From Aureimonas frigidaquae (GTDB taxonomy: Bacteria > Pseudomonadota > Alphaproteobacteria > Rhizobiales > Rhizobiaceae): 64,000 nt of DNA. Shown piece after piece: positions 1-64,000 of the stretch (positions are counted from its first letter, which is position 1; each line of letters starts with the position of its first letter). The DNA lies in contig NZ_BBWR01000006.1 of NCBI RefSeq assembly GCF_001463905.1, forward strand, positions 1 to 64,000, in the 5' to 3' direction. The position numbers and the translations under genes were made by a program. The notes beneath the pieces were generated by a model that made no database searches, was not told where the DNA came from, and saw only the letters and a list, made by a program, of their open reading frames with translations.

Positions 1-9
1 GCGTAGCGC

Positions 10-28
10 ACCCCGCTTGCGGCGGGGT
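10..28. other. Hairpin at the window edge
   Basis: Arms ACCCCGC and GCGGGGT pair perfectly around a 5-base loop. No T run follows, so it is not a clear intrinsic terminator. The gene it might belong to lies outside the window. Confidence 0.3.
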
Positions 29-52
29 CGCCCGCCTGCCAGATTGCGCCAC

Positions 53-544
53 ATGGTATCCAAACGCATCGGCCGCCACGAGGGCGGCAAACGCAAGTTC
101 CTCGCCGTCATCGACGAGACTCCCGAATGCACGCGCGCCGCGTCCTACGCCGCGCGCCGCGCCAAGGCCAGTGGCGGCGGGGCGGTCTTCCTCTACGTCA
201 TCGAGCCGGACGAGTTCCAGCACTGGATCGGCGTGGAAAAGATCATGCGGGCGGAGGCGACGGCGGAGGCGGAATCGCGCCTGTCGCGCATTGCCGAGGA
301 TCTGCGCGCCACGGTCGGGCTCGAACCCGAACTCGTGGTGCGCGAAGGCAAGACGGAAGAGGAAATCCACAAGCTCATCGAAGCCGATCGTGAGATCGCC
401 ATCCTGGTCCTGGCCACGGGCGACAGCAGCGACGGGCCGGGGCCACTCGTCTCGGCCGTCTCGGGCCGGGCGGGGGGATACGCCATTCCCGTCACGATCG
501 TGCCGGGAAGCCTGACGGACGAGGATATCGAGAGCCTGAGCTGA
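53..544 (+). CDS. Universal stress protein (UspA) family protein
   Basis: A 163-residue single-domain protein of the usual Usp size. The beta-strand KFLAVIDET with its conserved Asp opens the fold, AILVLATGD lies near the nucleotide-binding loop region, and PVTIVPG forms the last strand. Usp proteins are cytoplasmic stress-survival proteins, some of which bind ATP; the usual G-x2-G-x9-G-S/T loop is only loosely kept (SGRAGGYAIPVT), so ATP binding is doubtful. I chose the ATG at 53; an in-frame TTG at 17 would add 12 basic residues of no Usp character. The nfu-type gene follows after a 73-base gap. Confidence 0.8.
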   Translation: MVSKRIGRHEGGKRKFLAVIDETPECTRAASYAARRAKASGGGAVFLYVIEPDEFQHWIGVEKIMRAEATAEAESRLSRIAEDLRATVGLEPELVVREGKTEEEIHKLIEADREIAILVLATGDSSDGPGPLVSAVSGRAGGYAIPVTIVPGSLTDEDIESLS

Positions 545-617
545 GCGGCCGGCCGGGTTGCGTGGCGAGGGCGCCGCGCCTACATGCAAGGCGATATTTG
601 CGAAGGATCCACGTCCC

Positions 618-1202
618 ATGTTCATCCAGACCGAAAGCACCCCCAACCCGCAGACGCTGAAGTTCCTGCCTGGGCGTGTCGTTTTGGACAGCGGCACCGC
701 CGAATTCCTGGATAGCGAGGACGCGGCCGCGCGCTCGCCGCTCGCCGCGCGGCTGATGGCGGTCGATGGCGTCAGCGGCGTCTTCTTCGGCTACGACTTC
801 ATCACCGTGACGCGCGACGAGACGGCCTGGCAGCATCTCAAGCCCGCCGTCCTGGCCGGCATTATGGAACACTTCATGTCGGGCCAGCCCGTGATGGCCC
901 CGGGCGCGGCCGGTGCGGCCGGCCAGCCATCCGATTCGGGCGAGGAGTTCTTCGAACCGGGCGACGAAAGCCTCGTCGCCACGATCAAGGAGCTTCTGGA
1001 AACACGCGTGCGCCCGGCCGTGGCACAGGATGGCGGTGACATCACCTTCCGCGGCTTCCGCGACGGGACCGTCTTCCTGAACATGCGCGGCGCCTGCGCC
1101 GGTTGCCCGTCCTCGACGGCGACGCTCAAGAACGGCATCGAGAACCTCCTGCGGCATTTCGTGCCGGAGGTCGAGGCGGTGGAAGCGGTCGAAGCCGCCT
1201 GA
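618..1202 (+). CDS. NifU/Nfu-type Fe-S cluster scaffold protein
   Basis: A 194-residue protein with an N-terminal Nfu domain (begins MFIQTESTPNPQTLKFLPG, roughly residues 1-90) and a C-terminal NifU-like domain with the C-x2-C cluster ligand pair (GACAGCPSS). Nfu proteins carry or hand over Fe-S clusters to client enzymes in the cytoplasm. The start at 618 is set by the conserved MFIQTE opening; an upstream in-frame start at 558 adds residues without family resemblance. It lies just upstream of tsaB. A likely client in this window is the radical-SAM enzyme MiaB (inference). Confidence 0.9.
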   Translation: MFIQTESTPNPQTLKFLPGRVVLDSGTAEFLDSEDAAARSPLAARLMAVDGVSGVFFGYDFITVTRDETAWQHLKPAVLAGIMEHFMSGQPVMAPGAAGAAGQPSDSGEEFFEPGDESLVATIKELLETRVRPAVAQDGGDITFRGFRDGTVFLNMRGACAGCPSSTATLKNGIENLLRHFVPEVEAVEAVEAA

Positions 1203-1237
1203 CACGGACGGCGCGGGGGAGGGGAGCTGGAACCAGC

Positions 1238-1972
1238 GTGAACGACGACTTGCCCGGGGAGGGAGGATCCCCGAGGGGCCTATGCCTCCTGATCGATACG
1301 GCGGCCGCGCGTTCGGCCGCCGCCATCTACGATATGGATGCCATGGAACTCGTCTCCGTCCGAGACGAGATCGTCGGCAAGGGCCATTCCGAAATCCTGA
1401 TGCGGCAGGTGGACGCGGCGCTGGCCGGCGCGGGGCTTGCCTATGCGGATCTGCGCCGGATCGCGGTGACGGTCGGCCCCGGCTCCTTCACGGGTGTTCG
1501 TGTGGGCGTTGCGGCGGCGCGCGGGCTGGCGCTGGCGCTCGATCTGCCACTCGTCGGCGTGAATGTCCTGGAAGCACTCGCCTTTCCCTGGCTGCGCCAG
1601 GGCGGGGCCGTGCTCGCCGTGCAGGATGCGCGGCGCGGCGAAGTCTTTCTGGCGCTCTACGATGCGCAAGGCCACGCGGTCGGCGCACCGCAGGCCTTGC
1701 CGCCGGAACAACTGGCCGATTCGCAGCTTCTGGCCGGTCACGACATCGTCCAGCTGGTGGGGACGGGGGCGGCCCTGGTCCGGCCCTTCCTGAACGGCCT
1801 CCACATTGCCGAGCAGGACCCGGAAGGCCTGCCGCAGCTCTCCGCCATCGGCGCGATCGCGGCGATGCGCGAGCCCGGCCCCCCCGTATCGCCGCTCTAT
1901 CTGCGGGGGGCGGATGCCAAACCGCAGACGCCGGTGCCCGGCATCGTGCGGACGAGCCTTCCATCCGCCTGA
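1238..1972 (+). CDS. tsaB: tRNA threonylcarbamoyladenosine biosynthesis protein TsaB
   Basis: A 244-residue protein of the ASKHA fold that partners TsaD in making t6A37 of ANN-decoding tRNAs. The N-terminal strand LCLLIDTAAARSAAAIY, the segment VTVGPGSFTGVRVGVAAARGLA and the QDARRGEVFLALYD region are typical of TsaB. I start it at GTG 1238, behind a GGGGAG at about 1219-1225; the longer frame from 1103 overlaps the nfu gene and reads as low-complexity Arg/Gly. rimI follows 51 bases on, a common pairing in proteobacteria. Confidence 0.9.
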   Translation: MNDDLPGEGGSPRGLCLLIDTAAARSAAAIYDMDAMELVSVRDEIVGKGHSEILMRQVDAALAGAGLAYADLRRIAVTVGPGSFTGVRVGVAAARGLALALDLPLVGVNVLEALAFPWLRQGGAVLAVQDARRGEVFLALYDAQGHAVGAPQALPPEQLADSQLLAGHDIVQLVGTGAALVRPFLNGLHIAEQDPEGLPQLSAIGAIAAMREPGPPVSPLYLRGADAKPQTPVPGIVRTSLPSA

Positions 1973-2023
1973 AACTCGTCCTATTGCAAGGGGCACGTGC
2001 CGCGTTGGCCGGGAGTCGTGACG

Positions 2024-2551
2024 ATGTACTGGTATCTCCCCTGGAACTGGTCGCTGGCCTTCCTGGAAGGGCTTTCCGGGCAGGGGCGGGGCTATGTGGC
2101 CACGCCGCTCGGTGACGAGGCGGATCTGCGCGCCGCCGCTTCCATCCACGCCGAATCCTTTGCCCATGCCTGGGACGAGGACGAGTTCACCTCGCTCCTG
2201 TCGCAGGCCGGCACCTTCGGCTTCGTCGCGCGGCGCCCCGGCCATCCGCTTCCCGACGGGCTGGTCCTGGCGCGCCTGACGGTGGACGAGGCGGAAATCC
2301 TGACCGTCGCCGTGAGCCGCCATGCCCGCAACCGCGGTATCGGCCGCCTCCTGATGGACCGGGTCCTCGAACATCTGCATGCCGAACGCGCGCTCGCACT
2401 GTTCCTCGAGGTGGACGAGACGAACCAGCCGGCTCTGGCGCTCTACCGCAAGCTGCGCTTCGAAGAGGTCGGCCGTCGGCCGGCCTATTACCCCGGGCCG
2501 GACGGACAGCGCACCAGCGCGCTGGTGTTGAAGCGCAGCCTGCGGGGCTGA
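2024..2551 (+). CDS. rimI: Ribosomal-protein-alanine N-acetyltransferase RimI-like GNAT protein
   Basis: A 175-residue GNAT-fold acetyltransferase. The acetyl-CoA loop is SRHARNRGIGRLLMD (Q/R-x2-G-x-G pattern), followed by LFLEVDETNQPALALYRKLRFEEVGRRPAYY, the C-terminal signature of RimI. RimI acetylates the N-terminal alanine of ribosomal protein S18. Start ATG 2024 has GGGAG at 2011-2015. The Trp-rich stretch of about 30 residues before the fold makes it longer than most RimI proteins. Genetic linkage to tsaB supports the call, though GNAT substrate assignment is always uncertain. Confidence 0.8.
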   Translation: MYWYLPWNWSLAFLEGLSGQGRGYVATPLGDEADLRAAASIHAESFAHAWDEDEFTSLLSQAGTFGFVARRPGHPLPDGLVLARLTVDEAEILTVAVSRHARNRGIGRLLMDRVLEHLHAERALALFLEVDETNQPALALYRKLRFEEVGRRPAYYPGPDGQRTSALVLKRSLRG

Positions 2552-2558
2552 ACGGCGG

Positions 2559-3347
2559 ATGATCTTCCGCCTGCGCCTGTGCCTTCTGGTGTCGGTCCTC
2601 GGCCTGATGACGCTGATTCTCATGCCGATGCAGCATGTGGCGATCCGGCGCAACTGGCCGGTGGCCCGCCGTCTGCCGCATCTGTGGCACCGCATCGCGG
2701 TGCGCCTGTGCGGCTTGCGGGTGCGGGTGCGGGGCGCGCCCGCATCCGGCCGGCCGCTGCTGATCGCCGCCAACCATCAGTCCTGGGCCGATATCATGGC
2801 CCTCGGCTCGGTCATGCCCTTGAGCTTCATCGCCAAGTCGGAGGTGGGCGAGTGGCCCGTCTTCGCCACACTGGCCAGGCTTCAGCGGACCGTCTTCGTG
2901 GCGCGGCGGGCGCGTTCGCAGACGGGGCAGCAGGCCGACACCATCGCGGCCCGCCTGGCCGATGGCGACGCGATGGTCCTCTTTGCCGAGGGGACGACAT
3001 CGGACGGCAACCGCGTCCTGCCCTTCAAGACTGCCCTCTTCGGCGCGGCGCAGGCGGCCCTGGCGGCCAGCGGACAGGACACGGTCTTGATCCAGCCCGT
3101 GGCCGTGGCCTATACGCAGGCGCATGGCCTGCCGCTCGGTTTCCACGGACGGCCCCTCGCGGCCTGGCCGGGCGATGTCGCGCTGATGCCGCATCTTCTG
3201 CGCTTCGTGCGCGAAGGGGCGATCGATGTGGAGATCAGCTTCGGCCAGCCCATCGCCTTCACCGCAGCGTCCGACCGCAAGGCGGTGGCCCGTACCTGCG
3301 AGCGCGCGGTGCGGGCGATGCTCGAAGCGGCCTTGTACGGGCGTTGA
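2559..3347 (+). CDS. plsC: 1-acyl-sn-glycerol-3-phosphate acyltransferase (PlsC family)
   Basis: A 262-residue membrane-associated acyltransferase. One hydrophobic N-terminal segment (about residues 6-24) precedes the catalytic NHQSWAD (H-x4-D, residues 73-78) and the FAEGTTSDG substrate motif near residue 145. The enzyme converts lysophosphatidate to phosphatidate in phospholipid synthesis. It starts 7 bases after rimI and so is probably cotranscribed. A second PlsC-family gene is present at 33.9 kb, so the acyl specificity of each copy cannot be told from sequence. Confidence 0.85.
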
Positions 3348-3486
3348 CGGCAGTGCCCCGCGCGCTCGACGGCGCGGTGGAGAAAGCCCCTGGCCGGCCG
3401 CTGCGCGCATGTGGGCGCTTGCGCCCCGGCCCGCGCCGTCCGATATTGCTTACAGAGGCCGCATCGCCGGCGTCCCGGAAGGATCA

Positions 3487-4911
3487 ATGACAGATACAGT
3501 GAAAGACGTGACATCCGGGCGCAACAGCCGCAAGGTCTTCATCAAGACCTATGGCTGTCAGATGAACGTGTATGACAGCCAGCGCATGGGCGATGCCCTG
3601 GCGCAGGACGGCTTCGAGCCGACCGATCAGATGGACGAGGCCGACCTCGTCCTGATCAACACCTGCCATATCCGCGAAAAGGCCGCCGAGAAGATCTATT
3701 CCGAGCTCGGGCGCATTCGCGTGCTTAAATCCGAGCGCGAGGCGCGCGGCCAGACCATGCAGGTGGGCGTCACCGGCTGCGTGGCGCAGGCCGAGGGCGC
3801 CGAGATCATCGCCCGCGCACCGGTGGTGGACCTCGTCGTCGGGCCGCAGACCTATCACCGCCTGCCGGAAGCGCTGGCCCGCGTGAGCCGGGGCGACAAG
3901 GTCGTGGATACGGATTACGCGGTCGAAGACAAGTTCGATCACCTGCCCCGCCAGGATCGGCGGCAGATCGCTGCGCGCGGCGTGACGGCCTTCCTGACCG
4001 TCCAGGAAGGCTGCGACAAGTTCTGCACCTTCTGCGTCGTTCCCTATACGCGCGGCGCGGAAGTGTCGCGGCCGCGCGGCCCGATCCTGGAGGAAGCGCA
4101 GCGGCTGGCCGCGGCCGGTGTGCGCGAGCTGACGCTGCTCGGCCAGAACGTGAATGCCTGGAGCGGCGAGGACGCCGCCGGGCGGCCGATCGGCCTGGCC
4201 GGGCTCCTGGAGGCGCTGGCCTCGATACCGGGCATTGCGCGGCTGCGCTACACCACCTCTCACCCGCGTGACATGGACGACGCGCTGATCGCCGCGCACC
4301 GGGACCTGCCGGCGCTTATGCCCTATCTGCACCTGCCGGTGCAGTCGGGCTCCGATCGCATCCTCAAGGCCATGAACCGGCGGCACCGGGCAGAGGACTA
4401 TCTCCGGCTGGTCGATCGGATCCGCGGCGCGCGGCCGGATCTGGCCCTGTCCGGAGACTTCATCGTCGGCTTCCCGGGCGAGTCCGAGGCCGACTTCGAG
4501 GATACGCTCGCGCTCGTCCGGCAGGTGGGCTATGCGCAGGCCTATTCCTTCAAATATTCGCCGCGCCCCGGAACGCCGGGCGCTGCGCTGGACGATCACG
4601 TGCCGGAGGACGTCAAGTCCGAGCGGCTCGAGCGGCTGCAGGCGCTTTTGCGGCAGCAGCAGCTCGCCTTCCAGACGAGCTTTGCCGGCCGTGATACGGA
4701 TGTCCTGATCGAGAAGCCGGGGCGCCATGCCGGGCAGATGGTGGGGCGTTCGCCCTTCCTCCTGCCGGTCGTGGTGCCGGCGGCAGCCGGGCAGGTGGGC
4801 GATATCGTCCGGGTGCGGATCGCGCGCTCGCTGCCCAATTCCCTGATGGCGGAAGGCGCCGAAGCGCTGGATGCCCCGATGATCGAACCCCATTTGAGGA
4901 AGATCGCATGA
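3487..4911 (+). CDS. miaB: tRNA-2-methylthio-N6-dimethylallyladenosine synthase MiaB
   Basis: A 474-residue radical-SAM methylthiotransferase that adds the 2-methylthio group to i6A37 of tRNA. The N-terminal MTTase domain carries the auxiliary cluster ligands in [15 protein letters not shown] and GCVAQAEG. The radical-SAM triad is in [16 protein letters not shown] (C-x3-C-x2-C), and a TRAM domain closes the protein. Start ATG 3487 follows GGAAGGA; a longer frame upstream overlaps plsC in another reading and is not used. The stop overlaps phoH by 4 bases, so the two are cotranslated. Confidence 0.95.
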
Positions 4912-5951
4912 AAACAGCGCGCGGCGTGTCACCCGCTTCCGGTGCATCGGACATGGCCCATATCGTGCTGACCTTCGACGACAACAGGCTGGCGGCGGCC
5001 CTGTTCGGAAAGTTCGACGAGAACGTCGCCCTGATCGAGCAGAAGCTCGGCGTTGATGCGCGGGCCCGTGGCAACCAGCTCGAACTGCGGGGGGATCCCA
5101 CCGCATGCGAGCAGGCCCGCCGCGCCCTCGATCTTCTGTATGAGCGCCTGCAGTCCGGCAACGACATCCAGGTGTCCGACGTGGAGGGCGCCATCCGCAT
5201 GGCGGTCGCCCAGGATGACCAGCTCGTTCTGCCGACCCTGGAAAAGAAGGGCCGCATGGCGCTGGCGCAGATCGGAACCCGCCGCAAGACCATCCATGCC
5301 CGCACGCCGACGCAGGATGCCTATATCCGCGCCATGGAGCGCGCCGAGCTCGTCTTCGGCGTCGGGCCGGCGGGCACCGGCAAGACCTACCTTGCCGTGG
5401 CCTATGCGGCGCAGCTTCTGGAGCGGGGGCAAGTCGAGCGGATCATCCTGTCGCGGCCGGCGGTGGAGGCCGGCGAGCGGCTCGGCTTCCTGCCCGGCGA
5501 CATGAAGGAAAAGGTCGACCCCTATCTGCGCCCGCTCTACGATGCGCTCTATGACATGATGCCCGCCGAGAAAGTGGAGCGGGCTTTGGCCGCCGGCGCC
5601 ATCGAGGTGGCGCCGCTGGCCTTCATGCGCGGGCGCACCCTGGCCAACGCCGCCGTCATCCTGGACGAGGCGCAGAACACCACGACCATGCAGATGAAGA
5701 TGTTCCTGACCCGCCTGGGCGAGAATGCCCGCATGGTGGTGACGGGCGATCCGTCGCAGATCGACCTGCCGCCCGGCCAGAAGTCCGGCCTGGTGGAGGC
5801 GCTGCGCGTGCTGGACGGCGTGGGCGGCATCGTCACCGTGCGCTTCGAGGCCAAGGATGTCGTGCGGCACCGCCTCGTCCAGGCCATCGTCGAGGCCTAT
5901 GAGGCCGATGTGAGCGCGCGCCTGACCGGCGCCGACGGCCAGGCTCAATGA
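4908..5951 (+). CDS. PhoH family ATPase (PhoH-like, YbeZ type)
   Basis: A 347-residue P-loop protein. An N-terminal KH-like region (about residues 15-100) is followed by Walker [11 protein letters not shown] and Walker [11 protein letters not shown], with the sensor [13 protein letters not shown]. PhoH/YbeZ proteins work with YbeY in RNA and ribosome quality control. The gene overlaps miaB by ATGA at its start and ybeY by ATGA at its end, giving the widespread miaB-phoH-ybeY-corC-lnt order. Confidence 0.93.
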
Positions 5952-6493
5952 GTGAGACGGCCTTTCCCGCGGCCTATCCGCCCGGGCTCGACATCCTCCT
6001 CACCGTCGAGGACGCGGAATGGCTTCGCCTCCTGCCCGACGCTGCCGACCAGATCGGCGCGGCCATCGGCGCGGCGGCGCGCGGTGCCGGACTGGACGCG
6101 GCCTATGCGGGCGAGCTCGGCGTGACGCTGAGTGGCGACGCGGCCGTTCGCGCGCTGAACGCTTCGTGGCGGGCCAAGGACAAACCGACCAACATCCTGT
6201 CCTTCCCGCTGGTCCAGATCGCACCGGGCGACAGCCCGCCGCCCATGCTGGGCGATCTCGTCCTGGCGCGGGAAACCCTGGAACGGGAAGCAATTGCCGA
6301 CGGCAAGAGGCTGACGGACCACTTCCGTCATCTTCTCGTGCATGGGATGCTGCATCTTCTCGGGCACGATCACGAGGAGGCACTGGCAGCCGAAAGAATG
6401 GAACGGCTTGAGGTCGCTATTCTTTCAACCCTTGCAATTGCCGATCCATACGCCGATTCTGAAGCTCTTGCCGGCGCGGACCCGGCATCATGA
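5948..6493 (+). CDS. ybeY: Endoribonuclease YbeY (rRNA maturation factor)
   Basis: A 181-residue zinc-dependent endoribonuclease used in 16S rRNA 3' maturation and 70S quality control. The zinc site is HGMLHLLGHDHEE near residues 136-148, matching H-x3-H-x5-H. The preceding NASWRAKDKPTNILSFP is the other YbeY signature. It overlaps phoH by 4 bases and is followed by corC after 15 bases. Confidence 0.95.
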   Translation: MSETAFPAAYPPGLDILLTVEDAEWLRLLPDAADQIGAAIGAAARGAGLDAAYAGELGVTLSGDAAVRALNASWRAKDKPTNILSFPLVQIAPGDSPPPMLGDLVLARETLEREAIADGKRLTDHFRHLLVHGMLHLLGHDHEEALAAERMERLEVAILSTLAIADPYADSEALAGADPAS

Positions 6494-6508
6494 CATGTCG
6501 AACACACC

Positions 6509-7552
6509 ATGGATAAGGGAATGACCAGGAACCCGAACGGCAGCGATACTGCCGGCGGCGCGCATGAGGCGGCATCGGATGCCGCCTATGGCGACAGTGC
6601 GAGCAACGAGGACCGAAGTCCGCGCCCCGACGAGCGCAGATCGTCGGAACCGGGCATCTTCGAGCAATTCTTTTCTCTGCTGAGGCCGAAAGTGCCCTTG
6701 CCGCTCCGCGAGAAGATCGTGGAAGCGCTGTCGGAGGCGGAGGAAAGCTCCGGCTTTACCGGCGAAGAGCAGGCCATGCTCAACAATATTCTGGGGCTGC
6801 ACGAGGTGCGGGTCGAGGATGCGATGGTGCCCCGCTCCGAGATCGAGGCGGTGGAGATCGGCGCCACGCTGAACGACCTGCTGCTGCGCTTCCGTCAGAG
6901 CGGCCATTCGCGGCTCCCCGTCTATGGCGAAGGCCTGGACGATCCGCGCGGCATGGTCCACATCCGCGACGTCATCGACCATGTGACCGAGTGCGCGCTG
7001 GGTGAAAGTGCCGACCGGCTGGACCTGTCCGCCGTTCCGCTCGAGCGTCCGCTGTCGGAGCTGGGGCTGATCCGCAAGGTCCTGTTCGTTCCGCCCTCCA
7101 TGCCGGCGCTCGAACTTTTGACGCGCATGAAATCGGCGCATATCCAGATTGCCCTCGTCATCGATGAATATGGCGGCACCGATGGCCTGGTTTCGATGGA
7201 AGATCTCCTGGAGATCGTCGTCGGCGACATCGAGGACGAGCATGACGACGAGGAACGCCTGATCGAGGCGGAAGACGGTGGCGGTTTCCTGGTGGATGCG
7301 CGCGCCGGCCTCTACGATGTGCGGGACCGGCTGGGGCCGGACTTCGACGTTGCGCCCTATGCCGACGAAGCCGACACGATCGGTGGGCTCGCCGTCCTGG
7401 AATATGGCGACATCCCGCCGGAAGGGGCGGTCATCGAGGTGATCGGCGGCTATCGGCTCGAAATTCTCGAGGCCGATTCGCGCCGTGTGCGCCGCCTGCG
7501 CATCCATCGGCAGGCCGAGCCGGAGCGGGGACCGCTCGCGGCCCAGGCTTGA
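6509..7552 (+). CDS. CorC/HlyC-type CBS-domain transporter-associated protein
   Basis: A 347-residue soluble protein with an acidic N-terminal tail, paired CBS domains (about residues 105-225, beginning VRVEDAMVPRSEIEAVE) and a C-terminal CorC_HlyC domain. There are no membrane helices. Family members are linked to Mg/Co efflux or act as regulatory partners of membrane proteins. An alternative start at 6521 is 4 codons downstream. The TGA stop overlaps the TTG start of lnt, so the two are translationally coupled. Confidence 0.88.
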   Translation: MDKGMTRNPNGSDTAGGAHEAASDAAYGDSASNEDRSPRPDERRSSEPGIFEQFFSLLRPKVPLPLREKIVEALSEAEESSGFTGEEQAMLNNILGLHEVRVEDAMVPRSEIEAVEIGATLNDLLLRFRQSGHSRLPVYGEGLDDPRGMVHIRDVIDHVTECALGESADRLDLSAVPLERPLSELGLIRKVLFVPPSMPALELLTRMKSAHIQIALVIDEYGGTDGLVSMEDLLEIVVGDIEDEHDDEERLIEAEDGGGFLVDARAGLYDVRDRLGPDFDVAPYADEADTIGGLAVLEYGDIPPEGAVIEVIGGYRLEILEADSRRVRRLRIHRQAEPERGPLAAQA

Positions 7553-9120
7553 GCCTGCGAAAGGCCGTTCATCGCTGGAATCCGGGCGCGGCCGTCGGTT
7601 GGCGACGCGCCCTGATCGCCGCGGCGAGCGGGTTTCTCCTGACATTCGGGCTTGCGCCCTACGATCTCGCCATCGTCGGCTTCCTGGCGTTTCCGGTCCT
7701 CGTTCTCATGCTGGACGGGATGGTCCGGCGCGGCGAGGGGGGGCGTGCAGCGTTCCGGACCGGCTGGTGCTTCGGCTTCGGCTATTTCGTCGGCGGGCTG
7801 TGGTGGCTCGGGGCGGCGATTCTCGTTGACGCCGCGACCTTCTGGTGGGCGCTGCCACTGGCCGTCTTCGGCCTGCCGGCGGTCCTGGCCGTGTATTATG
7901 GCGCGGCGTTCCTCCTGGCGCGGCGGGCCTGGTCGCAGGGTGCCGAACGCATCCTGATTCTGGCGCTGGCCTTTACCCTTGCCGAATGGCTGCGCGCCTG
8001 GCTCTTCACCGGCTTTACCTGGAACGCGCTCGGCATGCTGGCCGCGCCGACGCCCCTTCTGATGCAGTCGGCAGCGCTCTGGGGCCTGCACGGTCTGACA
8101 TTCCTGGGCGTCGTGCTCTTCTGCGTGCCAGCTTTGTTCCTGACGGCGACGGACCGGCGCGTCCCGGTCCTGGCGCTGGCGGGGCTCCTGGCGGCGGTGC
8201 ATCTGGGCTATGGCGCCGTCCGGCTTGCGACCGTGCCGCAGGCTGCGCCACCGGGCGCGGTGCGGATCAGCATCGTGCAGCCCGCCATCGACCAGAGCCA
8301 GAAGTGGGACCCGTCGGAAGCACGGCGTATCCTGGATCTCCTGTCCGACATGACGGCGCAGGGAGCGGTCGCCGGCGAGCGCCGGCTGGTCCTGTGGCCG
8401 GAATCCAGCTTTCCCTACCTGATCTCCGACGAATCGCCCGTCGTGGCGGCCGTCGCGCAGCGGCTCGGGCCAGACGACATGCTCCTGGCCGGCGCGGCGC
8501 GGATCGAGGAACGTGGGACCGGCGAGCCCGCCTATTTCAACGCGATCCTCGCCATCGGGCCGGACGGGCGGATCGAAGACCGGTTCGACAAGCTGCATCT
8601 CGTCCCCTTCGGCGAGTATCTGCCGTTCCAGGCGTGGCTCGAACGGCTGGGCATTACACAGCTCACGCAGATGCCGGGCGGTTTCAGTGCGGCGGATGCA
8701 CGGCGCGCCGGTCAACCTGGTGGCCCGGGCGAAGACTGGCCCGTCTTCCTGCCGCTCATCTGCTACGAGGCGATCTTTCCGGACGAAATCGTCCGGACGC
8801 CGGATATGGACCTCATCGTCAACGTGACCAACGATGCCTGGTACGGCAACACACCCGGTCCGCACCAGCATCTGCGCCATGCCGCGCTGAGCGCCGTGGC
8901 GGTGGGCCTGCCGCTGGTGCGCGCCGCCAATACCGGCATCTCGACCGTCAACGATGCGGCGGGCCGGCCGGTGGCGGCCCTGCCCCTCGGGGCACGGGGA
9001 ATCGTTGAGGCTCACCTGCCGCCGGCCACGGCGCCGACGCCCTTCGCGCGCTTCGGAAACTGGCCCCTGGCCATCATTCTCGGAGCCCTTGGGGCCGCCC
9101 TAATGTTCATTCGTCGATAA
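7549..9120 (+). CDS. lnt: Apolipoprotein N-acyltransferase
   Basis: A 523-residue inner-membrane enzyme that adds the third acyl chain to lipoproteins. Several hydrophobic helices fill residues 15-220, then a nitrilase-fold domain carries the presumed Glu (LWPESSFPY), Lys (KLHLVPFGEYLPF) and Cys (LICYEAIFP) triad. A final helix closes the protein (LAIILGALGAALMFI). Translation starts at TTG 7549 inside the corC stop (TTGA overlap). It is the last gene of the tsaB-lnt run. Confidence 0.95.
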   Translation: MSLRKAVHRWNPGAAVGWRRALIAAASGFLLTFGLAPYDLAIVGFLAFPVLVLMLDGMVRRGEGGRAAFRTGWCFGFGYFVGGLWWLGAAILVDAATFWWALPLAVFGLPAVLAVYYGAAFLLARRAWSQGAERILILALAFTLAEWLRAWLFTGFTWNALGMLAAPTPLLMQSAALWGLHGLTFLGVVLFCVPALFLTATDRRVPVLALAGLLAAVHLGYGAVRLATVPQAAPPGAVRISIVQPAIDQSQKWDPSEARRILDLLSDMTAQGAVAGERRLVLWPESSFPYLISDESPVVAAVAQRLGPDDMLLAGAARIEERGTGEPAYFNAILAIGPDGRIEDRFDKLHLVPFGEYLPFQAWLERLGITQLTQMPGGFSAADARRAGQPGGPGEDWPVFLPLICYEAIFPDEIVRTPDMDLIVNVTNDAWYGNTPGPHQHLRHAALSAVAVGLPLVRAANTGISTVNDAAGRPVAALPLGARGIVEAHLPPATAPTPFARFGNWPLAIILGALGAALMFIRR

Positions 9121-9135
9121 TTGCCGAGCACGCCA

Positions 9136-9164
9136 TTGACGGTTGTAGAAAATTGAGCGATAGA
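9136..9164 (+). promoter_or_regulatory. Possible promoter of the XRE regulator gene
   Basis: TTGACG at 9136-9141 and a weak GATAGA at 9159-9164 are 17 bases apart, within an AT-rich 88-base gap that stands out from the GC-rich surroundings. The -10 match is poor and a TATAAA at 9171 is not correctly spaced. Confidence 0.25.
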
Positions 9165-9208
9165 AATTCCTATAAAGAAAAGCATTTATATGTAGGATTG
9201 ATATTGTA

Positions 9209-9718
9209 ATGGTGAAACATTCCGGGACGGAAGAAGGGTCGGCGGGAATGAGTGTGCAGGCACAAGCAGCGTCTCTGACAGAGCAGCGCGTCAACAAGAA
9301 GAAGCCGGACGAGGCCGATATCATCGTCGGACGTCAGATCCAGGCCATCCGAATGCGTGCTAGGGTCAGCCGCGAATGGCTCGGTGACCGCCTTGGCATC
9401 ACCTTCCAGCAGGTCCAGAAATACGAGAACGCGACCAACCGCATCACCGTCGGCCGTCTGTGCGACATCGCCCGCGTGCTCGAAGTTCCGCTGATGCGCT
9501 TCTTCGAGGGCGTGCCGGCCGTTGCACCCACGCCGGACGGAATGCAGGAAGGTGAGGGCGCCGGCTGGATCGGATCGGAAACCCTGTCGGCCGACGAAGC
9601 GCGTCTCCTGGACCGTTTCCGCGATGTGGGCGATCCGAATGTCCGGCGCATGCTCCTCGACCTCGCCGATACGCTGGCCAGTGCCGATCGCAAGCAGAAG
9701 CGCAACTTTCGCCAATAG
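9209..9718 (+). CDS. XRE-family helix-turn-helix transcriptional regulator
   Basis: A 169-residue DNA-binding protein. The HTH (about residues 33-95) includes VGRQIQAIRMRARVSREWLGD and the recognition region ITFQQVQKYENATNRI, followed by VGRLCDIARVLEVPLMRFFEG. The C-terminal tail has no known domain. A regulator of this type between lnt and metK is common in Rhizobiales; some relatives (PraR-type) act in quorum sensing or biofilm control, but I cannot assign that role here. It has its own AT-rich upstream region and a hairpin after the stop. Confidence 0.85.
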   Translation: MVKHSGTEEGSAGMSVQAQAASLTEQRVNKKKPDEADIIVGRQIQAIRMRARVSREWLGDRLGITFQQVQKYENATNRITVGRLCDIARVLEVPLMRFFEGVPAVAPTPDGMQEGEGAGWIGSETLSADEARLLDRFRDVGDPNVRRMLLDLADTLASADRKQKRNFRQ

Positions 9719-9726
9719 CGCCTGAA

Positions 9727-9754
9727 CGGCCATTCAATCGGCCGCGGGTGTTTT
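9727..9754 (+). terminator. Possible intrinsic terminator after the XRE gene
   Basis: CGGCC at 9727-9731 pairs with GGCCG at 9740-9744 around an 8-base loop. A short GC step and TTTTCTTCTT follow. The stem is short, so termination may be partial. Confidence 0.4.
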
Positions 9755-9786
9755 CTTCTTGACGCCAGACATTCTGGTCGCCAAAC

Positions 9787-9882
9787 CCCCAACGGGCTCC
9801 GGTACTTCTAGCAAGAAGGCCGGAGCACGCTTCAAGTTTGGGGTCGGTTTCCAGTCGGCCGCTTCCAGCCAATCGGGGCTGG
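9787..9882 (+). ncRNA. Structured metK leader (candidate cis-regulatory RNA)
   Basis: Three nested helices can be drawn: CCCCAA 9787-9792 with TTGGGG 9838-9843, GCTCCGG 9796-9802 with CCGGAGC 9820-9826, and CTTCT 9805-9809 with AGAAG 9814-9818 closing an AGCA loop. A second hairpin, CCAGCC 9865-9870 with GGCTGG 9877-9882, lies 31 bases before the metK ATG. The position suggests control of SAM synthetase. I do not recognise a known SAM or SAM/SAH riboswitch consensus in it, so it is only a structural candidate. Confidence 0.42.
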
Positions 9883-9913
9883 TCGGGAACGGCATCGGCA
9901 AGGTTTGGCATTC

Positions 9914-11130
<1,217 letters not shown>

Positions 11131-11131
<1 letters not shown>

Positions 11132-11844
11132 TGTCGGACCATCCGAAGCGGTCGCGGGAGAACTTCTTCGGCCGCCACAAGGGCAAGACCTTAAGCGACT
11201 GGCAGGCGATGCTGTTGGCCGAACGGCTTCCGCAGCGCGCCCTGCCGTTGCAGGCGCCGCCGCCGGCGTCCCTGGCATCGCTGTTTCCCGTGCCGGTCGA
11301 TCAGGTCCGGCTGGAGATCGGCTTCGGCGGCGGCGAGCACCTGCGCCACGAGGCGACACGCCACCCCGGCACCGGTTTCATCGGCGTCGAGCCCTTCGTC
11401 AACGGTATGGCCAAGATGCTGGCGGGGCTGGAACAGGCGCCGCTCGACAATCTCCTCCTCTACGGGGACGATGCGACGCGTGTCCTGGATTGGTTGCCCG
11501 ATGCCAGCCTGGCGGGAATCGATCTCTTCTACCCCGATCCCTGGCCGAAGAAGCGGCACTTCAAGCGCCGCTTCGTGAATGTGCGCAACATGGATCGCTT
11601 CGCGCGCGTCCTGAAGCCCGGCGGCCTGTTCCGCTTCGCGTCGGACATCGATACCTATGTCAACTGGACGCTGGCGCATATCGACGCGCACCCCGCCTTC
11701 GCGTGGCCGGCGCGGCGGGCGGCCGACTGGCATACGCCCTATGACGCATGGCCGGGTACGCGTTACGAAGCCAAGGCCATGGCGGAAGGGCGGCGCCCTG
11801 CCTATCTGACATTCCGGCGCGTCGATGGCGCGGTCGGGTCCTGA
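11131..11844 (+). CDS. trmB: tRNA (guanine-N7-)-methyltransferase TrmB
   Basis: A 237-residue SAM-dependent enzyme forming m7G46 in tRNA. The SAM-binding [11 protein letters not shown] and the family signature [18 protein letters not shown] are present, with the later RFASDID and TRYEAKA blocks. The GTG start at 11131 overlaps the metK stop by one base. metK-trmB coupling places the methyl donor and its user in one transcript. Confidence 0.95.
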
Positions 11845-11903
11845 TCGGCCTCTGATCGGCCTGTGGCCTGCCGCCGATGGGCCCCAAGACGCGCCCCTTG
11901 GGC

Positions 11904-11932
11904 TTGAACTGAGCGCCGGGAACGCGTATACC
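11904..11932 (+). promoter_or_regulatory. Probable sigma-70-type promoter of the rimP-nusA-infB operon
   Basis: TTGAAC at 11904-11909 and TATACC at 11927-11932 are separated by 17 bases, a good housekeeping match in otherwise GC-rich DNA. Transcription would begin near 11939, just upstream of the terminator at 11962-11993. A CCCAAG/CTTGGG hairpin (11883-11902) lies immediately upstream. Confidence 0.45.
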
Positions 11933-11961
11933 GGCCTCAAATTCTCTGCGATGTGTTCGTG

Positions 11962-11993
11962 AGAGTGGGTCCTTCCGGTCCCGCTCTTTTTTG
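11962..11993 (+). terminator. Intrinsic terminator (possible attenuator) upstream of rimP
   Basis: AGAGTGGG at 11962-11969 pairs with CCCGCTCT at 11980-11987 (one T-G pair) around a 10-base loop, followed by six T at 11987-11992. This is a textbook intrinsic terminator. It may end metK-trmB transcripts, and since it also lies downstream of the presumed rimP promoter it could attenuate the nusA operon. Confidence 0.7.
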
Positions 11994-12095
11994 TTAATGA
12001 GCACAGGCTCGCAGTTCATGGCGCCAGGGCTTTCGGGCCAGCGCACGATCAGCCGCCGGGCAGGGTCCCGGCCGGCGCAGACGACCGGAGACTTC

Positions 12096-12695
12096 GTGAG
12101 CGAAGACACGCGCATCATCAGGGAAGAGGGTTTGGAGGCACGGGTGGCCGACATCGTCGAACCCGTGATCGGCCAGCTCGGATACAGGCTCGTGCGCGTG
12201 CGCTATTCGGGCATGAACGGCGCAACCCTGCAGATCATGGCCGAGCGCCCGGACGGCACCATGGCGGTCGAGGATTGCGAGGCCGTCAGCCGCGCCATCT
12301 CGCCCGTTCTCGATGTCGAGGATCCGCTGGACAAGGCCTATCATCTCGAAGTCTCGTCGCCGGGCATCGATCGGCCGCTGGTGCGGCGCTCCGATTTCGA
12401 AAGCTGGGCCGGCCATCTCATGAAGCTGGAAACCAGCCGGCTGATCGGCGCGCGCAAGCGCTTCCGGGGCCGTGTCGTCGAGGTGATGGCCGATGGCATC
12501 CGGATCGATCGCGACCAGCCGGCCTATGGCGAGGATGCGACGGTGGAGATCCCCTTCGATGCCATCGGCGAGGCCCGGCTGATCCTGACGGACGACCTCA
12601 TCGAAGCGTCGTTGAAGGCCGATAAGATGGCCCGCAAGGGCCGTGCCGGCCCCGATGCGCAGGACGGCGCGGACGACGGAGATGCGGCCGCCTGA
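12096..12695 (+). CDS. rimP: Ribosome maturation factor RimP
   Basis: A 199-residue protein needed for 30S maturation. The N-terminal domain has [18 protein letters not shown] and the junction [21 protein letters not shown], the usual RimP signature; the C-terminal SH3-like barrel runs to about residue 170 and an acidic tail closes it. Start GTG 12096 has GGAG at 12087-12090; a longer frame from 11991 begins inside the terminator and is rejected. It opens the rimP-nusA-ylxR-infB-rbfA-truB operon. Confidence 0.92.
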
Positions 12696-12837
12696 GGCGG
12701 CCCGATGCCCGTCCGGTGCGGACGGGGTTATTTTGAAAGACGACGGCCGGCGCGGCTATGCCCGCGCCTCGATGGCCGCGAGGATGCGGCGCGGTCGTGG
12801 GGCTGGAGGCTCCGTCCGCGAACAGGAGAAGACACAC

Positions 12838-14424
12838 ATGGCAGTCAGTGCGAACAGGCTCGAGCTTCTGCAGATCGCGGATGCCGTGGCGCGGGAAAAG
12901 TCGATCGATCGGGAGATCGTGATCGCGGCCATGGCCGACGCCATCCAGAAGGCGGCCCGTGCCCGCTACGGCCAGGAGACGAACATCCGGGTCGACATCA
13001 ATTCGCGCACCGGCGAAATCAAGCTGCAGCGGCTCCTGGAGGTCGTCGAGGACGTCGAGGATCCGGCGACCCAGATCTATCTGGACCTGGCGCGCGACAA
13101 GAACCCGGACGCCGAGCCGGGCGACTTCATCGCCGAGCAGCTCCCCCCGATGGAATTCGGCCGCATCGCGGCGCAATCGGCCAAGCAGGTCATCGTCCAG
13201 AAGGTTCGTGAGGCCGAGCGCGACAAGCAGTTCGACGAATTCAAGGACCGCGTGGGCGAGATCGTCAACGGGACCGTGAAGCGCGTCGAATACGGCAATG
13301 TGATCGTGGATCTGGGCAAGGGCGAAGGCATCATCCGCCGCGACGAGCAGATCCCCCGGGAAATCTTCAACTATGGCGACCGCGTCCGGGCCTATGTCTA
13401 CGACGTGCGGCGCGAGCAGCGCGGGCCGCAGATCTTCCTGTCGCGCACGCATCCGCAGTTCATGGCCAAGCTTTTCACCATGGAAGTGCCGGAAATCTAC
13501 GACGGCATCATCGAGATCAAGTCCGTTGCCCGTGATCCGGGCTCGCGCGCCAAGATCGCCGTCGTCTCGCGCGATTCCTCGATCGACCCGGTCGGCGCCT
13601 GCGTCGGCATGCGCGGCTCGCGCGTGCAGGCCGTGGTGGGCGAGTTGCAGGGCGAAAAGATCGACATCATCCCCTGGTCGCCGGATGCCGCATCCTTCCT
13701 CGTCAATGCCCTGCAGCCGGCGGAAGTCGCCAAGGTGGTGCTCGATGAGGACGCCGAGCGCATTGAAGTCGTCGTTCCCGATGACCAATTGTCTCTGGCG
13801 ATCGGCCGTCGCGGCCAGAATGTCCGCCTGGCGTCGCAGCTGACCGGCTGGGATATCGACATCCTGACCGAGCAGGAAGAATCCGAGCGCCGCCAGAAGG
13901 AATTCGTCGAACGCTCCGCCCTCTTCATGGAGGCGCTGAACGTGGACGAGATGGTCGGCCAGCTTTTGGCGTCCGAAGGGTTTTCCTCTGTCGAGGAAGT
14001 GGCGTATGTTGATCTGGACGAAGTCTCGTCGATCGAGGGCTTCGATGACGACACCGCCGGCGAGATCCAGAACCGCGCCCGCGAATATCTCGACCAGCGG
14101 GAGGCCGAGCTGGATGCGCGGCGCCGGGAGCTCGGCGTCTCGGACGAGCTGCGGGAGATCGAGGGCCTGACCACGCCGATGCTGGTGGCCCTCGGCGAAG
14201 ACGACGTCAAGACGCTCGAGGATTTCGCGGGTTGCGCGGCGGACGACCTGGTCGGCTGGACCGAGCGCAAGGACGGCGAGACCAAGCGTTTCACCGGGGC
14301 GCTGTCGGCTTTCGAGGTCAGCCGCGTGGATGCCGAGGCCATGATCATGCAGGCTCGCATCAAGGCGGGCTGGGTGAGCGAAGAGGACCTGGCGGCTGAC
14401 GAAAGCGAGGAGGCGGAAGCCTGA
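12838..14424 (+). CDS. nusA: Transcription termination/antitermination factor NusA
   Basis: A 528-residue RNA-polymerase-binding factor. In order: the N-terminal polymerase-binding domain (1-130), S1 (about 135-200, GEIVNGTVKRVEYGNVIVDLGKG region), two KH domains (about 205-345, VGACVGMRGSRVQAV and LAIGRRGQNVRLAS), and two acidic helix-hairpin C-terminal repeats typical of proteobacteria. It promotes pausing and termination and joins antitermination complexes. Start ATG 12838 follows AGGAG. Its own leader contains a strong terminator, which would allow autoregulation (inference). Confidence 0.96.
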   Translation: MAVSANRLELLQIADAVAREKSIDREIVIAAMADAIQKAARARYGQETNIRVDINSRTGEIKLQRLLEVVEDVEDPATQIYLDLARDKNPDAEPGDFIAEQLPPMEFGRIAAQSAKQVIVQKVREAERDKQFDEFKDRVGEIVNGTVKRVEYGNVIVDLGKGEGIIRRDEQIPREIFNYGDRVRAYVYDVRREQRGPQIFLSRTHPQFMAKLFTMEVPEIYDGIIEIKSVARDPGSRAKIAVVSRDSSIDPVGACVGMRGSRVQAVVGELQGEKIDIIPWSPDAASFLVNALQPAEVAKVVLDEDAERIEVVVPDDQLSLAIGRRGQNVRLASQLTGWDIDILTEQEESERRQKEFVERSALFMEALNVDEMVGQLLASEGFSSVEEVAYVDLDEVSSIEGFDDDTAGEIQNRAREYLDQREAELDARRRELGVSDELREIEGLTTPMLVALGEDDVKTLEDFAGCAADDLVGWTERKDGETKRFTGALSAFEVSRVDAEAMIMQARIKAGWVSEEDLAADESEEAEA

Positions 14425-14492
14425 CACGCCCGCCCGGAAGGGCGCGGACCGAATGCGCGGATGGTACGACCGGACAATAAGGGGCAGGTGAG

Positions 14493-15233
14493 ATGACGGA
14501 GGCACAGTTGAACGATCGCATGTGCATCCTCTCGCGGGCCGAATTGCCGCCGGAGGAGCTGATCCGCTTCGTGACCGGGCCGGACGGTGCGGTGGTGGCC
14601 GATTTGCGCCGCCGCCTGCCGGGGCGCGGCGCGCATGTCGAAGCGCGGCGCACGGCGATCGAGGAGGCGGTTCGCAAGAACCTCTTCCGCCGCGCCTTCA
14701 AGCGCGACGTCATCGCCGGGCCGGACCTGCCGGCCCAGGTGGACGGGCAGATGGCCCGTTCGGTGCTCGGCGCGCTGGGCCTTGCCCGCAAGGCGGGCCA
14801 GCTCGTGACCGGCTCCGCCAAAGTGGAGGCGGCCTTGCGATCCGGCCGGGCGCTCGCCGCGCTGCACGCCAGCGATGGCGCCGCCGACGGCTTGCGCAAG
14901 CTGTCGGGCGCCGCGACGGCCGCTGCGCTCGGACGGGACGAATCCCGTGTGCCGATCTTCCGTTCGTTCACCTCGGACGAATTGGGTTTGGCACTGGGTG
15001 GGGTTCATGTGATACATGCTGCCGTTCTCGCCGGTGATGCGGGTGCAGCTTGCGTGAAGCGGCTGAGGGCGCTTGCGAAATTTCGGGGTGAAGACCCCAG
15101 CGGCTCGGACCTGCCGATGCGTGACCATGCATCGGGGGCTTGCGGGCCAGATGAACATGCAGGGCATTCCAGCAATCCTTGCGGCACGGACGATAGGCGT
15201 GGGACGACCCCCGCGCAGGAAGCGGAAGCGTAA
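14493..15233 (+). CDS. YlxR (DUF448) RNA-binding protein with fused L7Ae-like domain
   Basis: A 246-residue protein. Residues about 8-85 form the YlxR/DUF448 domain (RMCILSRAELPPEELIRFV, GRGAHVEA). Residues about 90-190 resemble an L7Ae/L30e-like RNA-binding fold (LGLARKAGQLVTGSAKVEAALR), a two-domain build usual in alphaproteobacteria. The final 50 residues are polar and probably disordered. It lies between nusA and infB, with infB starting directly at the base after its TAA. Confidence 0.85.
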   Translation: MTEAQLNDRMCILSRAELPPEELIRFVTGPDGAVVADLRRRLPGRGAHVEARRTAIEEAVRKNLFRRAFKRDVIAGPDLPAQVDGQMARSVLGALGLARKAGQLVTGSAKVEAALRSGRALAALHASDGAADGLRKLSGAATAAALGRDESRVPIFRSFTSDELGLALGGVHVIHAAVLAGDAGAACVKRLRALAKFRGEDPSGSDLPMRDHASGACGPDEHAGHSSNPCGTDDRRGTTPAQEAEA

Positions 15234-18200
15234 ATGAGCGACACGAAATCCGGCGACGACAAGACGCTGAGCGTCAACAGCAAGAAGACTCTGTCCATCA
15301 AGCCAGGCGGGGTCCAGCAGGCCACCGTGCGGCAGAATTTCTCGCATGGCCGTACGAAGAATGTCGTCGTCGAAACCAAGAAGCGCAAATTCTCTAAGCC
15401 GGAGGACGTGCGGCCGGGCGACGCCGCCGGCGCCGCGCGCAGCCTGACGCCGGCCCAGGCGCAAGCCCTGGCCAACGCCCAGGCGGAGCAGGATGCGCGT
15501 GACCGCGCCAGCGCCGAGGAAGCCCAGCGCCAGGCCGAGGTTCAGGCTGCTGCCCAGGCGCAAGCCCAGGAAGCCTTGCGCCGCGAAGAACAGCGCCTGA
15601 GCGACGAAAAGGCGCAGGCTGATGCGGCCCGTGCTGCCGAAGCCGCTGCGGCTGCCGCTGCCCCGGCACCCCAACCCGTAGAAGTAGCACCGGAGACTCC
15701 CGTCCTGACGCCTGCAGCACCCGCACCGGCCGTATCGGCCGCGCCGACGGCAACCGTCGCCCCGACGGCGACACCCGCACCTGCGGCGCCGCGTCCGGCC
15801 GCCCCGCAGAGCGCGGCACCGGCAGCGCCGGCCCGCGGCCCCGCGCCGCAGCAGCGCCATGGCCAGGGGGCCCCGCAGCACCGTCCGGGCGCTGCCGGCC
15901 CGGCCGGCCAGCGCAACAACACAGCCAATAACGGCCGTCCGGGTGCACCAGGGCGCAGCGGCCCCGGTGGCCGGGATGCTGGCCGTGGCAACAACGCCTC
16001 GGCCCCCGGCGCGCGCCAGCCGCGTGGCGCCGTCCTGTCGGACCTGTCCTCCAAGGAAATGGACGCCCGCAAGCGGGCGCTCGAACTGGCGCGCCAGCGT
16101 GAGGTCGAGGACCGTCGCCTGTTCCAGGAGCAGGAGGCGCGCCGCGTCGCCGAGGACGGGCGCCGCCGGGCCGAGATGGAAGAAAGCGAGCGCCGGCAGG
16201 CCGAAGAGGCCGCCCGTGTCGAGCTGGAAGCCGCAGCCCGCCGCAAGGCCGAGGAAGACGCCGCCCGCCGTGCCCAGGCGCGGCCCCAGAAGCGGACGGG
16301 CGCGGCCGTGGCCGAGCCGATCATTCCCGGCCCGCCGCCGGTCGACGACGGCCTGGGCCTGCGCCCGGCCGGCCGCAGCGACCTGTCACGCGGAAGCCGC
16401 CGCACGGCCGACGAGGAAGAGGCCGCCAACAAGGCCGGCGTGCGCCGTCGCGGCGCCACCGCCGAGCCCGCCAAGCCGGCCCGTGCGCGTGTCGGCGACG
16501 ATCGCCGCCCCGGCCGCGTCAACCTGGATCGTGCCCTGTCGGACGAGGATTCGCGCGGCCGCTCCCTGTCGTCGATGCGCCGCCGGCAGGAGAAGTTCAA
16601 GCGCTCGCAGCAGGCGCAGACGCGAGAGAAGATTTCGAGAGAAGTGATTATTCCCGAGACGATCACCATCCAGGAACTCGCCAACCGCATGTCGGAGCGA
16701 GCCGTGGATGTCATCAAGTTCCTGATGCAGCAGGGTCAGATGCTCAAGCCGGGCGACGTCATCGACGCCGATCTGGCCGAGCTCATCGCCGGCGAATTCG
16801 GCCATACGGTGCGCCGCGTGGCGGAATCGGACGTCGAGCAGGGCTTCTTCAACGTCGCCGACAACCCGGAGAAGTTGCAGTCCCGCCCGCCCGTCGTCAC
16901 GATCATGGGCCATGTCGATCACGGCAAGACCTCGCTGCTCGACGCCATCCGCAAGACGAGCGTCGTCTCGGGCGAGGCCGGTGGCATCACCCAGCATATC
17001 GGCGCCTACCAGGTCGATCATGCGGGCCAGAAGATCACCTTCATCGACACGCCGGGCCACGAGGCCTTCTCGGCCATGCGTGCCCGCGGCGCCCAGGCGA
17101 CCGACATCGCGATCCTGGTCGTGGCGGCCGATGACAGTGTCATGCCGCAGACGATCGAGTCGATCAGCCATGCCAAGGCTGCCGGCGTGCCGATCATCGT
17201 GGCGATCAACAAGATCGACAAGCCGGGCGCCGATGCGCAGAAGGTCCGCACGGGCCTCCTGCAGCACGAGGTCTTCGTGGAATCGATGGGCGGCGAGGTT
17301 CTCGACGTCGAGGTTTCGGCCAAGGCCGGCACCAATCTGGACAAGCTGCTCGACGCGGTGCTCCTGCAGTCCGAAATCCTCGAACTGAAGGCCGATCCGG
17401 AGCGGACGGCCGAGGGCGTGGTCATCGAAGCTCAGCTCGACCGCGGGCGCGGTCCGGTCGCGACCGTGCTGGTCCAGGCCGGCACGCTCAAGACGGGCGA
17501 CATCATCGTCGCCGGCAACGAGTGGGGCAAGGTCCGTGCGCTGGTGGACGATATGGGCCGCCAGCTCAAGGAAGCCGGCCCGTCCATGCCGGTCGAGGTC
17601 CTGGGCATGCAGGGCACGCCTGGTGCCGGCGATCGCTTCGCCGTCGTCCAGAGCGAGGCCAAGGCCCGCGAGATCGCCGAGTACCGCCAGCGCCTGGCGC
17701 GTGAGAAGGCCGTCGCCAAGTCGGCCGGGCAGCGCGGCTCGCTCGAGCAGATGATGAGCCAGCTCCAGTCCACGGGCCTCAAGGAGTTCCCGCTCCTGAT
17801 CAAGGGCGACGTGCAGGGCTCGGTCGAGGCGATCGGCGTGTCCCTGGACAAGCTCGGCACCGACGAGGTTGCCGCCCGGATCGTCCATTCGGGCGCCGGC
17901 GCCATCACCGAGTCGGATGTGGCGCTGGCCGCCGCCTCCAACGCGGCGATCATCGGCTTCAACGTGCGTGCCAATGCGCAAGCCCGTCAGGCGGCCGAGC
18001 GCGAAGGCATCGAGATCCGCTACTACAACATCATCTACGACCTGGTGGATGACGTGAAGCAGGCCATGTCCGGCCTCCTGTCGCCGGAGCGTCGCGAGAC
18101 CTTCCTCGGCAATGCGGAGATCCTCGAGGTCTTCCACATCACCAAGGTCGGCAAGGTCGCGGGTTGCCGCGTTACCGAAGGCAAGGTCGAGCGCGGCGCG

Positions 18201-18392
18201 GGTGTGCGCCTGATCCGCGACGGCGTCGTCATTCACGAGGGCAAGCTCTCCACGCTCAAGCGCTTCAAGGACGAAGTGTCCGAAGTGCCGGGCGGCCAGG
18301 AATGCGGCATGGCCTTCGAGCGCTACGACGATATCCGCCAGGGCGATACGATCGAGTGCTTCCGCGTCGAACACGTGGCACGCTCGCTCTGA
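15234..18392 (+). CDS. infB: Translation initiation factor IF-2
   Basis: A 1052-residue GTPase that loads initiator tRNA on the 30S subunit. A long N-terminal part (about 1-470) is Ala/Pro/Gln/Glu rich, with a coiled-coil-like Arg/Glu region (about 280-360). The IF2_N domain is near 475-530. G-domain motifs are GHVDHGKT (from residue 559), DTPGHEAF (605) and NKIDKP (659), followed by domains II-IV. The N-terminal low-complexity extension is long, as in other alphaproteobacteria. A 13-bp hairpin follows the stop. Confidence 0.97.
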
Positions 18393-18401
18393 CCCGAGAG
18401 G

Positions 18402-18431
18402 CATGGGGCTGCCCGACAGGGCGGCCCCATG
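18402..18431 (+). terminator. Strong hairpin after infB, lacking a T tract
   Basis: CATGGGGC-T-GCCC at 18402-18414 pairs with GGGC-G-GCCCCATG at 18419-18431 around a GACA tetraloop: 13 pairs including one T-G. No T run follows, so it may be a processing or stabilising element or a partial terminator. The rest of the 293-base infB-rbfA gap holds a second small hairpin (GCCCTC/GAGGGC, 18568-18582), two copies of GTTTGCGC, and no convincing ORF. Confidence 0.5.
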
Positions 18432-18685
18432 GCGTTTGCGCTCACTGCCGTTTGCGCCCGTATCGTGTGCGCCGAAGGCTGTTTGCATAAGTGCCGACGC
18501 CCCGTCCGAGCCGGGCCGACGGTGTCTTCCCGCGGTCGAACCGCACCCCTTCTCCCGCTTTGCGCCAGCCCTCTTGGAGGGCGCGCGACCGGGCTGACGA
18601 TTTGAGTGTTCCGCGCGGCCGATCGCTCCCTCGAAGGGGCGGCGTTGCCGCACATGTGTATGACTTGCAGGCTGAAAAGTAAGAG

Positions 18686-19138
18686 ATGGTCCGCACCCCC
18701 AATCCCTCCAAGGCGCCTTCGCAGCGCCAGCTCAGCGTCGGCGAGAAGGTCCGCCACGCGCTCACGGAAATCCTTCAGCGCGGCGAAATCCAGGATCCCA
18801 TCCTGGAGCGCGCCGTCATTTCCGTGACCGAGGTCCGGATGACTCCGGACCTGAAGCTGGGAACCGCCTATGTCACGGTGCTCGGGCAGGGCGACGTCGA
18901 CCCCTTCGTCGAGGCGCTGAACCGCAACCGGAAGTTCCTGCGCGGGCGGCTCTCGCCGGCGCTGCGGCAGATGAAGTACATGCCGGAAATCCGCTTCCGG
19001 GGCGATGAAAGCTTCGACAATTACGCCCGGATCGATGCGTTGCTGCGCTCGCCCGAAGTGGCGCGGGACCTTGCGCCCGAGGATGACGAGGCGGATGGCG
19101 AGGGCCCCGCGGACGGCACGAGCGGGGAGACCCGCTGA
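18686..19138 (+). CDS. rbfA: 30S ribosome-binding factor RbfA
   Basis: A 150-residue KH-fold protein that binds free 30S subunits and helps mature the 16S 5' end. The blocks [43 protein letters not shown] and [19 protein letters not shown] are typical. An acidic tail of about 20 residues follows. Its TGA overlaps the truB ATG by one base, so the two are coupled. Confidence 0.94.
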
Positions 19139-20118
19139 TGGCGCGCCGTGGCAAGCCGAAGGGCCGCCCCATCTCGGGCTGGCTGATCCTCGACAAGCCG
19201 AAGGGCATGGGGTCGACGGACGCCGTCGCCCGCGTCAAGCGGCTCTATTTCGCGCAGAAGGCCGGCCATGCCGGTACGCTGGATCCTCTGGCATCCGGCA
19301 TGCTGCCCATCGCGCTCGGCGATGCGACCAAGACCGTTCCCTATGTGATGGACGGTGAGAAGATTTACCGCTTCACCATCCGCTGGGGTGCGGAAACCAC
19401 GACCGACGATACCGAAGGCCCGGTGACGCGCAGTTCGGACCTGGTGCCGAGCGCCGCGGCGCTGGCCGAAGTGATGACGCGCTACCGGGGCGAGATCAGC
19501 CAGGTGCCGCCGCAATATTCGGCCATCAAGATCGATGGCGAGCGCGCCTACGACCTGGCACGCGGGGGCGAGGCGGTGGACATCGCGGCGCGCAGTGTGA
19601 CGGTCCACCGGCTCGACATCGTGGCGACGCCCGACGAGCGCACCACCGTCTTCGAGGCGACCTGCGGCAAGGGCACCTATGTGCGCTCGCTCGCGCGCGA
19701 CATGGGGCGTGATCTCGGCTGCTTCGGCCACATCATCGAACTGCGCCGCCTGTCGGTCGGCTCCTTCCCGGAAGAGGACATGATCACGTTCGAGGAGCTC
19801 GAAGCGGCTGCCGACGAAGGGCGCGAAGAGGTGGATCCGGACGCGACCGAGGCCGGCGCCCGCCCCCGGGTGGTCCGTTTCGACGCACTCGACGACTATC
19901 TCCTCGATGCCGCCGCGGCGCTGGGAGACCTGTACGAGGTCAATTTGAGCGACGACCAGTCCGCGCGGGTCCTGTCCGGCAATCCGGTCCTTCTGCGGGG
20001 GCGCGACGCGCCGGCCTTCTGCGAGGAAGCCTTCGCGATCGGGCAGGGCCGGCTCCTCGCCATCGGCTCGATCGAGCAGGGATCCTTCCATCCACGGCGC
20101 GTCTTCGGCGGGCGCTGA
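19138..20118 (+). CDS. truB: tRNA pseudouridine(55) synthase TruB
   Basis: A 326-residue enzyme that makes pseudouridine 55 in the T loop of tRNA. The catalytic Asp is in [18 protein letters not shown] near residue 45, preceded by [30 protein letters not shown] is the second signature. The C-terminal extension (about 235-326) is acidic and variable. It overlaps rbfA by one base. Confidence 0.95.
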
Positions 20119-20175
20119 GCCTTGGCACGCCGGGCGCCACCCGCTCCGGGCTGGCGTTCCGGCGCAAAATGCAAT

Positions 20176-20216
20176 ATATGCGGCGCGCGGTCCGCTATTG
20201 ACGGCCGGCCGCATAT
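20176..20216 (+). promoter_or_regulatory. Inverted repeat in the rpsO leader (possible S15 autoregulatory RNA)
   Basis: ATATGCGGC at 20176-20184 pairs perfectly with GCCGCATAT at 20208-20216 across 23 bases. A smaller CCCG/CGGG hairpin lies nearer the start codon. S15 represses its own mRNA through leader structures in several bacterial groups, reported also in Rhizobiales. Whether this leader folds for that purpose is inference. Confidence 0.35.
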
Positions 20217-20284
20217 TCCCGACCCGCGCTGGACGACATCCCGGCACCGGGTGACCCATCTCTCCGAAATCGAAAGGAAAGACG

Positions 20285-20554
20285 ATGTCGATTACGCCTG
20301 AGCGCAAGTCCGAGCTCCTGAAGGAATACGCGACCAAGGAAGGCGATACTGGTTCGCCGGAAGTGCAGGTTGCCCTGCTTTCCGAGCGCATCGCCAACCT
20401 GACCGAGCACTTCAAGGGCCACAAGAAGGACAACCACTCGCGGCGCGGCCTTCTCAAGATGGTCTCGCAGCGTCGTCGCCTTCTCGACTACCTGAAGAGC
20501 CGCGAAGAAGAGCGCTACCAGGCGCTGATCTCGCGCCTCGGCCTGCGTCGCTGA
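20285..20554 (+). CDS. rpsO: 30S ribosomal protein S15
   Basis: An 89-residue ribosomal protein of normal length that binds 16S rRNA helices 20-22. The conserved [17 protein letters not shown] and [29 protein letters not shown] blocks are complete. AAAGGAAAG precedes the ATG. A good hairpin terminator follows, then pnp, as in most proteobacteria. Confidence 0.97.
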
Positions 20555-20565
20555 CGAATGGGAGC

Positions 20566-20596
20566 GGCGGGTTCCCGGGTGGAACCCGCCCTTCTT
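20566..20596 (+). terminator. Intrinsic terminator between rpsO and pnp
   Basis: GGCGGGTTCC at 20566-20575 pairs perfectly with GGAACCCGCC at 20581-20590 around a CGGGT loop, then CTTCTT. The T tract is broken by a C, so read-through into pnp is likely. Confidence 0.55.
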
Positions 20597-20745
20597 GCAT
20601 CTGCCCCTGAACGCCATGGGGCAGGATTGCCGGATGCTTCCGCCGCGCCGAAGCCTCCCGCCGTCTTGCCCATGCGCGTTTATACCGAACAACCCGCCAT
20701 GCGCCCCAGCCGGGGCGCGGCGCGCCAGCAAGAGATGATGTGACG

Positions 20746-22881
20746 ATGTTCAATACCCACAAGGTGGAAATCGAATGGGGCGGCCGCCCCCTGACGCTCG
20801 AGACGGGCAAGGTCGCCCGCCAGGCGGACGGCGCCGTGATGGCGACCTACGGCGAAACCGTCGTGCTCGCCACCGTCGTATCGGCCAAGGCCCCGAAGGT
20901 CGGCGTGGACTTCTTCCCGCTGACCGTCAACTACCAGGAAAAGACCTTCGCGGCCGGCCGCATCCCGGGCGGCTATTTCAAGCGCGAGGGACGCCCGTCC
21001 GAAAAGGAGACGCTCGTCTCCCGCCTGATCGACCGGCCGATCCGTCCGCTCTTCGCGGACGGCTACAAGAACGACACGCAGGTCGTCGTGACCGTGCTGC
21101 AGCATGACCTCGAGAACGATCCGGACATTCTGGCGATGATCGCCACCTCGGCGGCGCTGACCCTGTCGGGCGTGCCCTTCATGGGCCCGATCGGCGCGGC
21201 GCGCGTCGGCTATATCGGCGGCGACTTCAAGCTGAACCCGCATGTCGACGAGATGGTGGAATCGACCCTCGACCTCGTCGTCGCGGGAACGGGCGATGCC
21301 GTCCTGATGGTTGAGTCCGAGGCCCAGGAACTCGACGAAGACACGATGCTCGGCGCCGTCATGTTCGGCCACCGTGCCTTCCAGCCGGTGATTGACGCGA
21401 TCATCCGCCTGGCCGAGCATGCCGCCAAGGAACCGCGCGACCACGCCCCGGCCGATCATTCCGCCCTCGAGGGCGAGATGCTGAAGCTGGTCGAGGCCGA
21501 GCTGCGCGACGCCTACAAGATCACCGACAAGCAGGCCCGCTACAAGGCGGTCGACGCTGCCAAGGACAAGGTGCTCAAGCACTTCCTGCCGGAAGGCGCG
21601 GAGCCCGCGCACACCAAGGAAGAGATCGGCGGCGTCTTCAAGGAGCTGCAGGCCAAGATCGTCCGCTGGAACATCCTGGACACCAAGTCCCGCATCGATG
21701 GACGCGATCTGTCGACGGTGCGCCCGATCGTGGCCGAGGCCGGCATCCTGCCCCGCACGCACGGTTCCGCCCTGTTCACGCGCGGTGAGACGCAGGCCCT
21801 GGTCGTGGCGACGCTCGGCACCGGCGAAGATGAGCAGTTCATCGACTCCCTGACCGGCACCTATAAGGAAACCTTCCTTCTTCACTACAACTTCCCGCCC
21901 TATTCCGTGGGCGAGACCGGCCGCATGGGTTCGCCCGGGCGCCGCGAAATCGGCCATGGCAAGCTCGCCTGGCGCGCGGTCCATCCGATGCTGCCCGAGA
22001 AGGAAGCCTTCCCCTACACGCTGCGCGTCGTCTCCGAAGTGACCGAGTCCAACGGTTCGTCCTCGATGGCCACGGTGTGCGGCACGTCGCTCGCGCTGAT
22101 GGATGCGGGCGTGCCGCTGGCGCGTCCGGTGGCGGGCATCGCCATGGGCCTGATCAAGGAAGGCGATCGCTTCGCCGTCCTGTCCGACATTCTCGGCGAC
22201 GAGGATCACCTGGGCGACATGGACTTCAAGGTGGCCGGCACGGACACGGGCATCACCTCGCTGCAGATGGATATCAAGATCCAGGGCATCACCGAGGAGA
22301 TCATGAAGATCGCCCTCGAACAGGCCCGCGGCGGCCGCATCCACATCCTCGACGAGATGTCGAAGGCGATCTCGCAGAGCCGTTCCGAGCTCGGCGAATT
22401 CGCGCCGCGCATCGAGGTGATGAACATCCCCACCGACAAGATCCGCGACGTGATCGGCTCCGGCGGCAAGGTGATCCGCGAGATCGTCGAGAAGACCGGC
22501 GCCAAGATCAACATCGAAGATGACGGCACGGTGAAGATCGCCTCCGCCTCCGGCAAGGAGATCGAGGCTGCCCGCAAGTGGATCCACTCCATCGTCGCTG
22601 AGCCGGAAGTGGGTGAAGTCTACGAGGGTACGGTCGTCAAGACGGTCGAGTTCGGCGCCTTCGTGAACTTCTTCGGTTCGCGCGATGGCCTCGTCCATAT
22701 CAGCCAGCTGGCCGGCGACCGTGTCGCCAAGACCACCGATGTCGTCAAGGAAGGCGACAAGGTGTGGGTCAAGCTGATGGGCTTCGACGAGCGCGGCAAG
22801 GTCCGCCTGTCCATGAAGGTCGTCGACCAGGCGACCGGCCAGGAAGTCAAGAAGGACGGCTCTTCCGAAGACGCCGCCTGA
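20746..22881 (+). CDS. pnp: Polyribonucleotide nucleotidyltransferase (PNPase)
   Basis: A 711-residue phosphorolytic 3'-5' exoribonuclease of the RNA degradosome. Two RNase-PH-like domains (1-215 and 310-545) flank a helical domain; the active-site run [20 protein letters not shown] is in the second. A KH domain (about 552-610, [15 protein letters not shown]) and an S1 domain (about 620-690) close it. I start it at ATG 20746; a GTG two codons upstream is possible. Confidence 0.97.
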
Positions 22882-22914
22882 TCGACGCGTCCTGGCGCAA
22901 CGCTTCAGACATGG

Positions 22915-22942
22915 AAATGGCCGGGGAGACCCGGCCATTTTT
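22915..22942. terminator. Bidirectional intrinsic terminator between pnp and the tlpA-like gene
   Basis: AAATGGCCGGG at 22915-22925 pairs perfectly with CCCGGCCATTT at 22930-22940 around GAGA, with TTTTT at 22938-22942. It lies between converging genes, and the A run on the left arm gives a short U tract on the minus strand too. Confidence 0.85.
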
Positions 22943-22960
22943 CGTTGGGGCCGCTGCGCG

Positions 22961-23638
22961 TCAGCCGGTTGGCTGCATGAAGGCGTCGATGAGCCGGCGC
23001 GCATCGGCGCTCGCCCATTCGGCCGGGCCGTTCATGACGGCGCGCGCGCAACCCTGCCTATCGACCAGCATGGTCACCGGCATGCCGAAGGCGATGCCGC
23101 TTCCTTTCAGATCGTTGAAGAGCTTCAGCGTTTCGTCCTGGTAATGGGGCAGGTGGGTCAGCCCCACCTCGTCATAGAAGGCGCGGGGCTTGTCGAAATC
23201 GTTCAGGTCGAGGCTGATCGGCACGACGGCGAAATCATCGCCCCCCGCCTCGGCCTGGAGGCGGTCGAGTTCGGGCATTTCCACCCGGCAGGGGACGCAC
23301 CATGTCGCCCACAGATTGACGAGAAGCGTCTTGCCGGACAGGTCGGCGAAACGCATGGGCTGGCCGTCGCCGGTCTTGAAGGCGAGCTGCGACAGGTCGA
23401 AGGGCGTGTCCATGGCGACCATGGCGGCGACCTCACCGGTCGCGGCCGCGTCGATGCGCGCTTTCAGGGCGTCGTTCGACGGGCATTGGCCAGCAACTTC
23501 GTTGCCAGATCGGCTCTCCATCACGTATACGCCAAGGGCACCCGCCGCAATTCCCCCCACCAGCGCCAGGGTCACGAAGCGAAGCGCCGATGATCTGCCG
23601 GAGGGCCTGGTCTCGTCGGGTCGTTGCGGTGTCTGCAT
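22961..23638 (-). CDS. TlpA-family thiol:disulfide interchange protein
   Basis: A 225-residue membrane-anchored thioredoxin-fold protein facing the periplasm. A single N-terminal helix (about residues 19-40) is followed by a spacer and the TlpA domain with active site WATWCVPCRVEMPEL and the cis-Pro region FGMPVTMLV. TlpA proteins reduce cysteines of apo-cytochromes or copper chaperones, which would fit a strain with a methanol-oxidising c-type cytochrome (inference). Start ATG 23638 is chosen over a longer frame that overlaps the divergent argH. Confidence 0.88.
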   Translation of the reverse strand: MQTPQRPDETRPSGRSSALRFVTLALVGGIAAGALGVYVMESRSGNEVAGQCPSNDALKARIDAAATGEVAAMVAMDTPFDLSQLAFKTGDGQPMRFADLSGKTLLVNLWATWCVPCRVEMPELDRLQAEAGGDDFAVVPISLDLNDFDKPRAFYDEVGLTHLPHYQDETLKLFNDLKGSGIAFGMPVTMLVDRQGCARAVMNGPAEWASADARRLIDAFMQPTG

Positions 23639-23679
23639 GATGATCGAACCTTCAGGGCATGGGGAGCCAGGAGACCAGA

Positions 23680-25080
23680 ATGACCAGGAAGCCCGGCAAC
23701 GAAATGTGGGGCGGCCGGTTCGCACAGGGACCGGACGCCATCATGGAGGCCATCAACGCCTCCATCGATTTCGACAAGAGGCTTTACCGCGAGGATATTG
23801 CGGGGTCGATGGCCCATGCCGCCATGCTGGCCGAAAAGGGCATCATTTCGGCCGAGGACGCGTCATCCATCCGTGATGGACTCGCGCGCATTCTTGACGA
23901 GATCGAGAGCGGGCGCTTCACCTTCTCGCGCGCGCTCGAAGACATCCACATGAATGTCGAGGCGCGCCTGGCCGAGCTGATCGGCCCGGCGGCCGGCCGC
24001 CTCCATACCGCACGCTCGCGCAACGACCAGGTCGCCGTGGATTTCCGTCTCTACGTCAAGCGCGCCCTGCAGGATCTGGAACGCGGCCTGAGCGCCTTCA
24101 TGGAGGCGCTGATCGACCGGGCGGAAGAGCACGCCGCCACGGTGATGCCGGGCTTCACCCACCTCCAGGCCGCCCAGCCGGTCACTTTCGGGCACCATTG
24201 CCTCGCCTATGTCGAGATGGCGGCGCGGGACAGGTCCCGCGTGCGGGACGCGCTGGTGCGCATGGACGAGTCCCCGCTCGGCGCCGCCGCGCTTGCGGGC
24301 ACCGGCTTTCCGATCGATCGCCACATGACGGCTGAGGCGCTCGGCTTTCGCGGGCCGACGCGCAACTCGCTGGATTCGGTCTCCGACCGTGACTTCGCCA
24401 TCGAGTTCCTGTCCGTGGCGGCCATCGCCTCCATGCATCTGTCACGGCTGGCCGAGGAAATCGTCATCTGGTCGACGCCGCAATTTGACTTCGTGCGCCT
24501 GTCGGACGCCTTCTCGACCGGCTCGTCCATCATGCCGCAGAAGAAGAACCCGGATGCTGCCGAGCTGGTCCGCGCCAAGACGGGCCGCATCAACGGCTCG
24601 CTCGTGTCGCTCCTGACCATCATGAAGGGACTGCCCCTGTCCTATTCGAAGGACATGCAGGAGGACAAGGAGCAGGTCTTCGACGCCGTCGATTCCCTTT
24701 CGCTGGCCTTGTCGGCCATGACGGGCATGGTCCGGGACCTTGCCGTCAACGCCGCGACCATGCGCGCCGCGGCGGGCGCCGGCTTCTCCACCGCCACGGA
24801 CCTCGCCGATTTCCTGGTGCGCGAAGCCGGGCTGCCCTTCCGCGAGGCGCATCACGTCACGGGACGGGTGGTGGCGCTTGCGGAATCGCGTAAGGTCGCG
24901 CTCGAGGATCTGCCGCTGGACGCGCTGCGGGAGATCGATCCGCGGCTCGACGCGGCGGTCTATGGCGTCCTGTCCGTGGACGCTTCGGTCGCCAGCCGGA
25001 CCAGCTTCGGCGGCACTGCGCCGGACAATGTGCGGCAGGCGGTGCGCTGGTGGCGCGACCAACTGGCGGCAGGCGCGTGA
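23680..25080 (+). CDS. argH: Argininosuccinate lyase
   Basis: A 466-residue enzyme of the fumarase/aspartase superfamily that releases arginine and fumarate. The opening [11 protein letters not shown], the [10 protein letters not shown] and [17 protein letters not shown] blocks, and the superfamily signature [12 protein letters not shown] are all present. Start ATG 23680 has AGGAG at 23669-23673; an ATG at 23659 is in frame but lacks such a site. It heads the conserved argH-lptM-lysA run and diverges from tlpA. Confidence 0.96.
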
Positions 25081-25118
25081 CGGCCGGTCGAATTGCGATG
25101 CGCAAGGGGAGTGTATCG

Positions 25119-25373
25119 ATGCGGATGATAACGGTTCTCAGCCTGGCGCTGCTGGTGGGGCTTGCGGGATGCGGGCGCAAAAGCCTGCCCGTCCCCCCGT
25201 CGGCCGAAGGCCAGCCCGCGCCGCCCTATGTGGTGCGGCCCGACGCAGGCGGCCTGGCGCGCGGACCGGAAATCACCAACCGGTCCAGCGATGTCTCCGT
25301 CGTGCCGCAGGAAGTGACGCGCAACCCCAATGCCGAAAAGCGCCCCTTCATCCTGGACGGGCTCCTGAACTGA
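25119..25373 (+). CDS. Small lipoprotein (LptM-like)
   Basis: An 84-residue lipoprotein. A short signal peptide ends in the lipobox LAGC (Cys near residue 18), followed by GRKSLPVPP and a Pro/Asn-rich tail. Small lipoproteins in this argH-lysA position are homologues of LptM (YifL), which helps assemble the LptDE outer-membrane LPS translocon. Start ATG 25119 has GGGGAG nine bases upstream; two upstream in-frame starts lie inside argH. The function is inferred from position and form. Confidence 0.75.
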   Translation: MRMITVLSLALLVGLAGCGRKSLPVPPSAEGQPAPPYVVRPDAGGLARGPEITNRSSDVSVVPQEVTRNPNAEKRPFILDGLLN

Positions 25374-25383
25374 TCGAACGCAC

Positions 25384-26649
25384 ATGAACCATTTCGACTA
25401 CAAGGACGGCGTCCTGCACGCCGAGGACGTCGATATCCGCGACATCGCGGATCGCATCGGCACGCCCTTCTACTGCTACTCGACGGCCACGCTCACACGC
25501 CATTACCGGGTCTTCGCCGAGGCGTTCAGCGATATCGACGCCGTCGTCTGCTACGCCATGAAGGCCAATTCGAACCAGGCCGTGCTCAAAACCCTCGCCC
25601 GGCTGGGCGCGGGGGCGGACGTCGTCTCCGGCGGCGAGCTGCGCCGCGCCCTGGACGCCGGCATCCCGGCGGAAAAGATCATGTTTTCCGGCGTCGGCAA
25701 GACGGACGCAGAGATCGACGCCGGGCTGGAAGCGGGCATCTTCTGCTTCAACGTGGAATCGGAGCCCGAACTCTACGCCATTTCCCGGCGGGCGCAGGCA
25801 CTGGGCCGTGTGGCGCATATTTCCTTCCGCATCAATCCCGATGTCGATGCGCGCACCCATGCCAAGATCTCGACCGGTAAGAAGGCCGACAAGTTCGGCA
25901 TCGCCTTCGACCGCGCCGAGGCGATTTACGACCTGGCGGCGAGCCTGCCGGGCATTCTCGTGTCGGGCATCGACATGCATATCGGCAGCCAGATCACCGA
26001 TCTGGAGCCCTTCGATCTGGCCTTCGGGCGCATGGCCGACCTCGTCCGGCGCCTGCGCACGCGCGGCCACGATATCCGCCATGTCGATGTGGGGGGAGGG
26101 CTCGGCGTGCCCTACCGCCGCGACAACGAGCCGCCCCCGGTGCCCGCCGAATATGCCGAGATCGTCAAGCGGCATGTGCGCGCGCTGGACGCTCGGGTCA
26201 TCTTCGAGCCGGGCCGGCTGATTGCCGCCAATTCGGGCATTCTCGTTGCCCGCGTCATTCATGTGAAGAACGAGAATGGCCGCACCTTCGTGGTCCTGGA
26301 TGCCGCGATGAACGATCTCATCCGGCCGACCCTCTACGAAGCCTGGCACGATGTCGCCCCCGTCATCGCCCCCGCCGTCGCGGCGCAGGACACCGTCGTC
26401 GACTTCGTCGGACCGGTCTGCGAAAGCGGCGACTATTTCGCGCGGGACAGGGCCTCGCCGCCGCTGGCCGCAGGCGATCTCGTCTATGTGGCGACGGCCG
26501 GCGCCTATGGGGCGGTCCAGTCCGGCACCTACAATTCCCGGCCGCTCATCGCCGAGGTGCTGGTCAAAGATGATCAGTTCTTCCCGGTCCGGCCGCGACA
26601 GACGATCGACGAGTTGATCGGCCTCGACCGGATTCCGCCCTGGCTCTAG
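25384..26649 (+). CDS. lysA: Diaminopimelate decarboxylase
   Basis: A 421-residue PLP enzyme of the alanine-racemase fold making lysine from meso-diaminopimelate. The PLP lysine is in VCYAMKANSNQAVL near residue 59, with GAGADVVSGGEL, HIGSQITDL, GGGLGVPY and the C-terminal GPVCESGDYFARDR active-site Cys block. It starts 10 bases after the lipoprotein stop. The GC-rich inverted repeat downstream lacks a T run. Confidence 0.96.
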   Translation: MNHFDYKDGVLHAEDVDIRDIADRIGTPFYCYSTATLTRHYRVFAEAFSDIDAVVCYAMKANSNQAVLKTLARLGAGADVVSGGELRRALDAGIPAEKIMFSGVGKTDAEIDAGLEAGIFCFNVESEPELYAISRRAQALGRVAHISFRINPDVDARTHAKISTGKKADKFGIAFDRAEAIYDLAASLPGILVSGIDMHIGSQITDLEPFDLAFGRMADLVRRLRTRGHDIRHVDVGGGLGVPYRRDNEPPPVPAEYAEIVKRHVRALDARVIFEPGRLIAANSGILVARVIHVKNENGRTFVVLDAAMNDLIRPTLYEAWHDVAPVIAPAVAAQDTVVDFVGPVCESGDYFARDRASPPLAAGDLVYVATAGAYGAVQSGTYNSRPLIAEVLVKDDQFFPVRPRQTIDELIGLDRIPPWL

Positions 26650-26795
26650 CCGGGCCGCGACGCGAAATCGTGAAGCGGGCGCCGTCGCAGCGCCGCCCGC
26701 CCGCCTCGCCTTTGCCGCAAAAACTGTTAAGCTTCTGAGCACCGGTATGCTGCCTCGGCAGATCGCCGCGGTTTTCAACGGCAGAAGCGAGCGGC

Positions 26796-29384
26796 ATGGA
26801 CGTCCACGACCGATCACAGGCGCCCGGCACGTCCCGCTTCACGGGAGGGCATCGATCCGCCCGGATCGCCGCCGGCTTCGCCCTGGCGGTCGAGCGTTTT
26901 TGGCCGCTCATCCTCGGCTTGTCGTGCGTCCTCGCATTGTTTCTCATCCTGGCCTGGGGCGGCATCTTCGCGCTGATGGCGCCGTGGCTGCGCATCGGGG
27001 CTCTCGGCCTCCTGGTCCTGGCCGCCCTCGGCCTCGTCTGGGTGCACCGGGGCCTGCGCCTGCCGTCGCGCTCCGACGTCACCCAAAGGGTCGAGGCGGC
27101 GAGCCGGCTTTCACATCAACCCCTGCGCGCGCAGGAAGACTCGGCCGTCGGGTCGGACCCCGTCGCCCAGGCGCTGTGGCGCATCCACCAGCGGCGCATG
27201 GCCGAGCGCCTGACTGGGCTGACCGGCGGCGCGCCGAACACGCGCACGGAGCGGATCGACCCCTACGGCCTGCGTGCGCTCATGGCACTCGGCGTCGTCA
27301 CCGCCTTTGCCTATTCCTACGGGCCGTCCGGGGGCCGCATCGCAGATGCGCTCGCCCCGGTACCGGGAACTCTCCTGGCGGCTGCGCGCATCGATGCCTG
27401 GGTAACGCCGCCGGGCTATACGGGCCGCGCGCCGCTGTTCCTGACCCCTGACGAGGCCGGAGAGGTCGAGGTTCCGGCCGGCAGCGTCCTGTCGGTCCGT
27501 GTCTCGGACGGGGCGGGCGTGCATTTCAGCTTCTCTGCCGGACAGGATGCGGCGGAGCTCGTGCCGCCGGCGGGCGCGGAGGCGGCGGCCGATGGCAGCG
27601 TTCCCCCGGCAGCAGCCGATGCGCCGGCCGAGTTCGATCTGGAGCTGACCCGTTCGGGGACGGCGCGGCTTGAAACGCGCCTGCGCACCCTCGGCGACTG
27701 GTCCTTCGCGGTCACGCCGGACCATCCGCCCGTCATCGCCTTCGACGGGGAGCCGCGCCTTGCCCGCAACGGCGCGATGGACATCGGCTTCACGGTGGAG
27801 GACGATTACGGCGCGCCGCAGGGCCGCGCTTTGATCCTGCCCAGGGAGCCTGCGCAGGGCGCCCGCCCGCTGATCGAGGCGCCAGAGATCAACCTTGCCA
27901 TGCCGCGCCGGACCAAGGGGATCGCCAAGGGCCGCACGACCATCAACCTGGCCGACAGCCCCTATGCCGGTACGCCGGTGCATGTGACGCTGACGGCACG
28001 GGACGATGCCGGCCAGGTGGGCCATTCCGCCCCGCAGGAAATGATCCTGCCGCAGCGCCCCTTCTCCAACCCGCTGGCGCTGGCCGTGGTGGAACAGCGG
28101 CGGATCCTGGCGCTCGACGCCCATGCGGCGCGGCGCGTCGTGGAGCTTCTCGACGCCGTGACCCTGCATGGGGACAGCTTCATTCCGCGGGTGGGGGATT
28201 ATCTGGCGCTGCGCGCCGTGCGCGAGCGCATCGCCACCGCGCGCAACGACGATGATCTGCGCTCGGCGGTGGACTTCCTGTGGGAGATCGCCCTTGGCAT
28301 AGAGGATGGCGATCTGTCCTTTGCCGAGCGCCGGCTGCGCGATGCGCAGGAGCGCCTGTCGGACGCGCTGCGCGATGGCGCCTCCGACGAAGAGATCGCC
28401 GCCCTGATGCAGGAACTGCGCGATGCCATGAATGCCTTCATGCAGGCCATGGCGGAGGCGATGGAGGGCCAGCCGCCCCAAAACCTCAGCGATCTGGGAA
28501 ATGCGCAGGAGATCAGCCCCCGGGACCTGCAGCGCATGATGGACCGGATCGAGGATCTGGCCCGGTCCGGCTCACGCGATGCCGCCCAGCAGCTCCTGTC
28601 GGAATTGCAGGACATGATGAACAATCTGCAGATGGCCCAGCCGGGCCAGGGCCAGCAGCCGGGCGACAGCCCGATGCAGCAGCAGATGAACGAGATGGGC
28701 GAACTTCTCCAGCGCCAGCAGCAGCTCATGGACGAGACCTTCGATCTCGGCCGGCAGCAGATGCGCCGGCAGATGGAAGAGGGCATGGAGGGCATGCCGC
28801 AGATGCCGCAGACGGGTGAAGGCGGCGAGCCCCCCTCCGCCAGCGAGTTGCGCGAACGGCTCGAGGAGCTCCAGCGCCAGCAAGGAGCGTTGCAGGAGCG
28901 CCTGCAGGCCCTGGCCGAGGCCATGCGCGAGCAGGGGCTCGAGCCGGGCGAAGGCATGGGCCGTGCCGGAGAGGCGATGGGTGAGGCCGAGGGTGCCCTC
29001 GGTCGCGGCAGCGATGGCGAGGCGGTGGACCGGCAGGGAGAGGCCTTGCAAGCCCTGCGCGAGGGCGCGCAGGACATGATGCGCCAGATGCAGGAAGCCA
29101 TGCAGGGCCAGCCGGGCCAGGGCAATCAGCCGGGGCAGCCGGGACAGCCCGGCCAGGGCATGGGCCAGGGCATGGCGCGTCAGGGGCGCGATGACGGCCA
29201 GGACCCGCTCGGCCGCCCGCGCCAGACGCAAGGGCCGGATTTCGGCAACGATATCGGCATTCCGGAAGAAATCGACATCCAGCGCGCGCGGCGCATCCTG
29301 GACGAGATCCGCAACAGGCTGGGCAACCGTCTGTCGCCGGAACTGGAGCGGGAATATCTGGAAAGGCTTCTGCCCACGCGCTGA
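26796..29384 (+). CDS. DUF4175 / TIGR02302 family membrane protein
   Basis: An 862-residue protein of unknown function, conserved in alphaproteobacteria. Two hydrophobic helices (about residues 36-57 and 63-82) are followed by a soluble beta-rich part (about 200-420) and a long Gln/Met/Glu-rich helical region (about 540-770) predicted to form coiled coil. Near the C-terminus are repeats of GQPGQ type (about residues 770-790). It follows lysA and faces the CpdR-like regulator. Family context suggests an envelope role, but no activity can be assigned. Confidence 0.85.
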   Translation: MDVHDRSQAPGTSRFTGGHRSARIAAGFALAVERFWPLILGLSCVLALFLILAWGGIFALMAPWLRIGALGLLVLAALGLVWVHRGLRLPSRSDVTQRVEAASRLSHQPLRAQEDSAVGSDPVAQALWRIHQRRMAERLTGLTGGAPNTRTERIDPYGLRALMALGVVTAFAYSYGPSGGRIADALAPVPGTLLAAARIDAWVTPPGYTGRAPLFLTPDEAGEVEVPAGSVLSVRVSDGAGVHFSFSAGQDAAELVPPAGAEAAADGSVPPAAADAPAEFDLELTRSGTARLETRLRTLGDWSFAVTPDHPPVIAFDGEPRLARNGAMDIGFTVEDDYGAPQGRALILPREPAQGARPLIEAPEINLAMPRRTKGIAKGRTTINLADSPYAGTPVHVTLTARDDAGQVGHSAPQEMILPQRPFSNPLALAVVEQRRILALDAHAARRVVELLDAVTLHGDSFIPRVGDYLALRAVRERIATARNDDDLRSAVDFLWEIALGIEDGDLSFAERRLRDAQERLSDALRDGASDEEIAALMQELRDAMNAFMQAMAEAMEGQPPQNLSDLGNAQEISPRDLQRMMDRIEDLARSGSRDAAQQLLSELQDMMNNLQMAQPGQGQQPGDSPMQQQMNEMGELLQRQQQLMDETFDLGRQQMRRQMEEGMEGMPQMPQTGEGGEPPSASELRERLEELQRQQGALQERLQALAEAMREQGLEPGEGMGRAGEAMGEAEGALGRGSDGEAVDRQGEALQALREGAQDMMRQMQEAMQGQPGQGNQPGQPGQPGQGMGQGMARQGRDDGQDPLGRPRQTQGPDFGNDIGIPEEIDIQRARRILDEIRNRLGNRLSPELEREYLERLLPTR

Positions 29385-29397
29385 CCCGCGTGGCGGA

Positions 29398-29805
29398 TCA
29401 ACCGGCCTGGCGCAGACCGTCCGCAATTACGCGCGGCGGGTACGAGGCCAGGACATCGCCGATGGCGCGGCGGATATCGGCAAGGGTGAAGGGCTTCTCG
29501 ACGACGCCGTGGATCAGCCGCACGAGCGACTCGGCGGCTTCCTTCTGTTCTGCGTAACCGGTCATCAAAAGGATCGGCAGATCGGGATAGACCGCCTTGA
29601 CCGCATGGGCGAGTTCGATGCCGGTGAGCGCCGGCATGCGAATATCGGACAGGATGGCATCGAAGGCACCGTCCTCTGCGGCGATCACCTCCAGCGCTTC
29701 TTCCCCGTCCTCGACCGCGACGACATCGTGGCCTTCCATACGCAGGGCGCGCGCGACCAACAGGCGAATGCCGGCTTCGTCTTCCGCGATCAGGACCCTT
29801 GCCAT
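29398..29805 (-). CDS. Single-domain response regulator (CpdR-like)
   Basis: A 135-residue receiver domain with no output domain. The acidic pocket (AEDE, residues 7-10), phospho-acceptor D54 (AILSDIRMPALTG), the Thr/Ser switch LLMTGYAEQ and the Lys in VVEKPFTLAD are all present. Such proteins act through partners; CpdR controls ClpXP-dependent proteolysis in alphaproteobacterial cell cycles, and resemblance plus position suggest that type. Start ATG 29805 has GGAG six bases upstream. Confidence 0.78.
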   Translation of the reverse strand: MARVLIAEDEAGIRLLVARALRMEGHDVVAVEDGEEALEVIAAEDGAFDAILSDIRMPALTGIELAHAVKAVYPDLPILLMTGYAEQKEAAESLVRLIHGVVEKPFTLADIRRAIGDVLASYPPRVIADGLRQAG

Positions 29806-29977
29806 GGCTGCTCCGGCTGGTGTTGACCCATCCCCTTGTTCGGCATGGATGTTCATCGCCTTGAATAGACGCGCGGACCGGGTGGTCCGTTCCATTCACT
29901 TTGCCGGAAAAATCTTTCGCAGAACTTTCAGCCGTTGCTCAAATACAACCATCGCCGACAAAAACGGGAGTTTGCCG

Positions 29978-30355
29978 TCAGTCCGTAAGCCGATAGGCGA
30001 ATAGTCGGCCGGCGATCGCACCCCCGAGACTATCGGAGAGGGGCAGCGGTGCGGCACGCTCCATCGCCTCGAGGATCGACCGGTCGAAGGCCAGCGCCTC
30101 GGGCGAGCGGTCCGTGGGGTCGCGGTGAACGAGCCGGGGCGTGCCGATGATCGTTCCGTTGAGCCGGAGCGAAAAATTGACCGTGGCATCGTGGTCCCGA
30201 TCCCCGGCGGGCGGCTGCCAGCAGGCGCGGATGGCGTCGAAGACGGCGGCAATGGTTTCGACGGGTTGCGGGGAGCGGCAGACCCGCTCGCCGGCGGCGG
30301 CCGGGACACAGAGCCCGGCAAGGAGGATAAAGGCGACAGCGAAAGAAAAACGCAT
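29978..30355 (-). CDS. Small secreted protein of unknown function
   Basis: A 125-residue protein with a clear signal peptide (MRFSFAVAFILLAGLCVPAAAG). The mature part, with SLRLNGTIIGTPRLV and SPEALAFDRSILEAMERAAPLPL, resembles the TonB C-terminal-like folds found in small alphaproteobacterial periplasmic proteins. Two Cys lie in the mature part (RVCRSPQP, IRACWQPP) and could pair. It follows hpt by 9 bases on the minus strand and is probably cotranscribed with it. Confidence 0.6.
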   Translation of the reverse strand: MRFSFAVAFILLAGLCVPAAAGERVCRSPQPVETIAAVFDAIRACWQPPAGDRDHDATVNFSLRLNGTIIGTPRLVHRDPTDRSPEALAFDRSILEAMERAAPLPLSDSLGGAIAGRLFAYRLTD

Positions 30356-30364
30356 CAGTTTACG

Positions 30365-30904
30365 CTACGCAAGGACCCTGCCCACGAAGGGCAATTCACG
30401 GAAGGCGTGGGCGACGTCCATGCCATAGCCGACGACGAAGTGATCGGGACAGTCGAATCCGACATGATCCGCCTCGATCTCGGCCTTGCGGCGCATGCGC
30501 TTGTCCAGAAGGACGGCGATCTCCGCCCGGCGCGCGCCGCGCTCGAGCATCAGATCGCGCGCATATTTGAGGGTGCGGCCCGATTCCAGGATGTCGTCCA
30601 CCAGGAGCACCTGCCGGTCCGCGACATTGCTGTCGATATCGCGCAGGATCCGCACCTCTCCGCCGACGGTTCCGGCGCCATAGCTGGACAGGGTGATGAA
30701 CTCGACCTCCGGTGCGACGCCCGCACGATGCAGGGCCCGGATCAGATCGGCAGCGAACACGAAGCTGCCTTTCAGGACGGAGACGACGAGAAGCGAGGGC
30801 TCGGCGGTGACGGCCACCGCGCGCGCGATCCGCTCGACAGCGGCCGCGATCTCATCCTCCGAGTACAGGGTCTCGATGTGCTTGCCGCGGACTTCGATCA
30901 TCAT
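30365..30904 (-). CDS. hpt: Hypoxanthine phosphoribosyltransferase
   Basis: A 179-residue purine-salvage enzyme converting hypoxanthine/guanine and PRPP to IMP/GMP. The PRPP motif is VLLVDDILESGRTLKYARDLM; SVLKGSFVFAADLIRAL and the base-binding tail FVVGYGMDVAHAFRELPFVG are also present. Two adjacent ATG codons (30904, 30901) could start it and neither has a strong Shine-Dalgarno. It is upstream of the small secreted protein. Confidence 0.93.
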   Translation of the reverse strand: MMIEVRGKHIETLYSEDEIAAAVERIARAVAVTAEPSLLVVSVLKGSFVFAADLIRALHRAGVAPEVEFITLSSYGAGTVGGEVRILRDIDSNVADRQVLLVDDILESGRTLKYARDLMLERGARRAEIAVLLDKRMRRKAEIEADHVGFDCPDHFVVGYGMDVAHAFRELPFVGRVLA

Positions 30905-31012
30905 TCGCTCGTGTCATGGAGTCGTCACCCGTCTGACTACAGTGCGAGATGCGCGAATGCCAGCGCAATGCAACGGCGGTGCCCGCGGCGTTGCGCGCGA
31001 GGCCGCCCGGAT

Positions 31013-31222
31013 TCAGGCGCGGCCGCGGCCTTGCCGCTCGGCGGCATGGAGCGCCTGAACGAGCCTGTGGGCGAGTTGGCGGACCCATCCGCCGGTCGTC
31101 GCGCGTGGCGCGGGCCCGTGTCGCAGCGTGGCGGAAGCGCCGTCCCGCACGATCCAGCTCTGCGCGTCGATCACCCGTGCGCTGACATGCGGGCGGGACA
31201 GACGTTCCTGTGCAGAGGCCAT
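31013..31222 (-). CDS. Small ORF of unknown function with a strong ribosome-binding site
   Basis: A 69-residue reading frame starting MASAQERLSRPHVSARVIDAQSW would be preceded by GGGGGAGG six bases before the ATG. It lies alone between hpt and ftsE, on the minus strand. The product is basic, without membrane helix or signal peptide. I recognise no family. The good initiation site and sensible composition argue it is real; the GC-rich setting, where chance frames are common, argues for caution. Confidence 0.45.
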   Translation of the reverse strand: MASAQERLSRPHVSARVIDAQSWIVRDGASATLRHGPAPRATTGGWVRQLAHRLVQALHAAERQGRGRA

Positions 31223-31367
31223 GCGACACCTCCCCCTGGCGTGGTGACAAACCTTGCCAAAAGGTTGACGCAGCGTGGTTAAAGAAACGTAAAGGAATTG
31301 CGCGCGAGAATGGCCGCACTGAAACAGACCGTGCCGTCGCCGCCGGCCGGGACGGGGGAGATCAGGC

Positions 31368-32027
31368 TTGATCCGGTTCGAAAATGTCGGCTTGCGTTAC
31401 GACATGGGGCCAGAGGTCCTTCGTGATCTCAGCTTCCGGATCGAACCGCGCTCGTTCCAGTTCCTGTGCGGCCCGTCGGGCGCGGGCAAGACGAGCCTCC
31501 TGCGCATGCTGTTCCTGGCGCTGCGGCCGACGCGCGGCATGGTCACCATCATGGACCGCGATGCGGCGACCCTGTCGCGCGACGAATTGCCGGCCATACG
31601 GCGCCGCATCGGCATCGTCTTCCAGGATTTTCGCCTGCTCGACCACCTGACCACCTATGAGAACGTGGCCTTGCCGCTGCGCGTTCGCGGCCGCGACGAG
31701 GCGAGCTACCGGCAGGATGTCGTCGATCTTTTGCGCTGGGTCGGGCTGGGCGACCGGATGGACGCGCCGCCGCTCGTCCTATCCGGCGGCGAGAAGCAGC
31801 GCGCCGCCATTGCCAGGGCGCTGATCGACCAGCCGGACATCCTCCTTGCCGACGAGCCGACGGGCAATGTCGATCCGTCCCTGGCGCGCCGCCTGCTGCG
31901 CCTGTTCCAGGAAATGCACAAGCTCGGGACATCCATCGTCATCGCGACCCACGACATGACGCTGATGGAGCAGATGCCGGCGCGCCGCATGGTCCTGGCC
32001 GATGGACGGATGGCCATCTATGACTGA
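31368..32027 (+). CDS. ftsE: Cell-division ATP-binding protein FtsE
   Basis: A 219-residue ABC ATPase. Walker A CGPSGAGKTSL, Q-loop VFQDFRLLDHLT, signature VLSGGEKQRAAIARAL and Walker B ILLADEPTGNVDPS are intact; the NVDP after Walker B is typical of FtsE. With FtsX it controls septal peptidoglycan hydrolases. Translation starts at TTG 31368 behind GGGGGAG. It overlaps ftsX by 8 bases. Confidence 0.94.
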   Translation: MIRFENVGLRYDMGPEVLRDLSFRIEPRSFQFLCGPSGAGKTSLLRMLFLALRPTRGMVTIMDRDAATLSRDELPAIRRRIGIVFQDFRLLDHLTTYENVALPLRVRGRDEASYRQDVVDLLRWVGLGDRMDAPPLVLSGGEKQRAAIARALIDQPDILLADEPTGNVDPSLARRLLRLFQEMHKLGTSIVIATHDMTLMEQMPARRMVLADGRMAIYD

Positions 32028-33021
32028 ACGGCTGCAACACCTGACGGCCCTTCTGCCGCAGCTGCGCGCAGAGCTTGCGCGCCTGCCGGCCCGGCTCTGG
32101 CAGCGTGGCGGGCCCGCCCCCATCGTGCCGGCCGGCAACGTGACGAGCCGCGCCCTGATGGCCGTCATCGGCATCATGACCTTTCTGGCCAGCCTGACGC
32201 TGGGCGGTGTCCTGATGGTGGCCGATACGGCCCATGGCTGGCGGCAGGATATTGCGCGGGAAGCGACGATCCAGATCACGCCCGAGCCCGGGCTGGACAT
32301 GCAGGCAGTGATCGGGGAGTTGCAGCTCCTGGCCCTGTCCACGACGGGGGTCGTCGCGGCGGTGCCCGTCGGCGAGCAGGAGGCTGCCGCCATGCTGGAG
32401 CCATGGCTCGGCAATGTCGATGTGGCGGCCCTGCCCATGCCCCGCATGATCGCGCTCGAGATCGACCCGGACGCGCCACCCGATTTCGCCGCCCTGCGCG
32501 AGGCCGTGGAGCGTGCCGTGCCGCAGGCGACGCTGGACGATCACCGGGCCTGGGCATCCCGGCTGGTGGTGATGGCCGATGCCACGGTGATCGGCGGCCT
32601 CGCCATCCTGGCGCTGGTGGTGACGGCATCCATCCTGACGGTCGTCTTCGCCACCCGCGGCGCCATGGCCGGCAACCGCCACATCATCGAGGTGCTGCAC
32701 TTCGTCGGCGCCGACCGGCGCTTTATCGCCGGCCAGTTCGAACGCCACTTTTTGAGGCTCGGCCTGATCGGCGGGCTTGCCGGCGGCGGATTGGCGCTCG
32801 TCATCTTCGCGGTGGCAAGGTGGTATGCGAGCCCCGGCTCGGCCGCCGCGGATGCCGATCAGTTGCGGGCGCTGTTCGGAACCTTCACCCTGGGTGCGGG
32901 GGGCTATGGGGCCATCGTGCTCCTGGCCGGCGGTGCGGCCGCTCTGACGGCGCTCACCTCGCGCTTCACGGTCACATCGCAATTGCGCGACATGGACATA
33001 TTGTCGCCCCTCGACGCATGA
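32020..33021 (+). CDS. ftsX: Cell-division permease FtsX
   Basis: A 333-residue membrane protein. The first helix (about residues 46-66, ALMAVIGIMTFLASLTLGG) precedes a periplasmic domain of about 120 residues, then three helices (about 190-210, 240-265, 285-305) follow. This is the FtsX layout. I chose ATG 32020, which overlaps the end of ftsE; ATG 32002 is also possible. FtsEX transmits the divisome state to periplasmic amidase activators or hydrolases. Confidence 0.92.
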   Translation: MTERLQHLTALLPQLRAELARLPARLWQRGGPAPIVPAGNVTSRALMAVIGIMTFLASLTLGGVLMVADTAHGWRQDIAREATIQITPEPGLDMQAVIGELQLLALSTTGVVAAVPVGEQEAAAMLEPWLGNVDVAALPMPRMIALEIDPDAPPDFAALREAVERAVPQATLDDHRAWASRLVVMADATVIGGLAILALVVTASILTVVFATRGAMAGNRHIIEVLHFVGADRRFIAGQFERHFLRLGLIGGLAGGGLALVIFAVARWYASPGSAAADADQLRALFGTFTLGAGGYGAIVLLAGGAAALTALTSRFTVTSQLRDMDILSPLDA

Positions 33022-33099
33022 TCATGGTCGGGGGCCACAAGCCTGGGGCAGTGTTCCCCGGCCATAGAGAAGGCTGAAAGGTTGTTTGCGAGCAGGCCC

Positions 33100-33783
33100 A
33101 TGAGTGCAGGACAGAAGCGGGCAGGGCGGGGCACGCGCACCGGCTTCGTACGGCGCGCCGCGCCGATCGTCGTCCTGGTGCTTCTGGCGCTGACGGCCTA
33201 TTTCCTGGGCGGTTTCCTGCGCTTTGCCAATGATGTCGCCGGTCTGCGCGCCCCCGCTTCCATCGAGGATGTGGACGGGATCGTCGTCCTGACGGGCGGC
33301 GAGTTGCGCCTGAGCCAGGCGATGCGGCTTCTGAAGGAGACGCGCATCCAGCGGCTGCTGATCAGCGGCGTCAATCCGGGCACGACGCCGGCGGCGCTGG
33401 CGCGGGTCAGCGGCGGCGATCCTGCCCTGTTCGACTGCTGCGTCGATCTGGATTATGCCGCCCTCGATACGATCGGCAACGCCCGCATGACCGTCGCCTG
33501 GGCGCACCAGCACGACATGCGGCGCATCGCGCTCGTGACCAGCGATTACCATATTCCACGCGCGCTGACCGAGCTTGCCAATGTGGAGGGTGCGCCGGCC
33601 GTGGTGCCCTATCCCGTCTCGCCTCGCAAATTGTGGCGGCCGGACGGGCTGCCGACCCCGCTCGGCCTGCGGTTGCTGGCCCAGGAATATCTGAAGGTGC
33701 TGGCCGCCCGGGCGCGAATCCATACCGGCTTCGACATCGTGGAAACACTCGGCCGGCGCCTGTCGACGCCATCCGTGGGCTGA
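33100..33783 (+). CDS. YdcF family protein (DUF218)
   Basis: A 227-residue protein with one N-terminal helix (about residues 20-43) and a DUF218 domain: DGIVVLTGGELRLSQAMRL, RLLISGVNPG, CVDLDYAALDTIGNA and VTSDYHIPRA. DUF218 proteins such as SanA/ElyC are envelope proteins tied to peptidoglycan or lipid-carrier physiology. I use ATG 33100; a TTG at 33082 is in frame. It sits between ftsX and a plsC-type gene, as in many Rhizobiales. Confidence 0.85.
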   Translation: MSAGQKRAGRGTRTGFVRRAAPIVVLVLLALTAYFLGGFLRFANDVAGLRAPASIEDVDGIVVLTGGELRLSQAMRLLKETRIQRLLISGVNPGTTPAALARVSGGDPALFDCCVDLDYAALDTIGNARMTVAWAHQHDMRRIALVTSDYHIPRALTELANVEGAPAVVPYPVSPRKLWRPDGLPTPLGLRLLAQEYLKVLAARARIHTGFDIVETLGRRLSTPSVG

Positions 33784-33890
33784 GTCTTGGCACGCATGGC
33801 GTCTGTCGCACGGCCGGCAAAATGCGCTAGAAGCCGTCTGGCACGCAAGGGCGCCACAGCGGCGCCCGGCTGGCCGCACCGGGACCTGTC

Positions 33891-34691
33891 ATGATCGCAT
33901 TGCGCTCGTTCGCTTTCCAATGCCTGTTCTACGCCAATCTCATCGGGCAACTCATCGTCTTCTCGCCGATCTTCTTCCTGGCGTCCGAGGCGCGGTGCTG
34001 GCGCATCGTCAAGAACTGGGCTCGCTCCTCCATGTGGCTGCTGCACCATGTGGCCGGCACCCGGTCACGGATCAGCGGACGGGAGCGCCTGCCGAAGGGC
34101 GGCGCCATCATCGCGGCCAAGCACCAGTCCTTCTGGGAAACCTTCGCCCTCCTGCCGGAGCTCGACCGGCCCACCTTCATCCTCAAGAAGGAACTCATCG
34201 CCATCCCCTTGTTCGGTGCCTATTGCCGGCGCATGGGCATGATCCCCGTGGACCGCTCGCGGCGGGGCGGCGCGCTGGCGGGCATGCTGGCGGCGGCGCA
34301 GGCCGCCATGCGGGAGGGCCGGCAGATCGTCATCTTTCCGGAAGGCACGCGCAGCGCGCCGGGCGCAGACCCGAACTACCGGCCCGGGATCCATTATCTC
34401 TATGAGGCGCTGGAGGTTCCCGTCGTGCCCGTGGCGCTCAATTCGGGCCTGTTCTGGCCGCGGCAGGCCTTTTACCGCCGGCCCGGCACCATCCGGGCCG
34501 AGTTCCTGGACCCGATCGCGCCGGGCCTCGACAAACCCGCCTTCCTGGCGCGCCTGACCGACGAGATCGAGGCCCGGACGCTCGATCTGATCCGGCAGGC
34601 CTATGCCGAACAGCCCGATCTTCCGGTGAGCAAGCTTCTGGCAAGCCGACTGTATCAGGATCGTCCGGCGAGCGAGAAGGTGGGTGCTTGA
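33891..34691 (+). CDS. 1-acyl-sn-glycerol-3-phosphate acyltransferase, second PlsC-type copy
   Basis: A 266-residue acyltransferase with an N-terminal hydrophobic segment (about residues 6-26), the catalytic AAKHQSFWET (H-x4-E rather than the H-x4-D of the copy at 2.6 kb) and IVIFPEGTRSAPG. The tail is longer and more polar than in the first copy. Proteins with H-x4-D/E are common among PlsC relatives. It follows ydcF, as in other alphaproteobacteria. Confidence 0.85.
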   Translation: MIALRSFAFQCLFYANLIGQLIVFSPIFFLASEARCWRIVKNWARSSMWLLHHVAGTRSRISGRERLPKGGAIIAAKHQSFWETFALLPELDRPTFILKKELIAIPLFGAYCRRMGMIPVDRSRRGGALAGMLAAAQAAMREGRQIVIFPEGTRSAPGADPNYRPGIHYLYEALEVPVVPVALNSGLFWPRQAFYRRPGTIRAEFLDPIAPGLDKPAFLARLTDEIEARTLDLIRQAYAEQPDLPVSKLLASRLYQDRPASEKVGA

Positions 34692-34798
34692 AAACCGGAA
34701 CGATTTCGCGCATAAAAGAGCATCTGACATAGTATGACATGTATATGATATCCGTGTGATTGCCGGCGGCGGGTCGGTGGTTCTCGATGGAGGGCGCG

Positions 34799-35596
34799 AT
34801 GATCCACAGCAACGATTTCGGTACTGCCAGCGCATTGGCGGCCGTTCCCGCCTTCTTCGCCGAGCCGCGGCTTCTGAGCACGGCCCGCCATGGCGCGCTG
34901 GGCGTTCGCCGCAGCACCAATCTGCGCTATGCGGCCGGGCTCACTCACGCGCCGCTCGGCCTGGACGAGTTCGGCCAGGCCATGCGCAGCTACCCGATCC
35001 TCTTCACCGCCGGACCGGCCCCCAGGCCCATCGCCATGCTCGGCCTACCGGGCGGCAGCAACGGCTTCGTCGATGCGCTCGGCGGTTGGCGGCGGGACCA
35101 TTACGTCCCCGGCTGCCTCCACCGCTATCCGCTCGCCGCGATCGAGGACGCCAATTCCGGCTGGCAGCTCTGCGCCGATTTTGCCAGCGGCCGGGTCGTC
35201 ACCATGTCCAGCGCCGTCGAGCACGGTGTCGAGCCGATCTTCGAGGCCGACGGCGCGCCGTCACGCTACACACGTGCGGTGATCGCCCGGGCGCAAATCG
35301 CCGCCCGCCGGGACGAAGAGGCCGTGACGCTTGCCCGCGCCCTTCTGGAGGCCGGCATCCTCACCCCGTGCGAGGCGCCCTTGCCGGTGGCAGAGGCGAC
35401 GGCGCTGCGCCAGTCCTTCCTCATGATTTCCGAAGACGCGTTCCGCGCGCTCTCGACAACGCTCCTGGCGGAGTTCGCGCGGCTGGGTTGGCTGGAGCCC
35501 ATCGTCATGGCCGCTGTCAGCCGCCACAACTGGCCCGCTCTGTCGCAGCTCTGCACGCGGGACCGGGCCGGCGCGTCGGCGCGGGTCGCCGCCTGA
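34799..35596 (+). CDS. SapC family protein
   Basis: A 265-residue protein with the SapC core: YPILFTAGPAPRPIAMLGLPGGSNGFVD followed by WRRDHYVPGCLHRYPLAAIED, then a helical C-terminal half. SapC was named from a Campylobacter S-layer locus and is widespread in proteobacteria; its activity is unknown. Start ATG 34799 follows GGAGGG. The 107 bases upstream are notably AT-rich (TTGAAA 34689 and CATAAA 34711, 16 apart, is a weak promoter match). No S-layer gene is nearby. Confidence 0.75.
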   Translation: MIHSNDFGTASALAAVPAFFAEPRLLSTARHGALGVRRSTNLRYAAGLTHAPLGLDEFGQAMRSYPILFTAGPAPRPIAMLGLPGGSNGFVDALGGWRRDHYVPGCLHRYPLAAIEDANSGWQLCADFASGRVVTMSSAVEHGVEPIFEADGAPSRYTRAVIARAQIAARRDEEAVTLARALLEAGILTPCEAPLPVAEATALRQSFLMISEDAFRALSTTLLAEFARLGWLEPIVMAAVSRHNWPALSQLCTRDRAGASARVAA

Positions 35597-35706
35597 TCGG
35601 CAGCCTGCCGTCGAACGGCCGGCGGAACGCCATTCAGTTTGTCGGGCACTTCCTGTAGAGCGGACCGGCGGCCTGCCTTTGCGGCCGACGAATCCGGACA
35701 GTCGCC

Positions 35707-36459
35707 ATGCCAGTCGACATCAGCACCGCCTTCATCCTGGCCGCCGGCCTGGCGGCCTTCGCCGTCGGCCTGTCCAAAGGTGGCCTGTCGATGATCGGCA
35801 TGCTGGGCGTGCCGATCCTGGCGCTGGTCATGCCGCCCTTGCATGCCACGGCGCTGCTCGCTCCCATCTACGTGGCGAGCGACATGGTCGGCGTGTATCT
35901 GTACCGCCACCGCTATTCCAGACGGAACCTCGCCATCCTCATCCCCGCGGCGGCGCTGGGCATCGGCGTCGGCTGGGCGACGGCGCACCTGGCTTCGCCC
36001 CGGCTGGTCACGCTGCTGATCGGCCTGATCGGCCTTGCCTTCACGCTGGACATGTTCCTGAAGCGCAAACGGGTGCTGCCGCCGCGCCCGGCCGATGTTC
36101 CACGCGGCATCGTCTGGGGTGCGATCACCGGATTTACGAGTTTCGTATCGCATTCCGGCGCGCCGCCCTTCCAGGTCTATGTCCTGCCGCAACGGCTGGA
36201 AAAGACGGTCTTCGCCGGCACGACCACCATCGTCTTCGCCGTCGTCAACGCCATGAAGCTCGTGCCCTATGTGGCGCTGGGGGAGCTGACCGCCGCCAAT
36301 GCGGCTTTCTCCCTCTGGCTGTTGCCGCCGGCCTTGATCGGCACCGTGCTCGGCTGGTGGCTGGTGCGGATCCTGCCGGAACGCGGCTTCTACCTGTTCG
36401 TCCAGGTGGCGCTGTTTCTGGTGTCGTGCAAGCTGGTGCTCGACGGGCTGATGGGCTGA
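35707..36459 (+). CDS. TSUP (TauE/SafE) family permease
   Basis: A 250-residue integral membrane protein with about seven or eight hydrophobic segments. The TSUP repeat glycines are in AGLAAFAVGLSKGGLSMIGMLGVPIL and the second half has GFTSFVSHSGAPPFQVYVLPQ. The family exports sulfite, sulfonates or organosulfur anions. The substrate cannot be told. A second TSUP gene lies 70 bases downstream; the two share the fold but are not close copies. Confidence 0.85.
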   Translation: MPVDISTAFILAAGLAAFAVGLSKGGLSMIGMLGVPILALVMPPLHATALLAPIYVASDMVGVYLYRHRYSRRNLAILIPAAALGIGVGWATAHLASPRLVTLLIGLIGLAFTLDMFLKRKRVLPPRPADVPRGIVWGAITGFTSFVSHSGAPPFQVYVLPQRLEKTVFAGTTTIVFAVVNAMKLVPYVALGELTAANAAFSLWLLPPALIGTVLGWWLVRILPERGFYLFVQVALFLVSCKLVLDGLMG

Positions 36460-36529
36460 CGGGCTGAAACAAGGCTTGTGGCGCCGTGCGGACGGCCCGT
36501 ATGTAGAGTGCAACTGGGGAGGGGACGGC

Positions 36530-37381
36530 ATGCTGGACATCGCAACGGGGGAGGCAATCTGGCTTGCCATCGCGCTTCTGGCAGGCGGCGCCGTGACGGG
36601 CCTTCTGGCCGGTGTCTTCGGCGTGGGCGGCGGCGCGGTGGCCGTGCCGATCCTGTATGAGCTGTTCCGCATCCTCGGCGTGCCGGAAGATGCGCGGATG
36701 CCCCTGTGCATCGGCACCTCGCTCGCCATTATCATTCCGACGTCGATCCGTTCCTTCCAGGCGCATCGGCACCGCGGCGCGGTGGATATGTCGATCCTGA
36801 AGGTCTGGGCCGTGCCGGTGGTGCTGGGGGTCGTGGCCGGCAGCGTCATCGCGCGCTATGCCCCGGCCGATCTGTTCAAGGCGGTCTTCATCGTGGTCGC
36901 CGGCTTCTCCGCGATCAAGCTTCTCTTCGCCCGCGACAGCTGGCGGCTCGGGCTGGACATGCCGGGCCGCCCGTTGATGCTCACCTATGGCGGGGTGATC
37001 GGCATCCTGTCCTCGCTCATGGGCATTGGCGGCGGGCAGCTTTCGTCGCTCTTCATGACCTTCTACAGCCGGCCGATCCACCAGGCCGTGGCCACATCGT
37101 CGGGTCTCGGCGTGATCATCTCCATCCCCGGGACGATCGGCTACATCATCGCCGGCTGGCACGTGGCGGCGCAGTACCCGTCCGTCGCGGCGCTGCAACC
37201 GCCGCTTGCACTCGGCTATGTCTCGCTGGTCGGCTTCGTCCTCTTCTCGATCACCAGCGTGATCACGGCGCCGATGGGCGCGGCGCTGGCGCACAAGCTC
37301 GACAAGAAGCGGCTGGAACGGGCCTTCGGCGTGTTCCTGGTGCTGATCTGCCTGCGCTTTACCGTATCGCTCGTCCATTGA
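36530..37381 (+). CDS. TSUP (TauE/SafE) family permease, second gene
   Basis: A 283-residue membrane protein. The first repeat has GLLAGVFGVGGGAVAVPILYELF and the second GILSSLMGIGGGQLSSLFM, the classic paired TSUP glycine motifs; about eight helices are visible. Start ATG 36530 follows GGGGAGGGG. It is likely cotranscribed with the shorter TSUP gene upstream. Substrate unknown; sulfite or related anions are the family norm. Confidence 0.88.
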   Translation: MLDIATGEAIWLAIALLAGGAVTGLLAGVFGVGGGAVAVPILYELFRILGVPEDARMPLCIGTSLAIIIPTSIRSFQAHRHRGAVDMSILKVWAVPVVLGVVAGSVIARYAPADLFKAVFIVVAGFSAIKLLFARDSWRLGLDMPGRPLMLTYGGVIGILSSLMGIGGGQLSSLFMTFYSRPIHQAVATSSGLGVIISIPGTIGYIIAGWHVAAQYPSVAALQPPLALGYVSLVGFVLFSITSVITAPMGAALAHKLDKKRLERAFGVFLVLICLRFTVSLVH

Positions 37382-37460
37382 CGGCTTTGCCCTGCAGCGC
37401 GTGATGGGCTAAGGCCATGGCGGTTCGAAAAGGCCGTGCTGCGGCCAGCGGGGTGAACTC

Positions 37461-38765
37461 ATGGTCGCGATCGATATCGCAACGCGGGTGTGGAACCACA
37501 CGTTCAAGCTGGATCCGATCATCCGGAGCCTTCTCGATACGGATTTCTACAAGCTGCTCATGCTCCAGCTCATCTGGGGCCGGTACCGCGACACGCAGGT
37601 CACCTTCGAGCTGATCAACCGCACGACCAGCGTGCGCATCGCCGACGAGATCGACGAGACGGAGCTGCGTGCGCAGCTCGACCATGCGCGCACGATCCGC
37701 TTTTCAAAGCGCGAGATGATCTGGCTGGCCGGTAACAGCTTCTACGGCAAGCGCCAGATCTTCCGCCCCGACTTCCTGGAATGGCTCAGCCATTTCGAGC
37801 TGCCGCCCTACGATCTGACACGGCGGGACGGGCAATATGTGCTGCAGTTCCACGGGCCGTGGACCCATACGATGATGTGGGAGATTCCCGCGCTCGCCAT
37901 CATCAACGAATTGCGGTCCCGCGCGGCGATGCGTGGTTTCAAGCGGTTCGAACTCGATGTCCTGTATGCCCGGGCCAAGACCAAGATGTGGGAGAAGGTC
38001 GAGCGGCTGGCGCAACTGCCCGATATCCGCATCTCGGATTTCGGGACGCGGCGGCGGCACTCCTTCCTGTGGCAGCGCTGGTGCGTGGAGGCGCTGAAGG
38101 AAAAGCTCGGCGGCCGTTTCTCCGGCTCCAGCAACGTGCTTTTGGCCATGGAAACCGACCTCGAGGCCATCGGCACCAATGCCCATGAGCTTCCCATGGT
38201 GGCCGCGGCCCTGTCCCTGAACGACGATGCGCTGCGCGAAGCGCCTTATCGCATGATGCGCGAATGGCAGGACTGGTACGACGGCAACCTCCTCGTCGCC
38301 CTGCCGGACACGTTCGGCACGCAGTCCTTTCTGGATGGCGCGCCGGCCTGGCTGGCGGACTGGACCGGCTTCCGGCCCGACTCCGCCCCGCCCATCGACG
38401 GGGGAGAGACCATCATGCGCTGGTGGAAGAAGCACGGCGTGGACCCGCGCGAGCGGCTGCTCGTCTTTTCCGACGGGCTCGATATCGACACGATCGAGGA
38501 AACCTACCGCCACTTCCATGGGCGGGTGCGAATGAGTTTCGGCTGGGGCACCAATCTGACCAACGATTTCCGTGGCGTGGCGCCCGAGCCGACCAACGGG
38601 CTCAAACCCATCTCGCTCGTCTGCAAAGTGCGCGAGGCGGACGGCCGGCCAGCCGTCAAACTGTCGGACAACCCGGCCAAAGCGACGGGACTGCCGGAGG
38701 AGATCGCCCGGTACCGCCGGGTCTTCGGGACGCAAGATGCCTTTGCGCGGAAGGTCGAGGTTTAA
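37461..38765 (+). CDS. pncB: Nicotinate phosphoribosyltransferase
   Basis: A 434-residue NAD-salvage enzyme making nicotinate mononucleotide from nicotinate and PRPP. The opening [19 protein letters not shown], the [12 protein letters not shown] active-site block, and [18 protein letters not shown] and [12 protein letters not shown] are diagnostic. Length is typical. It stands between the TSUP pair and fpr with its own spacing on both sides. Confidence 0.94.
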
Positions 38766-38879
38766 GAAAAATCTTCCTCGCATTCGCGCCAAATCTGCGG
38801 CATGAACCCCATATTCCGCTGAAGAGAACGCATAAGGGTCCGCTCCTGTTGGGCGGCAAGCACATCGAGGCCGAGATCC

Positions 38880-39701
38880 ATGAATGCCATCGTGAAGCCG
38901 GAAGCCGAGGCGACGCCCGCTTTCCCCATCCCCGCCAACGTCTTCGCCGAGACGGTGACGGAGGTAAAGCATTATACGGACAGCCTCTTCAAGTTCCGCA
39001 TGACGCGGCCGGCCTCGTTCCGCTTCCGCACCGGTGAATTCGCGATGATCGGGCTGCCCAATGCGGAGAAGCCCGTCTTCCGGGCCTATTCCATCGCCAG
39101 CCCCGCCTGGGACGAGGAGCTGGAATTCTTCTCCATCAAGGTGCCCGGTGGCCCGCTCACCGAGCATCTGCAGAAGATCCAGCCGGGCGATACGGTGCTG
39201 ATGCGCAAGAAGCCCACCGGCACGCTGGTGCTCGATGCGCTGGTGCCGGGCAAGCGGCTCTATCTCTTCTCCACCGGAACCGGCATCGCGCCCTTCGCCG
39301 GCATCATCCGTGATCCGGACACCTACGAGATGTTCGACGAGGTGATCCTGACGCACACGACCCGGGAACTCGCCGAGCTGCAATATGGCCGGGACCTGGT
39401 CGATGCCATCGCCTCCGACGAGATCCTGTCGGAGATCGTGGGCCAGAAGCTGCGTTACCTCGGCGCCGCCACGCGGGAAGGCACGCCGCGCGGCGAGCGT
39501 ATCACCACCATGATCGAGAATGGCAGCCTGTTCTCGACGCTCGGCCTGCCGCCGCTCGACCCGGCGGTCGATCGGGCGATGATCTGCGGCTCCATGGCGA
39601 TGCTCAAGGAAACCGCCGCGCTCCTGGAAGCGGCCGGGCTGGAAGAGGGCGCCAACAACAAGCCGGCGACCTACGTGGTGGAGCGTGCCTTCGTCGACTG
39701 A
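38880..39701 (+). CDS. fpr: Ferredoxin/flavodoxin--NADP reductase
   Basis: A 273-residue flavoprotein. The FAD-binding RAYSIASP, the NADP-binding STGTGIAPFAGII and the CGSMAMLKE block are in order; it ends ERAFVD, the short tail of bacterial-type FPRs. It exchanges electrons between NADPH and ferredoxin or flavodoxin and often belongs to oxidative-stress or Fe-S supply networks. The next gene, a small Lrp-type sensor domain, starts 42 bases on. Confidence 0.93.
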   Translation: MNAIVKPEAEATPAFPIPANVFAETVTEVKHYTDSLFKFRMTRPASFRFRTGEFAMIGLPNAEKPVFRAYSIASPAWDEELEFFSIKVPGGPLTEHLQKIQPGDTVLMRKKPTGTLVLDALVPGKRLYLFSTGTGIAPFAGIIRDPDTYEMFDEVILTHTTRELAELQYGRDLVDAIASDEILSEIVGQKLRYLGAATREGTPRGERITTMIENGSLFSTLGLPPLDPAVDRAMICGSMAMLKETAALLEAAGLEEGANNKPATYVVERAFVD

Positions 39702-39743
39702 GGGCTCGTTGCCGCTCCGGCGGATGCAAGGAAAGGCCAGGCC

Positions 39744-39986
39744 ATGCGCGCCATTTTCGTCCAGTTCAAGTGTACTCCGGGCCATGCCTACCGCGTGGCG
39801 GAAGCGCTGGTGGAAACGGTGGAGGAACTGTCGGAAGTCTATTCGACCTCCGGCCAGTTCGACCTGATCGCCAAGTTCTATCTGGAGCCGGACCGCGATA
39901 CCGGCCACTTCGTGACCGAACGGTTGCAGACGGTCGAGGGGGTTGCCGATACCTTCACGACCGTGGCCTTCAAGGCCTTCCGGTAA
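39744..39986 (+). CDS. Stand-alone Lrp/AsnC ligand-binding (RAM) domain protein
   Basis: An 80-residue protein that is only the alpha-beta RAM domain of Lrp/AsnC regulators: AIFVQFKCTPGHAYRVAEAL, the glycine-containing TSGQFDLIAKFYLE turn, and VEGVADTFTTVAFKAF. There is no helix-turn-helix. Such small proteins assemble into Lrp-like rings and bind amino acids or act as accessory sensors. It is close to fpr and may be cotranscribed. Confidence 0.85.
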   Translation: MRAIFVQFKCTPGHAYRVAEALVETVEELSEVYSTSGQFDLIAKFYLEPDRDTGHFVTERLQTVEGVADTFTTVAFKAFR

Positions 39987-40122
39987 ACCTGGCTGAATGG
40001 CCGGGGACAGGGCCGGGAATTTTTCCCATTCTTCGCGTCCAAGCCCCTAGGCTGCTTCCCCATCGCCGCTGCAGCGCATACCTTTCCTTGCAGGGCACCA
40101 GCACATGCGAGGGGAGGACGTC

Positions 40123-40659
40123 GTGACACGACGCCTGACAATCATCCTTCTGGCACTCTTCCTGCTGCCCGGCGTGGCGCTGGCCCATGGCCCGTCCCGG
40201 CAGAAGCACGCCACGAAAATCGCGGTCGACATGACGCCCGAGGCGGTCTGGCAGAAGGTCGGCAATTTCGACGATCTGTCCTGGAACCCGCTCGTCGCCA
40301 AGGTCGAGGCGCAGCCCGGCAATGCGGTCGGCACGGTCCGCACGGTCACGCTGAAGGACGGCGGCACCCTGGTCCAGGAACTGTACAAATACGATGCGGC
40401 CAAGATGAGCTACCAGCTCCAGATGCCGCAGATCGACGTCAAGCTCCTGCCCGTGACGAACTATAGCGAGTTCCTGACGGTCAAACCGCTGGATGGCGGC
40501 AAGCGCGCGGAAATCGAGATCCGCAGCGCCTATTACCGCGCCTATCCCAACAACGATCCACCGGCCGACCAGAACGACGCCGCTGCCAACGCAGCCGTTG
40601 CGGCCATGCAGGAAAAGGTGGTCGAGGGTCTCGCCGCGCATCTGGCATCCGGATCCTGA
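40123..40659 (+). CDS. Secreted SRPBCC (START-like) family protein
   Basis: A 178-residue protein with a signal peptide (LTIILLALFLLPGVALAHG) and a polyketide-cyclase/START-like fold: MTPEAVWQKVGNFDDLSWNPLVAKVEA and GTVRTVTLKDGGTLVQEL. Most SRPBCC proteins are cytoplasmic, but exported ones recur at PQQ-dehydrogenase loci. I prefer GTG 40123 because AGGGGAGG lies five bases before it; ATG 40105 would place that site inside the gene. It opens a three-gene run with the propeller and Cys-rich protein. Confidence 0.78.
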   Translation: MTRRLTIILLALFLLPGVALAHGPSRQKHATKIAVDMTPEAVWQKVGNFDDLSWNPLVAKVEAQPGNAVGTVRTVTLKDGGTLVQELYKYDAAKMSYQLQMPQIDVKLLPVTNYSEFLTVKPLDGGKRAEIEIRSAYYRAYPNNDPPADQNDAAANAAVAAMQEKVVEGLAAHLASGS

Positions 40660-40662
40660 CCA

Positions 40663-41646
40663 ATGCGCGCCATGGCGCTCGAGGCTGTCGCCGGGGCGCT
40701 GTTCGTCACAGCCGCGCTCGCCCCTCCGTCTGCAAGCGCAGGGGATATCGGCTTCGTGACAAACCAGTCCTCGGACGATCTGTCGGTGGTGGACTTTAGC
40801 ATCATGCGGGAGTTGGAGCGCATACCGATCGGCGGCCGTCCGGCCGGCGTGGCGGTGCCGCCCGACGGCCGGCGCGCCTATGTCACCAGCCCCGAATCGG
40901 GCGAGTTGACGGTCATCGACACCGGGTCGCATGCGGTCTCCGGACGCATCAAGCTCGGCGGCGGCCCGCTCGGGATCGCCGTGCATCCGTCCGGCACGCC
41001 GGTCTATGTCGCGGACTGGTATGCGCATACGCTTTCCGTGGTAGACCCGGACGCAATGGCCGTGACCCATCGCCTGAAGACAGGTCTTTCGCCCTCCGGC
41101 GTCGCCGTTTCGCCGGACGGGGCGCTGGTGGTGACGGCCGACAGGGATTCCGACAGCGTCTCCCTGTTCGACACGGCATCACTGGAGCGCCTGGGCGTGA
41201 TCGCCGTGGGTCAGCGCCCGTTCGGCCTGAGCTTTTCCGATGACGGATCGGAGCTTTACGTGGCCAATGTCGCCTCCAACGACGTGACGGTGATCCGTGT
41301 TGCGGACCGTACGGTGCGCGGCCGGGCCGCCGTGGGCGACAGGCCCTATGCCGTCGTGGCGGCCGGGGGCCGGCTTTTCGTGTCCGACCAGCATGGCGGC
41401 ACGGTCAGCGTGCTGGACGCCGCAAGCCTGGAGCGGCTGGCTGAAATCGGCGTCGGGGAATATCCGGAAGGCCTGGCCGTTTCGGCCGACAAAGGCCATG
41501 TCTTCGTGGCGAACTGGTTCGACAACAGCGTCATGAAGATCGATGTCGAAACGCTGGCGGTCGAGGCGGATGTGACGGTGGGCGACGGGCCGCGCGCCTT
41601 CGGCGCCTTCGTCGCGCACCTGCCGGAGGATGGGAGGAAACCATGA
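40663..41646 (+). CDS. YVTN-type beta-propeller protein (quinoprotein-associated)
   Basis: A 327-residue exported protein. A signal peptide (about residues 1-26) is followed by roughly seven repeats of the type RPAGVAVPPDGRRAYVTSPESGELTVID, the YVTN/lactonase-like seven-bladed propeller. It starts 3 bases after the SRPBCC stop and overlaps the next gene by ATGA. Propellers of this kind accompany PQQ-dehydrogenase loci; a role in handling the cofactor or a partner protein is inference. Confidence 0.83.
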   Translation: MRAMALEAVAGALFVTAALAPPSASAGDIGFVTNQSSDDLSVVDFSIMRELERIPIGGRPAGVAVPPDGRRAYVTSPESGELTVIDTGSHAVSGRIKLGGGPLGIAVHPSGTPVYVADWYAHTLSVVDPDAMAVTHRLKTGLSPSGVAVSPDGALVVTADRDSDSVSLFDTASLERLGVIAVGQRPFGLSFSDDGSELYVANVASNDVTVIRVADRTVRGRAAVGDRPYAVVAAGGRLFVSDQHGGTVSVLDAASLERLAEIGVGEYPEGLAVSADKGHVFVANWFDNSVMKIDVETLAVEADVTVGDGPRAFGAFVAHLPEDGRKP

Positions 41647-41993
41647 TCGATCGACGCCGCATCATCGCCGGAGCCGCCTTGTGCGCCATGCTGGGGGCGG
41701 GCCCCTCGGCTGCGGTGGTCAACGATTATCCGACAGAGGCCATCGCCGATTATGTCTTTGCCTGCATGCAGAGCAACGGGCAAACCCAGGCGGCGCTGCG
41801 GCAATGCGCCTGCTCCTTCGACGTGGTGGCGTCCGTCGTGCCCTATGCCCGCTATGTCGAAGCCAGCACCTACCTGTCCATGGGGCAGGTGACGGGAGAG
41901 AAGGGTGTCATCTTCCGCACCTCCGCCCCCGCCAAGGCCGCCATTGCCGATCTGCGCCGCGCGCAGGCGGAGGCCGAGATCCGCTGCTTCTGA
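41643..41993 (+). CDS. Small secreted cysteine-containing protein
   Basis: A 116-residue protein with a signal peptide (RRIIAGAALCAMLGAGPSAA). The mature part has Cys in FACMQSNG, RQCACSFD and a C-terminal IRCF, probably forming two disulfides. Similar small proteins occur in methanol-dehydrogenase neighbourhoods, but I know no activity. It overlaps the propeller gene by ATGA and converges on the SoxYZ-like gene. Confidence 0.68.
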   Translation: MIDRRRIIAGAALCAMLGAGPSAAVVNDYPTEAIADYVFACMQSNGQTQAALRQCACSFDVVASVVPYARYVEASTYLSMGQVTGEKGVIFRTSAPAKAAIADLRRAQAEAEIRCF

Positions 41994-42006
41994 TCCGCCG
42001 CGCGGG

Positions 42007-42798
42007 TCAGCTTGCCCCCGGCGTGAAGCTGCGCGCGAAAGTCCGGCCATCCGTATCGTCCGCGGTGACGGTGAAGGTTCCGTCGGCGCCCGCGTAGCGG
42101 AAACGGAAGTTCGGATCTTCCGAGATGCTGATGCCGCCGCTCATGGACAGGAACGGCTTCCCATCCAGGAGGATGCGCAGGTCCGAGACGAAGTGGGCGG
42201 GTATGTAGAGATGCGTGATCTGGTCGCGCTGCAGCCCGGAATTGTTCGGATGGCGGATCATGAGCTGCGCCTCGCGGGAAGGTCCGTCGGCCGCGTCGAT
42301 CAGTCTGCGCAGGCGCATTTCGCCCAAGGTTCGGGCCGACTCTGCCGGATCGCGCGCCGCCGGCGCGGCGCAGCCGCCTGAGGCCTTTACGTAACGCACC
42401 GCCTGGTGCAACTGCCCATCGGCCGTCTCGGCGACGATGCGCACATTGCTGTAGGCGTTGACGCGGATCCGCGTTTCGATGGATTCGATCCGGGCGCCGT
42501 CTCCGATCTCGAAGGTGGCGGCCACGGGCGCGGGGTTTTCGTCCACGATGAGCGTCAGCCTGCGGATGTCGCGCGCCGGGTCGAGGTGCAGAGTCACCGG
42601 TACAGTGGCAGGGTCGGGCGCGCGCGGCGGCGCGTCGAGCGCCACGACGCCGTCACTCTCGGCGATGGGCTTGCTTCCATAGAGCGTGTCGCGCAGCTCC
42701 GGCCAGCTTCCGGCCGGCTCCTCAGCGCGGGCCAGGGGCGATGCGGCGATTCCGATGGTAAGTACGGCAATCCGTGCCGTGGCGTGAAGGCAGTTCAT
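42007..42798 (-). CDS. Quinoprotein dehydrogenase-associated SoxYZ-like carrier protein
   Basis: A 263-residue exported protein. After a signal peptide (about 1-26), a SoxY-like domain ends in ASGGCAAP with Cys143, where SoxY has its carrier Cys. A SoxZ-like domain follows (about 165-263, HPNNSGLQRD and HYIPAHF-like strands). In sulfur oxidation SoxYZ carries thiosulfate on that Cys; the quinoprotein-associated fusion form has unknown cargo. It lies just downstream of the metallohydrolase gene on the minus strand. Confidence 0.85.
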   Translation of the reverse strand: MNCLHATARIAVLTIGIAASPLARAEEPAGSWPELRDTLYGSKPIAESDGVVALDAPPRAPDPATVPVTLHLDPARDIRRLTLIVDENPAPVAATFEIGDGARIESIETRIRVNAYSNVRIVAETADGQLHQAVRYVKASGGCAAPAARDPAESARTLGEMRLRRLIDAADGPSREAQLMIRHPNNSGLQRDQITHLYIPAHFVSDLRILLDGKPFLSMSGGISISEDPNFRFRYAGADGTFTVTADDTDGRTFARSFTPGAS

Positions 42799-42864
42799 GA
42801 CCGTTCCTCCGAGAGAACGGTGCCCAGGGGCAATGTGATGCCGGACGGCGCCTTTGGGAAGGGG

Positions 42865-43857
42865 TCATTCCCATTCCAGTTCCGTGTAGGCCGCCGTGGC
42901 GTTCTGCCCGCGATAGTGATCGAAGAGCTCCCAGCGCCCGCGCTCGCTTTCGGCCGCCGTGTCCTGCACGGTGGACAGGCCGCGTCCGGCCGCGATGGCG
43001 GCGCGGATGTCGGCAGCCAGTCGTTCCAGGTAGCGCCGTTCGTCGGCAAGCGCGTCCGGCCAGGGAAGGGGCGCCGGTCCGTGTCCGGGCACGACCTGGC
43101 GCGCCGGAATCCTGGCAAGTTCGGGCAGGAGGGCCAGCCAGCCCCGCAGGCTGCCATCGAGCGTCGGAACATGGCGGCTGAACAGAAGGTCTCCCGCCAA
43201 AAGGAGGGAGGCTGCCTCGTCCAGCACGGTCAGATCATTGTCTGTATGGGCGGTCGGCCAGGCCTTCAGAAGGAGCCGTCGCCCACCGAGATCGAGCGTC
43301 AGCGTGTCGCTGACGGCGATGTCCGCCGCGAAGAACACGAAGTCCGACGGCGCGCCGCCCTGCCGCCGCGTTTCCAGTTCGGCGTAGAAAGTGCTGCGCG
43401 CGGCGATCGCGGCATCGTAGCGGCCATGCGCGACGATCTGCGCGCCTGCCTCCCGAAGGCTCTGCGCGCCCGCGCTGTGGTCCGGGTGCATATGGGTCAG
43501 GATCAGGTAGGCGATGGGCTTGTCGGTGACGGCGCGGACCGCCTCCACGATCATTCGGCCCATGCGCGGTGCGCCGCCCGAATCAATCACGGCCACACTC
43601 CTGGACCCGACCACGAAGCCGATATTGGACGTATCTCCGCCCAAATGCGCATCTGGCACTGCAACATGGCCGACATGAACATAGGTGCCGGGCGCGACCT
43701 GACGGAAGGCGAGGCTGTCCTGCGCCGCTCGTGCGGGGCCGGCCAGCAAGAGAGCAAGGGCGCCGAGCCCTTGCAGCACCGCACGTCGGGAAGTTTTCCC
43801 TATCGTAAACCGATAACCGTTCCAAACAGAAGCGGGGCACACGGCCGAGTTGCGCAT
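42865..43857 (-). CDS. Quinoprotein relay system zinc metallohydrolase
   Basis: A 331-residue metallo-beta-lactamase-fold protein. A Tat-like leader (KTSRRAVLQGLGALALLL) precedes the domain; zinc ligands are in THMHPDHSAG (H122, H124, D126, H127), with AHTDNDLTVL and VVPGHGP further on. These hydrolases pair with the SoxYZ-like carrier at PQQ-dehydrogenase loci; substrate unknown. The start is uncertain: ATG 43857 gives a sensible leader, ATG 43890 adds 11 residues, and the frame stays open to 44073 in AT-rich DNA. Confidence 0.8.
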   Translation of the reverse strand: MRNSAVCPASVWNGYRFTIGKTSRRAVLQGLGALALLLAGPARAAQDSLAFRQVAPGTYVHVGHVAVPDAHLGGDTSNIGFVVGSRSVAVIDSGGAPRMGRMIVEAVRAVTDKPIAYLILTHMHPDHSAGAQSLREAGAQIVAHGRYDAAIAARSTFYAELETRRQGGAPSDFVFFAADIAVSDTLTLDLGGRRLLLKAWPTAHTDNDLTVLDEAASLLLAGDLLFSRHVPTLDGSLRGWLALLPELARIPARQVVPGHGPAPLPWPDALADERRYLERLAADIRAAIAAGRGLSTVQDTAAESERGRWELFDHYRGQNATAAYTELEWE

Positions 43858-43923
43858 GAGAACCAGAGCGTGCTTGCGGCCCTGTTGCATGAACCTTGCC
43901 CCGAAGATGACCGCCTTCCCTAG

Positions 43924-44348
43924 AGAGTATCTTAATAAATACAATTCTGAAATTCCTCCCTGCGGCACATTATCCAATTTTAAACTGGCTTTCGGCCGTT
44001 CCTGAACTTTGTTGTGGATCGGTTCCACTTGATTAGCCAGGAAATTGAACTGATATATGCGACGCAAAATCATGTATTAATGCAGTGCACAATATTGAGT
44101 TCGGTTTTATACTTGCATATCCAGACCTGCCGTCCTAGCTTCTCCCTTGGTTTCCGGCTTCAAGGCTGTCGATGTTGGGAGCGTCGACAGATCTCGAAGG
44201 CCTCGGTAGGGCGAACATCAACGGTGCCCACCAGGACCCCTAACGGCGGTCGTGACACGCTGCCGGAAACCGTCCCCATAAACAGTGGCGTTGATCTGTG
44301 CGGCTTGTCGCCGCGCCGGTTTGCTGACGCTCGCCTTGGGAGGAAACC
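43924..44348. promoter_or_regulatory. AT-rich divergent control region upstream of xoxF
   Basis: This gap separates the minus-strand metallohydrolase from xoxF and is the most AT-rich stretch of the block up to about 44125. It holds the dyad GTGGA-TCGGT-TCCAC (44014-44028), the palindrome CAATATTG (44090-44097), and TTGAGT (44095) spaced 17 from TATCCA (44118), a possible xoxF promoter. The last 220 bases are a GC-rich leader ending in GGGAGG before the GTG start. No ORF is convincing here. Confidence 0.35.
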
Positions 44349-46232
44349 GTGCTGAAATCCATGACGAAGGCGGCCGCCGCCTCGACGATGCTGCTCGCCC
44401 CTATCCTGCTTCTTACGAACGGCGGGGCCCTGGCGAACGATGCGCTGGCCGAGCTTGGGAAGGATCCCAAGAACTGGGTCATGCAATCGGGCGACTACGC
44501 CAACCAGCGCTACTCGCCGATCAAGAACATCAACAAGGACAATGTGGGCGATATGCAGGTCGCCTGGTCCTTCTCGACCGGCGTTCTGCGTGGCCATGAG
44601 GGCGGGCCGCTCGTCATCGGCGATACGATGTATGTGCATACGCCGTTCCCCAACATCGTCTATGCGCTGGACCTTGCGGAAGACGGCGCCATCAAGTGGA
44701 AATACGAGCCGCGCCAGGATGCGAACGTCATTCCCGTCATGTGCTGCGACACGGTCAATCGCGGCGTCGCCTATGCGCCGGCCGAAGGCGACCGCCCGGC
44801 CCTGATCATCCTGCACCAGGCCGATACGTCGGTCGTAGCGCTCAATGCGGAAAGCGGCGAGCAGGTCTGGTCCGTGAAGAACGGCGATGCTTCCAAGGGC
44901 GAGACGGGCACGGCCGCTCCGCTCATCGTCAGGGACAAGGTCTATATCGGCATTTCGGGCGGCGAGTTCGGCGTACGCGGATCGCTCACCGCCTACAATC
45001 TGAAGGACGGCTCGCAAGCCTGGCGCGCCTATTCCACCGGTCCGGACGCGGAAATGCTCTTCGATCCGGAAAAGACGACGGAGCTCGGCAAGCCGGTCGG
45101 CAAGGATTCCTCCCTGAAGACCTGGGAAGGCGAGCAGTGGAAGATCGGCGGCGGAACGACCTGGGGTTGGTTCTCCTACGATCCGGAGACGAACCTCGTC
45201 TATTACGGCTCAGGCAATCCCTCGACCTGGAACCCCTCGCAGCGGCCGGGCGACAATAAATGGTCCATGACCATCTTCGCGCGGGATGCCGATACCGGCA
45301 TGGCCAAATGGGTCTATCAGATGACCCCGCATGACGAATGGGACTTCGACGGCGTCAACGAAATGATCCTCGCCGATATCGATGTCGGCGGCCAGCAGCG
45401 CAAGGCGCTCGTCCACTTCGACCGCAACGGCTTTGCCTATACGCTCGACCGGGAGACCGGCGAACTCCTCGTGGCCAAGAAGTACGACCCCGTCGTCAAC
45501 TGGGCCACGGAAGTGGTGATGGACAAGAATTCCGACCAGTACGGGCGTCCGCAGGTCGTGGAGCAATATTCCACCGCCGCCAACGGCGAGGACGTGAACA
45601 CGACCGGCATCTGCCCGGCCGCGCTCGGCACCAAGGATCAGCAACCGGCCTCCTACTCGCCCGATACCGGCCTCTTCTACGTGCCGACCAACCATGTCTG
45701 CATGGATTACGAACCGTTCCGCGTGGCCTATACGGCGGGCCAGCCCTATGTCGGCGCCACGCTGTCCATGTATCCGGCGCCCAACAGCCATGGCGGCATG
45801 GGCAACTTCATCGCCTGGGATGCCGGCACGGGCGAGATCAAGTGGACCATCCCCGAGAAGTTCTCGGTCTGGTCCGGGGCGCTGGCGACAGCCGGCGGCG
45901 TCGTCTTCTACGGCACGCTCGAAGGCTACCTGAAGGCGGTGGATGCCGATACGGGCAAGGAGCTCTACTCCTTCAAGACCCCTTCGGGCATCATCGGCAA
46001 CGTCACGACCTATGAGCGGGACGGTCAGCAATACATCGCCATCCTGTCGGGCATCGGCGGCTGGGCCGGCATCGGCCTGGCGGCGGGCCTGACCGACTCC
46101 AATGACGGCCTCGGCGCCGTGGGCGGCTATGCCTCCCTGTCGCGCTATACGGCGCTCGGCGGGCAGCTCACGGTCTTTACCGTGCCCGACCAGACCGCAT
46201 CCTCGGCGACCGAGGGCAGCACGGCCAACTGA
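44349..46232 (+). CDS. xoxF: Lanthanide-dependent methanol dehydrogenase XoxF
   Basis: A 627-residue periplasmic PQQ quinoprotein oxidising methanol. A signal peptide (about 1-29) precedes an eight-bladed propeller. The vicinal disulfide is C132-C133 (VMCCDTV). Metal ligands E206 (GGEFG), N290 (GSGNPS) and the catalytic D332 are joined by D334 in [11 protein letters not shown]; that extra Asp marks lanthanide enzymes, while calcium MxaF enzymes have Ala there. Translation starts at GTG 44349 after GGGAGG. A 15-bp hairpin separates it from the cytochrome gene. No mxaF is in the window. Confidence 0.95.
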
Positions 46233-46247
46233 TCCCTTGGAGACACA

Positions 46248-46282
46248 AGCCGGGCCCATCACCGCGTGTGGTGGGCCCGGCT
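46248..46282 (+). terminator. 15-bp hairpin between xoxF and the cytochrome gene
   Basis: The arm 46248-46262 (AGCCGGGCCCATCAC) pairs with 46268-46282 (GTGGTGGGCCCGGCT) with a single T-G pair and a CGCGT loop. No T run follows. It probably shields the xoxF 3' end and limits read-through, so xoxF message would exceed that of xoxG and xoxJ. Confidence 0.7.
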
Positions 46283-46319
46283 CCTTCCGTATCGTAGCGT
46301 GATGCATAGGGTAATGCCG

Positions 46320-46955
46320 ATGACCAGAACGATTGCGGCGCTTGCCGGTGCCTTCCTGATCACCACCAGCCTGGCCTATGCCCAGGGCGGCACCACGACG
46401 ACCCCGCCTGCGGCGCCATCGCCCAGCGATCCGGCCGCGGGAAGCGCTCCAGCCGATGCCGGCGCGGCAGGAGCGCCCAAACTGTCCGCCCATCCCTCCG
46501 CCGACACGACGGCCAACGGCACGGAGGCGAGCGAGGGAGACGCCGGAAAATGGGTCGATACGGCCGATGTTCCGACCTGGCATTTCTCCGATGACGGGAC
46601 GGTCGATTTCTACACCTGGCGCGGCTACAAGAAATACACGGCCAACTGCATGCAGTGCCACGGGCCGGATGGCCAGGGCTCGTCCTTCGCCCCCAACCTT
46701 CTCGATTCCCTCAAGCGCATCGATTACTACGCATTCACCGGCATCGTCGTGGGCGGCCAGCAGAATGTCTGGAACTCCAGCGGCAATTCGGTCATGCCCG
46801 CCTGGGGCGAAGACAAGAACGTGATGTGCTATCTGGACGCCATCTACGTCTATCTGCGCGCACGGGCCGACGGCGTCGTGGCCAAGGGCGAGCCCAAGCG
46901 GCCGCCCATCAACGAAGAGGCACGTACGGCGGAAAACGAATGCCTCGGCTTCTGA
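46320..46955 (+). CDS. xoxG: Methanol metabolism-related c-type cytochrome (XoxG-like)
   Basis: A 211-residue exported cytochrome c. After the signal peptide comes a disordered Ala/Pro/Thr stretch (about 22-75), then the haem site NCMQCHGPDG (C110, C113, H114) and a Met-containing region (NSVMPAWGEDKNVMCYLDA). Two more Cys (in VMCYL and NECLGF) give the four-Cys pattern known for methanol-linked cytochromes. It should accept electrons from XoxF. Start ATG 46320 is the nearest to the signal peptide; 46314 and 46302 are alternatives. The end overlaps xoxJ by 16 bases. Confidence 0.85.
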   Translation: MTRTIAALAGAFLITTSLAYAQGGTTTTPPAAPSPSDPAAGSAPADAGAAGAPKLSAHPSADTTANGTEASEGDAGKWVDTADVPTWHFSDDGTVDFYTWRGYKKYTANCMQCHGPDGQGSSFAPNLLDSLKRIDYYAFTGIVVGGQQNVWNSSGNSVMPAWGEDKNVMCYLDAIYVYLRARADGVVAKGEPKRPPINEEARTAENECLGF

Positions 46956-47788
46956 TCCTTCTGGCCGCGCTGATGGCGCCCGTCACGGTCGCCCTGGCAC
47001 AGGACCGGGATTTCGGCGGCGCCATCGAACTGGTCGATCCCGACGTGCTGCGCGTCTGCGCCGATCCCAACTCCTTGCCCTACAGCAACGAGGCGGGCGA
47101 GGGCTTCGAGAACGAACTCGCCACCTTCCTGGCGCAGAAGCTCGGGCGCAAATCGGTCAGCTATACCTATTTTCCGCAGGCCACCGGCTTCGTGCGGATG
47201 ACCCTCGGCATGCATCGATGCGATGTCATCCTGTCCTATCCGCAAGGGGACGAGCTGGTTCAGAACACCAATGCCTATTACCGGACGGCCTATTCGCTGG
47301 TCTATCCGACCGGCAAGGGACTGGACGGGGTGGACACGCTGGAAGACGCGCGGCTCAAGGACAAGCGGATCGGCGTCGTGGCCGGCACGCCGCCGGCAAC
47401 CTTTCTTGCGCGGGCCGGGCTGATGGACAAGGCCAAGGGCTACCAGCTCATGGTCGATACGCGGATCGACAACTCGGCCGTCGACATGATGGCCGACCTG
47501 GAAAACGGCACGATCGACGCGGCCGTGTTGTGGGGGCCGCTCGCCGGCTACTATGCGCGCAAATCGGGCGATGGCTACGCCGTCGTGCCGCTTCTGAAGG
47601 AGCCGCGCGGACCTGCCACAGTGTTCCGCATCACCATGGGCGTCCGGCCGTCCGACCAGGAATGGAAGCGCACCTTGAACCGCGTCATCGCGCAGAACCA
47701 GGACGCCATCGACAAGATCCTCCTGTCCTATGGCATTCCCCTGCTGGACGAGCACAACCAGCCCATCGCCACACCGGAAGGCGGCTGA
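46940..47788 (+). CDS. xoxJ: Quinoprotein dehydrogenase-associated periplasmic binding protein (XoxJ/MxaJ-like)
   Basis: A 282-residue exported protein of the solute-binding fold. Signal peptide to about residue 20, then LRVCADPNSLPYSNEAGEGFENELATFLAQKLG and RCDVILSYPQGDELVQNTNAYYRTAYSLVY, typical of XoxJ/MxaJ. Despite the fold it has no transporter partner of the amino-acid type and is thought to help mature or activate the dehydrogenase. It overlaps the cytochrome gene by 16 bases. Confidence 0.9.
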   Translation: MPRLLILLAALMAPVTVALAQDRDFGGAIELVDPDVLRVCADPNSLPYSNEAGEGFENELATFLAQKLGRKSVSYTYFPQATGFVRMTLGMHRCDVILSYPQGDELVQNTNAYYRTAYSLVYPTGKGLDGVDTLEDARLKDKRIGVVAGTPPATFLARAGLMDKAKGYQLMVDTRIDNSAVDMMADLENGTIDAAVLWGPLAGYYARKSGDGYAVVPLLKEPRGPATVFRITMGVRPSDQEWKRTLNRVIAQNQDAIDKILLSYGIPLLDEHNQPIATPEGG

Positions 47789-47792
47789 CCCG

Positions 47793-48350
47793 ATGCGACG
47801 CTCCGCATCCACCCTTCTGACGGTCCTGTCGCTCGTCTTCGCCGCCCGTGCGCAGGTGAGCGAGCCGGAGGATTACCGTCGCTCGGACTATCGGGCGCCG
47901 ACGCCGGCCACCCTGTCGGGCGCCACGGTCCTGTCTACGGAGGATGCGACCGCCCTGTGGCGTGACGAAGCGGCCATCTTCATAGATGTCCTGCCCCGGG
48001 CGCCGAAGCCTGCCAACCTGCCGCAGGGTACGCTCTGGCATCCGGCGCGCCGGGATGCGATCCCGGGCTCCGCCTGGCTGGTGGATACGGGCTACGGGGA
48101 TCTCGCGCCGGAGACGGAAGCCTATTTCCGCCAGGCGCTGGCAAGGCTGACCAAGGGCGACCGGCAGCACCCGCTCGTCTTCTACTGCCAGCGCGATTGC
48201 TGGATGAGCTGGAACGCCGCCCGCCGGGCCCTGGCGCTCGGCTATGGGTCCGTCGCCTGGTACCCGGACGGAACGGACGGCTGGGCAGAGGACGGGCTGC
48301 CGCTGGAGCGGCACGAGCCCCTGCACCTTGCGCCGGCGGACACTCAGTAG
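47793..48350 (+). CDS. PQQ-dependent catabolism-associated CXXCW motif protein (rhodanese-like)
   Basis: A 185-residue exported protein with a rhodanese-like fold. Signal peptide to about residue 21; AAIFIDVLPRAPKPANLP and IPGSAWLVDTGYGDL follow. The motif is FYCQRDCWMSWNAARRAL, with C132, C136 and W137, so three residues separate the cysteines here although the family name says CXXCW. Its role beside PQQ dehydrogenases is unknown; a thiol or sulfur relay with the SoxYZ-like carrier is an inference. Four bases separate it from xoxJ. Confidence 0.85.
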   Translation: MRRSASTLLTVLSLVFAARAQVSEPEDYRRSDYRAPTPATLSGATVLSTEDATALWRDEAAIFIDVLPRAPKPANLPQGTLWHPARRDAIPGSAWLVDTGYGDLAPETEAYFRQALARLTKGDRQHPLVFYCQRDCWMSWNAARRALALGYGSVAWYPDGTDGWAEDGLPLERHEPLHLAPADTQ

Positions 48351-48958
48351 CCGACGGTGAAACGCTGGCGGATATGCGCCGGCCGCTCGATCTCGTCGAC
48401 CAGCGCAATGGCGTAATCTTCGAACGAGATGCTGGATCCGCCCGCATGGGTCAGGAGTTCGTCACGGCCGAGCCGGAAGCTGCCGGTGCGCTCGCCCGGC
48501 ACGAACATGGCGGAGGGCGACAGGAAGGTCCATTCGAGGTCGTCCGCGCCGCGCAAAAGGTCCAGGAACGCGGCGCCGGCCTGCGCTTCTGCCTTGTAGG
48601 CACCTGGAAAATCGGGCTGATCGATCAGGCGCTGCCCCGGCGCCACCTCCAGGCTGCCCGCGCCGCCCACGACAAGGTAGCGCTTCACGCCCGACGCCCG
48701 CACCGCCGACAGAAGCGCCTGCGGATCGCTGGCCGAAAAATGCACGGCGCTAATCACCGCATCATGCCCTTCCAGAAGCCGCGCCAGAGTTTCAACGTCG
48801 TAGAGATCGCCGGCCCTGGCCACCACCTGCGGCAAGGCGGCAATGCGGTCGGGATTGCGGGCGATCGCCGTGACGCTGTGCCCACGATCGGACAGTTCCT
48901 TCAGGATGCGCGTTCCGGCATTGCCGGATGCGCCGATCAAGGCAACCTTGGCCATCAT
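48344..48958 (-). CDS. NAD(P)-binding NmrA/SDR-like oxidoreductase
   Basis: A 204-residue Rossmann-fold protein: VALIGASGNAGTRILKELSDRGH binds the dinucleotide, and HDAVISAVHF, VKRYLVVGGAGSLEV and the GAYKAEAQAGAAFLDLLR segment fit atypical SDR/NAD(P)H-binding (YwnB/NmrA) proteins. It converges on the rhodanese-like gene with a 7-base overlap and diverges from an HxlR regulator, a common redox-stress pairing. It looks unrelated to methanol oxidation. Confidence 0.83.
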   Translation of the reverse strand: MMAKVALIGASGNAGTRILKELSDRGHSVTAIARNPDRIAALPQVVARAGDLYDVETLARLLEGHDAVISAVHFSASDPQALLSAVRASGVKRYLVVGGAGSLEVAPGQRLIDQPDFPGAYKAEAQAGAAFLDLLRGADDLEWTFLSPSAMFVPGERTGSFRLGRDELLTHAGGSSISFEDYAIALVDEIERPAHIRQRFTVGY

Positions 48959-48987
48959 AAACTCCTTCTGGTCTTCTTTTGCGACTT

Positions 48988-49004
48988 GGTCTTACTTGCA
49001 GACC
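48988..49004. promoter_or_regulatory. Dyad in the divergent NmrA-HxlR gap
   Basis: GGTCT at 48988-48992 and AGACC at 49000-49004 form an inverted repeat with a TACTTGC spacer. HxlR-type regulators bind short dyads in such divergent gaps, so this is a candidate operator. Confidence 0.3.
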
Positions 49005-49100
49005 TAGCTAGCCATGTCCTATTACGCCCGCAAGACGTCACACGGCTGGCACCTGGTCAGCGCGATGTGACTCATGGCGTCGCCAGGAGGGCGTTCGGCA

Positions 49101-49466
49101 ATGGACAGTGCACTGGGACACGATACGGATTTGACGGCGGTCTGCCCTGTTCGCGGGGTTCTCGACCGGATCGGCGACCAGTGGAGTTTCCTGATCCTCC
49201 TGTCGCTCGAGGATGGGCCTCGCCGCTTCAACGAGTTGATGCGGCAGATCGGCGATATCTCGCGGCAGATGCTGTCGCGCACCCTGCGCCGGCTGGAGGA
49301 AGACGGCTACGTCACCCGCACCGTCTTTCCGCAAGTGCCCCCGCGCGTGGATTATGCGCTGACGCCGCTCGGCCGTTCCTTCATGGAGCCCATGCGTGCG
49401 CTCGTTGCCTGGGCCGACAGGCATCACCCCGCGATCCTCGATGCACGCGGCCGCTACGGCGCCTGA
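49101..49466 (+). CDS. HxlR-family winged-helix regulator
   Basis: A 121-residue regulator: [57 protein letters not shown] is the full HxlR winged helix. The Cys just before PVRG is conserved in thiol-sensing members such as YodB/HypR, which control oxidoreductases next to them. Start ATG 49101 has AGGAGG ten bases upstream; ATG 49074 is possible. Its 3' end overlaps the converging gene by 13 bases. Confidence 0.88.
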
Positions 49467-50206
49467 ACGGCGCCCGCCGCATCGCGCAGGACCCGGCCGA
49501 GCGCGAACATGCGCTGCTCGATCAGGACGGGGACTTCGCAGACATAGGTGAGCGATTGCCGCCGTTCGTCGAACAGGCGCGTCTGCCACAGGAGCGCTTC
49601 CTGCTCCTGCGCCACCTCCTGCGGATCGGGCGTCGCCTGGCGCATCAGCGTGTCGAAGCGGGCCGTCTCTGCCCGGATCTGCCGGGCCAGCGCCTTCTGC
49701 TTGCCCGCATAGCGCGAGATGCCGTTGATGACATCGGCCCGTTCGTGGTTCAGCACACGCAGAAGGTCCTGGAACAGGGCCGCTGCCCGTTCCGCACGCG
49801 CCGCGCGCGGAACGGTGTCGAGATAGGTTCGCAGCCGCTCCTGCGCCTCCGCCAGGGGCACGCGCCGCTGGGTGATGTCCCGCACGAGCTGATGGGACCC
49901 CGCATCGGCGCCCGCCGTTTCCCCCGTTTCGGGCAGGCCGGGCCAGATCTGGGCGGCGTCCATCCGATCGACGCGCCGCTGCATGCAGGGCCAGTCGCCG
50001 CTGCCATGCTGCTCGGGCGCGGCCAGGGCCGGGTTGGATGGCGGGCTTGCCGGTGGTTTGGCCGCAGGTGCCGTGCCCGTGGGCGGCGGTCCGGGCAGGA
50101 CGAAACCGTCCGGAATGGCACGCGGGGCCGGAGCCTGCGCCAGGGTGGCCGTGGCAACGCCAACGCAGACAGCGGACAGGAGGGCAGCAGGGCGGAAACA
50201 ACGCAT
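49454..50206 (-). CDS. Conserved exported protein of the PQQ-linked ABC transporter locus
   Basis: A 250-residue protein with a signal peptide (about 1-23), a Pro/Ala linker (about 25-65) and a helical domain (about 70-245) containing [19 protein letters not shown] and [26 protein letters not shown]. Two Cys (WPCMQ, YVCEV) could form a disulfide. Proteins of this form recur downstream of the permease in PQQ-linked ABC loci; no function is known. AGAGGA lies 9 bases before the start. Confidence 0.65.
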
Positions 50207-50219
50207 GTCGGATGTCCTC

Positions 50220-51089
50220 TCACGGGGCCGGACGGGCTTCGCCCTTGCGTGCGATCATGCCGCGCATCGGATCGTAGGCCAGGATCGCCAGGCCAAGGAA
50301 GCCAGCCGTGCAGGCGGCGACGATCAGGAAGGCCGGCGCGTTGAACTGGCCGTACAGCGCGAAGCGGATCAGCTCCACGGCGTGGGTGAAGGGGTTGAAC
50401 TGGCAGATGTGGTACAGGAGCGGCGAGGATTCCCGCACACGCCACAGCGGATAGAGCGCGGACGAGGCGAAATACATCGGGAAGATGACGAAGTTCATCA
50501 CGCCGGCGAAGTTTTCGAGCTGGCGGATCAGCGACGACAGGAGCATGCCGAGCGCACCCAGCATGAGCCCCGCCAGGACGATGGCCGGCAGGGCGGCAAG
50601 GTAGCCGAATTCCGGCGGCCGCACGCGCCAGAACCAGGCGATGGCCAGGAAGACATAGGCCTGCAGAACGGCGACGAGCACGCCGGCGGTCAGCTTGGAC
50701 ACAAGCAGGAACCAGCGGGGCATGGGGCTGACGAGGAGGGTCTTCATGGAGCCCGTCTCACGGTCGTAGACCATGGACAGGGACGACTGCATCCCGTTGA
50801 ACAGGAGGATCATCCCCACAAGGCCGGGCGTGATGAAGACCTCGTAGAGGACATAGGTCTTGTAGGGCGGGATGATCGACACGCCCAGCACCTGCCGGAA
50901 GCCGGCCGCGAAGATGAAGAGCCAGAGGAGCGGCCGCACCAGGGCGGAGACGAAGCGTTCGCGCTGGTGCAGGAAGCGCAGCGCCTCGCGCAGGACGATG
51001 CCGCAGAAGCAGCGCCAGTAATGGATGGGGCGCAGCCCGCTCCGCTCTACCGCCGCCGTCTCAGTCACATCGGGAATGTGCGGCGTCAT
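50220..51089 (-). CDS. ABC-2 type permease, PQQ-dependent alcohol dehydrogenase system (PedC-like)
   Basis: A 289-residue membrane protein with about six helices. A cytoplasmic N-terminal part leads to LVRPLLWLFIFAAGFRQVL, then MVYDRETGSMKTLLVSPMPRWFLLVSKLTAG and the C-terminal NPFTHAVELIRFALYG, all typical of ABC-2 exporters. The family clusters with PQQ alcohol dehydrogenases; the related PedA1A2BC system of Pseudomonas putida supports lanthanide-dependent growth. It overlaps the ATPase gene by ATGA. Confidence 0.87.
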   Translation of the reverse strand: MTPHIPDVTETAAVERSGLRPIHYWRCFCGIVLREALRFLHQRERFVSALVRPLLWLFIFAAGFRQVLGVSIIPPYKTYVLYEVFITPGLVGMILLFNGMQSSLSMVYDRETGSMKTLLVSPMPRWFLLVSKLTAGVLVAVLQAYVFLAIAWFWRVRPPEFGYLAALPAIVLAGLMLGALGMLLSSLIRQLENFAGVMNFVIFPMYFASSALYPLWRVRESSPLLYHICQFNPFTHAVELIRFALYGQFNAPAFLIVAACTAGFLGLAILAYDPMRGMIARKGEARPAP

Positions 51090-51847
51090 TCGGCGGCGTC
51101 CTCGGCCGGCAGGCCGGACGTCGCCGTCAGCCGGGCATAGGCTTCACCCAGCGTGTATGCGTCCTCGGCTTCGACCACGTCGCGGATATGGCCCTCTGCA
51201 CGGACCTGCCCGCGATGCAGGACGACGACGCGGTCGGTCTCCTCGATCTCGTCGATCAGATGGGTCGCCCACAGGACGCTGACCCCTTCCTCACGCACGA
51301 GGCGCCGGACGGTCGAGATGATCTCCGCGCGGGAGGCGATGTCGAGGCCGACCGTCGGCTCGTCCAGGAGGATCAGGCGCGGCCGGTGCATGAAGGCCCG
51401 CACGATTTCCACCCGCCGGAGCTGGCCGCCGGACAGGGTCCGGGCCTTGTCGCCCATGCGCTCGGCCAGTTGCGAGCCGGCCAGGATCTCTTCGGCCCGT
51501 CTTGCGGCATCCCGGTCGGACAGGCCGTGCAGGGCCGCATGGTATCGCAGGTTCTGGCGGATCGACAGGTCGAGATCCAGCGTGCGCCCCTGGAAGACGA
51601 CGCCGAGCCCGGAAAGGGCCCGGCCCGGCGCCCGCGCCACATCATGGCCAAGGATGCGGATCGTTCCCTGGCGCGGATGGAACAGCCGCGTGACGAGGGA
51701 GAAGAGCGTGCTCTTGCCGGCGCCGTTCGGGCCGAGAAGCGCCGTGAAGCTGCCCCGCGGGACGATGAAGGACACGTCGTCCAGCGCGCGCCGTGGCCCG
51801 TATCGGTGGCCGACGCCGTCAATGTCCAGCGCAGGCGCTGGCCCCAT
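51086..51847 (-). CDS. ABC transporter ATP-binding protein, PQQ-dependent alcohol dehydrogenase system
   Basis: A 253-residue ATPase. Walker A LGPNGAGKSTLFSLVTRLF, Q-loop VFQGRTLDLDLS, signature LSGGQLRRVEIVRAF (SGGQ) and Walker B LILLDEPTVGLD are intact, with H-loop ATHLIDEIEE. It pairs with the permease through a 4-base overlap. Adjacent ATG codons lie at 51850 and 51847; the latter is better spaced from GGGAGG. A longer frame upstream overlaps the next gene and is not used. Confidence 0.92.
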   Translation of the reverse strand: MGPAPALDIDGVGHRYGPRRALDDVSFIVPRGSFTALLGPNGAGKSTLFSLVTRLFHPRQGTIRILGHDVARAPGRALSGLGVVFQGRTLDLDLSIRQNLRYHAALHGLSDRDAARRAEEILAGSQLAERMGDKARTLSGGQLRRVEIVRAFMHRPRLILLDEPTVGLDIASRAEIISTVRRLVREEGVSVLWATHLIDEIEETDRVVVLHRGQVRAEGHIRDVVEAEDAYTLGEAYARLTATSGLPAEDAAE

Positions 51848-51873
51848 CATCGCCTCCCGCGGACCAGAGGCCC

Positions 51874-52491
51874 TTAAGGCACCACCGTGATGGTTCCCTT
51901 CATGCCCTGGCTGCCGTCCAGTCCCTCGACCCACCATTCGAAATTACCGGGCCGCACCGTGTTGAACTGGATCTGGATCGTGCCCTTGGCATCGTATTCC
52001 AGCCAGGCGGGCGGGCCTGCCATGTGGACCTCCAGATCGCTGATGACGATCTGGTTGAACCACACATTGCGGAAGAAGTCGGGGGCCCGCAACTTGTATT
52101 CGAGGTTGCCCTCCGAGCTGATGCGCCAGCGATAGGCCTGGCCGACGCGCATCACGAAGTCTTTCTCGTTCACCGTGAAATCGCCGTCGGCGCTGCCGAG
52201 GATAAGTTCCGGCACGTCCTGGCTGGAGCGCGACAGGGGCGGCAGCCCCAAGGCTTCCGCCGACATCGCGCTGGCCGGCATCTGCGCGTTGCCGGCATTG
52301 CCCCCCGTCGCGGCCGGAGCCGTGGCGGGTGCGGCGGCGGCGGGCTCGCCGCCATCGTCGTCATCATCATCATCGTCGTCGTCGGGTGCGGCCTGCGTCT
52401 GCGCCGCCCCACCCGTGTCCTGCGCGAAGGCGGTCAGCGGCGGCATGCAGGCGAGCATGGCGATGGTGAGCAAACGTCCCTGTAATCTCAT
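51874..52491 (-). CDS. Exported cupredoxin-like protein with a deca-aspartate tract
   Basis: A 205-residue protein. Signal peptide to about residue 24, then a linker with ten consecutive Asp (residues 37-46, coded at 52354-52383), and a C-terminal beta domain (about 90-205) with VNEKDFVMRVGQAYRWRISSEG and NTVRPGNFEWWVEG that resembles cupredoxin-fold proteins. The usual copper ligand set (C-x-H-M) is not seen. Acidic tracts bind cations; a lanthanide or calcium role is possible given XoxF nearby but unproven. It lies between propeller and ATPase genes. Confidence 0.7.
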   Translation of the reverse strand: MRLQGRLLTIAMLACMPPLTAFAQDTGGAAQTQAAPDDDDDDDDDDGGEPAAAAPATAPAATGGNAGNAQMPASAMSAEALGLPPLSRSSQDVPELILGSADGDFTVNEKDFVMRVGQAYRWRISSEGNLEYKLRAPDFFRNVWFNQIVISDLEVHMAGPPAWLEYDAKGTIQIQFNTVRPGNFEWWVEGLDGSQGMKGTITVVP

Positions 52492-52521
52492 AGTCCGAGC
52501 TTAGCCTCCCAGCATGTCGTG

Positions 52522-53496
52522 TCAGTCCGGCGCGGCGACGGCGACGCCCCACGGTTGCTCCCCGACCTGCACCGACTTGATCACTTCGTCGCGGGCCGTA
52601 TCGATGATCGAAATATCGTTCGAGATTCCGTTCGTGGAAAAGAGATGCGCTCCGTCCGGCGAAAAGGCGAGCTGCCAAACGCGCTGTCCGACGAGCAGGT
52701 AGTCCTCCACCTCGTAGGTGGTGGCGTTCACGACGGCCACACGGTTGGCAGGCCCAAGCGCGACATAGGCTTTCGAGCCGTCCGCCGTCAGCCGCACGCC
52801 GACCGGCTGGATCAGCTCGGGACTGATGCCGGGAATTTCGAAGCTGATCTTGTGCTTGATCTCCCGCGTGGCGGCGTCGATCACGCTGACGGTGCCGCCG
52901 ATCTCGGCCGAGACCCAGACCTCGGAATTGTCGGCTTTGAACTCGGCGAAGCGGGGCCGGGAATCCACCAGCACGTTGGCCACGATCTGCTCGCTGTCTC
53001 GGTCGATGAAGTGGGCCATATTGGTGGTTTCGGACGTGTTGACGATGATCTTGCCATCGGGCGAGACACCCATGCCCTCGGGCTCCACACCGACGGGGAT
53101 CTCCACGACGCGGCTGCCGGTGGTCAGGTCGATCACCGTGACGAGATTGTCGTCCTCGTTGGCCACATACATGCGCGTGCCATCGGGCGAGACGACCATC
53201 AGCTCCGGATCGGGGCCCGACGGCAGCGTGCCGATGATCTCGTGCGTGCGGGTGTCGATGACCTCGATCGTATCGTCGTCGCTCGCGCAGACGTAAAGCC
53301 GCGCGCCGTCCGGCGATACGACGATGCCGCGTGGCCGCTGGCCGACCTTGATCGTCTCGATCACCTCGAAATCGGCGGAGTCGAGCACGGTCACGTCGTT
53401 GCCGCGCTCGTTCGAGACATAGATGCGGTAGGCGAAGGCCGGGCTGGCGCCAAGCGTCAGCGCGGTGGCCAGTGCGGCAAGAAGGGTCTTCCTCAT
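52522..53496 (-). CDS. PQQ-dependent catabolism-associated beta-propeller protein
   Basis: A 324-residue exported seven-bladed YVTN propeller. Signal peptide to about residue 22; repeats such as QRPRGIVVSPDGARLYVCASDDDTIEVID and EPEGMGVSPDGKIIVNTSETTN follow. The family is tied to PQQ/ABC loci and is usually next to the permease and ATPase. A role as periplasmic partner of the ABC system is inferred. Its upstream gap of 133 bases separates it from the response regulator. Confidence 0.88.
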   Translation of the reverse strand: MRKTLLAALATALTLGASPAFAYRIYVSNERGNDVTVLDSADFEVIETIKVGQRPRGIVVSPDGARLYVCASDDDTIEVIDTRTHEIIGTLPSGPDPELMVVSPDGTRMYVANEDDNLVTVIDLTTGSRVVEIPVGVEPEGMGVSPDGKIIVNTSETTNMAHFIDRDSEQIVANVLVDSRPRFAEFKADNSEVWVSAEIGGTVSVIDAATREIKHKISFEIPGISPELIQPVGVRLTADGSKAYVALGPANRVAVVNATTYEVEDYLLVGQRVWQLAFSPDGAHLFSTNGISNDISIIDTARDEVIKSVQVGEQPWGVAVAAPD

Positions 53497-53629
53497 CGCT
53501 CCTCCCCTGGCGCGGCCGGTCGGCGGCCCGTTCCGTCGAAGGGAAGGATGCGGCCCCGATGCGCCTTGTCTGCAAGCTTAGGGACAGACCCGCCGGCCAC
53601 CCATGGGAATAGTTCCCCTTATCAAGGGG

Positions 53630-54256
53630 TCAGACTCCGCCCAGCAGCCGGCCGCCCCTCGTCTCCACGGCAAAGCGGATCAGGTCCGAGGTGCGTTCCA
53701 GGCCGAGCTTCTCCTTGATGCGCGTCGAGGTGTTGGCGATGGTCTTGTAGGCGACGCCCAGCCCGGCCGCGATATCGGTCAGGCTCTGGCCCTCCCCCAT
53801 CATGTGGAGGATCTCCAATTCGCGGGTCGACAGGCGCGCCGCCAGGTTCACGGCGGCGCTTTCCTGCAGGGATGCCGTGACGCTGTCCACATAGGGCTCG
53901 CCGCGCAGCGCCTTGCGGATGGCGGTCAGAAGTTCGTCCGAGGGCGCGCTCTTGGACACGTAGCCGAGCGCGCCTTCGCGCTGGGCCGACGTCGCATAGA
54001 CGAGGTCGGAATACATGGAGAAGACAACCACGCGGGCCGAGGCATCGTTGGCATGCAGCCGCCGGAGCACTTCCAGCCCGCTCCCGCCGCGCAGGTTGAT
54101 ATCCAGGATCACGATGTCCGGCCGCAGGCGCCGAAACGCATCCAGCGCATCGCGCGGCGTTTCCGCCTCCGCAATGGCCTGGGGTTCGAGCGGCGCGATC
54201 AGCCGCCGCACCCCGTCACGCACCACCATATGATCGTCGATGATCAGAACCTTCAT
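53630..54256 (-). CDS. LuxR/NarL-family response regulator
   Basis: A 208-residue two-domain regulator. The receiver has DD at residues 7-8, phospho-acceptor D52 (ILDINLRGGSG) and K102-region SKSAPSDEL; the HTH has LSTRELEILHMMGEGQSLTDIAAGLGVAYKTIANTSTRIKEKLG. It overlaps the kinase stop by ATGA, so they form one two-component system. By analogy with ErbR/AgmR-type regulators of quinoprotein genes, it may control this locus (inference). Confidence 0.9.
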   Translation of the reverse strand: MKVLIIDDHMVVRDGVRRLIAPLEPQAIAEAETPRDALDAFRRLRPDIVILDINLRGGSGLEVLRRLHANDASARVVVFSMYSDLVYATSAQREGALGYVSKSAPSDELLTAIRKALRGEPYVDSVTASLQESAAVNLAARLSTRELEILHMMGEGQSLTDIAAGLGVAYKTIANTSTRIKEKLGLERTSDLIRFAVETRGGRLLGGV

Positions 54257-55593
54257 GCGGCCTGCGCCTCCCGTCCTGGCCCCGGCATTGCACGGGCCGC
54301 CGCCAGCGGCAGCGCGCCCGAAACGACGAGCCCCGCCGGCTGCGCCGTCGCGGCAATGGCGATCGTGCCGCCGGCAGCCTCCACGCGCTCGATCATGCCG
54401 GAAATTCCGTAGCCTTGCCGGCGCTCACCGACAGGGCCGCCGCCATCATCCCCGACGCGGAACCGCACCGCACCGGCCTCCGCCGATACGGCCAGTGCGA
54501 TCCGGCGCGGATGGCCATGGCGCAGCGCGTTCAGCATGGCTTCGCGGATGACGAGCAGGAGCGTGGCATCCGACTCTTCCCCGAATGTATCGGCGTCGAT
54601 CTCCAGCTCGAAGGAGATTTCGGGGCGGCGTGCGGCGAATTCGCGGCAGAGTTGCTCGAGCGTCTCCCGCAGGCCGAGCCCGGGCAGGAGCCCCGGCCGC
54701 AGATTGGCGAGGATGCGGCGCACTGCCTGGCGGGCATGGGCGGTCGCCTTGCGGATGGCCCCGGCCCGCTCGGCAATCTCCCCGCCGCTCGCCGCCTCGA
54801 TGCCGGCGGCGTCCACGTCGATCGCAAAGAGGAAGGGCCCCACCTCGTCATGCAGGTCGCGCGCAAGCTCGGCGCGTTCCTCTTCCTGCATGCGATCGAT
54901 AAGGGCGCCGAGCCGCCGGTTCTCCGCCGCCATGGCGCTCAGGCGCGCGGCCATGTCGTTGCAGCTGGCGGCCAGCGCCTGGATCTCCGGTGGGCCGGAG
55001 GGGGCGATCTGCGTGTCGTAACGCCCGGCGCCGATGTCGTGCAGGCTGGCCCGGACCGCCGTAAGCGGGCCCAGTGCGCTGCGCGCAATGGCGTAGACGA
55101 GAAGCAGCGACAGGCAGACGAACAGGGCCAGGATGGTGAGCCCGAGGCCAAGATCGGTCCAGACATCGCGCGTGTGGCTGGTCGGATCGATCGTCAGTTC
55201 CAGGGCGGAAACGGGGCCGGACAGCGCAAGCGGCACCACGCTCACCTGCGCCGGTGGTGCGAAGAGTTGCGCGAACCAGGCCGGCGCAGGGTCCCGCGGC
55301 TGGTTCAGATGCGATGCCTGGACGGTGCGTCCATCGCCGCCCAGAAGCGCCAGCCGGGCATGGCGGTCGCTGTCGAAGGTGCGGATCAACGCGCGGAATT
55401 TCTCCTGCGGATCCAGCGCGGCCGGCAGCTCGGCGATCTGCCGCGCGATGCGATGCTCCGCCACGATATGGGCCGAGCGCATTTCCGTCTCGATCCGCTC
55501 GCGCACGTGCAGGACCGTGGCCGCGCCGCCCAGCGCCAGTATGGCGATGAGCGCGCAGAGTATGGCGGCAATCAGTCTGGCCTGCAGCGACAC
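54253..55593 (-). CDS. Membrane histidine kinase (HisKA_3/NarX type)
   Basis: A 446-residue sensor kinase. Helix near 7-28, periplasmic domain (about 30-150), second helix (about 158-180), HAMP (about 180-235), HisKA_3 dimerisation domain with RAELARDLHDEVGPFLF (H248), and an ATPase domain with IREAMLNALRHGHPRRI and GDDGGG. I prefer GTG 55593 behind GGGGGG; the frame extends to GTG 55638, but there the AAGGAG is only one base from the start. It partners the overlapping LuxR-type regulator. Confidence 0.85.
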   Translation of the reverse strand: MSLQARLIAAILCALIAILALGGAATVLHVRERIETEMRSAHIVAEHRIARQIAELPAALDPQEKFRALIRTFDSDRHARLALLGGDGRTVQASHLNQPRDPAPAWFAQLFAPPAQVSVVPLALSGPVSALELTIDPTSHTRDVWTDLGLGLTILALFVCLSLLLVYAIARSALGPLTAVRASLHDIGAGRYDTQIAPSGPPEIQALAASCNDMAARLSAMAAENRRLGALIDRMQEEERAELARDLHDEVGPFLFAIDVDAAGIEAASGGEIAERAGAIRKATAHARQAVRRILANLRPGLLPGLGLRETLEQLCREFAARRPEISFELEIDADTFGEESDATLLLVIREAMLNALRHGHPRRIALAVSAEAGAVRFRVGDDGGGPVGERRQGYGISGMIERVEAAGGTIAIAATAQPAGLVVSGALPLAAARAMPGPGREAQAA

Positions 55594-55681
55594 GCCGGCG
55601 TCCCCCCGATCGTGCCGCGCCCGGTCGGGGTACGGCACGCTCCTTTGTGAGAGGCCAGAGTGAACCCTCGACGGCTGATTG

Positions 55682-56887
55682 TCACGGTGCGCCGTGGCAC
55701 CGTGTTTCCGGACGGTCGACGCCCAGCGTGTCGAGCTCGCTGTTCTGGTGCAGGAACCCCTCCTGTGGGGAGGCCGAGACGACAGACCGCCCTTCGCCGA
55801 GCAGGATGGGCTGGCGCAACTGCCAGTTCCAATCCCGGAAGGTCAGCCTCTGCCCCTTGAAGGCCGCGATGGAAAAGTCCGGTCCCTTGATGAAGGACAG
55901 GATCGCGCCCGGTTCGGCCGATGCCGTCCGCGAGGCGGCCTCGCCGATGATGCGGATCGCCGTCCAAACCTGCATGTCCTTGGGCAGCATACGCCGGCCG
56001 GCCATCTTTTCGAACCGGTTCTGGATCTGCGCGCCGCCCCATTGTTCGCTGGCCGGGTGCCACGAGGCGGCCACGAGGCCCGCCGTCCCGGCCACCGGCC
56101 GGGGCAGCCATGTCCGCCAGGGAATGTAGCTTCCAAAAACCTCGCTCTCGTCGGCCACCAGCACGACATCGTGGTCCGGCAGGCCCTGCATGAAGACGGG
56201 GATCTGCCGTTGGACCTGCGCCTGCCCGGAATCGGTCGCCCGCGCGCCGCCCTTGTCTTCGAAGACGCGTTCTTCGAGGATCTCGCCGCCGAACTTGAGG
56301 GCCGAGTCCCGAAGGGCCTGGGCGAAGAGCTTGTCGTTCGGGTGCTCACCGGACACCAGTACCCAGTTGCGCCACTGTTTCCACATCAGATACTGCGCCA
56401 GCGCGTCGGTCAGCATGGAGCGGCTCGGCGCGGTGTGCAGAAGGTTCGGGCGGCAATTCTCCTCCCGCAGGCTGTCGTCGGTCGCGCCGGCATTCAGGAT
56501 GGTCGCGCCGCCGCCGGCCAGATCCGCGACCTTCAGCGTATCCTCGGCCGACAGGTCGGTGACGACGAAGTGGACCCCGGCATCGAGCAGCGCCTGCATG
56601 GCCGGGCCGATATCGTCGCCCGGCGCCTGCGTCGATACGGTCAGCTCGAAGGTTTGGCCCATGAACTGCCCGGTCGTGTTGTTGTCTGCGATGGCGAGTT
56701 CGGCCCCGGCAACGCCGATCGTCTCCGGCGGGATGTCGAGCGCCGACAGCGCCAGCACTGGCTCGTAGCTGCGCAACAGGCCGATGCGGATGACCGCCGG
56801 CTCGGGCGCCGTCTGCTGGGCAGAGGCGCTGCCGGCAAGAGCCGTAAGCGCAAGGGCCATGAAGGCTTTCGACAGCGCGCTGGCCAT
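55682..56887 (-). CDS. ABC transporter substrate-binding protein, PQQ-dependent alcohol dehydrogenase system
   Basis: A 401-residue exported binding protein of the leucine/amide-binding type fold. Signal peptide to about residue 23, then AVIRIGLLRSYEPVLALSALD, LAIADNNTTGQFMGQ, HFVVTDLSAEDTLKVADL and VWTAIRIIGEAASRT. It is the PQQ-linked ABC binding protein, first gene of the minus-strand block. Start ATG 56887 follows GGAGGAAC. Its ligand is unknown; a metal complex or alcohol-pathway metabolite are both conceivable. Confidence 0.87.
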   Translation of the reverse strand: MASALSKAFMALALTALAGSASAQQTAPEPAVIRIGLLRSYEPVLALSALDIPPETIGVAGAELAIADNNTTGQFMGQTFELTVSTQAPGDDIGPAMQALLDAGVHFVVTDLSAEDTLKVADLAGGGATILNAGATDDSLREENCRPNLLHTAPSRSMLTDALAQYLMWKQWRNWVLVSGEHPNDKLFAQALRDSALKFGGEILEERVFEDKGGARATDSGQAQVQRQIPVFMQGLPDHDVVLVADESEVFGSYIPWRTWLPRPVAGTAGLVAASWHPASEQWGGAQIQNRFEKMAGRRMLPKDMQVWTAIRIIGEAASRTASAEPGAILSFIKGPDFSIAAFKGQRLTFRDWNWQLRQPILLGEGRSVVSASPQEGFLHQNSELDTLGVDRPETRCHGAP

Positions 56888-57038
56888 GGGCTGTTCCTCC
56901 GGGTGCGGGAGGGGCAAGGGAACATGCAAACCAGCCGCTTCGACAAGGTGATTTTTTCCCGTCCGCGCACGGCTTGCGCAGCTTGCCCGGCCGCCTGTAG
57001 CAATGGGCCGGGCACCCGGGCAGAAGGATCAGGCCGTC

Positions 57039-58109
57039 GTGACGAAATTTCTGGCGAGCGTTCGGGACGCGGCGGAGGCCGTCGGCGCGCTCGAAGGCGG
57101 TGCCGACATGATCGACGTCAAGGACCCGGTATCCGGCGCGCTGGGGGCGGCGTCCCCGCAGGTGCTGCAGGCGGTGCGGGAGGCTGTGGGGGGCAGGGCC
57201 CCCGTATCGGCGGTGACGGGCGACCTGCCGATGGAGCCTGATCATATCCTCCCCGCGGTTCTGGCGCGCCGGGATGCCGATTACGTCAAGATCGGCTTCT
57301 TTCCCGCCGATGAAGGGGCCTGGCAGCGCGTCTGCGATGCCCTGGCCCGCGATGCGGCGTCTGTCGCGCGGATCGCCGTCCTGTTCGCCGAGGACCACGC
57401 GCCCGATCCTGCGTTCCTCGATCTCCTGGCAGCCTCCGGGTTCCGGGGCGTCATGCTGGATACGCGGCGCAAGGACGGGCGGCGGCTCCTCGACCACCTG
57501 TCGCCGGTGGCGCTGGAGGATTTCGTGGAACAGGCCCGGCAGCGCGGCCTGATGAGCGGGCTGGCCGGCGCCCTGGAGGCGCCCGACGTGCCGCGGCTTC
57601 TTGGCGCGAGGCCCGACTATCTCGGCTTTCGCGGCGCGCTGACCGATGGCGGCCGCGATGCGCGGCTCGTGCCGGAGCGCGTTTCCCGGATCGCCGCGCT
57701 GATACAGCCGGCGGCCGTGTCCCAGGCGGCGGACGGCAAGCCGCTCGACCGCGTCTATATCCGCGATTTCGTGCAGGAGATGGAGATCGGCGCCTACGGG
57801 TTCGAACGCGGGCGGCGCCAGCGGGTCAGCTTCTCCATCGATGCCGGGATTCTGCCGCCGGGCCATGTCCCGGAGGATATGGCCGCCGTCCTGTCCTACG
57901 ACATTATGATGGATGCAGTGCGGTCGGTCGTGGCACGGGGACATACGGTTCTCGTCGAAACCCTGGCTGAGGAACTGGCGGCCCGGCTCCTGCGCGAGAC
58001 GCGCGTGGTGGATGTGGTCGTTCGGGTGGAAAAGCTGGACCTCGGCCCAGCCGCCGCCGGAGTGGAAATCCGCCGCGGGCGAACTGGGCATGCTGCGGTG
58101 CAGCATTGA
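57039..58109 (+). CDS. Fusion of (5-formylfuran-3-yl)methyl phosphate synthase (MfnB) and FolB-like dihydroneopterin aldolase
   Basis: A 356-residue two-domain protein. Residues 1-230 are the MfnB/DUF556 TIM barrel that makes the furan precursor of methanofuran from glyceraldehyde 3-phosphate; the two lysines are K28 (DVKDP) and K145 (LDTRRKDGRR). Residues 236-356 are a FolB-type pterin aldolase domain with IGAYGFERGRRQRV, LSYDIMMDAV, LVETLAEELA and RVEKLDLG, keeping the Glu, Tyr, Glu and Lys expected in the fold. It thus joins a methanofuran and a pterin step. GTG 57039 is preferred over ATG 57003. Confidence 0.85.
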   Translation: MTKFLASVRDAAEAVGALEGGADMIDVKDPVSGALGAASPQVLQAVREAVGGRAPVSAVTGDLPMEPDHILPAVLARRDADYVKIGFFPADEGAWQRVCDALARDAASVARIAVLFAEDHAPDPAFLDLLAASGFRGVMLDTRRKDGRRLLDHLSPVALEDFVEQARQRGLMSGLAGALEAPDVPRLLGARPDYLGFRGALTDGGRDARLVPERVSRIAALIQPAAVSQAADGKPLDRVYIRDFVQEMEIGAYGFERGRRQRVSFSIDAGILPPGHVPEDMAAVLSYDIMMDAVRSVVARGHTVLVETLAEELAARLLRETRVVDVVVRVEKLDLGPAAAGVEIRRGRTGHAAVQH

Positions 58110-58253
58110 ATTGATGCCCCCGGCACCTTGCCCTCACCCGGAAAAAGGCGAAAGAGTGGCGAATATCAGGTGGGTGCGCCCTGTCGCACCGCCGCGGTCA
58201 CCGCCCGGAAGGCCGGCGCCGCATCATGCGAAATGTCTGAAGGAGCCGATGAA

Positions 58254-58907
58254 TTGAAGGACCTGCTCATCGTCAAAGTGGGCGGCAGCTCGATTTCCTC
58301 GCCCGACCTGAAAGTGTGGGTTGGCAATATTGAGAAATCGAGCCGGCCGCTCGTCCTCGTTCCCGGCGGCGGCCCCTTCGCGGCCGTGGTGCGGCGCTTT
58401 CAGCCGGTGATCGGCTTCGACAACGACGCGGCCCATCACATGGCCATCCTGGCCATGGAGCAGTTCGGGCGGGCGCTGGTCAGCCTTGGGGAGCGGCTCG
58501 TCGCCGTCGCCACGCGGGAGGCCATCCTGCGGGAAATCGAGGCCGGCAATATTCCCGTCTGGATGCCAGCCAAGCTGGCGCTCCGCGCCGGTGAGATCCC
58601 GCGCAACTGGAGCGTGACCTCCGACAGTCTGGCCGCGTGGCTGGCCGGCCAGTTCTCCGGCTGCTCGCTGTGCCTGATCAAGCAGCTCGACATGCCGGAA
58701 GGCTCGACGCTCGAGGCCATTTCGGCCGCCGGCGTGGTGGATGAATCCTTCGTCAAGCTGCTGCACCCGGAAACCGCGGTCCATGTCGCCGGCCCGGCGG
58801 ACCTGTCGATGGCCGGCAAGCGGCTGGCGGCGGGCGCCGTGCCGGGGCGTGCCATCGCGCGCGGATCGCGTCTTCACGGCGGCATGGCGATCGAAGCGGC
58901 GGAGTGA
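58254..58907 (+). CDS. Amino acid kinase-fold protein of the C1 cofactor cluster (MfnE-like)
   Basis: A 217-residue protein of the amino acid kinase fold: LLIVKVGGSSIS binds phosphate, VLVPGGGPFAAVVRRF and WSVTSDSLAAWLAGQF are the other fold blocks, and LIKQLDMPEG follows. Archaeal MfnE phosphorylates aminomethylfuran phosphate in methanofuran synthesis, and methylotrophs carry a homologue. TTG 58254 has GGAG at 58242-58245; ATG 58233 would add 7 residues without a ribosome site. Next to the MfnB fusion, the role fits methylofuran synthesis (inference). Confidence 0.78.
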   Translation: MKDLLIVKVGGSSISSPDLKVWVGNIEKSSRPLVLVPGGGPFAAVVRRFQPVIGFDNDAAHHMAILAMEQFGRALVSLGERLVAVATREAILREIEAGNIPVWMPAKLALRAGEIPRNWSVTSDSLAAWLAGQFSGCSLCLIKQLDMPEGSTLEAISAAGVVDESFVKLLHPETAVHVAGPADLSMAGKRLAAGAVPGRAIARGSRLHGGMAIEAAE

Positions 58908-58909
58908 GC

Positions 58910-60397
58910 ATGGGGGCCAGCCCCTTCGCCGGCGAGCATATCCTCTTCCTGACCGGCCATCTGGCCCTGCCGCGTCTGGAAAGCGTCCTGGCGGGGCTTG
59001 GCCGAACGGACTTCGCCTTTTCGATTCACGATATCGGCGTCAAGGTCGCCGCGCTGATGACCGGCGACATCATCCTGCGCCGGCTGCCCCCGCCCTCGGG
59101 CGTTGACCGCATCATCGTTCCGGGGCGCTGCCGCGCCGATCTCGCCCGCCTGTCCGCCCATTTCGGCGTACCCTTTCTGCGCGGACCGGACGAGGTGGCC
59201 GATCTGCCGCAGTTCCTGGGCCGGGATCGGCGGATGAGCGATCTGTCCCGCCACGACATGCGCATCTTCGCCGAGATCGTCGACGCTTCGGCCCTCAGTA
59301 TCGACGCCCTGCTGGCGCGGGCGGCCCACCTGTCTGCCGCCGGAGCGGACGTCATCGATCTCGGCTGCCTTCCCGACACGCCCTTTCCCCATCTGGAACA
59401 GTCGATCACCGCCCTGAAGTCGGCCGGCCATGCCGTGAGCGTCGACAGCGCGGACCGTGACGAGCTTACCCGGGCCAACCGCGCGGGCGCCGATTTCCTG
59501 CTCAGCCTGACTGAGCGGACGCTGGACATTGCCGATGCCGGCAATGCGGTGCCAATCCTGGTGCCGGCCGAGCCGCGTGACCTCGCCTCGCTGGTGCGGG
59601 CCGTGACGCTCGCCGAGCAGCGCGGCCTGGCCGTCATTGCCGATCCGGTCCTCGACCCCATCCATTTCGGCCTGTCGGCCTCGCTCGCCCGCTACCACGC
59701 GCTGCGCGAGGCCATGCCGCAGGTCGAGATGATGATGGGGACCGGCAATCTGACCGAACTGACCGAGGCGGACACCTCCGGCATCACCGCGATCCTTCTG
59801 GGCGTGGCCTCGGAGCTTTCCATCCGCAACCTCCTGACCGTGCATGTGAGCCCGCATACGCGCCGCACGGTAGAGGAGCACGATCTTGCGCGGCGCGTCA
59901 TGTATGCGGCCCGGCGTGACAACGCCCTGCCGCGCGGCTACGCCTCAGGCCTGTCGCAGCTTCACGACATGCGGCCTTTCGCATCGAGCCCCGGCGAGAT
60001 CGCGCAGCAGGCGGCGGCCGTGCGGGACCGCAATTACCGGATCGAAACGGCCGAGGACGGCATTCATCTTTACACGCGCGGGCAGCACATTGTGCGGCAG
60101 GACGCCTTCGCCTTCTACCCGCAGATCGATGTGGGGCAGGATCCGGCCCATGCCTTTTACCTCGGCGCGGAGCTTCAGCGCGCGGAGATCGCCTGGCGGC
60201 TTGGCAAGCGCTTCGCGCAGGACGAACCGCTCGTCTTCGGCGTCGCTACGCCAGCCGTGCACGAGGACCGGACACGGCTGGCCGAGGCCGGCCACACGCT
60301 GAAGGCCGGCCACACACTGAAGGCCGGAAAGGCCGGGCCGCCCGACCCCGCCGGGACCGAAGATGACGCGGCCAGCCCCGACGGAGACGGCGCGTGA
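58910..60397 (+). CDS. Dihydropteroate synthase-related protein (DUF6513 type)
   Basis: A 495-residue protein. An N-terminal domain (about 1-125) with IDILFLTGHLALP-like strand and PGRCRADL precedes a dihydropteroate-synthase-like TIM barrel (about 130-370): AHLSAAGADVIDLGCLPD, AVSVDSADRDEL and VIADPVLDPIHFG. It matches archaeal DHPS-related proteins that lack classic DHPS, so a step of H4MPT assembly is likely. I use ATG 58910 after GGAG; GTG 58904 overlaps the kinase stop. The C-terminus carries an 18-base tandem repeat. Confidence 0.8.
   Translation: MGASPFAGEHILFLTGHLALPRLESVLAGLGRTDFAFSIHDIGVKVAALMTGDIILRRLPPPSGVDRIIVPGRCRADLARLSAHFGVPFLRGPDEVADLPQFLGRDRRMSDLSRHDMRIFAEIVDASALSIDALLARAAHLSAAGADVIDLGCLPDTPFPHLEQSITALKSAGHAVSVDSADRDELTRANRAGADFLLSLTERTLDIADAGNAVPILVPAEPRDLASLVRAVTLAEQRGLAVIADPVLDPIHFGLSASLARYHALREAMPQVEMMMGTGNLTELTEADTSGITAILLGVASELSIRNLLTVHVSPHTRRTVEEHDLARRVMYAARRDNALPRGYASGLSQLHDMRPFASSPGEIAQQAAAVRDRNYRIETAEDGIHLYTRGQHIVRQDAFAFYPQIDVGQDPAHAFYLGAELQRAEIAWRLGKRFAQDEPLVFGVATPAVHEDRTRLAEAGHTLKAGHTLKAGKAGPPDPAGTEDDAASPDGDGA
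60287..60322 (+). repeat. 18-base tandem duplication in the DHPS-related gene
   Basis: Two adjacent copies (60287-60304 and 60305-60322) of GCCGGCCACACGCTGAAG differ by one base and code for a repeated GHTLKA, just before a Pro/Asp-rich tail. The duplication keeps frame. Confidence 0.85.
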
Positions 60398-60960
60398 TAC
60401 GCGAATGCATTCTGACGACGGTCTGCGCGACAGGCGATCCGCACATCGCGCCGCTCGGCATCATCGCCCGCGGCGAGGAGGCTGGCGCGGGCTGGACCAT
60501 TGCCCCCTTCCACCCGTCGACGACGCTCACCAATCTGCGGCAGACGGGCATTGCCGTCGCCAACTATACCGATGATGTTCTGATCTTCGCCGGCTGCCTC
60601 ACCGGCCGGCGCGACTGGCCGCTCCTGCCCGTCGGCGGATACCCCGTCCCGCGGCTAGCGGGCGCGCTTGCGCATGACGTGCTCGTGGTCGACGCGCTGG
60701 AGGATGACGAGATCCGTCCGCGCTTCCACTGCCGTGTCGCCGCATCCGGCCAGCATGCGCCCTTCGAGGGTATGAACCGCGCCAGGGCGGCGGTGCTCGA
60801 ACTCGCCATCCTGGTCAGCCGCCTGCACATGCTGCCGCCCGACAAGATCGCGGCCGAGATCGCCTATCTCTCCATTGCGGTGGACAAGACGGCCGGCCCG
60901 CGCGAGCGCCTGGCCTGGGACTGGCTGATGGCACGGGTGGCCGATCACGCCGGGGGCTGA
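60394..60960 (+). CDS. DUF447 family protein of the H4MPT cluster
   Basis: A 188-residue protein with a flavin-reductase-like split-barrel look: HIAPLGIIARGEEAG, HPSTTLTNLRQTGIAVANYTDDVLIFAGCLTG and a helical C-terminal part with ELAILVSRLHMLP. DUF447 genes recur in archaeal and methylotroph C1 clusters; the activity is unknown. GTG 60394 overlaps the upstream stop by four bases. The 3' end overlaps the converging hydantoinase-like gene by 16 bases. Confidence 0.78.
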   Translation: MIRECILTTVCATGDPHIAPLGIIARGEEAGAGWTIAPFHPSTTLTNLRQTGIAVANYTDDVLIFAGCLTGRRDWPLLPVGGYPVPRLAGALAHDVLVVDALEDDEIRPRFHCRVAASGQHAPFEGMNRARAAVLELAILVSRLHMLPPDKIAAEIAYLSIAVDKTAGPRERLAWDWLMARVADHAGG

Positions 60961-61982
60961 TCCAGCGCGGCCAGCGCGACAGCCGGCGCTGCGCGGCTGG
61001 CCGCCGCGCGCAGCGGGGAGGGGACTTCCGTCAGATCGCCGAAATCGACAATGCCGCGGCCCAGCCGGTCGGCCAGGCGGGCCAGCAGCGGCCGGCCGAT
61101 CCCGGCCAGCACCAGGGGCGCATCCGGCCCGACCGGCTGGCGGGACAGGACCTGCAGCGCGGCATCGTGCAGGTGGCGCAACTGCGCCTCGACGAAGGCC
61201 TGCGCCACGCCGCGCCATTGCGCATCGTCGGCATCCTGCGCATCCAGGCCGAGCATGCGCGCAAGGCGCGCGCGTGAGGCCGCCGGTGTCTTGCCGCGCC
61301 CGTCCGCCGTGGGCATCTGGTCGTCGCCCTCGTCCAACTGCCCGGCAAGGCGCTGCGCGTCGGCCATGGTCGCGAAGTGTTCCGCCATCAGGGGAACGGT
61401 CCGCCCATCAAACGGGACGCGGTTCGCCACAGCCATCAGGCTCGTGCGCGTGAAACCCTGATAGACAAGTTCGCCGGCGGCCATGCGCTCGCTGTCCGTG
61501 TAGCCATGGTTGCGGACCTGCCCGCCCCCAACGGGGACGATGTCGGTCGTCGTCGATCCCATGTCGACAAGCACCGCTTCGGGCAGAGCCTGCGCCGCCA
61601 ATGCGGCGCTGGCATGCCAGTTGGCCGACCCCACCATGGCAAAGTGCCGCGCCGCCGCCTCCGCACCGACGAAGCCGGCCGGCCCGGCATAGATGCGCAA
61701 AGTCGGGCCCAGCCGCTCCGCCAGCCGGGCGGCCAAGCGGGCAACGCCATCGGCGCGGCTGTCGAAAATATCCGCCAGCTCGCCCGTCATGGTCAGGCGA
61801 TGCTCGGGCACGTCGCCCGCCAGGGCCAGGATCGCGTCCAGTGCCGTATCGAGATGGCCCAGCCCCTGCCACAGGGGGGAGGGCTGCTGCCACACCCCGA
61901 CGATCCGGCCGCCATCGAACAGCGCCGCCTTCAGATGCGCTCCGCCGACATCCCAGCCCAAACGTCTTGCCATTGCCGCCAC
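60945..61982 (-). CDS. Hydantoinase/oxoprolinase-family H4MPT-linked C1 transfer pathway protein
   Basis: A 345-residue ASKHA-fold protein. LGWDVGGAHLKAALF is the first phosphate loop and VLVDMGSTTTDIVPV the second; TMTGELADIF and VLAGIGRPLLARLADRLG follow. This family is confined to organisms with H4MPT-linked C1 transfer and its step is not certain; an ATP-using role in cofactor making is plausible. Starts at 61982 or 61973 are both possible. It is the only minus-strand gene in this cluster, with a 16-base convergent overlap. Confidence 0.82.
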   Translation of the reverse strand: MAAMARRLGWDVGGAHLKAALFDGGRIVGVWQQPSPLWQGLGHLDTALDAILALAGDVPEHRLTMTGELADIFDSRADGVARLAARLAERLGPTLRIYAGPAGFVGAEAAARHFAMVGSANWHASAALAAQALPEAVLVDMGSTTTDIVPVGGGQVRNHGYTDSERMAAGELVYQGFTRTSLMAVANRVPFDGRTVPLMAEHFATMADAQRLAGQLDEGDDQMPTADGRGKTPAASRARLARMLGLDAQDADDAQWRGVAQAFVEAQLRHLHDAALQVLSRQPVGPDAPLVLAGIGRPLLARLADRLGRGIVDFGDLTEVPSPLRAAASRAAPAVALAALDQPPA

Positions 61983-62036
61983 GCCGCTTTCTGTAGAGAT
62001 GATCCACCCTCATACACCGCATTCGAAAGGCCCTGC

Positions 62037-62696
62037 ATGCAGATTCTACCGGTCCTGGACCTGATGGGGGGCGTCGTCGTGCATGGCAGGGGCGGACGGC
62101 GCGACAGCTACCGCCCGATCGCTTCACCCCTCGGCAGCGCCGAAGACGCTGCCGGCCTGGCGCGGGCATTGCTGCGCGAAGCCGACGCAGGAACCCTCTA
62201 TGTGGCCGATCTCGACGCCATAGAGGGCAAGCCGCTGCAGATCGGCGCACTGACGGCGATCCGCGATGGAGTGCCGGCTGTGCAGCTCTGGGTGGATGGC
62301 GGCTTCGCCGATCCGGCCGCCGCCCGGTCCCTGCCGCCGGGCCTGCGGCCGGTCTTCGGGTCGGAAAGCCTTCAGTCCGTCCCCTCCGCCTGGCCCCCGG
62401 ACAGCATCCTGTCTCTCGACTTTGCCGGCGCGTGTTTTCGCGGGCCCGCCGAACTCCTGAACCATGCCGATACCTGGCCCTTCGACATCATCGTCATGAC
62501 GCTGGCCGCCGTCGGCTCCGATGCGGGGCCCGACATGGCACGCATCGCCGATATCGTCCGGCGGGCCGGCGGCAGGCGCGTCTTCGCGGCCGGCGGCGTG
62601 CGCAACCGGGAGGACCTCGCCGCCCTGCACGAGGCAGGATGCCACGGCGCCCTCGTCGCCAGCGCACTGCATGCCGGGCGTCTGCGTGGGCCTTGA
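62037..62696 (+). CDS. HisA-like TIM-barrel protein of the H4MPT cluster
   Basis: A 219-residue half-barrel-duplicated protein like HisA/HisF: MQILPVLDLMGGVVVHGRGG opens it, LYVADLDAIEGKPLQ is the first Asp block and RVFAAGGVRNREDLAALHEAGCHGALVASAL the phosphate-binding end. HisA-related proteins of this kind occur in methanogens and methylotrophs next to H4MPT genes and are not histidine enzymes. GAAAGG precedes the ATG. It diverges from the hydantoinase-like gene across a 54-base gap. Confidence 0.83.
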   Translation: MQILPVLDLMGGVVVHGRGGRRDSYRPIASPLGSAEDAAGLARALLREADAGTLYVADLDAIEGKPLQIGALTAIRDGVPAVQLWVDGGFADPAAARSLPPGLRPVFGSESLQSVPSAWPPDSILSLDFAGACFRGPAELLNHADTWPFDIIVMTLAAVGSDAGPDMARIADIVRRAGGRRVFAAGGVRNREDLAALHEAGCHGALVASALHAGRLRGP

Positions 62697-62751
62697 AGCG
62701 CGTCGCAGGCAGCTACGGGGCCGTCACCGACGTGCTATCAGCCAAACGAGA

Positions 62752-62815
62752 TTGCAATGGTCCGGGAGCGCTGCCGGTCTCACCGGACGTATGCAGCGGC
62801 CGACGGCCATTGCAA
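62752..62815. repeat. 64-base nested inverted repeat
   Basis: TTGCAATGG (62752-62760) pairs with CCATTGCAA (62807-62815); inside, CCG pairs with CGG, CGCTGC (62769-62774) with GCAGCG (62793-62798), and CCGGT with ACCGG (62774-62778, 62782-62786) around a CTC loop. Both strands could fold. It ends 58 bases before the next open frame and 56 after the HisA-like stop. There is no T run, so it is not a plain terminator. Confidence 0.65.
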
Positions 62816-62904
62816 ACCCGAAGGCTGAGACGGCCGGAAGGCTCCGCAGCGTTATCCTATCCTGCGACATGAGGTGGAATTCGACGTGGAGAATGATCGG
62901 AAAC

Positions 62905-62995
62905 AAGAAGGGCCGGCACCCGGAGGCCCGACCCTTGCTTCGGTGTCTGCGGGGGGTGTAACCGGCGAAAGCCGGGCAGGGACTAATTCCCACAG
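62905..62995 (+). ncRNA. Candidate structured RNA upstream of the Abi_2 gene
   Basis: GCCGG-CACCC (62912-62921) can pair with GGGTG (62954-62958) and CCGGC (62962-62966) across a 3-base bulge; CCC/GGG and GACCC/GGTGTC pairs stack inside. An alternative is CCGGC-GAAA-GCCGG (62962-62975). GGGA-CTAAT-TCCC (62979-62991) forms a further hairpin 12 bases before the chosen ATG. Translating this stretch gives no protein-like sequence. AbiF-type genes are known to have an upstream RNA (the AbiF RNA motif); I could not test for a match. Confidence 0.42.
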
Positions 62996-63002
62996 CGCAT
63001 GC

Positions 63003-63752
63003 ATGACTTATATGGCCTGCGATGCCAGGATTCAAGACCGGGTGCATATGGCCGATGCCGTGTGCCAGCGGGTTGGCGCTACGATTTCCCCTCCACGGTT
63101 GTCCTGGTATATGCAACAGGCAAACGGCGACATACGGCTGGCAATCCGGCTGTATGCGTGGAATACGGCGGTGGCTGGTGCATTGCTTCCCACGTTGCAT
63201 CAGACGGAAGTCGCAATCAGGAATTTCGCAGTCCGCCGTTTGAGATCCAGGTATGGCAAAGGCTGGTACCAAAGCTTGACGCTGGAGCGTCGGCTGGGAA
63301 AGACGCCACTTGCTGCCGAACTCCGCGTGTTGGTCACCAGGGCCGAGGCCTTGAAGCAGTCCCACAGTGTTGCGGATCAAATCACGAGTGACCTCACTTT
63401 CGGCTTTTGGGTGAAGCTTTTCACGAAGTCTTTTCACTCCGACCTATGGCTGGCGCAGTTTCATACGATGAGCGCGTCGATGCCTCGATCCATGACCGTC
63501 GATCGACTGCATGCCGGGGTCGATTTCGTTCGCACGTTCCGAAACAATGTTGCGCATCACAAGAACATCGTCCGTGGTCCTGTCGAAGCTCACTACGAAC
63601 GCACGCTTGAGGTTCTTGGCTGGTTTTGCAAGGACACTGCGCAGCTCGCGCGGGACACTGCGACGTTCCCCGCGATCTGGGCGTGCTGCCCCGTTCGGAT
63701 AGGCATGGCGGAGGTGGGAACTGCCGCGGGACATGCACGCCCGGGAGTATGA
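63003..63752 (+). CDS. Abi_2/AbiF-like protein with HEPN motif (abortive-infection type)
   Basis: Up to 249 residues. Conserved Abi_2 blocks are LSWYMQQANGDIRLAIRLYAWNTAVAGALLPTLHQTEVAIRNFA, then DQITSDLTFGFWVKLFTKSFHSDLW and FVRTFRNNVAHHKNIV. The last holds R180-N-N-V-A-H185, an R-x4-H HEPN RNase motif. Such proteins are RNA-cleaving phage-defence toxins. Start is uncertain: ATG 63003, 63012 or 63048, none with a good ribosome site; GTG 62874 would run through the structured region. Codons (ttg, agg, gca, aat) are less GC-biased than in neighbours, which suggests transfer. Confidence 0.75.
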   Translation: MTYMACDARIQDRVHMADAVCQRVGATISPPRLSWYMQQANGDIRLAIRLYAWNTAVAGALLPTLHQTEVAIRNFAVRRLRSRYGKGWYQSLTLERRLGKTPLAAELRVLVTRAEALKQSHSVADQITSDLTFGFWVKLFTKSFHSDLWLAQFHTMSASMPRSMTVDRLHAGVDFVRTFRNNVAHHKNIVRGPVEAHYERTLEVLGWFCKDTAQLARDTATFPAIWACCPVRIGMAEVGTAAGHARPGV

Positions 63753-63912
63753 TCCGGGCGAGGGCCGGTGGCCGAACCAGAGGGGTGCCTTCTGGCCGAC
63801 ATATGCAAAAGAGCACGAACGGCTCAACCCTCGGGCGCCAACGGAATAAATTGCCTTTTTAATACATGGATTTTGTAGACTAATTGCGGGTGTCTCAGAT
63901 TGGAGGATCCGC

Positions 63913-64000
63913 ATGCCCAAAACCGAATCCAGCGCGATCGCCCTCGGCAGCCCGGCGCCCGACTTCGTCCTGTCGGCACCGGACGGACGCACCGTCCGGC
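63913..64000 (+). CDS. Peroxiredoxin/AhpC-TSA-like protein, 5' part only
   Basis: The first 29 codons read MPKTESSAIALGSPAPDFVLS and continue APDGRTVR, matching the start of thioredoxin-fold peroxiredoxins (G-x-P-A-P-D-F). GGAGG lies six bases before the ATG. The gene runs off the window, so the peroxidatic Cys is not seen. The 160 bases upstream include an AT-rich stretch (63840-63885) with TTGCCT and TAGACT 19 apart, a weak promoter match. Confidence 0.6.
   Translation, partial: MPKTESSAIALGSPAPDFVLSAPDGRTVR

Follow-up and report, generated by a model that had tools for sequence, protein, structure and literature searches.

The closest described systems are HEPN proteins of the AbiF/AbiD type. 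AbiFr binds PbAbiF and inhibits its RNase, as reported in a review (PMC12737573), and the C. difficile RNA RCd22, located upstream of abiF, is described as containing two motifs of the Rfam abiF family (RF03085) and neutralising the toxin both in cis and in trans (PMC12373285). The same account gives lactococcal AbiD1 a structured 5′ UTR and a short premature transcript. PD-T4-5, a defence gene from an E. coli plasmid, is called a distant AbiF/D relative (PMC9519451); it is presented there as an abortive-infection defence, and the portion of that paper on which we draw mentions no RNA partner. The HEPN domains of Cas13an have been placed in one clade with AbiD/F (PMC12165695), and the ancestor of Cas13 has been modelled in print on AbiF and its RNA.

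Here we describe a locus from Aureimonas frigidaquae, found in a 64,000-nt stretch of DNA that we call the window, in which a gene for an Abi_2/AbiF-like HEPN protein of 234 aa (63048..63752, + strand) follows a candidate leader RNA. Unlike AbiF with AbiFr or RCd22, the locus lacks an RF03085 match, and its protein is only 16% identical to PbAbiF (8VZ6) over the fold match. A terminator-like hairpin stands 5′ of the core domain, whereas the terminator of RCd22 is placed at its 3′ end in the available description. PD-T4-5 is the top PADLOC model for the window protein (E 3.9e-7) and matches all 36 family members scanned, but the window match spans residues 32-85 only (54 of 309 model positions). 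At E ≤ 0.001, PADLOC AbiD fits 29 of the 36 members, and the structured 5′ UTR of AbiD1 is a further likeness; in contrast, the window protein itself reaches only E 0.0053 for AbiD, and control of AbiD1 is described, in the source at hand, as translational. Cas13 differs as well: the window protein has one R-x4-H in 234 aa and a leader without a repeat array, and a check for two HEPN domains with a CRISPR array found neither, 62690-63060 holding only short two-copy repeats. Overall, with a probability of roughly two-thirds, we regard the locus as a two-part RNA–HEPN module of the AbiF/AbiD type, in which the leader RNA keeps the nuclease inactive.

Genomic context and protein family

The initial annotation had placed an orphan Abi_2 gene at the end of a metabolic cluster, behind some 300 bases without a protein-like frame, and this description holds. 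The genes upstream encode DUF6513/pterin-binding, hydantoinase-like and HisA-like domains by profile search, a search of the 4.1-Mb genome at E ≤ 10 for Abi_2 brings up the window protein and no other, and homologues give no evidence for coding from 62697 to about 63000. An uninterrupted open frame extends from 62874 to the stop at 63752 (+). Within it, ATG 63048 is most likely the start, judging from homologue matches that begin at or beyond residue 61 of the GTG-62874 frame (eight others among 101 relatives, E ≤ 0.001) and from homologue frames, most of which offer a start no more than about 12 codons away from its position; ATG 63012 and ATG 63003 are in-frame alternatives. GTG 62874 was rejected as the start on the same grounds. 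The G+C content of the locus (0.56-0.63) is below that of its flanks (about 0.66-0.77), which suggests that the locus was imported. Congeners gave no readable empty site: the three other genomes of the genus (of 21) with the upstream gene carry different DNA behind it. In locus L085 the upstream gene is followed by a 178-aa frame that we take to be fae.

Few genomes have a homologue of the protein: at E ≤ 0.001, 9 of the 101 relatives do. With the threshold set at E ≤ 1e-10, the order yielded 22 such genomes (397 searched), the class 21 (385 searched) and the phylum 15 (398 searched); all four counts include the own genome. Homologues were also found in 353 of 72,556 plasmid records and 5 of 50,697 phage records. 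Drawing on all these sources and on viral contigs, we assembled 103 loci, including the window and with near-duplicates kept. The closest homologue found, on an IMG/VR contig (L087), is 36-38% identical to the window protein, and its neighbour genes look phage-like by eye. Our searches turned up nothing more than 38% identical, which puts covariation within the window's own lineage out of reach and counts against an RNA–HEPN module.

The R-x4-H active-site motif of AbiF/AbiD-type HEPN proteins is present in the window protein as R-N-N-V-A-H (63540..63557, +). Its R, N and H are each present in 48 of 51 homologues, and R165, N166 and H170 are invariant in the 36-sequence protein alignment A1. 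Homologues lacking R-x4-H and starting at GTG 62874, which the initial annotation had named as one of the findings that would overturn its proposal, are contradicted by these alignments and by the homologue frames. The Pfam Abi_2 model matches the window protein weakly (20.7 and 21.6 bits, below the cut-off of 25.6) and 32 of 36 family members at E ≤ 0.001. Structure prediction gives the window protein an AbiF-like fold; the AbiF-like identity proposed earlier agrees with this predicted fold and is supported at that level.

Leader conservation across the family

To compare leaders, we used BLASTN of 250-nt stretches and counted linked pairs among proteins below 60% identity, 99 of the 103 loci having 250 nt upstream. 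The leader (-250 to -1) gave 205 linked pairs, 92 of them below 40% identity, with 71 loci involved, and the first 250 nt of the gene gave 208 (89 below 40%), so that conservation of the leader is about equal to that of the gene start. Linked pairs numbered 39 (27 below 40%) at -600 to -351, 6 (2 below 40%) at -900 to -651, and 5 (none below 40%) in the 250 nt downstream of the gene. Near-duplicate loci (L006 and L051, for instance, are one place) inflate these counts in every region. Judged on sequence, leader conservation exceeds chance, and the upstream conservation in homologues on which the initial annotation had staked its proposal is present, 205 linked pairs upstream standing against 5 downstream, together with covariation.

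BLAST sorts the leaders into several types and leaves 23 loci, including the window and L087, unlinked. Alignment A9 joins 30 sequences from leader types that can be aligned together, excluding types T3, T5, T6 and T8, which have other cores. In the common core, P2a is the closing helix and P2b an inner helix of 3 bp; the small hairpin P3 and GCAGNGAC, or a sequence close to it, complete the core. The pattern GCAG[TG][GT]A[CT] is matched by 18 of the 103 leaders, the window included. Alignment A2 covers both domains; of its 18 pairs, 15 had changes on both sides against a shuffled mean of 5.6, and 87.0% of cells were paired (93% in helix 1) against a shuffled mean of 76.2%, with 0 of 500 shuffles as good on either count. 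The P2-domain alignment A6 had 7 of 9 pairs changed on both sides (0 of 500 shuffles), and A9 had 9 of 12 (1 of 500; cells and score 0 of 500), with P2b covarying across leader types. The number of pair types was not clearly above shuffles in A2, A6 or A9 (32, 426 and 243 of 500, respectively). Rows left out were L071, L080, L132 and L039-type loci in A6; L005, L071, L080, L097 and L132 in A7; L041 (a pattern miss), L050 and L056 in A8; and also L136 and L005 in A9. L146 was left out of the P2-only set.

The RNA element in the window

The two-domain element that we propose as an RNA antitoxin lies at 62905..63001 (+), as delimited by matches to the covariance models R1 and R2 described below. 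The initial annotation had envisaged a structured RNA of about 300 bases; the leader does hold a conserved element, but one of about 97 nt. Its first domain, P1 (62908..62936, +), is a terminator-like hairpin without a T run, having 8 of 9 outer pairs and two inner pairs. In the second domain, the P2a arms CTGCGGG (62947..62953, +) and CCCACAG (62989..62995, +) form 6 of 7 pairs. Folding of 62943-63001 gives P2b, in which GGT (62955..62957, +) pairs with ACT (62982-62984) with one G-U. Hairpin P3 (CCGGC-GAAA-GCCGG, 62962..62975, +), likewise from folding, is followed by GCAGGGAC (62976..62983, +), which fits GCAG[TG][GT]A[CT] in alignment A9. Between the end of the element and the start codon, the distance is 46 nt for the favoured ATG 63048 and 1 nt for ATG 63003. 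Measured in 16 other loci, the corresponding gap is 10-49 nt in 14, 75 nt in L087 and 158 nt in L131.

The P2-P3 segment (62943-63001) alone adopts the family fold. Several observations count against a functional leader RNA of this kind: P1 and P2a each contain one C-A mismatch, the whole 98 nt favour another fold (MFE -40.2 versus -27.4 kcal/mol for the family fold), and a scan of the leader revealed no consensus promoter. Compared with shuffles, the 299-nt leader has only a mild excess of stability on the + strand (z -1.87, equalled by 7 of 200 shuffles) and a larger one on the - strand (z -3.49). Also against such an RNA, the element's own stretch is no more stable than shuffles (62895-62960, z +0.9; 62950-63048, z +0.4; + strand). 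A terminator scan found none at P1, which is followed by GCTTCGG and not by a T run.

Behind the HisA-like gene, a hairpin at about 62736-62835, with arms TTGCAATGG and CCATTGCAA (62738-62829), is the most significant segment of the leader (z -3.3 on the + strand, -3.9 on the - strand). It was rejected as part of the conserved element, being outside both the R1 and R2 matches; of the two DNA-level matches in it that were examined, one lies within a long open frame (L017) and the other within shorter ones (L022). The GGCCGG hairpin was rejected as a repeated genomic terminator, its pattern occurring once in the genome. DNA-level conservation of the window leader in relatives was likewise set aside: 91 of 101 genomes, the own genome included, match at E ≤ 1, and the matches listed beyond the own locus are short.

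Covariance searches

R1 was built from 12 homologue leaders with the window excluded; its training is biased in that L010, L114, L130, L150 and L080 were included after being noticed as window-like. Over the 64 kb, R1 gave one significant match, 62905-63001 (+), at 29.4 bits (E 2.8e-5; next 11.1 bits), and this match is also the top of the whole genome (next 21.1 bits). R2 was built to remove the R1 bias, from eight loci of one BLAST cluster in which the window is absent, the limits of L132 being taken from its R1 match. Its best match over the 64 kb was 62905-62988 (+) at 23.0 bits (E 0.0013; next 15.7). Run over 90 sources, R2 returned 14 rows at E ≤ 1: the window leader, eight other sense-strand leaders (L080, L130, L131, L150, L107, L087, L114 and L010), opposite-strand shadows in L107 and L114, and hits in L072, L137 and the window at 36935. 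In the whole-genome run of R2, the window site was absent among the 150 of 861 candidates scored, which counts against the two-part module.

The E-values of R1 and R2 are optimistic because P1 resembles a terminator. Of 385 genomes of the class, 69 had an R1 match at E ≤ 0.01, which exceeds the nominal expectation about 18-fold. Among the 30 R1 loci listed, 28 are without an abi gene by tblastn, these being mostly terminator-like hairpins by eye, and the two that adjoin an abi gene are both training loci. Scores of at least 29.4 bits were found in 32 of the first 43 rows and in one further down; removing the window and two training loci from these 33 leaves a chance score of 29.4 in about one genome of 12-13. 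An R1 match on the right strand of the genome's one abi leader is nevertheless unlikely by chance, our estimate of 1e-5 to 1e-3 depending on how strongly terminators favour intergenic DNA.

Searches with the second domain alone missed the window leader, whether by R1 on the piece without P1, by nhmmer, or by R3, a P2-only model dominated by another leader type, and all three results weigh against the module. We also wrote a P2 descriptor demanding at least 6 of 7 P2a pairs, P2b, CAGN[GT]A[CT] and then a CTCA-like tail. In 1.44 Mb over both strands it found 10 sites, nine in leaders including the window and one outside leaders; on dinucleotide shuffles it matched 9 of 20,000 for the leader and 3 times in 2.56 Mb for the whole window. 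The descriptor covers only 9 of 103 leaders, with L092, L094 and L097 near copies, and of the eight non-window leaders only L058 played no part in its design. Because the window was known when the descriptor was drawn up, and its terms were relaxed to let the window through, its match there is support and not proof. Subject to these cautions, the linked leaders, A2 covariation and the matches by R1, R2 and the descriptor give the window locus a trait of AbiF systems, a conserved structured RNA directly upstream.

On the Methylorubrum extorquens AM1 megaplasmid (L146, a training member), a homologue of the window protein has a full R1 leader RNA at 72.2 bits; it sits where the record's table, which has one feature, lists no gene.

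The initial annotation had pointed to the Rfam abiF family, and this assignment failed. An Rfam search gave no match in the window at the gathering score, and RF03085 had no match in 62500-64000 at E ≤ 5, none in the own genome at E ≤ 1, where no positive control matched in 14 control genomes either, and none in 20 homologue loci. Rfam abiF was therefore ruled out as the window RNA, and the leader RNAs gave no match to the Rfam library in the loci tested. Literature searches brought up no description of leader RNAs like these; a Cell 2025 study on AbiF and Cas13 may describe some. Two genomes of the same family (G036 and G060; loci L032 and L033) contain sub-threshold RF03085 matches of 32.2 and 29.7 bits (cut-off 37), and the large frames near them are not abi-like by eye.

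Proposed mechanism and alternative explanations

The protein family, the intact motif, the predicted fold, the covarying element of homologues and the match in the window are the observations behind the two-part module; from these we infer transcription, binding, dimer formation, toxicity, neutralisation and a phage trigger. The protein is a probable RNA-cutting phage-defence protein, and with the leader RNA it probably forms a toxin and its RNA brake; an antitoxin is the most likely role of that RNA and our best inference. In this scheme, the 234-aa HEPN ribonuclease would be a homodimer acting through R-N-N-V-A-H, and the leader would give rise to a short RNA of two domains (62905-63001), which would bind the protein and hold it inactive, as AbiFr and RCd22 do with AbiF. 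The terminator-like P1 may also restrict read-through into the abi gene. Once the RNA disappears, as might happen when a phage takes over the cell, the nuclease would be free to cut RNA and bring growth to a stop. The guide role entertained in the initial annotation was dropped, as nothing in the window points to one.

The chief rival, which we judge unlikely, is that the leader is a cis regulator, either an attenuator or a translation switch, with no separate antitoxin. The abi mRNA would then be made only past P1, or translated once a phage factor opens the structure, as for AbiD1, whose structured 5′ UTR and short premature transcript, as described, are a precedent (PMC12373285). The terminator-like character of P1 fits such control, as does the position of the element, which ends 10-49 nt before the chosen start in 14 of 16 R1 loci and 46 nt before it in the window. 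However, L075 and L065 have an RNA copy after the gene too, where it would be useless as a 5′ leader, the conserved core (GCAGNGAC and P2b) exceeds the needs of a terminator, and a simple scan of the window finds no terminator.

It is less probable still that the window leader contains nothing beyond a terminator-like hairpin belonging to the upstream operon, and that the RNA, although real elsewhere in the family, has been lost or has decayed here while the orphan abi gene is intact or drifting. The failure of P2-only models at the window, the resemblance of P1 to terminators, and the C-A mismatches with a lower-energy alternative fold speak for this reading. Yet the R1 match is the top one in both window and genome and has the position and strand typical of the family, the P2 descriptor picks out the window site and just one site outside leaders, and P1 is followed by GCTTCGG in place of a T run, with the terminator scan empty. 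That the leader has no RNA function and the protein alone matters is very improbable, since the low whole-leader fold z-score on the + strand, and the lack of any signal for the element itself, are outweighed by the linked leader pairs, A2 covariation, R1, R2 and the P2 descriptor, which all speak against it.

Multiplied RNA copies and the wider family

The conserved leader RNAs provide many sequence-diverse natural pairs for testing the transition from RNA brake to guide on HEPN nucleases, and two of the pairs carry extra RNA copies around the gene. In L075 (900-2700; gene 1309-2001, - strand), four R3 matches lie in repeats spaced 193-200 nt, three RNA copies preceding the abi gene and one following it; there are five copies of a 45-nt part of the unit, an array-like multiplication. 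In L065, a 102-nt repeat (1277-1378 and 2117-2218, 84% alike) flanks the abi gene on both sides, and a 38-nt RNA core is identical before and after the gene. The copies after the gene in both loci favour a free RNA.

A broader reading, which we consider rather unlikely, is that AbiF/AbiD-type HEPN genes in Alphaproteobacteria and beyond carry a large uncatalogued RNA superfamily with one core, several outer forms and sometimes spaced copies. The core would be GT..TGC..GCAGNGAC inside a covarying helix, and such RNAs would represent, in living form, steps on the way from one RNA antitoxin to the crRNA arrays found with Cas13.

In six loci with single-hairpin-type leaders (L142, L143, L050, L062, L076 and L079), a helix-turn-helix gene lies about 75-190 nt upstream, annotated in L142 and L143 and read by eye from frames in the other four; it is perhaps a protein regulator added to the leader RNA.
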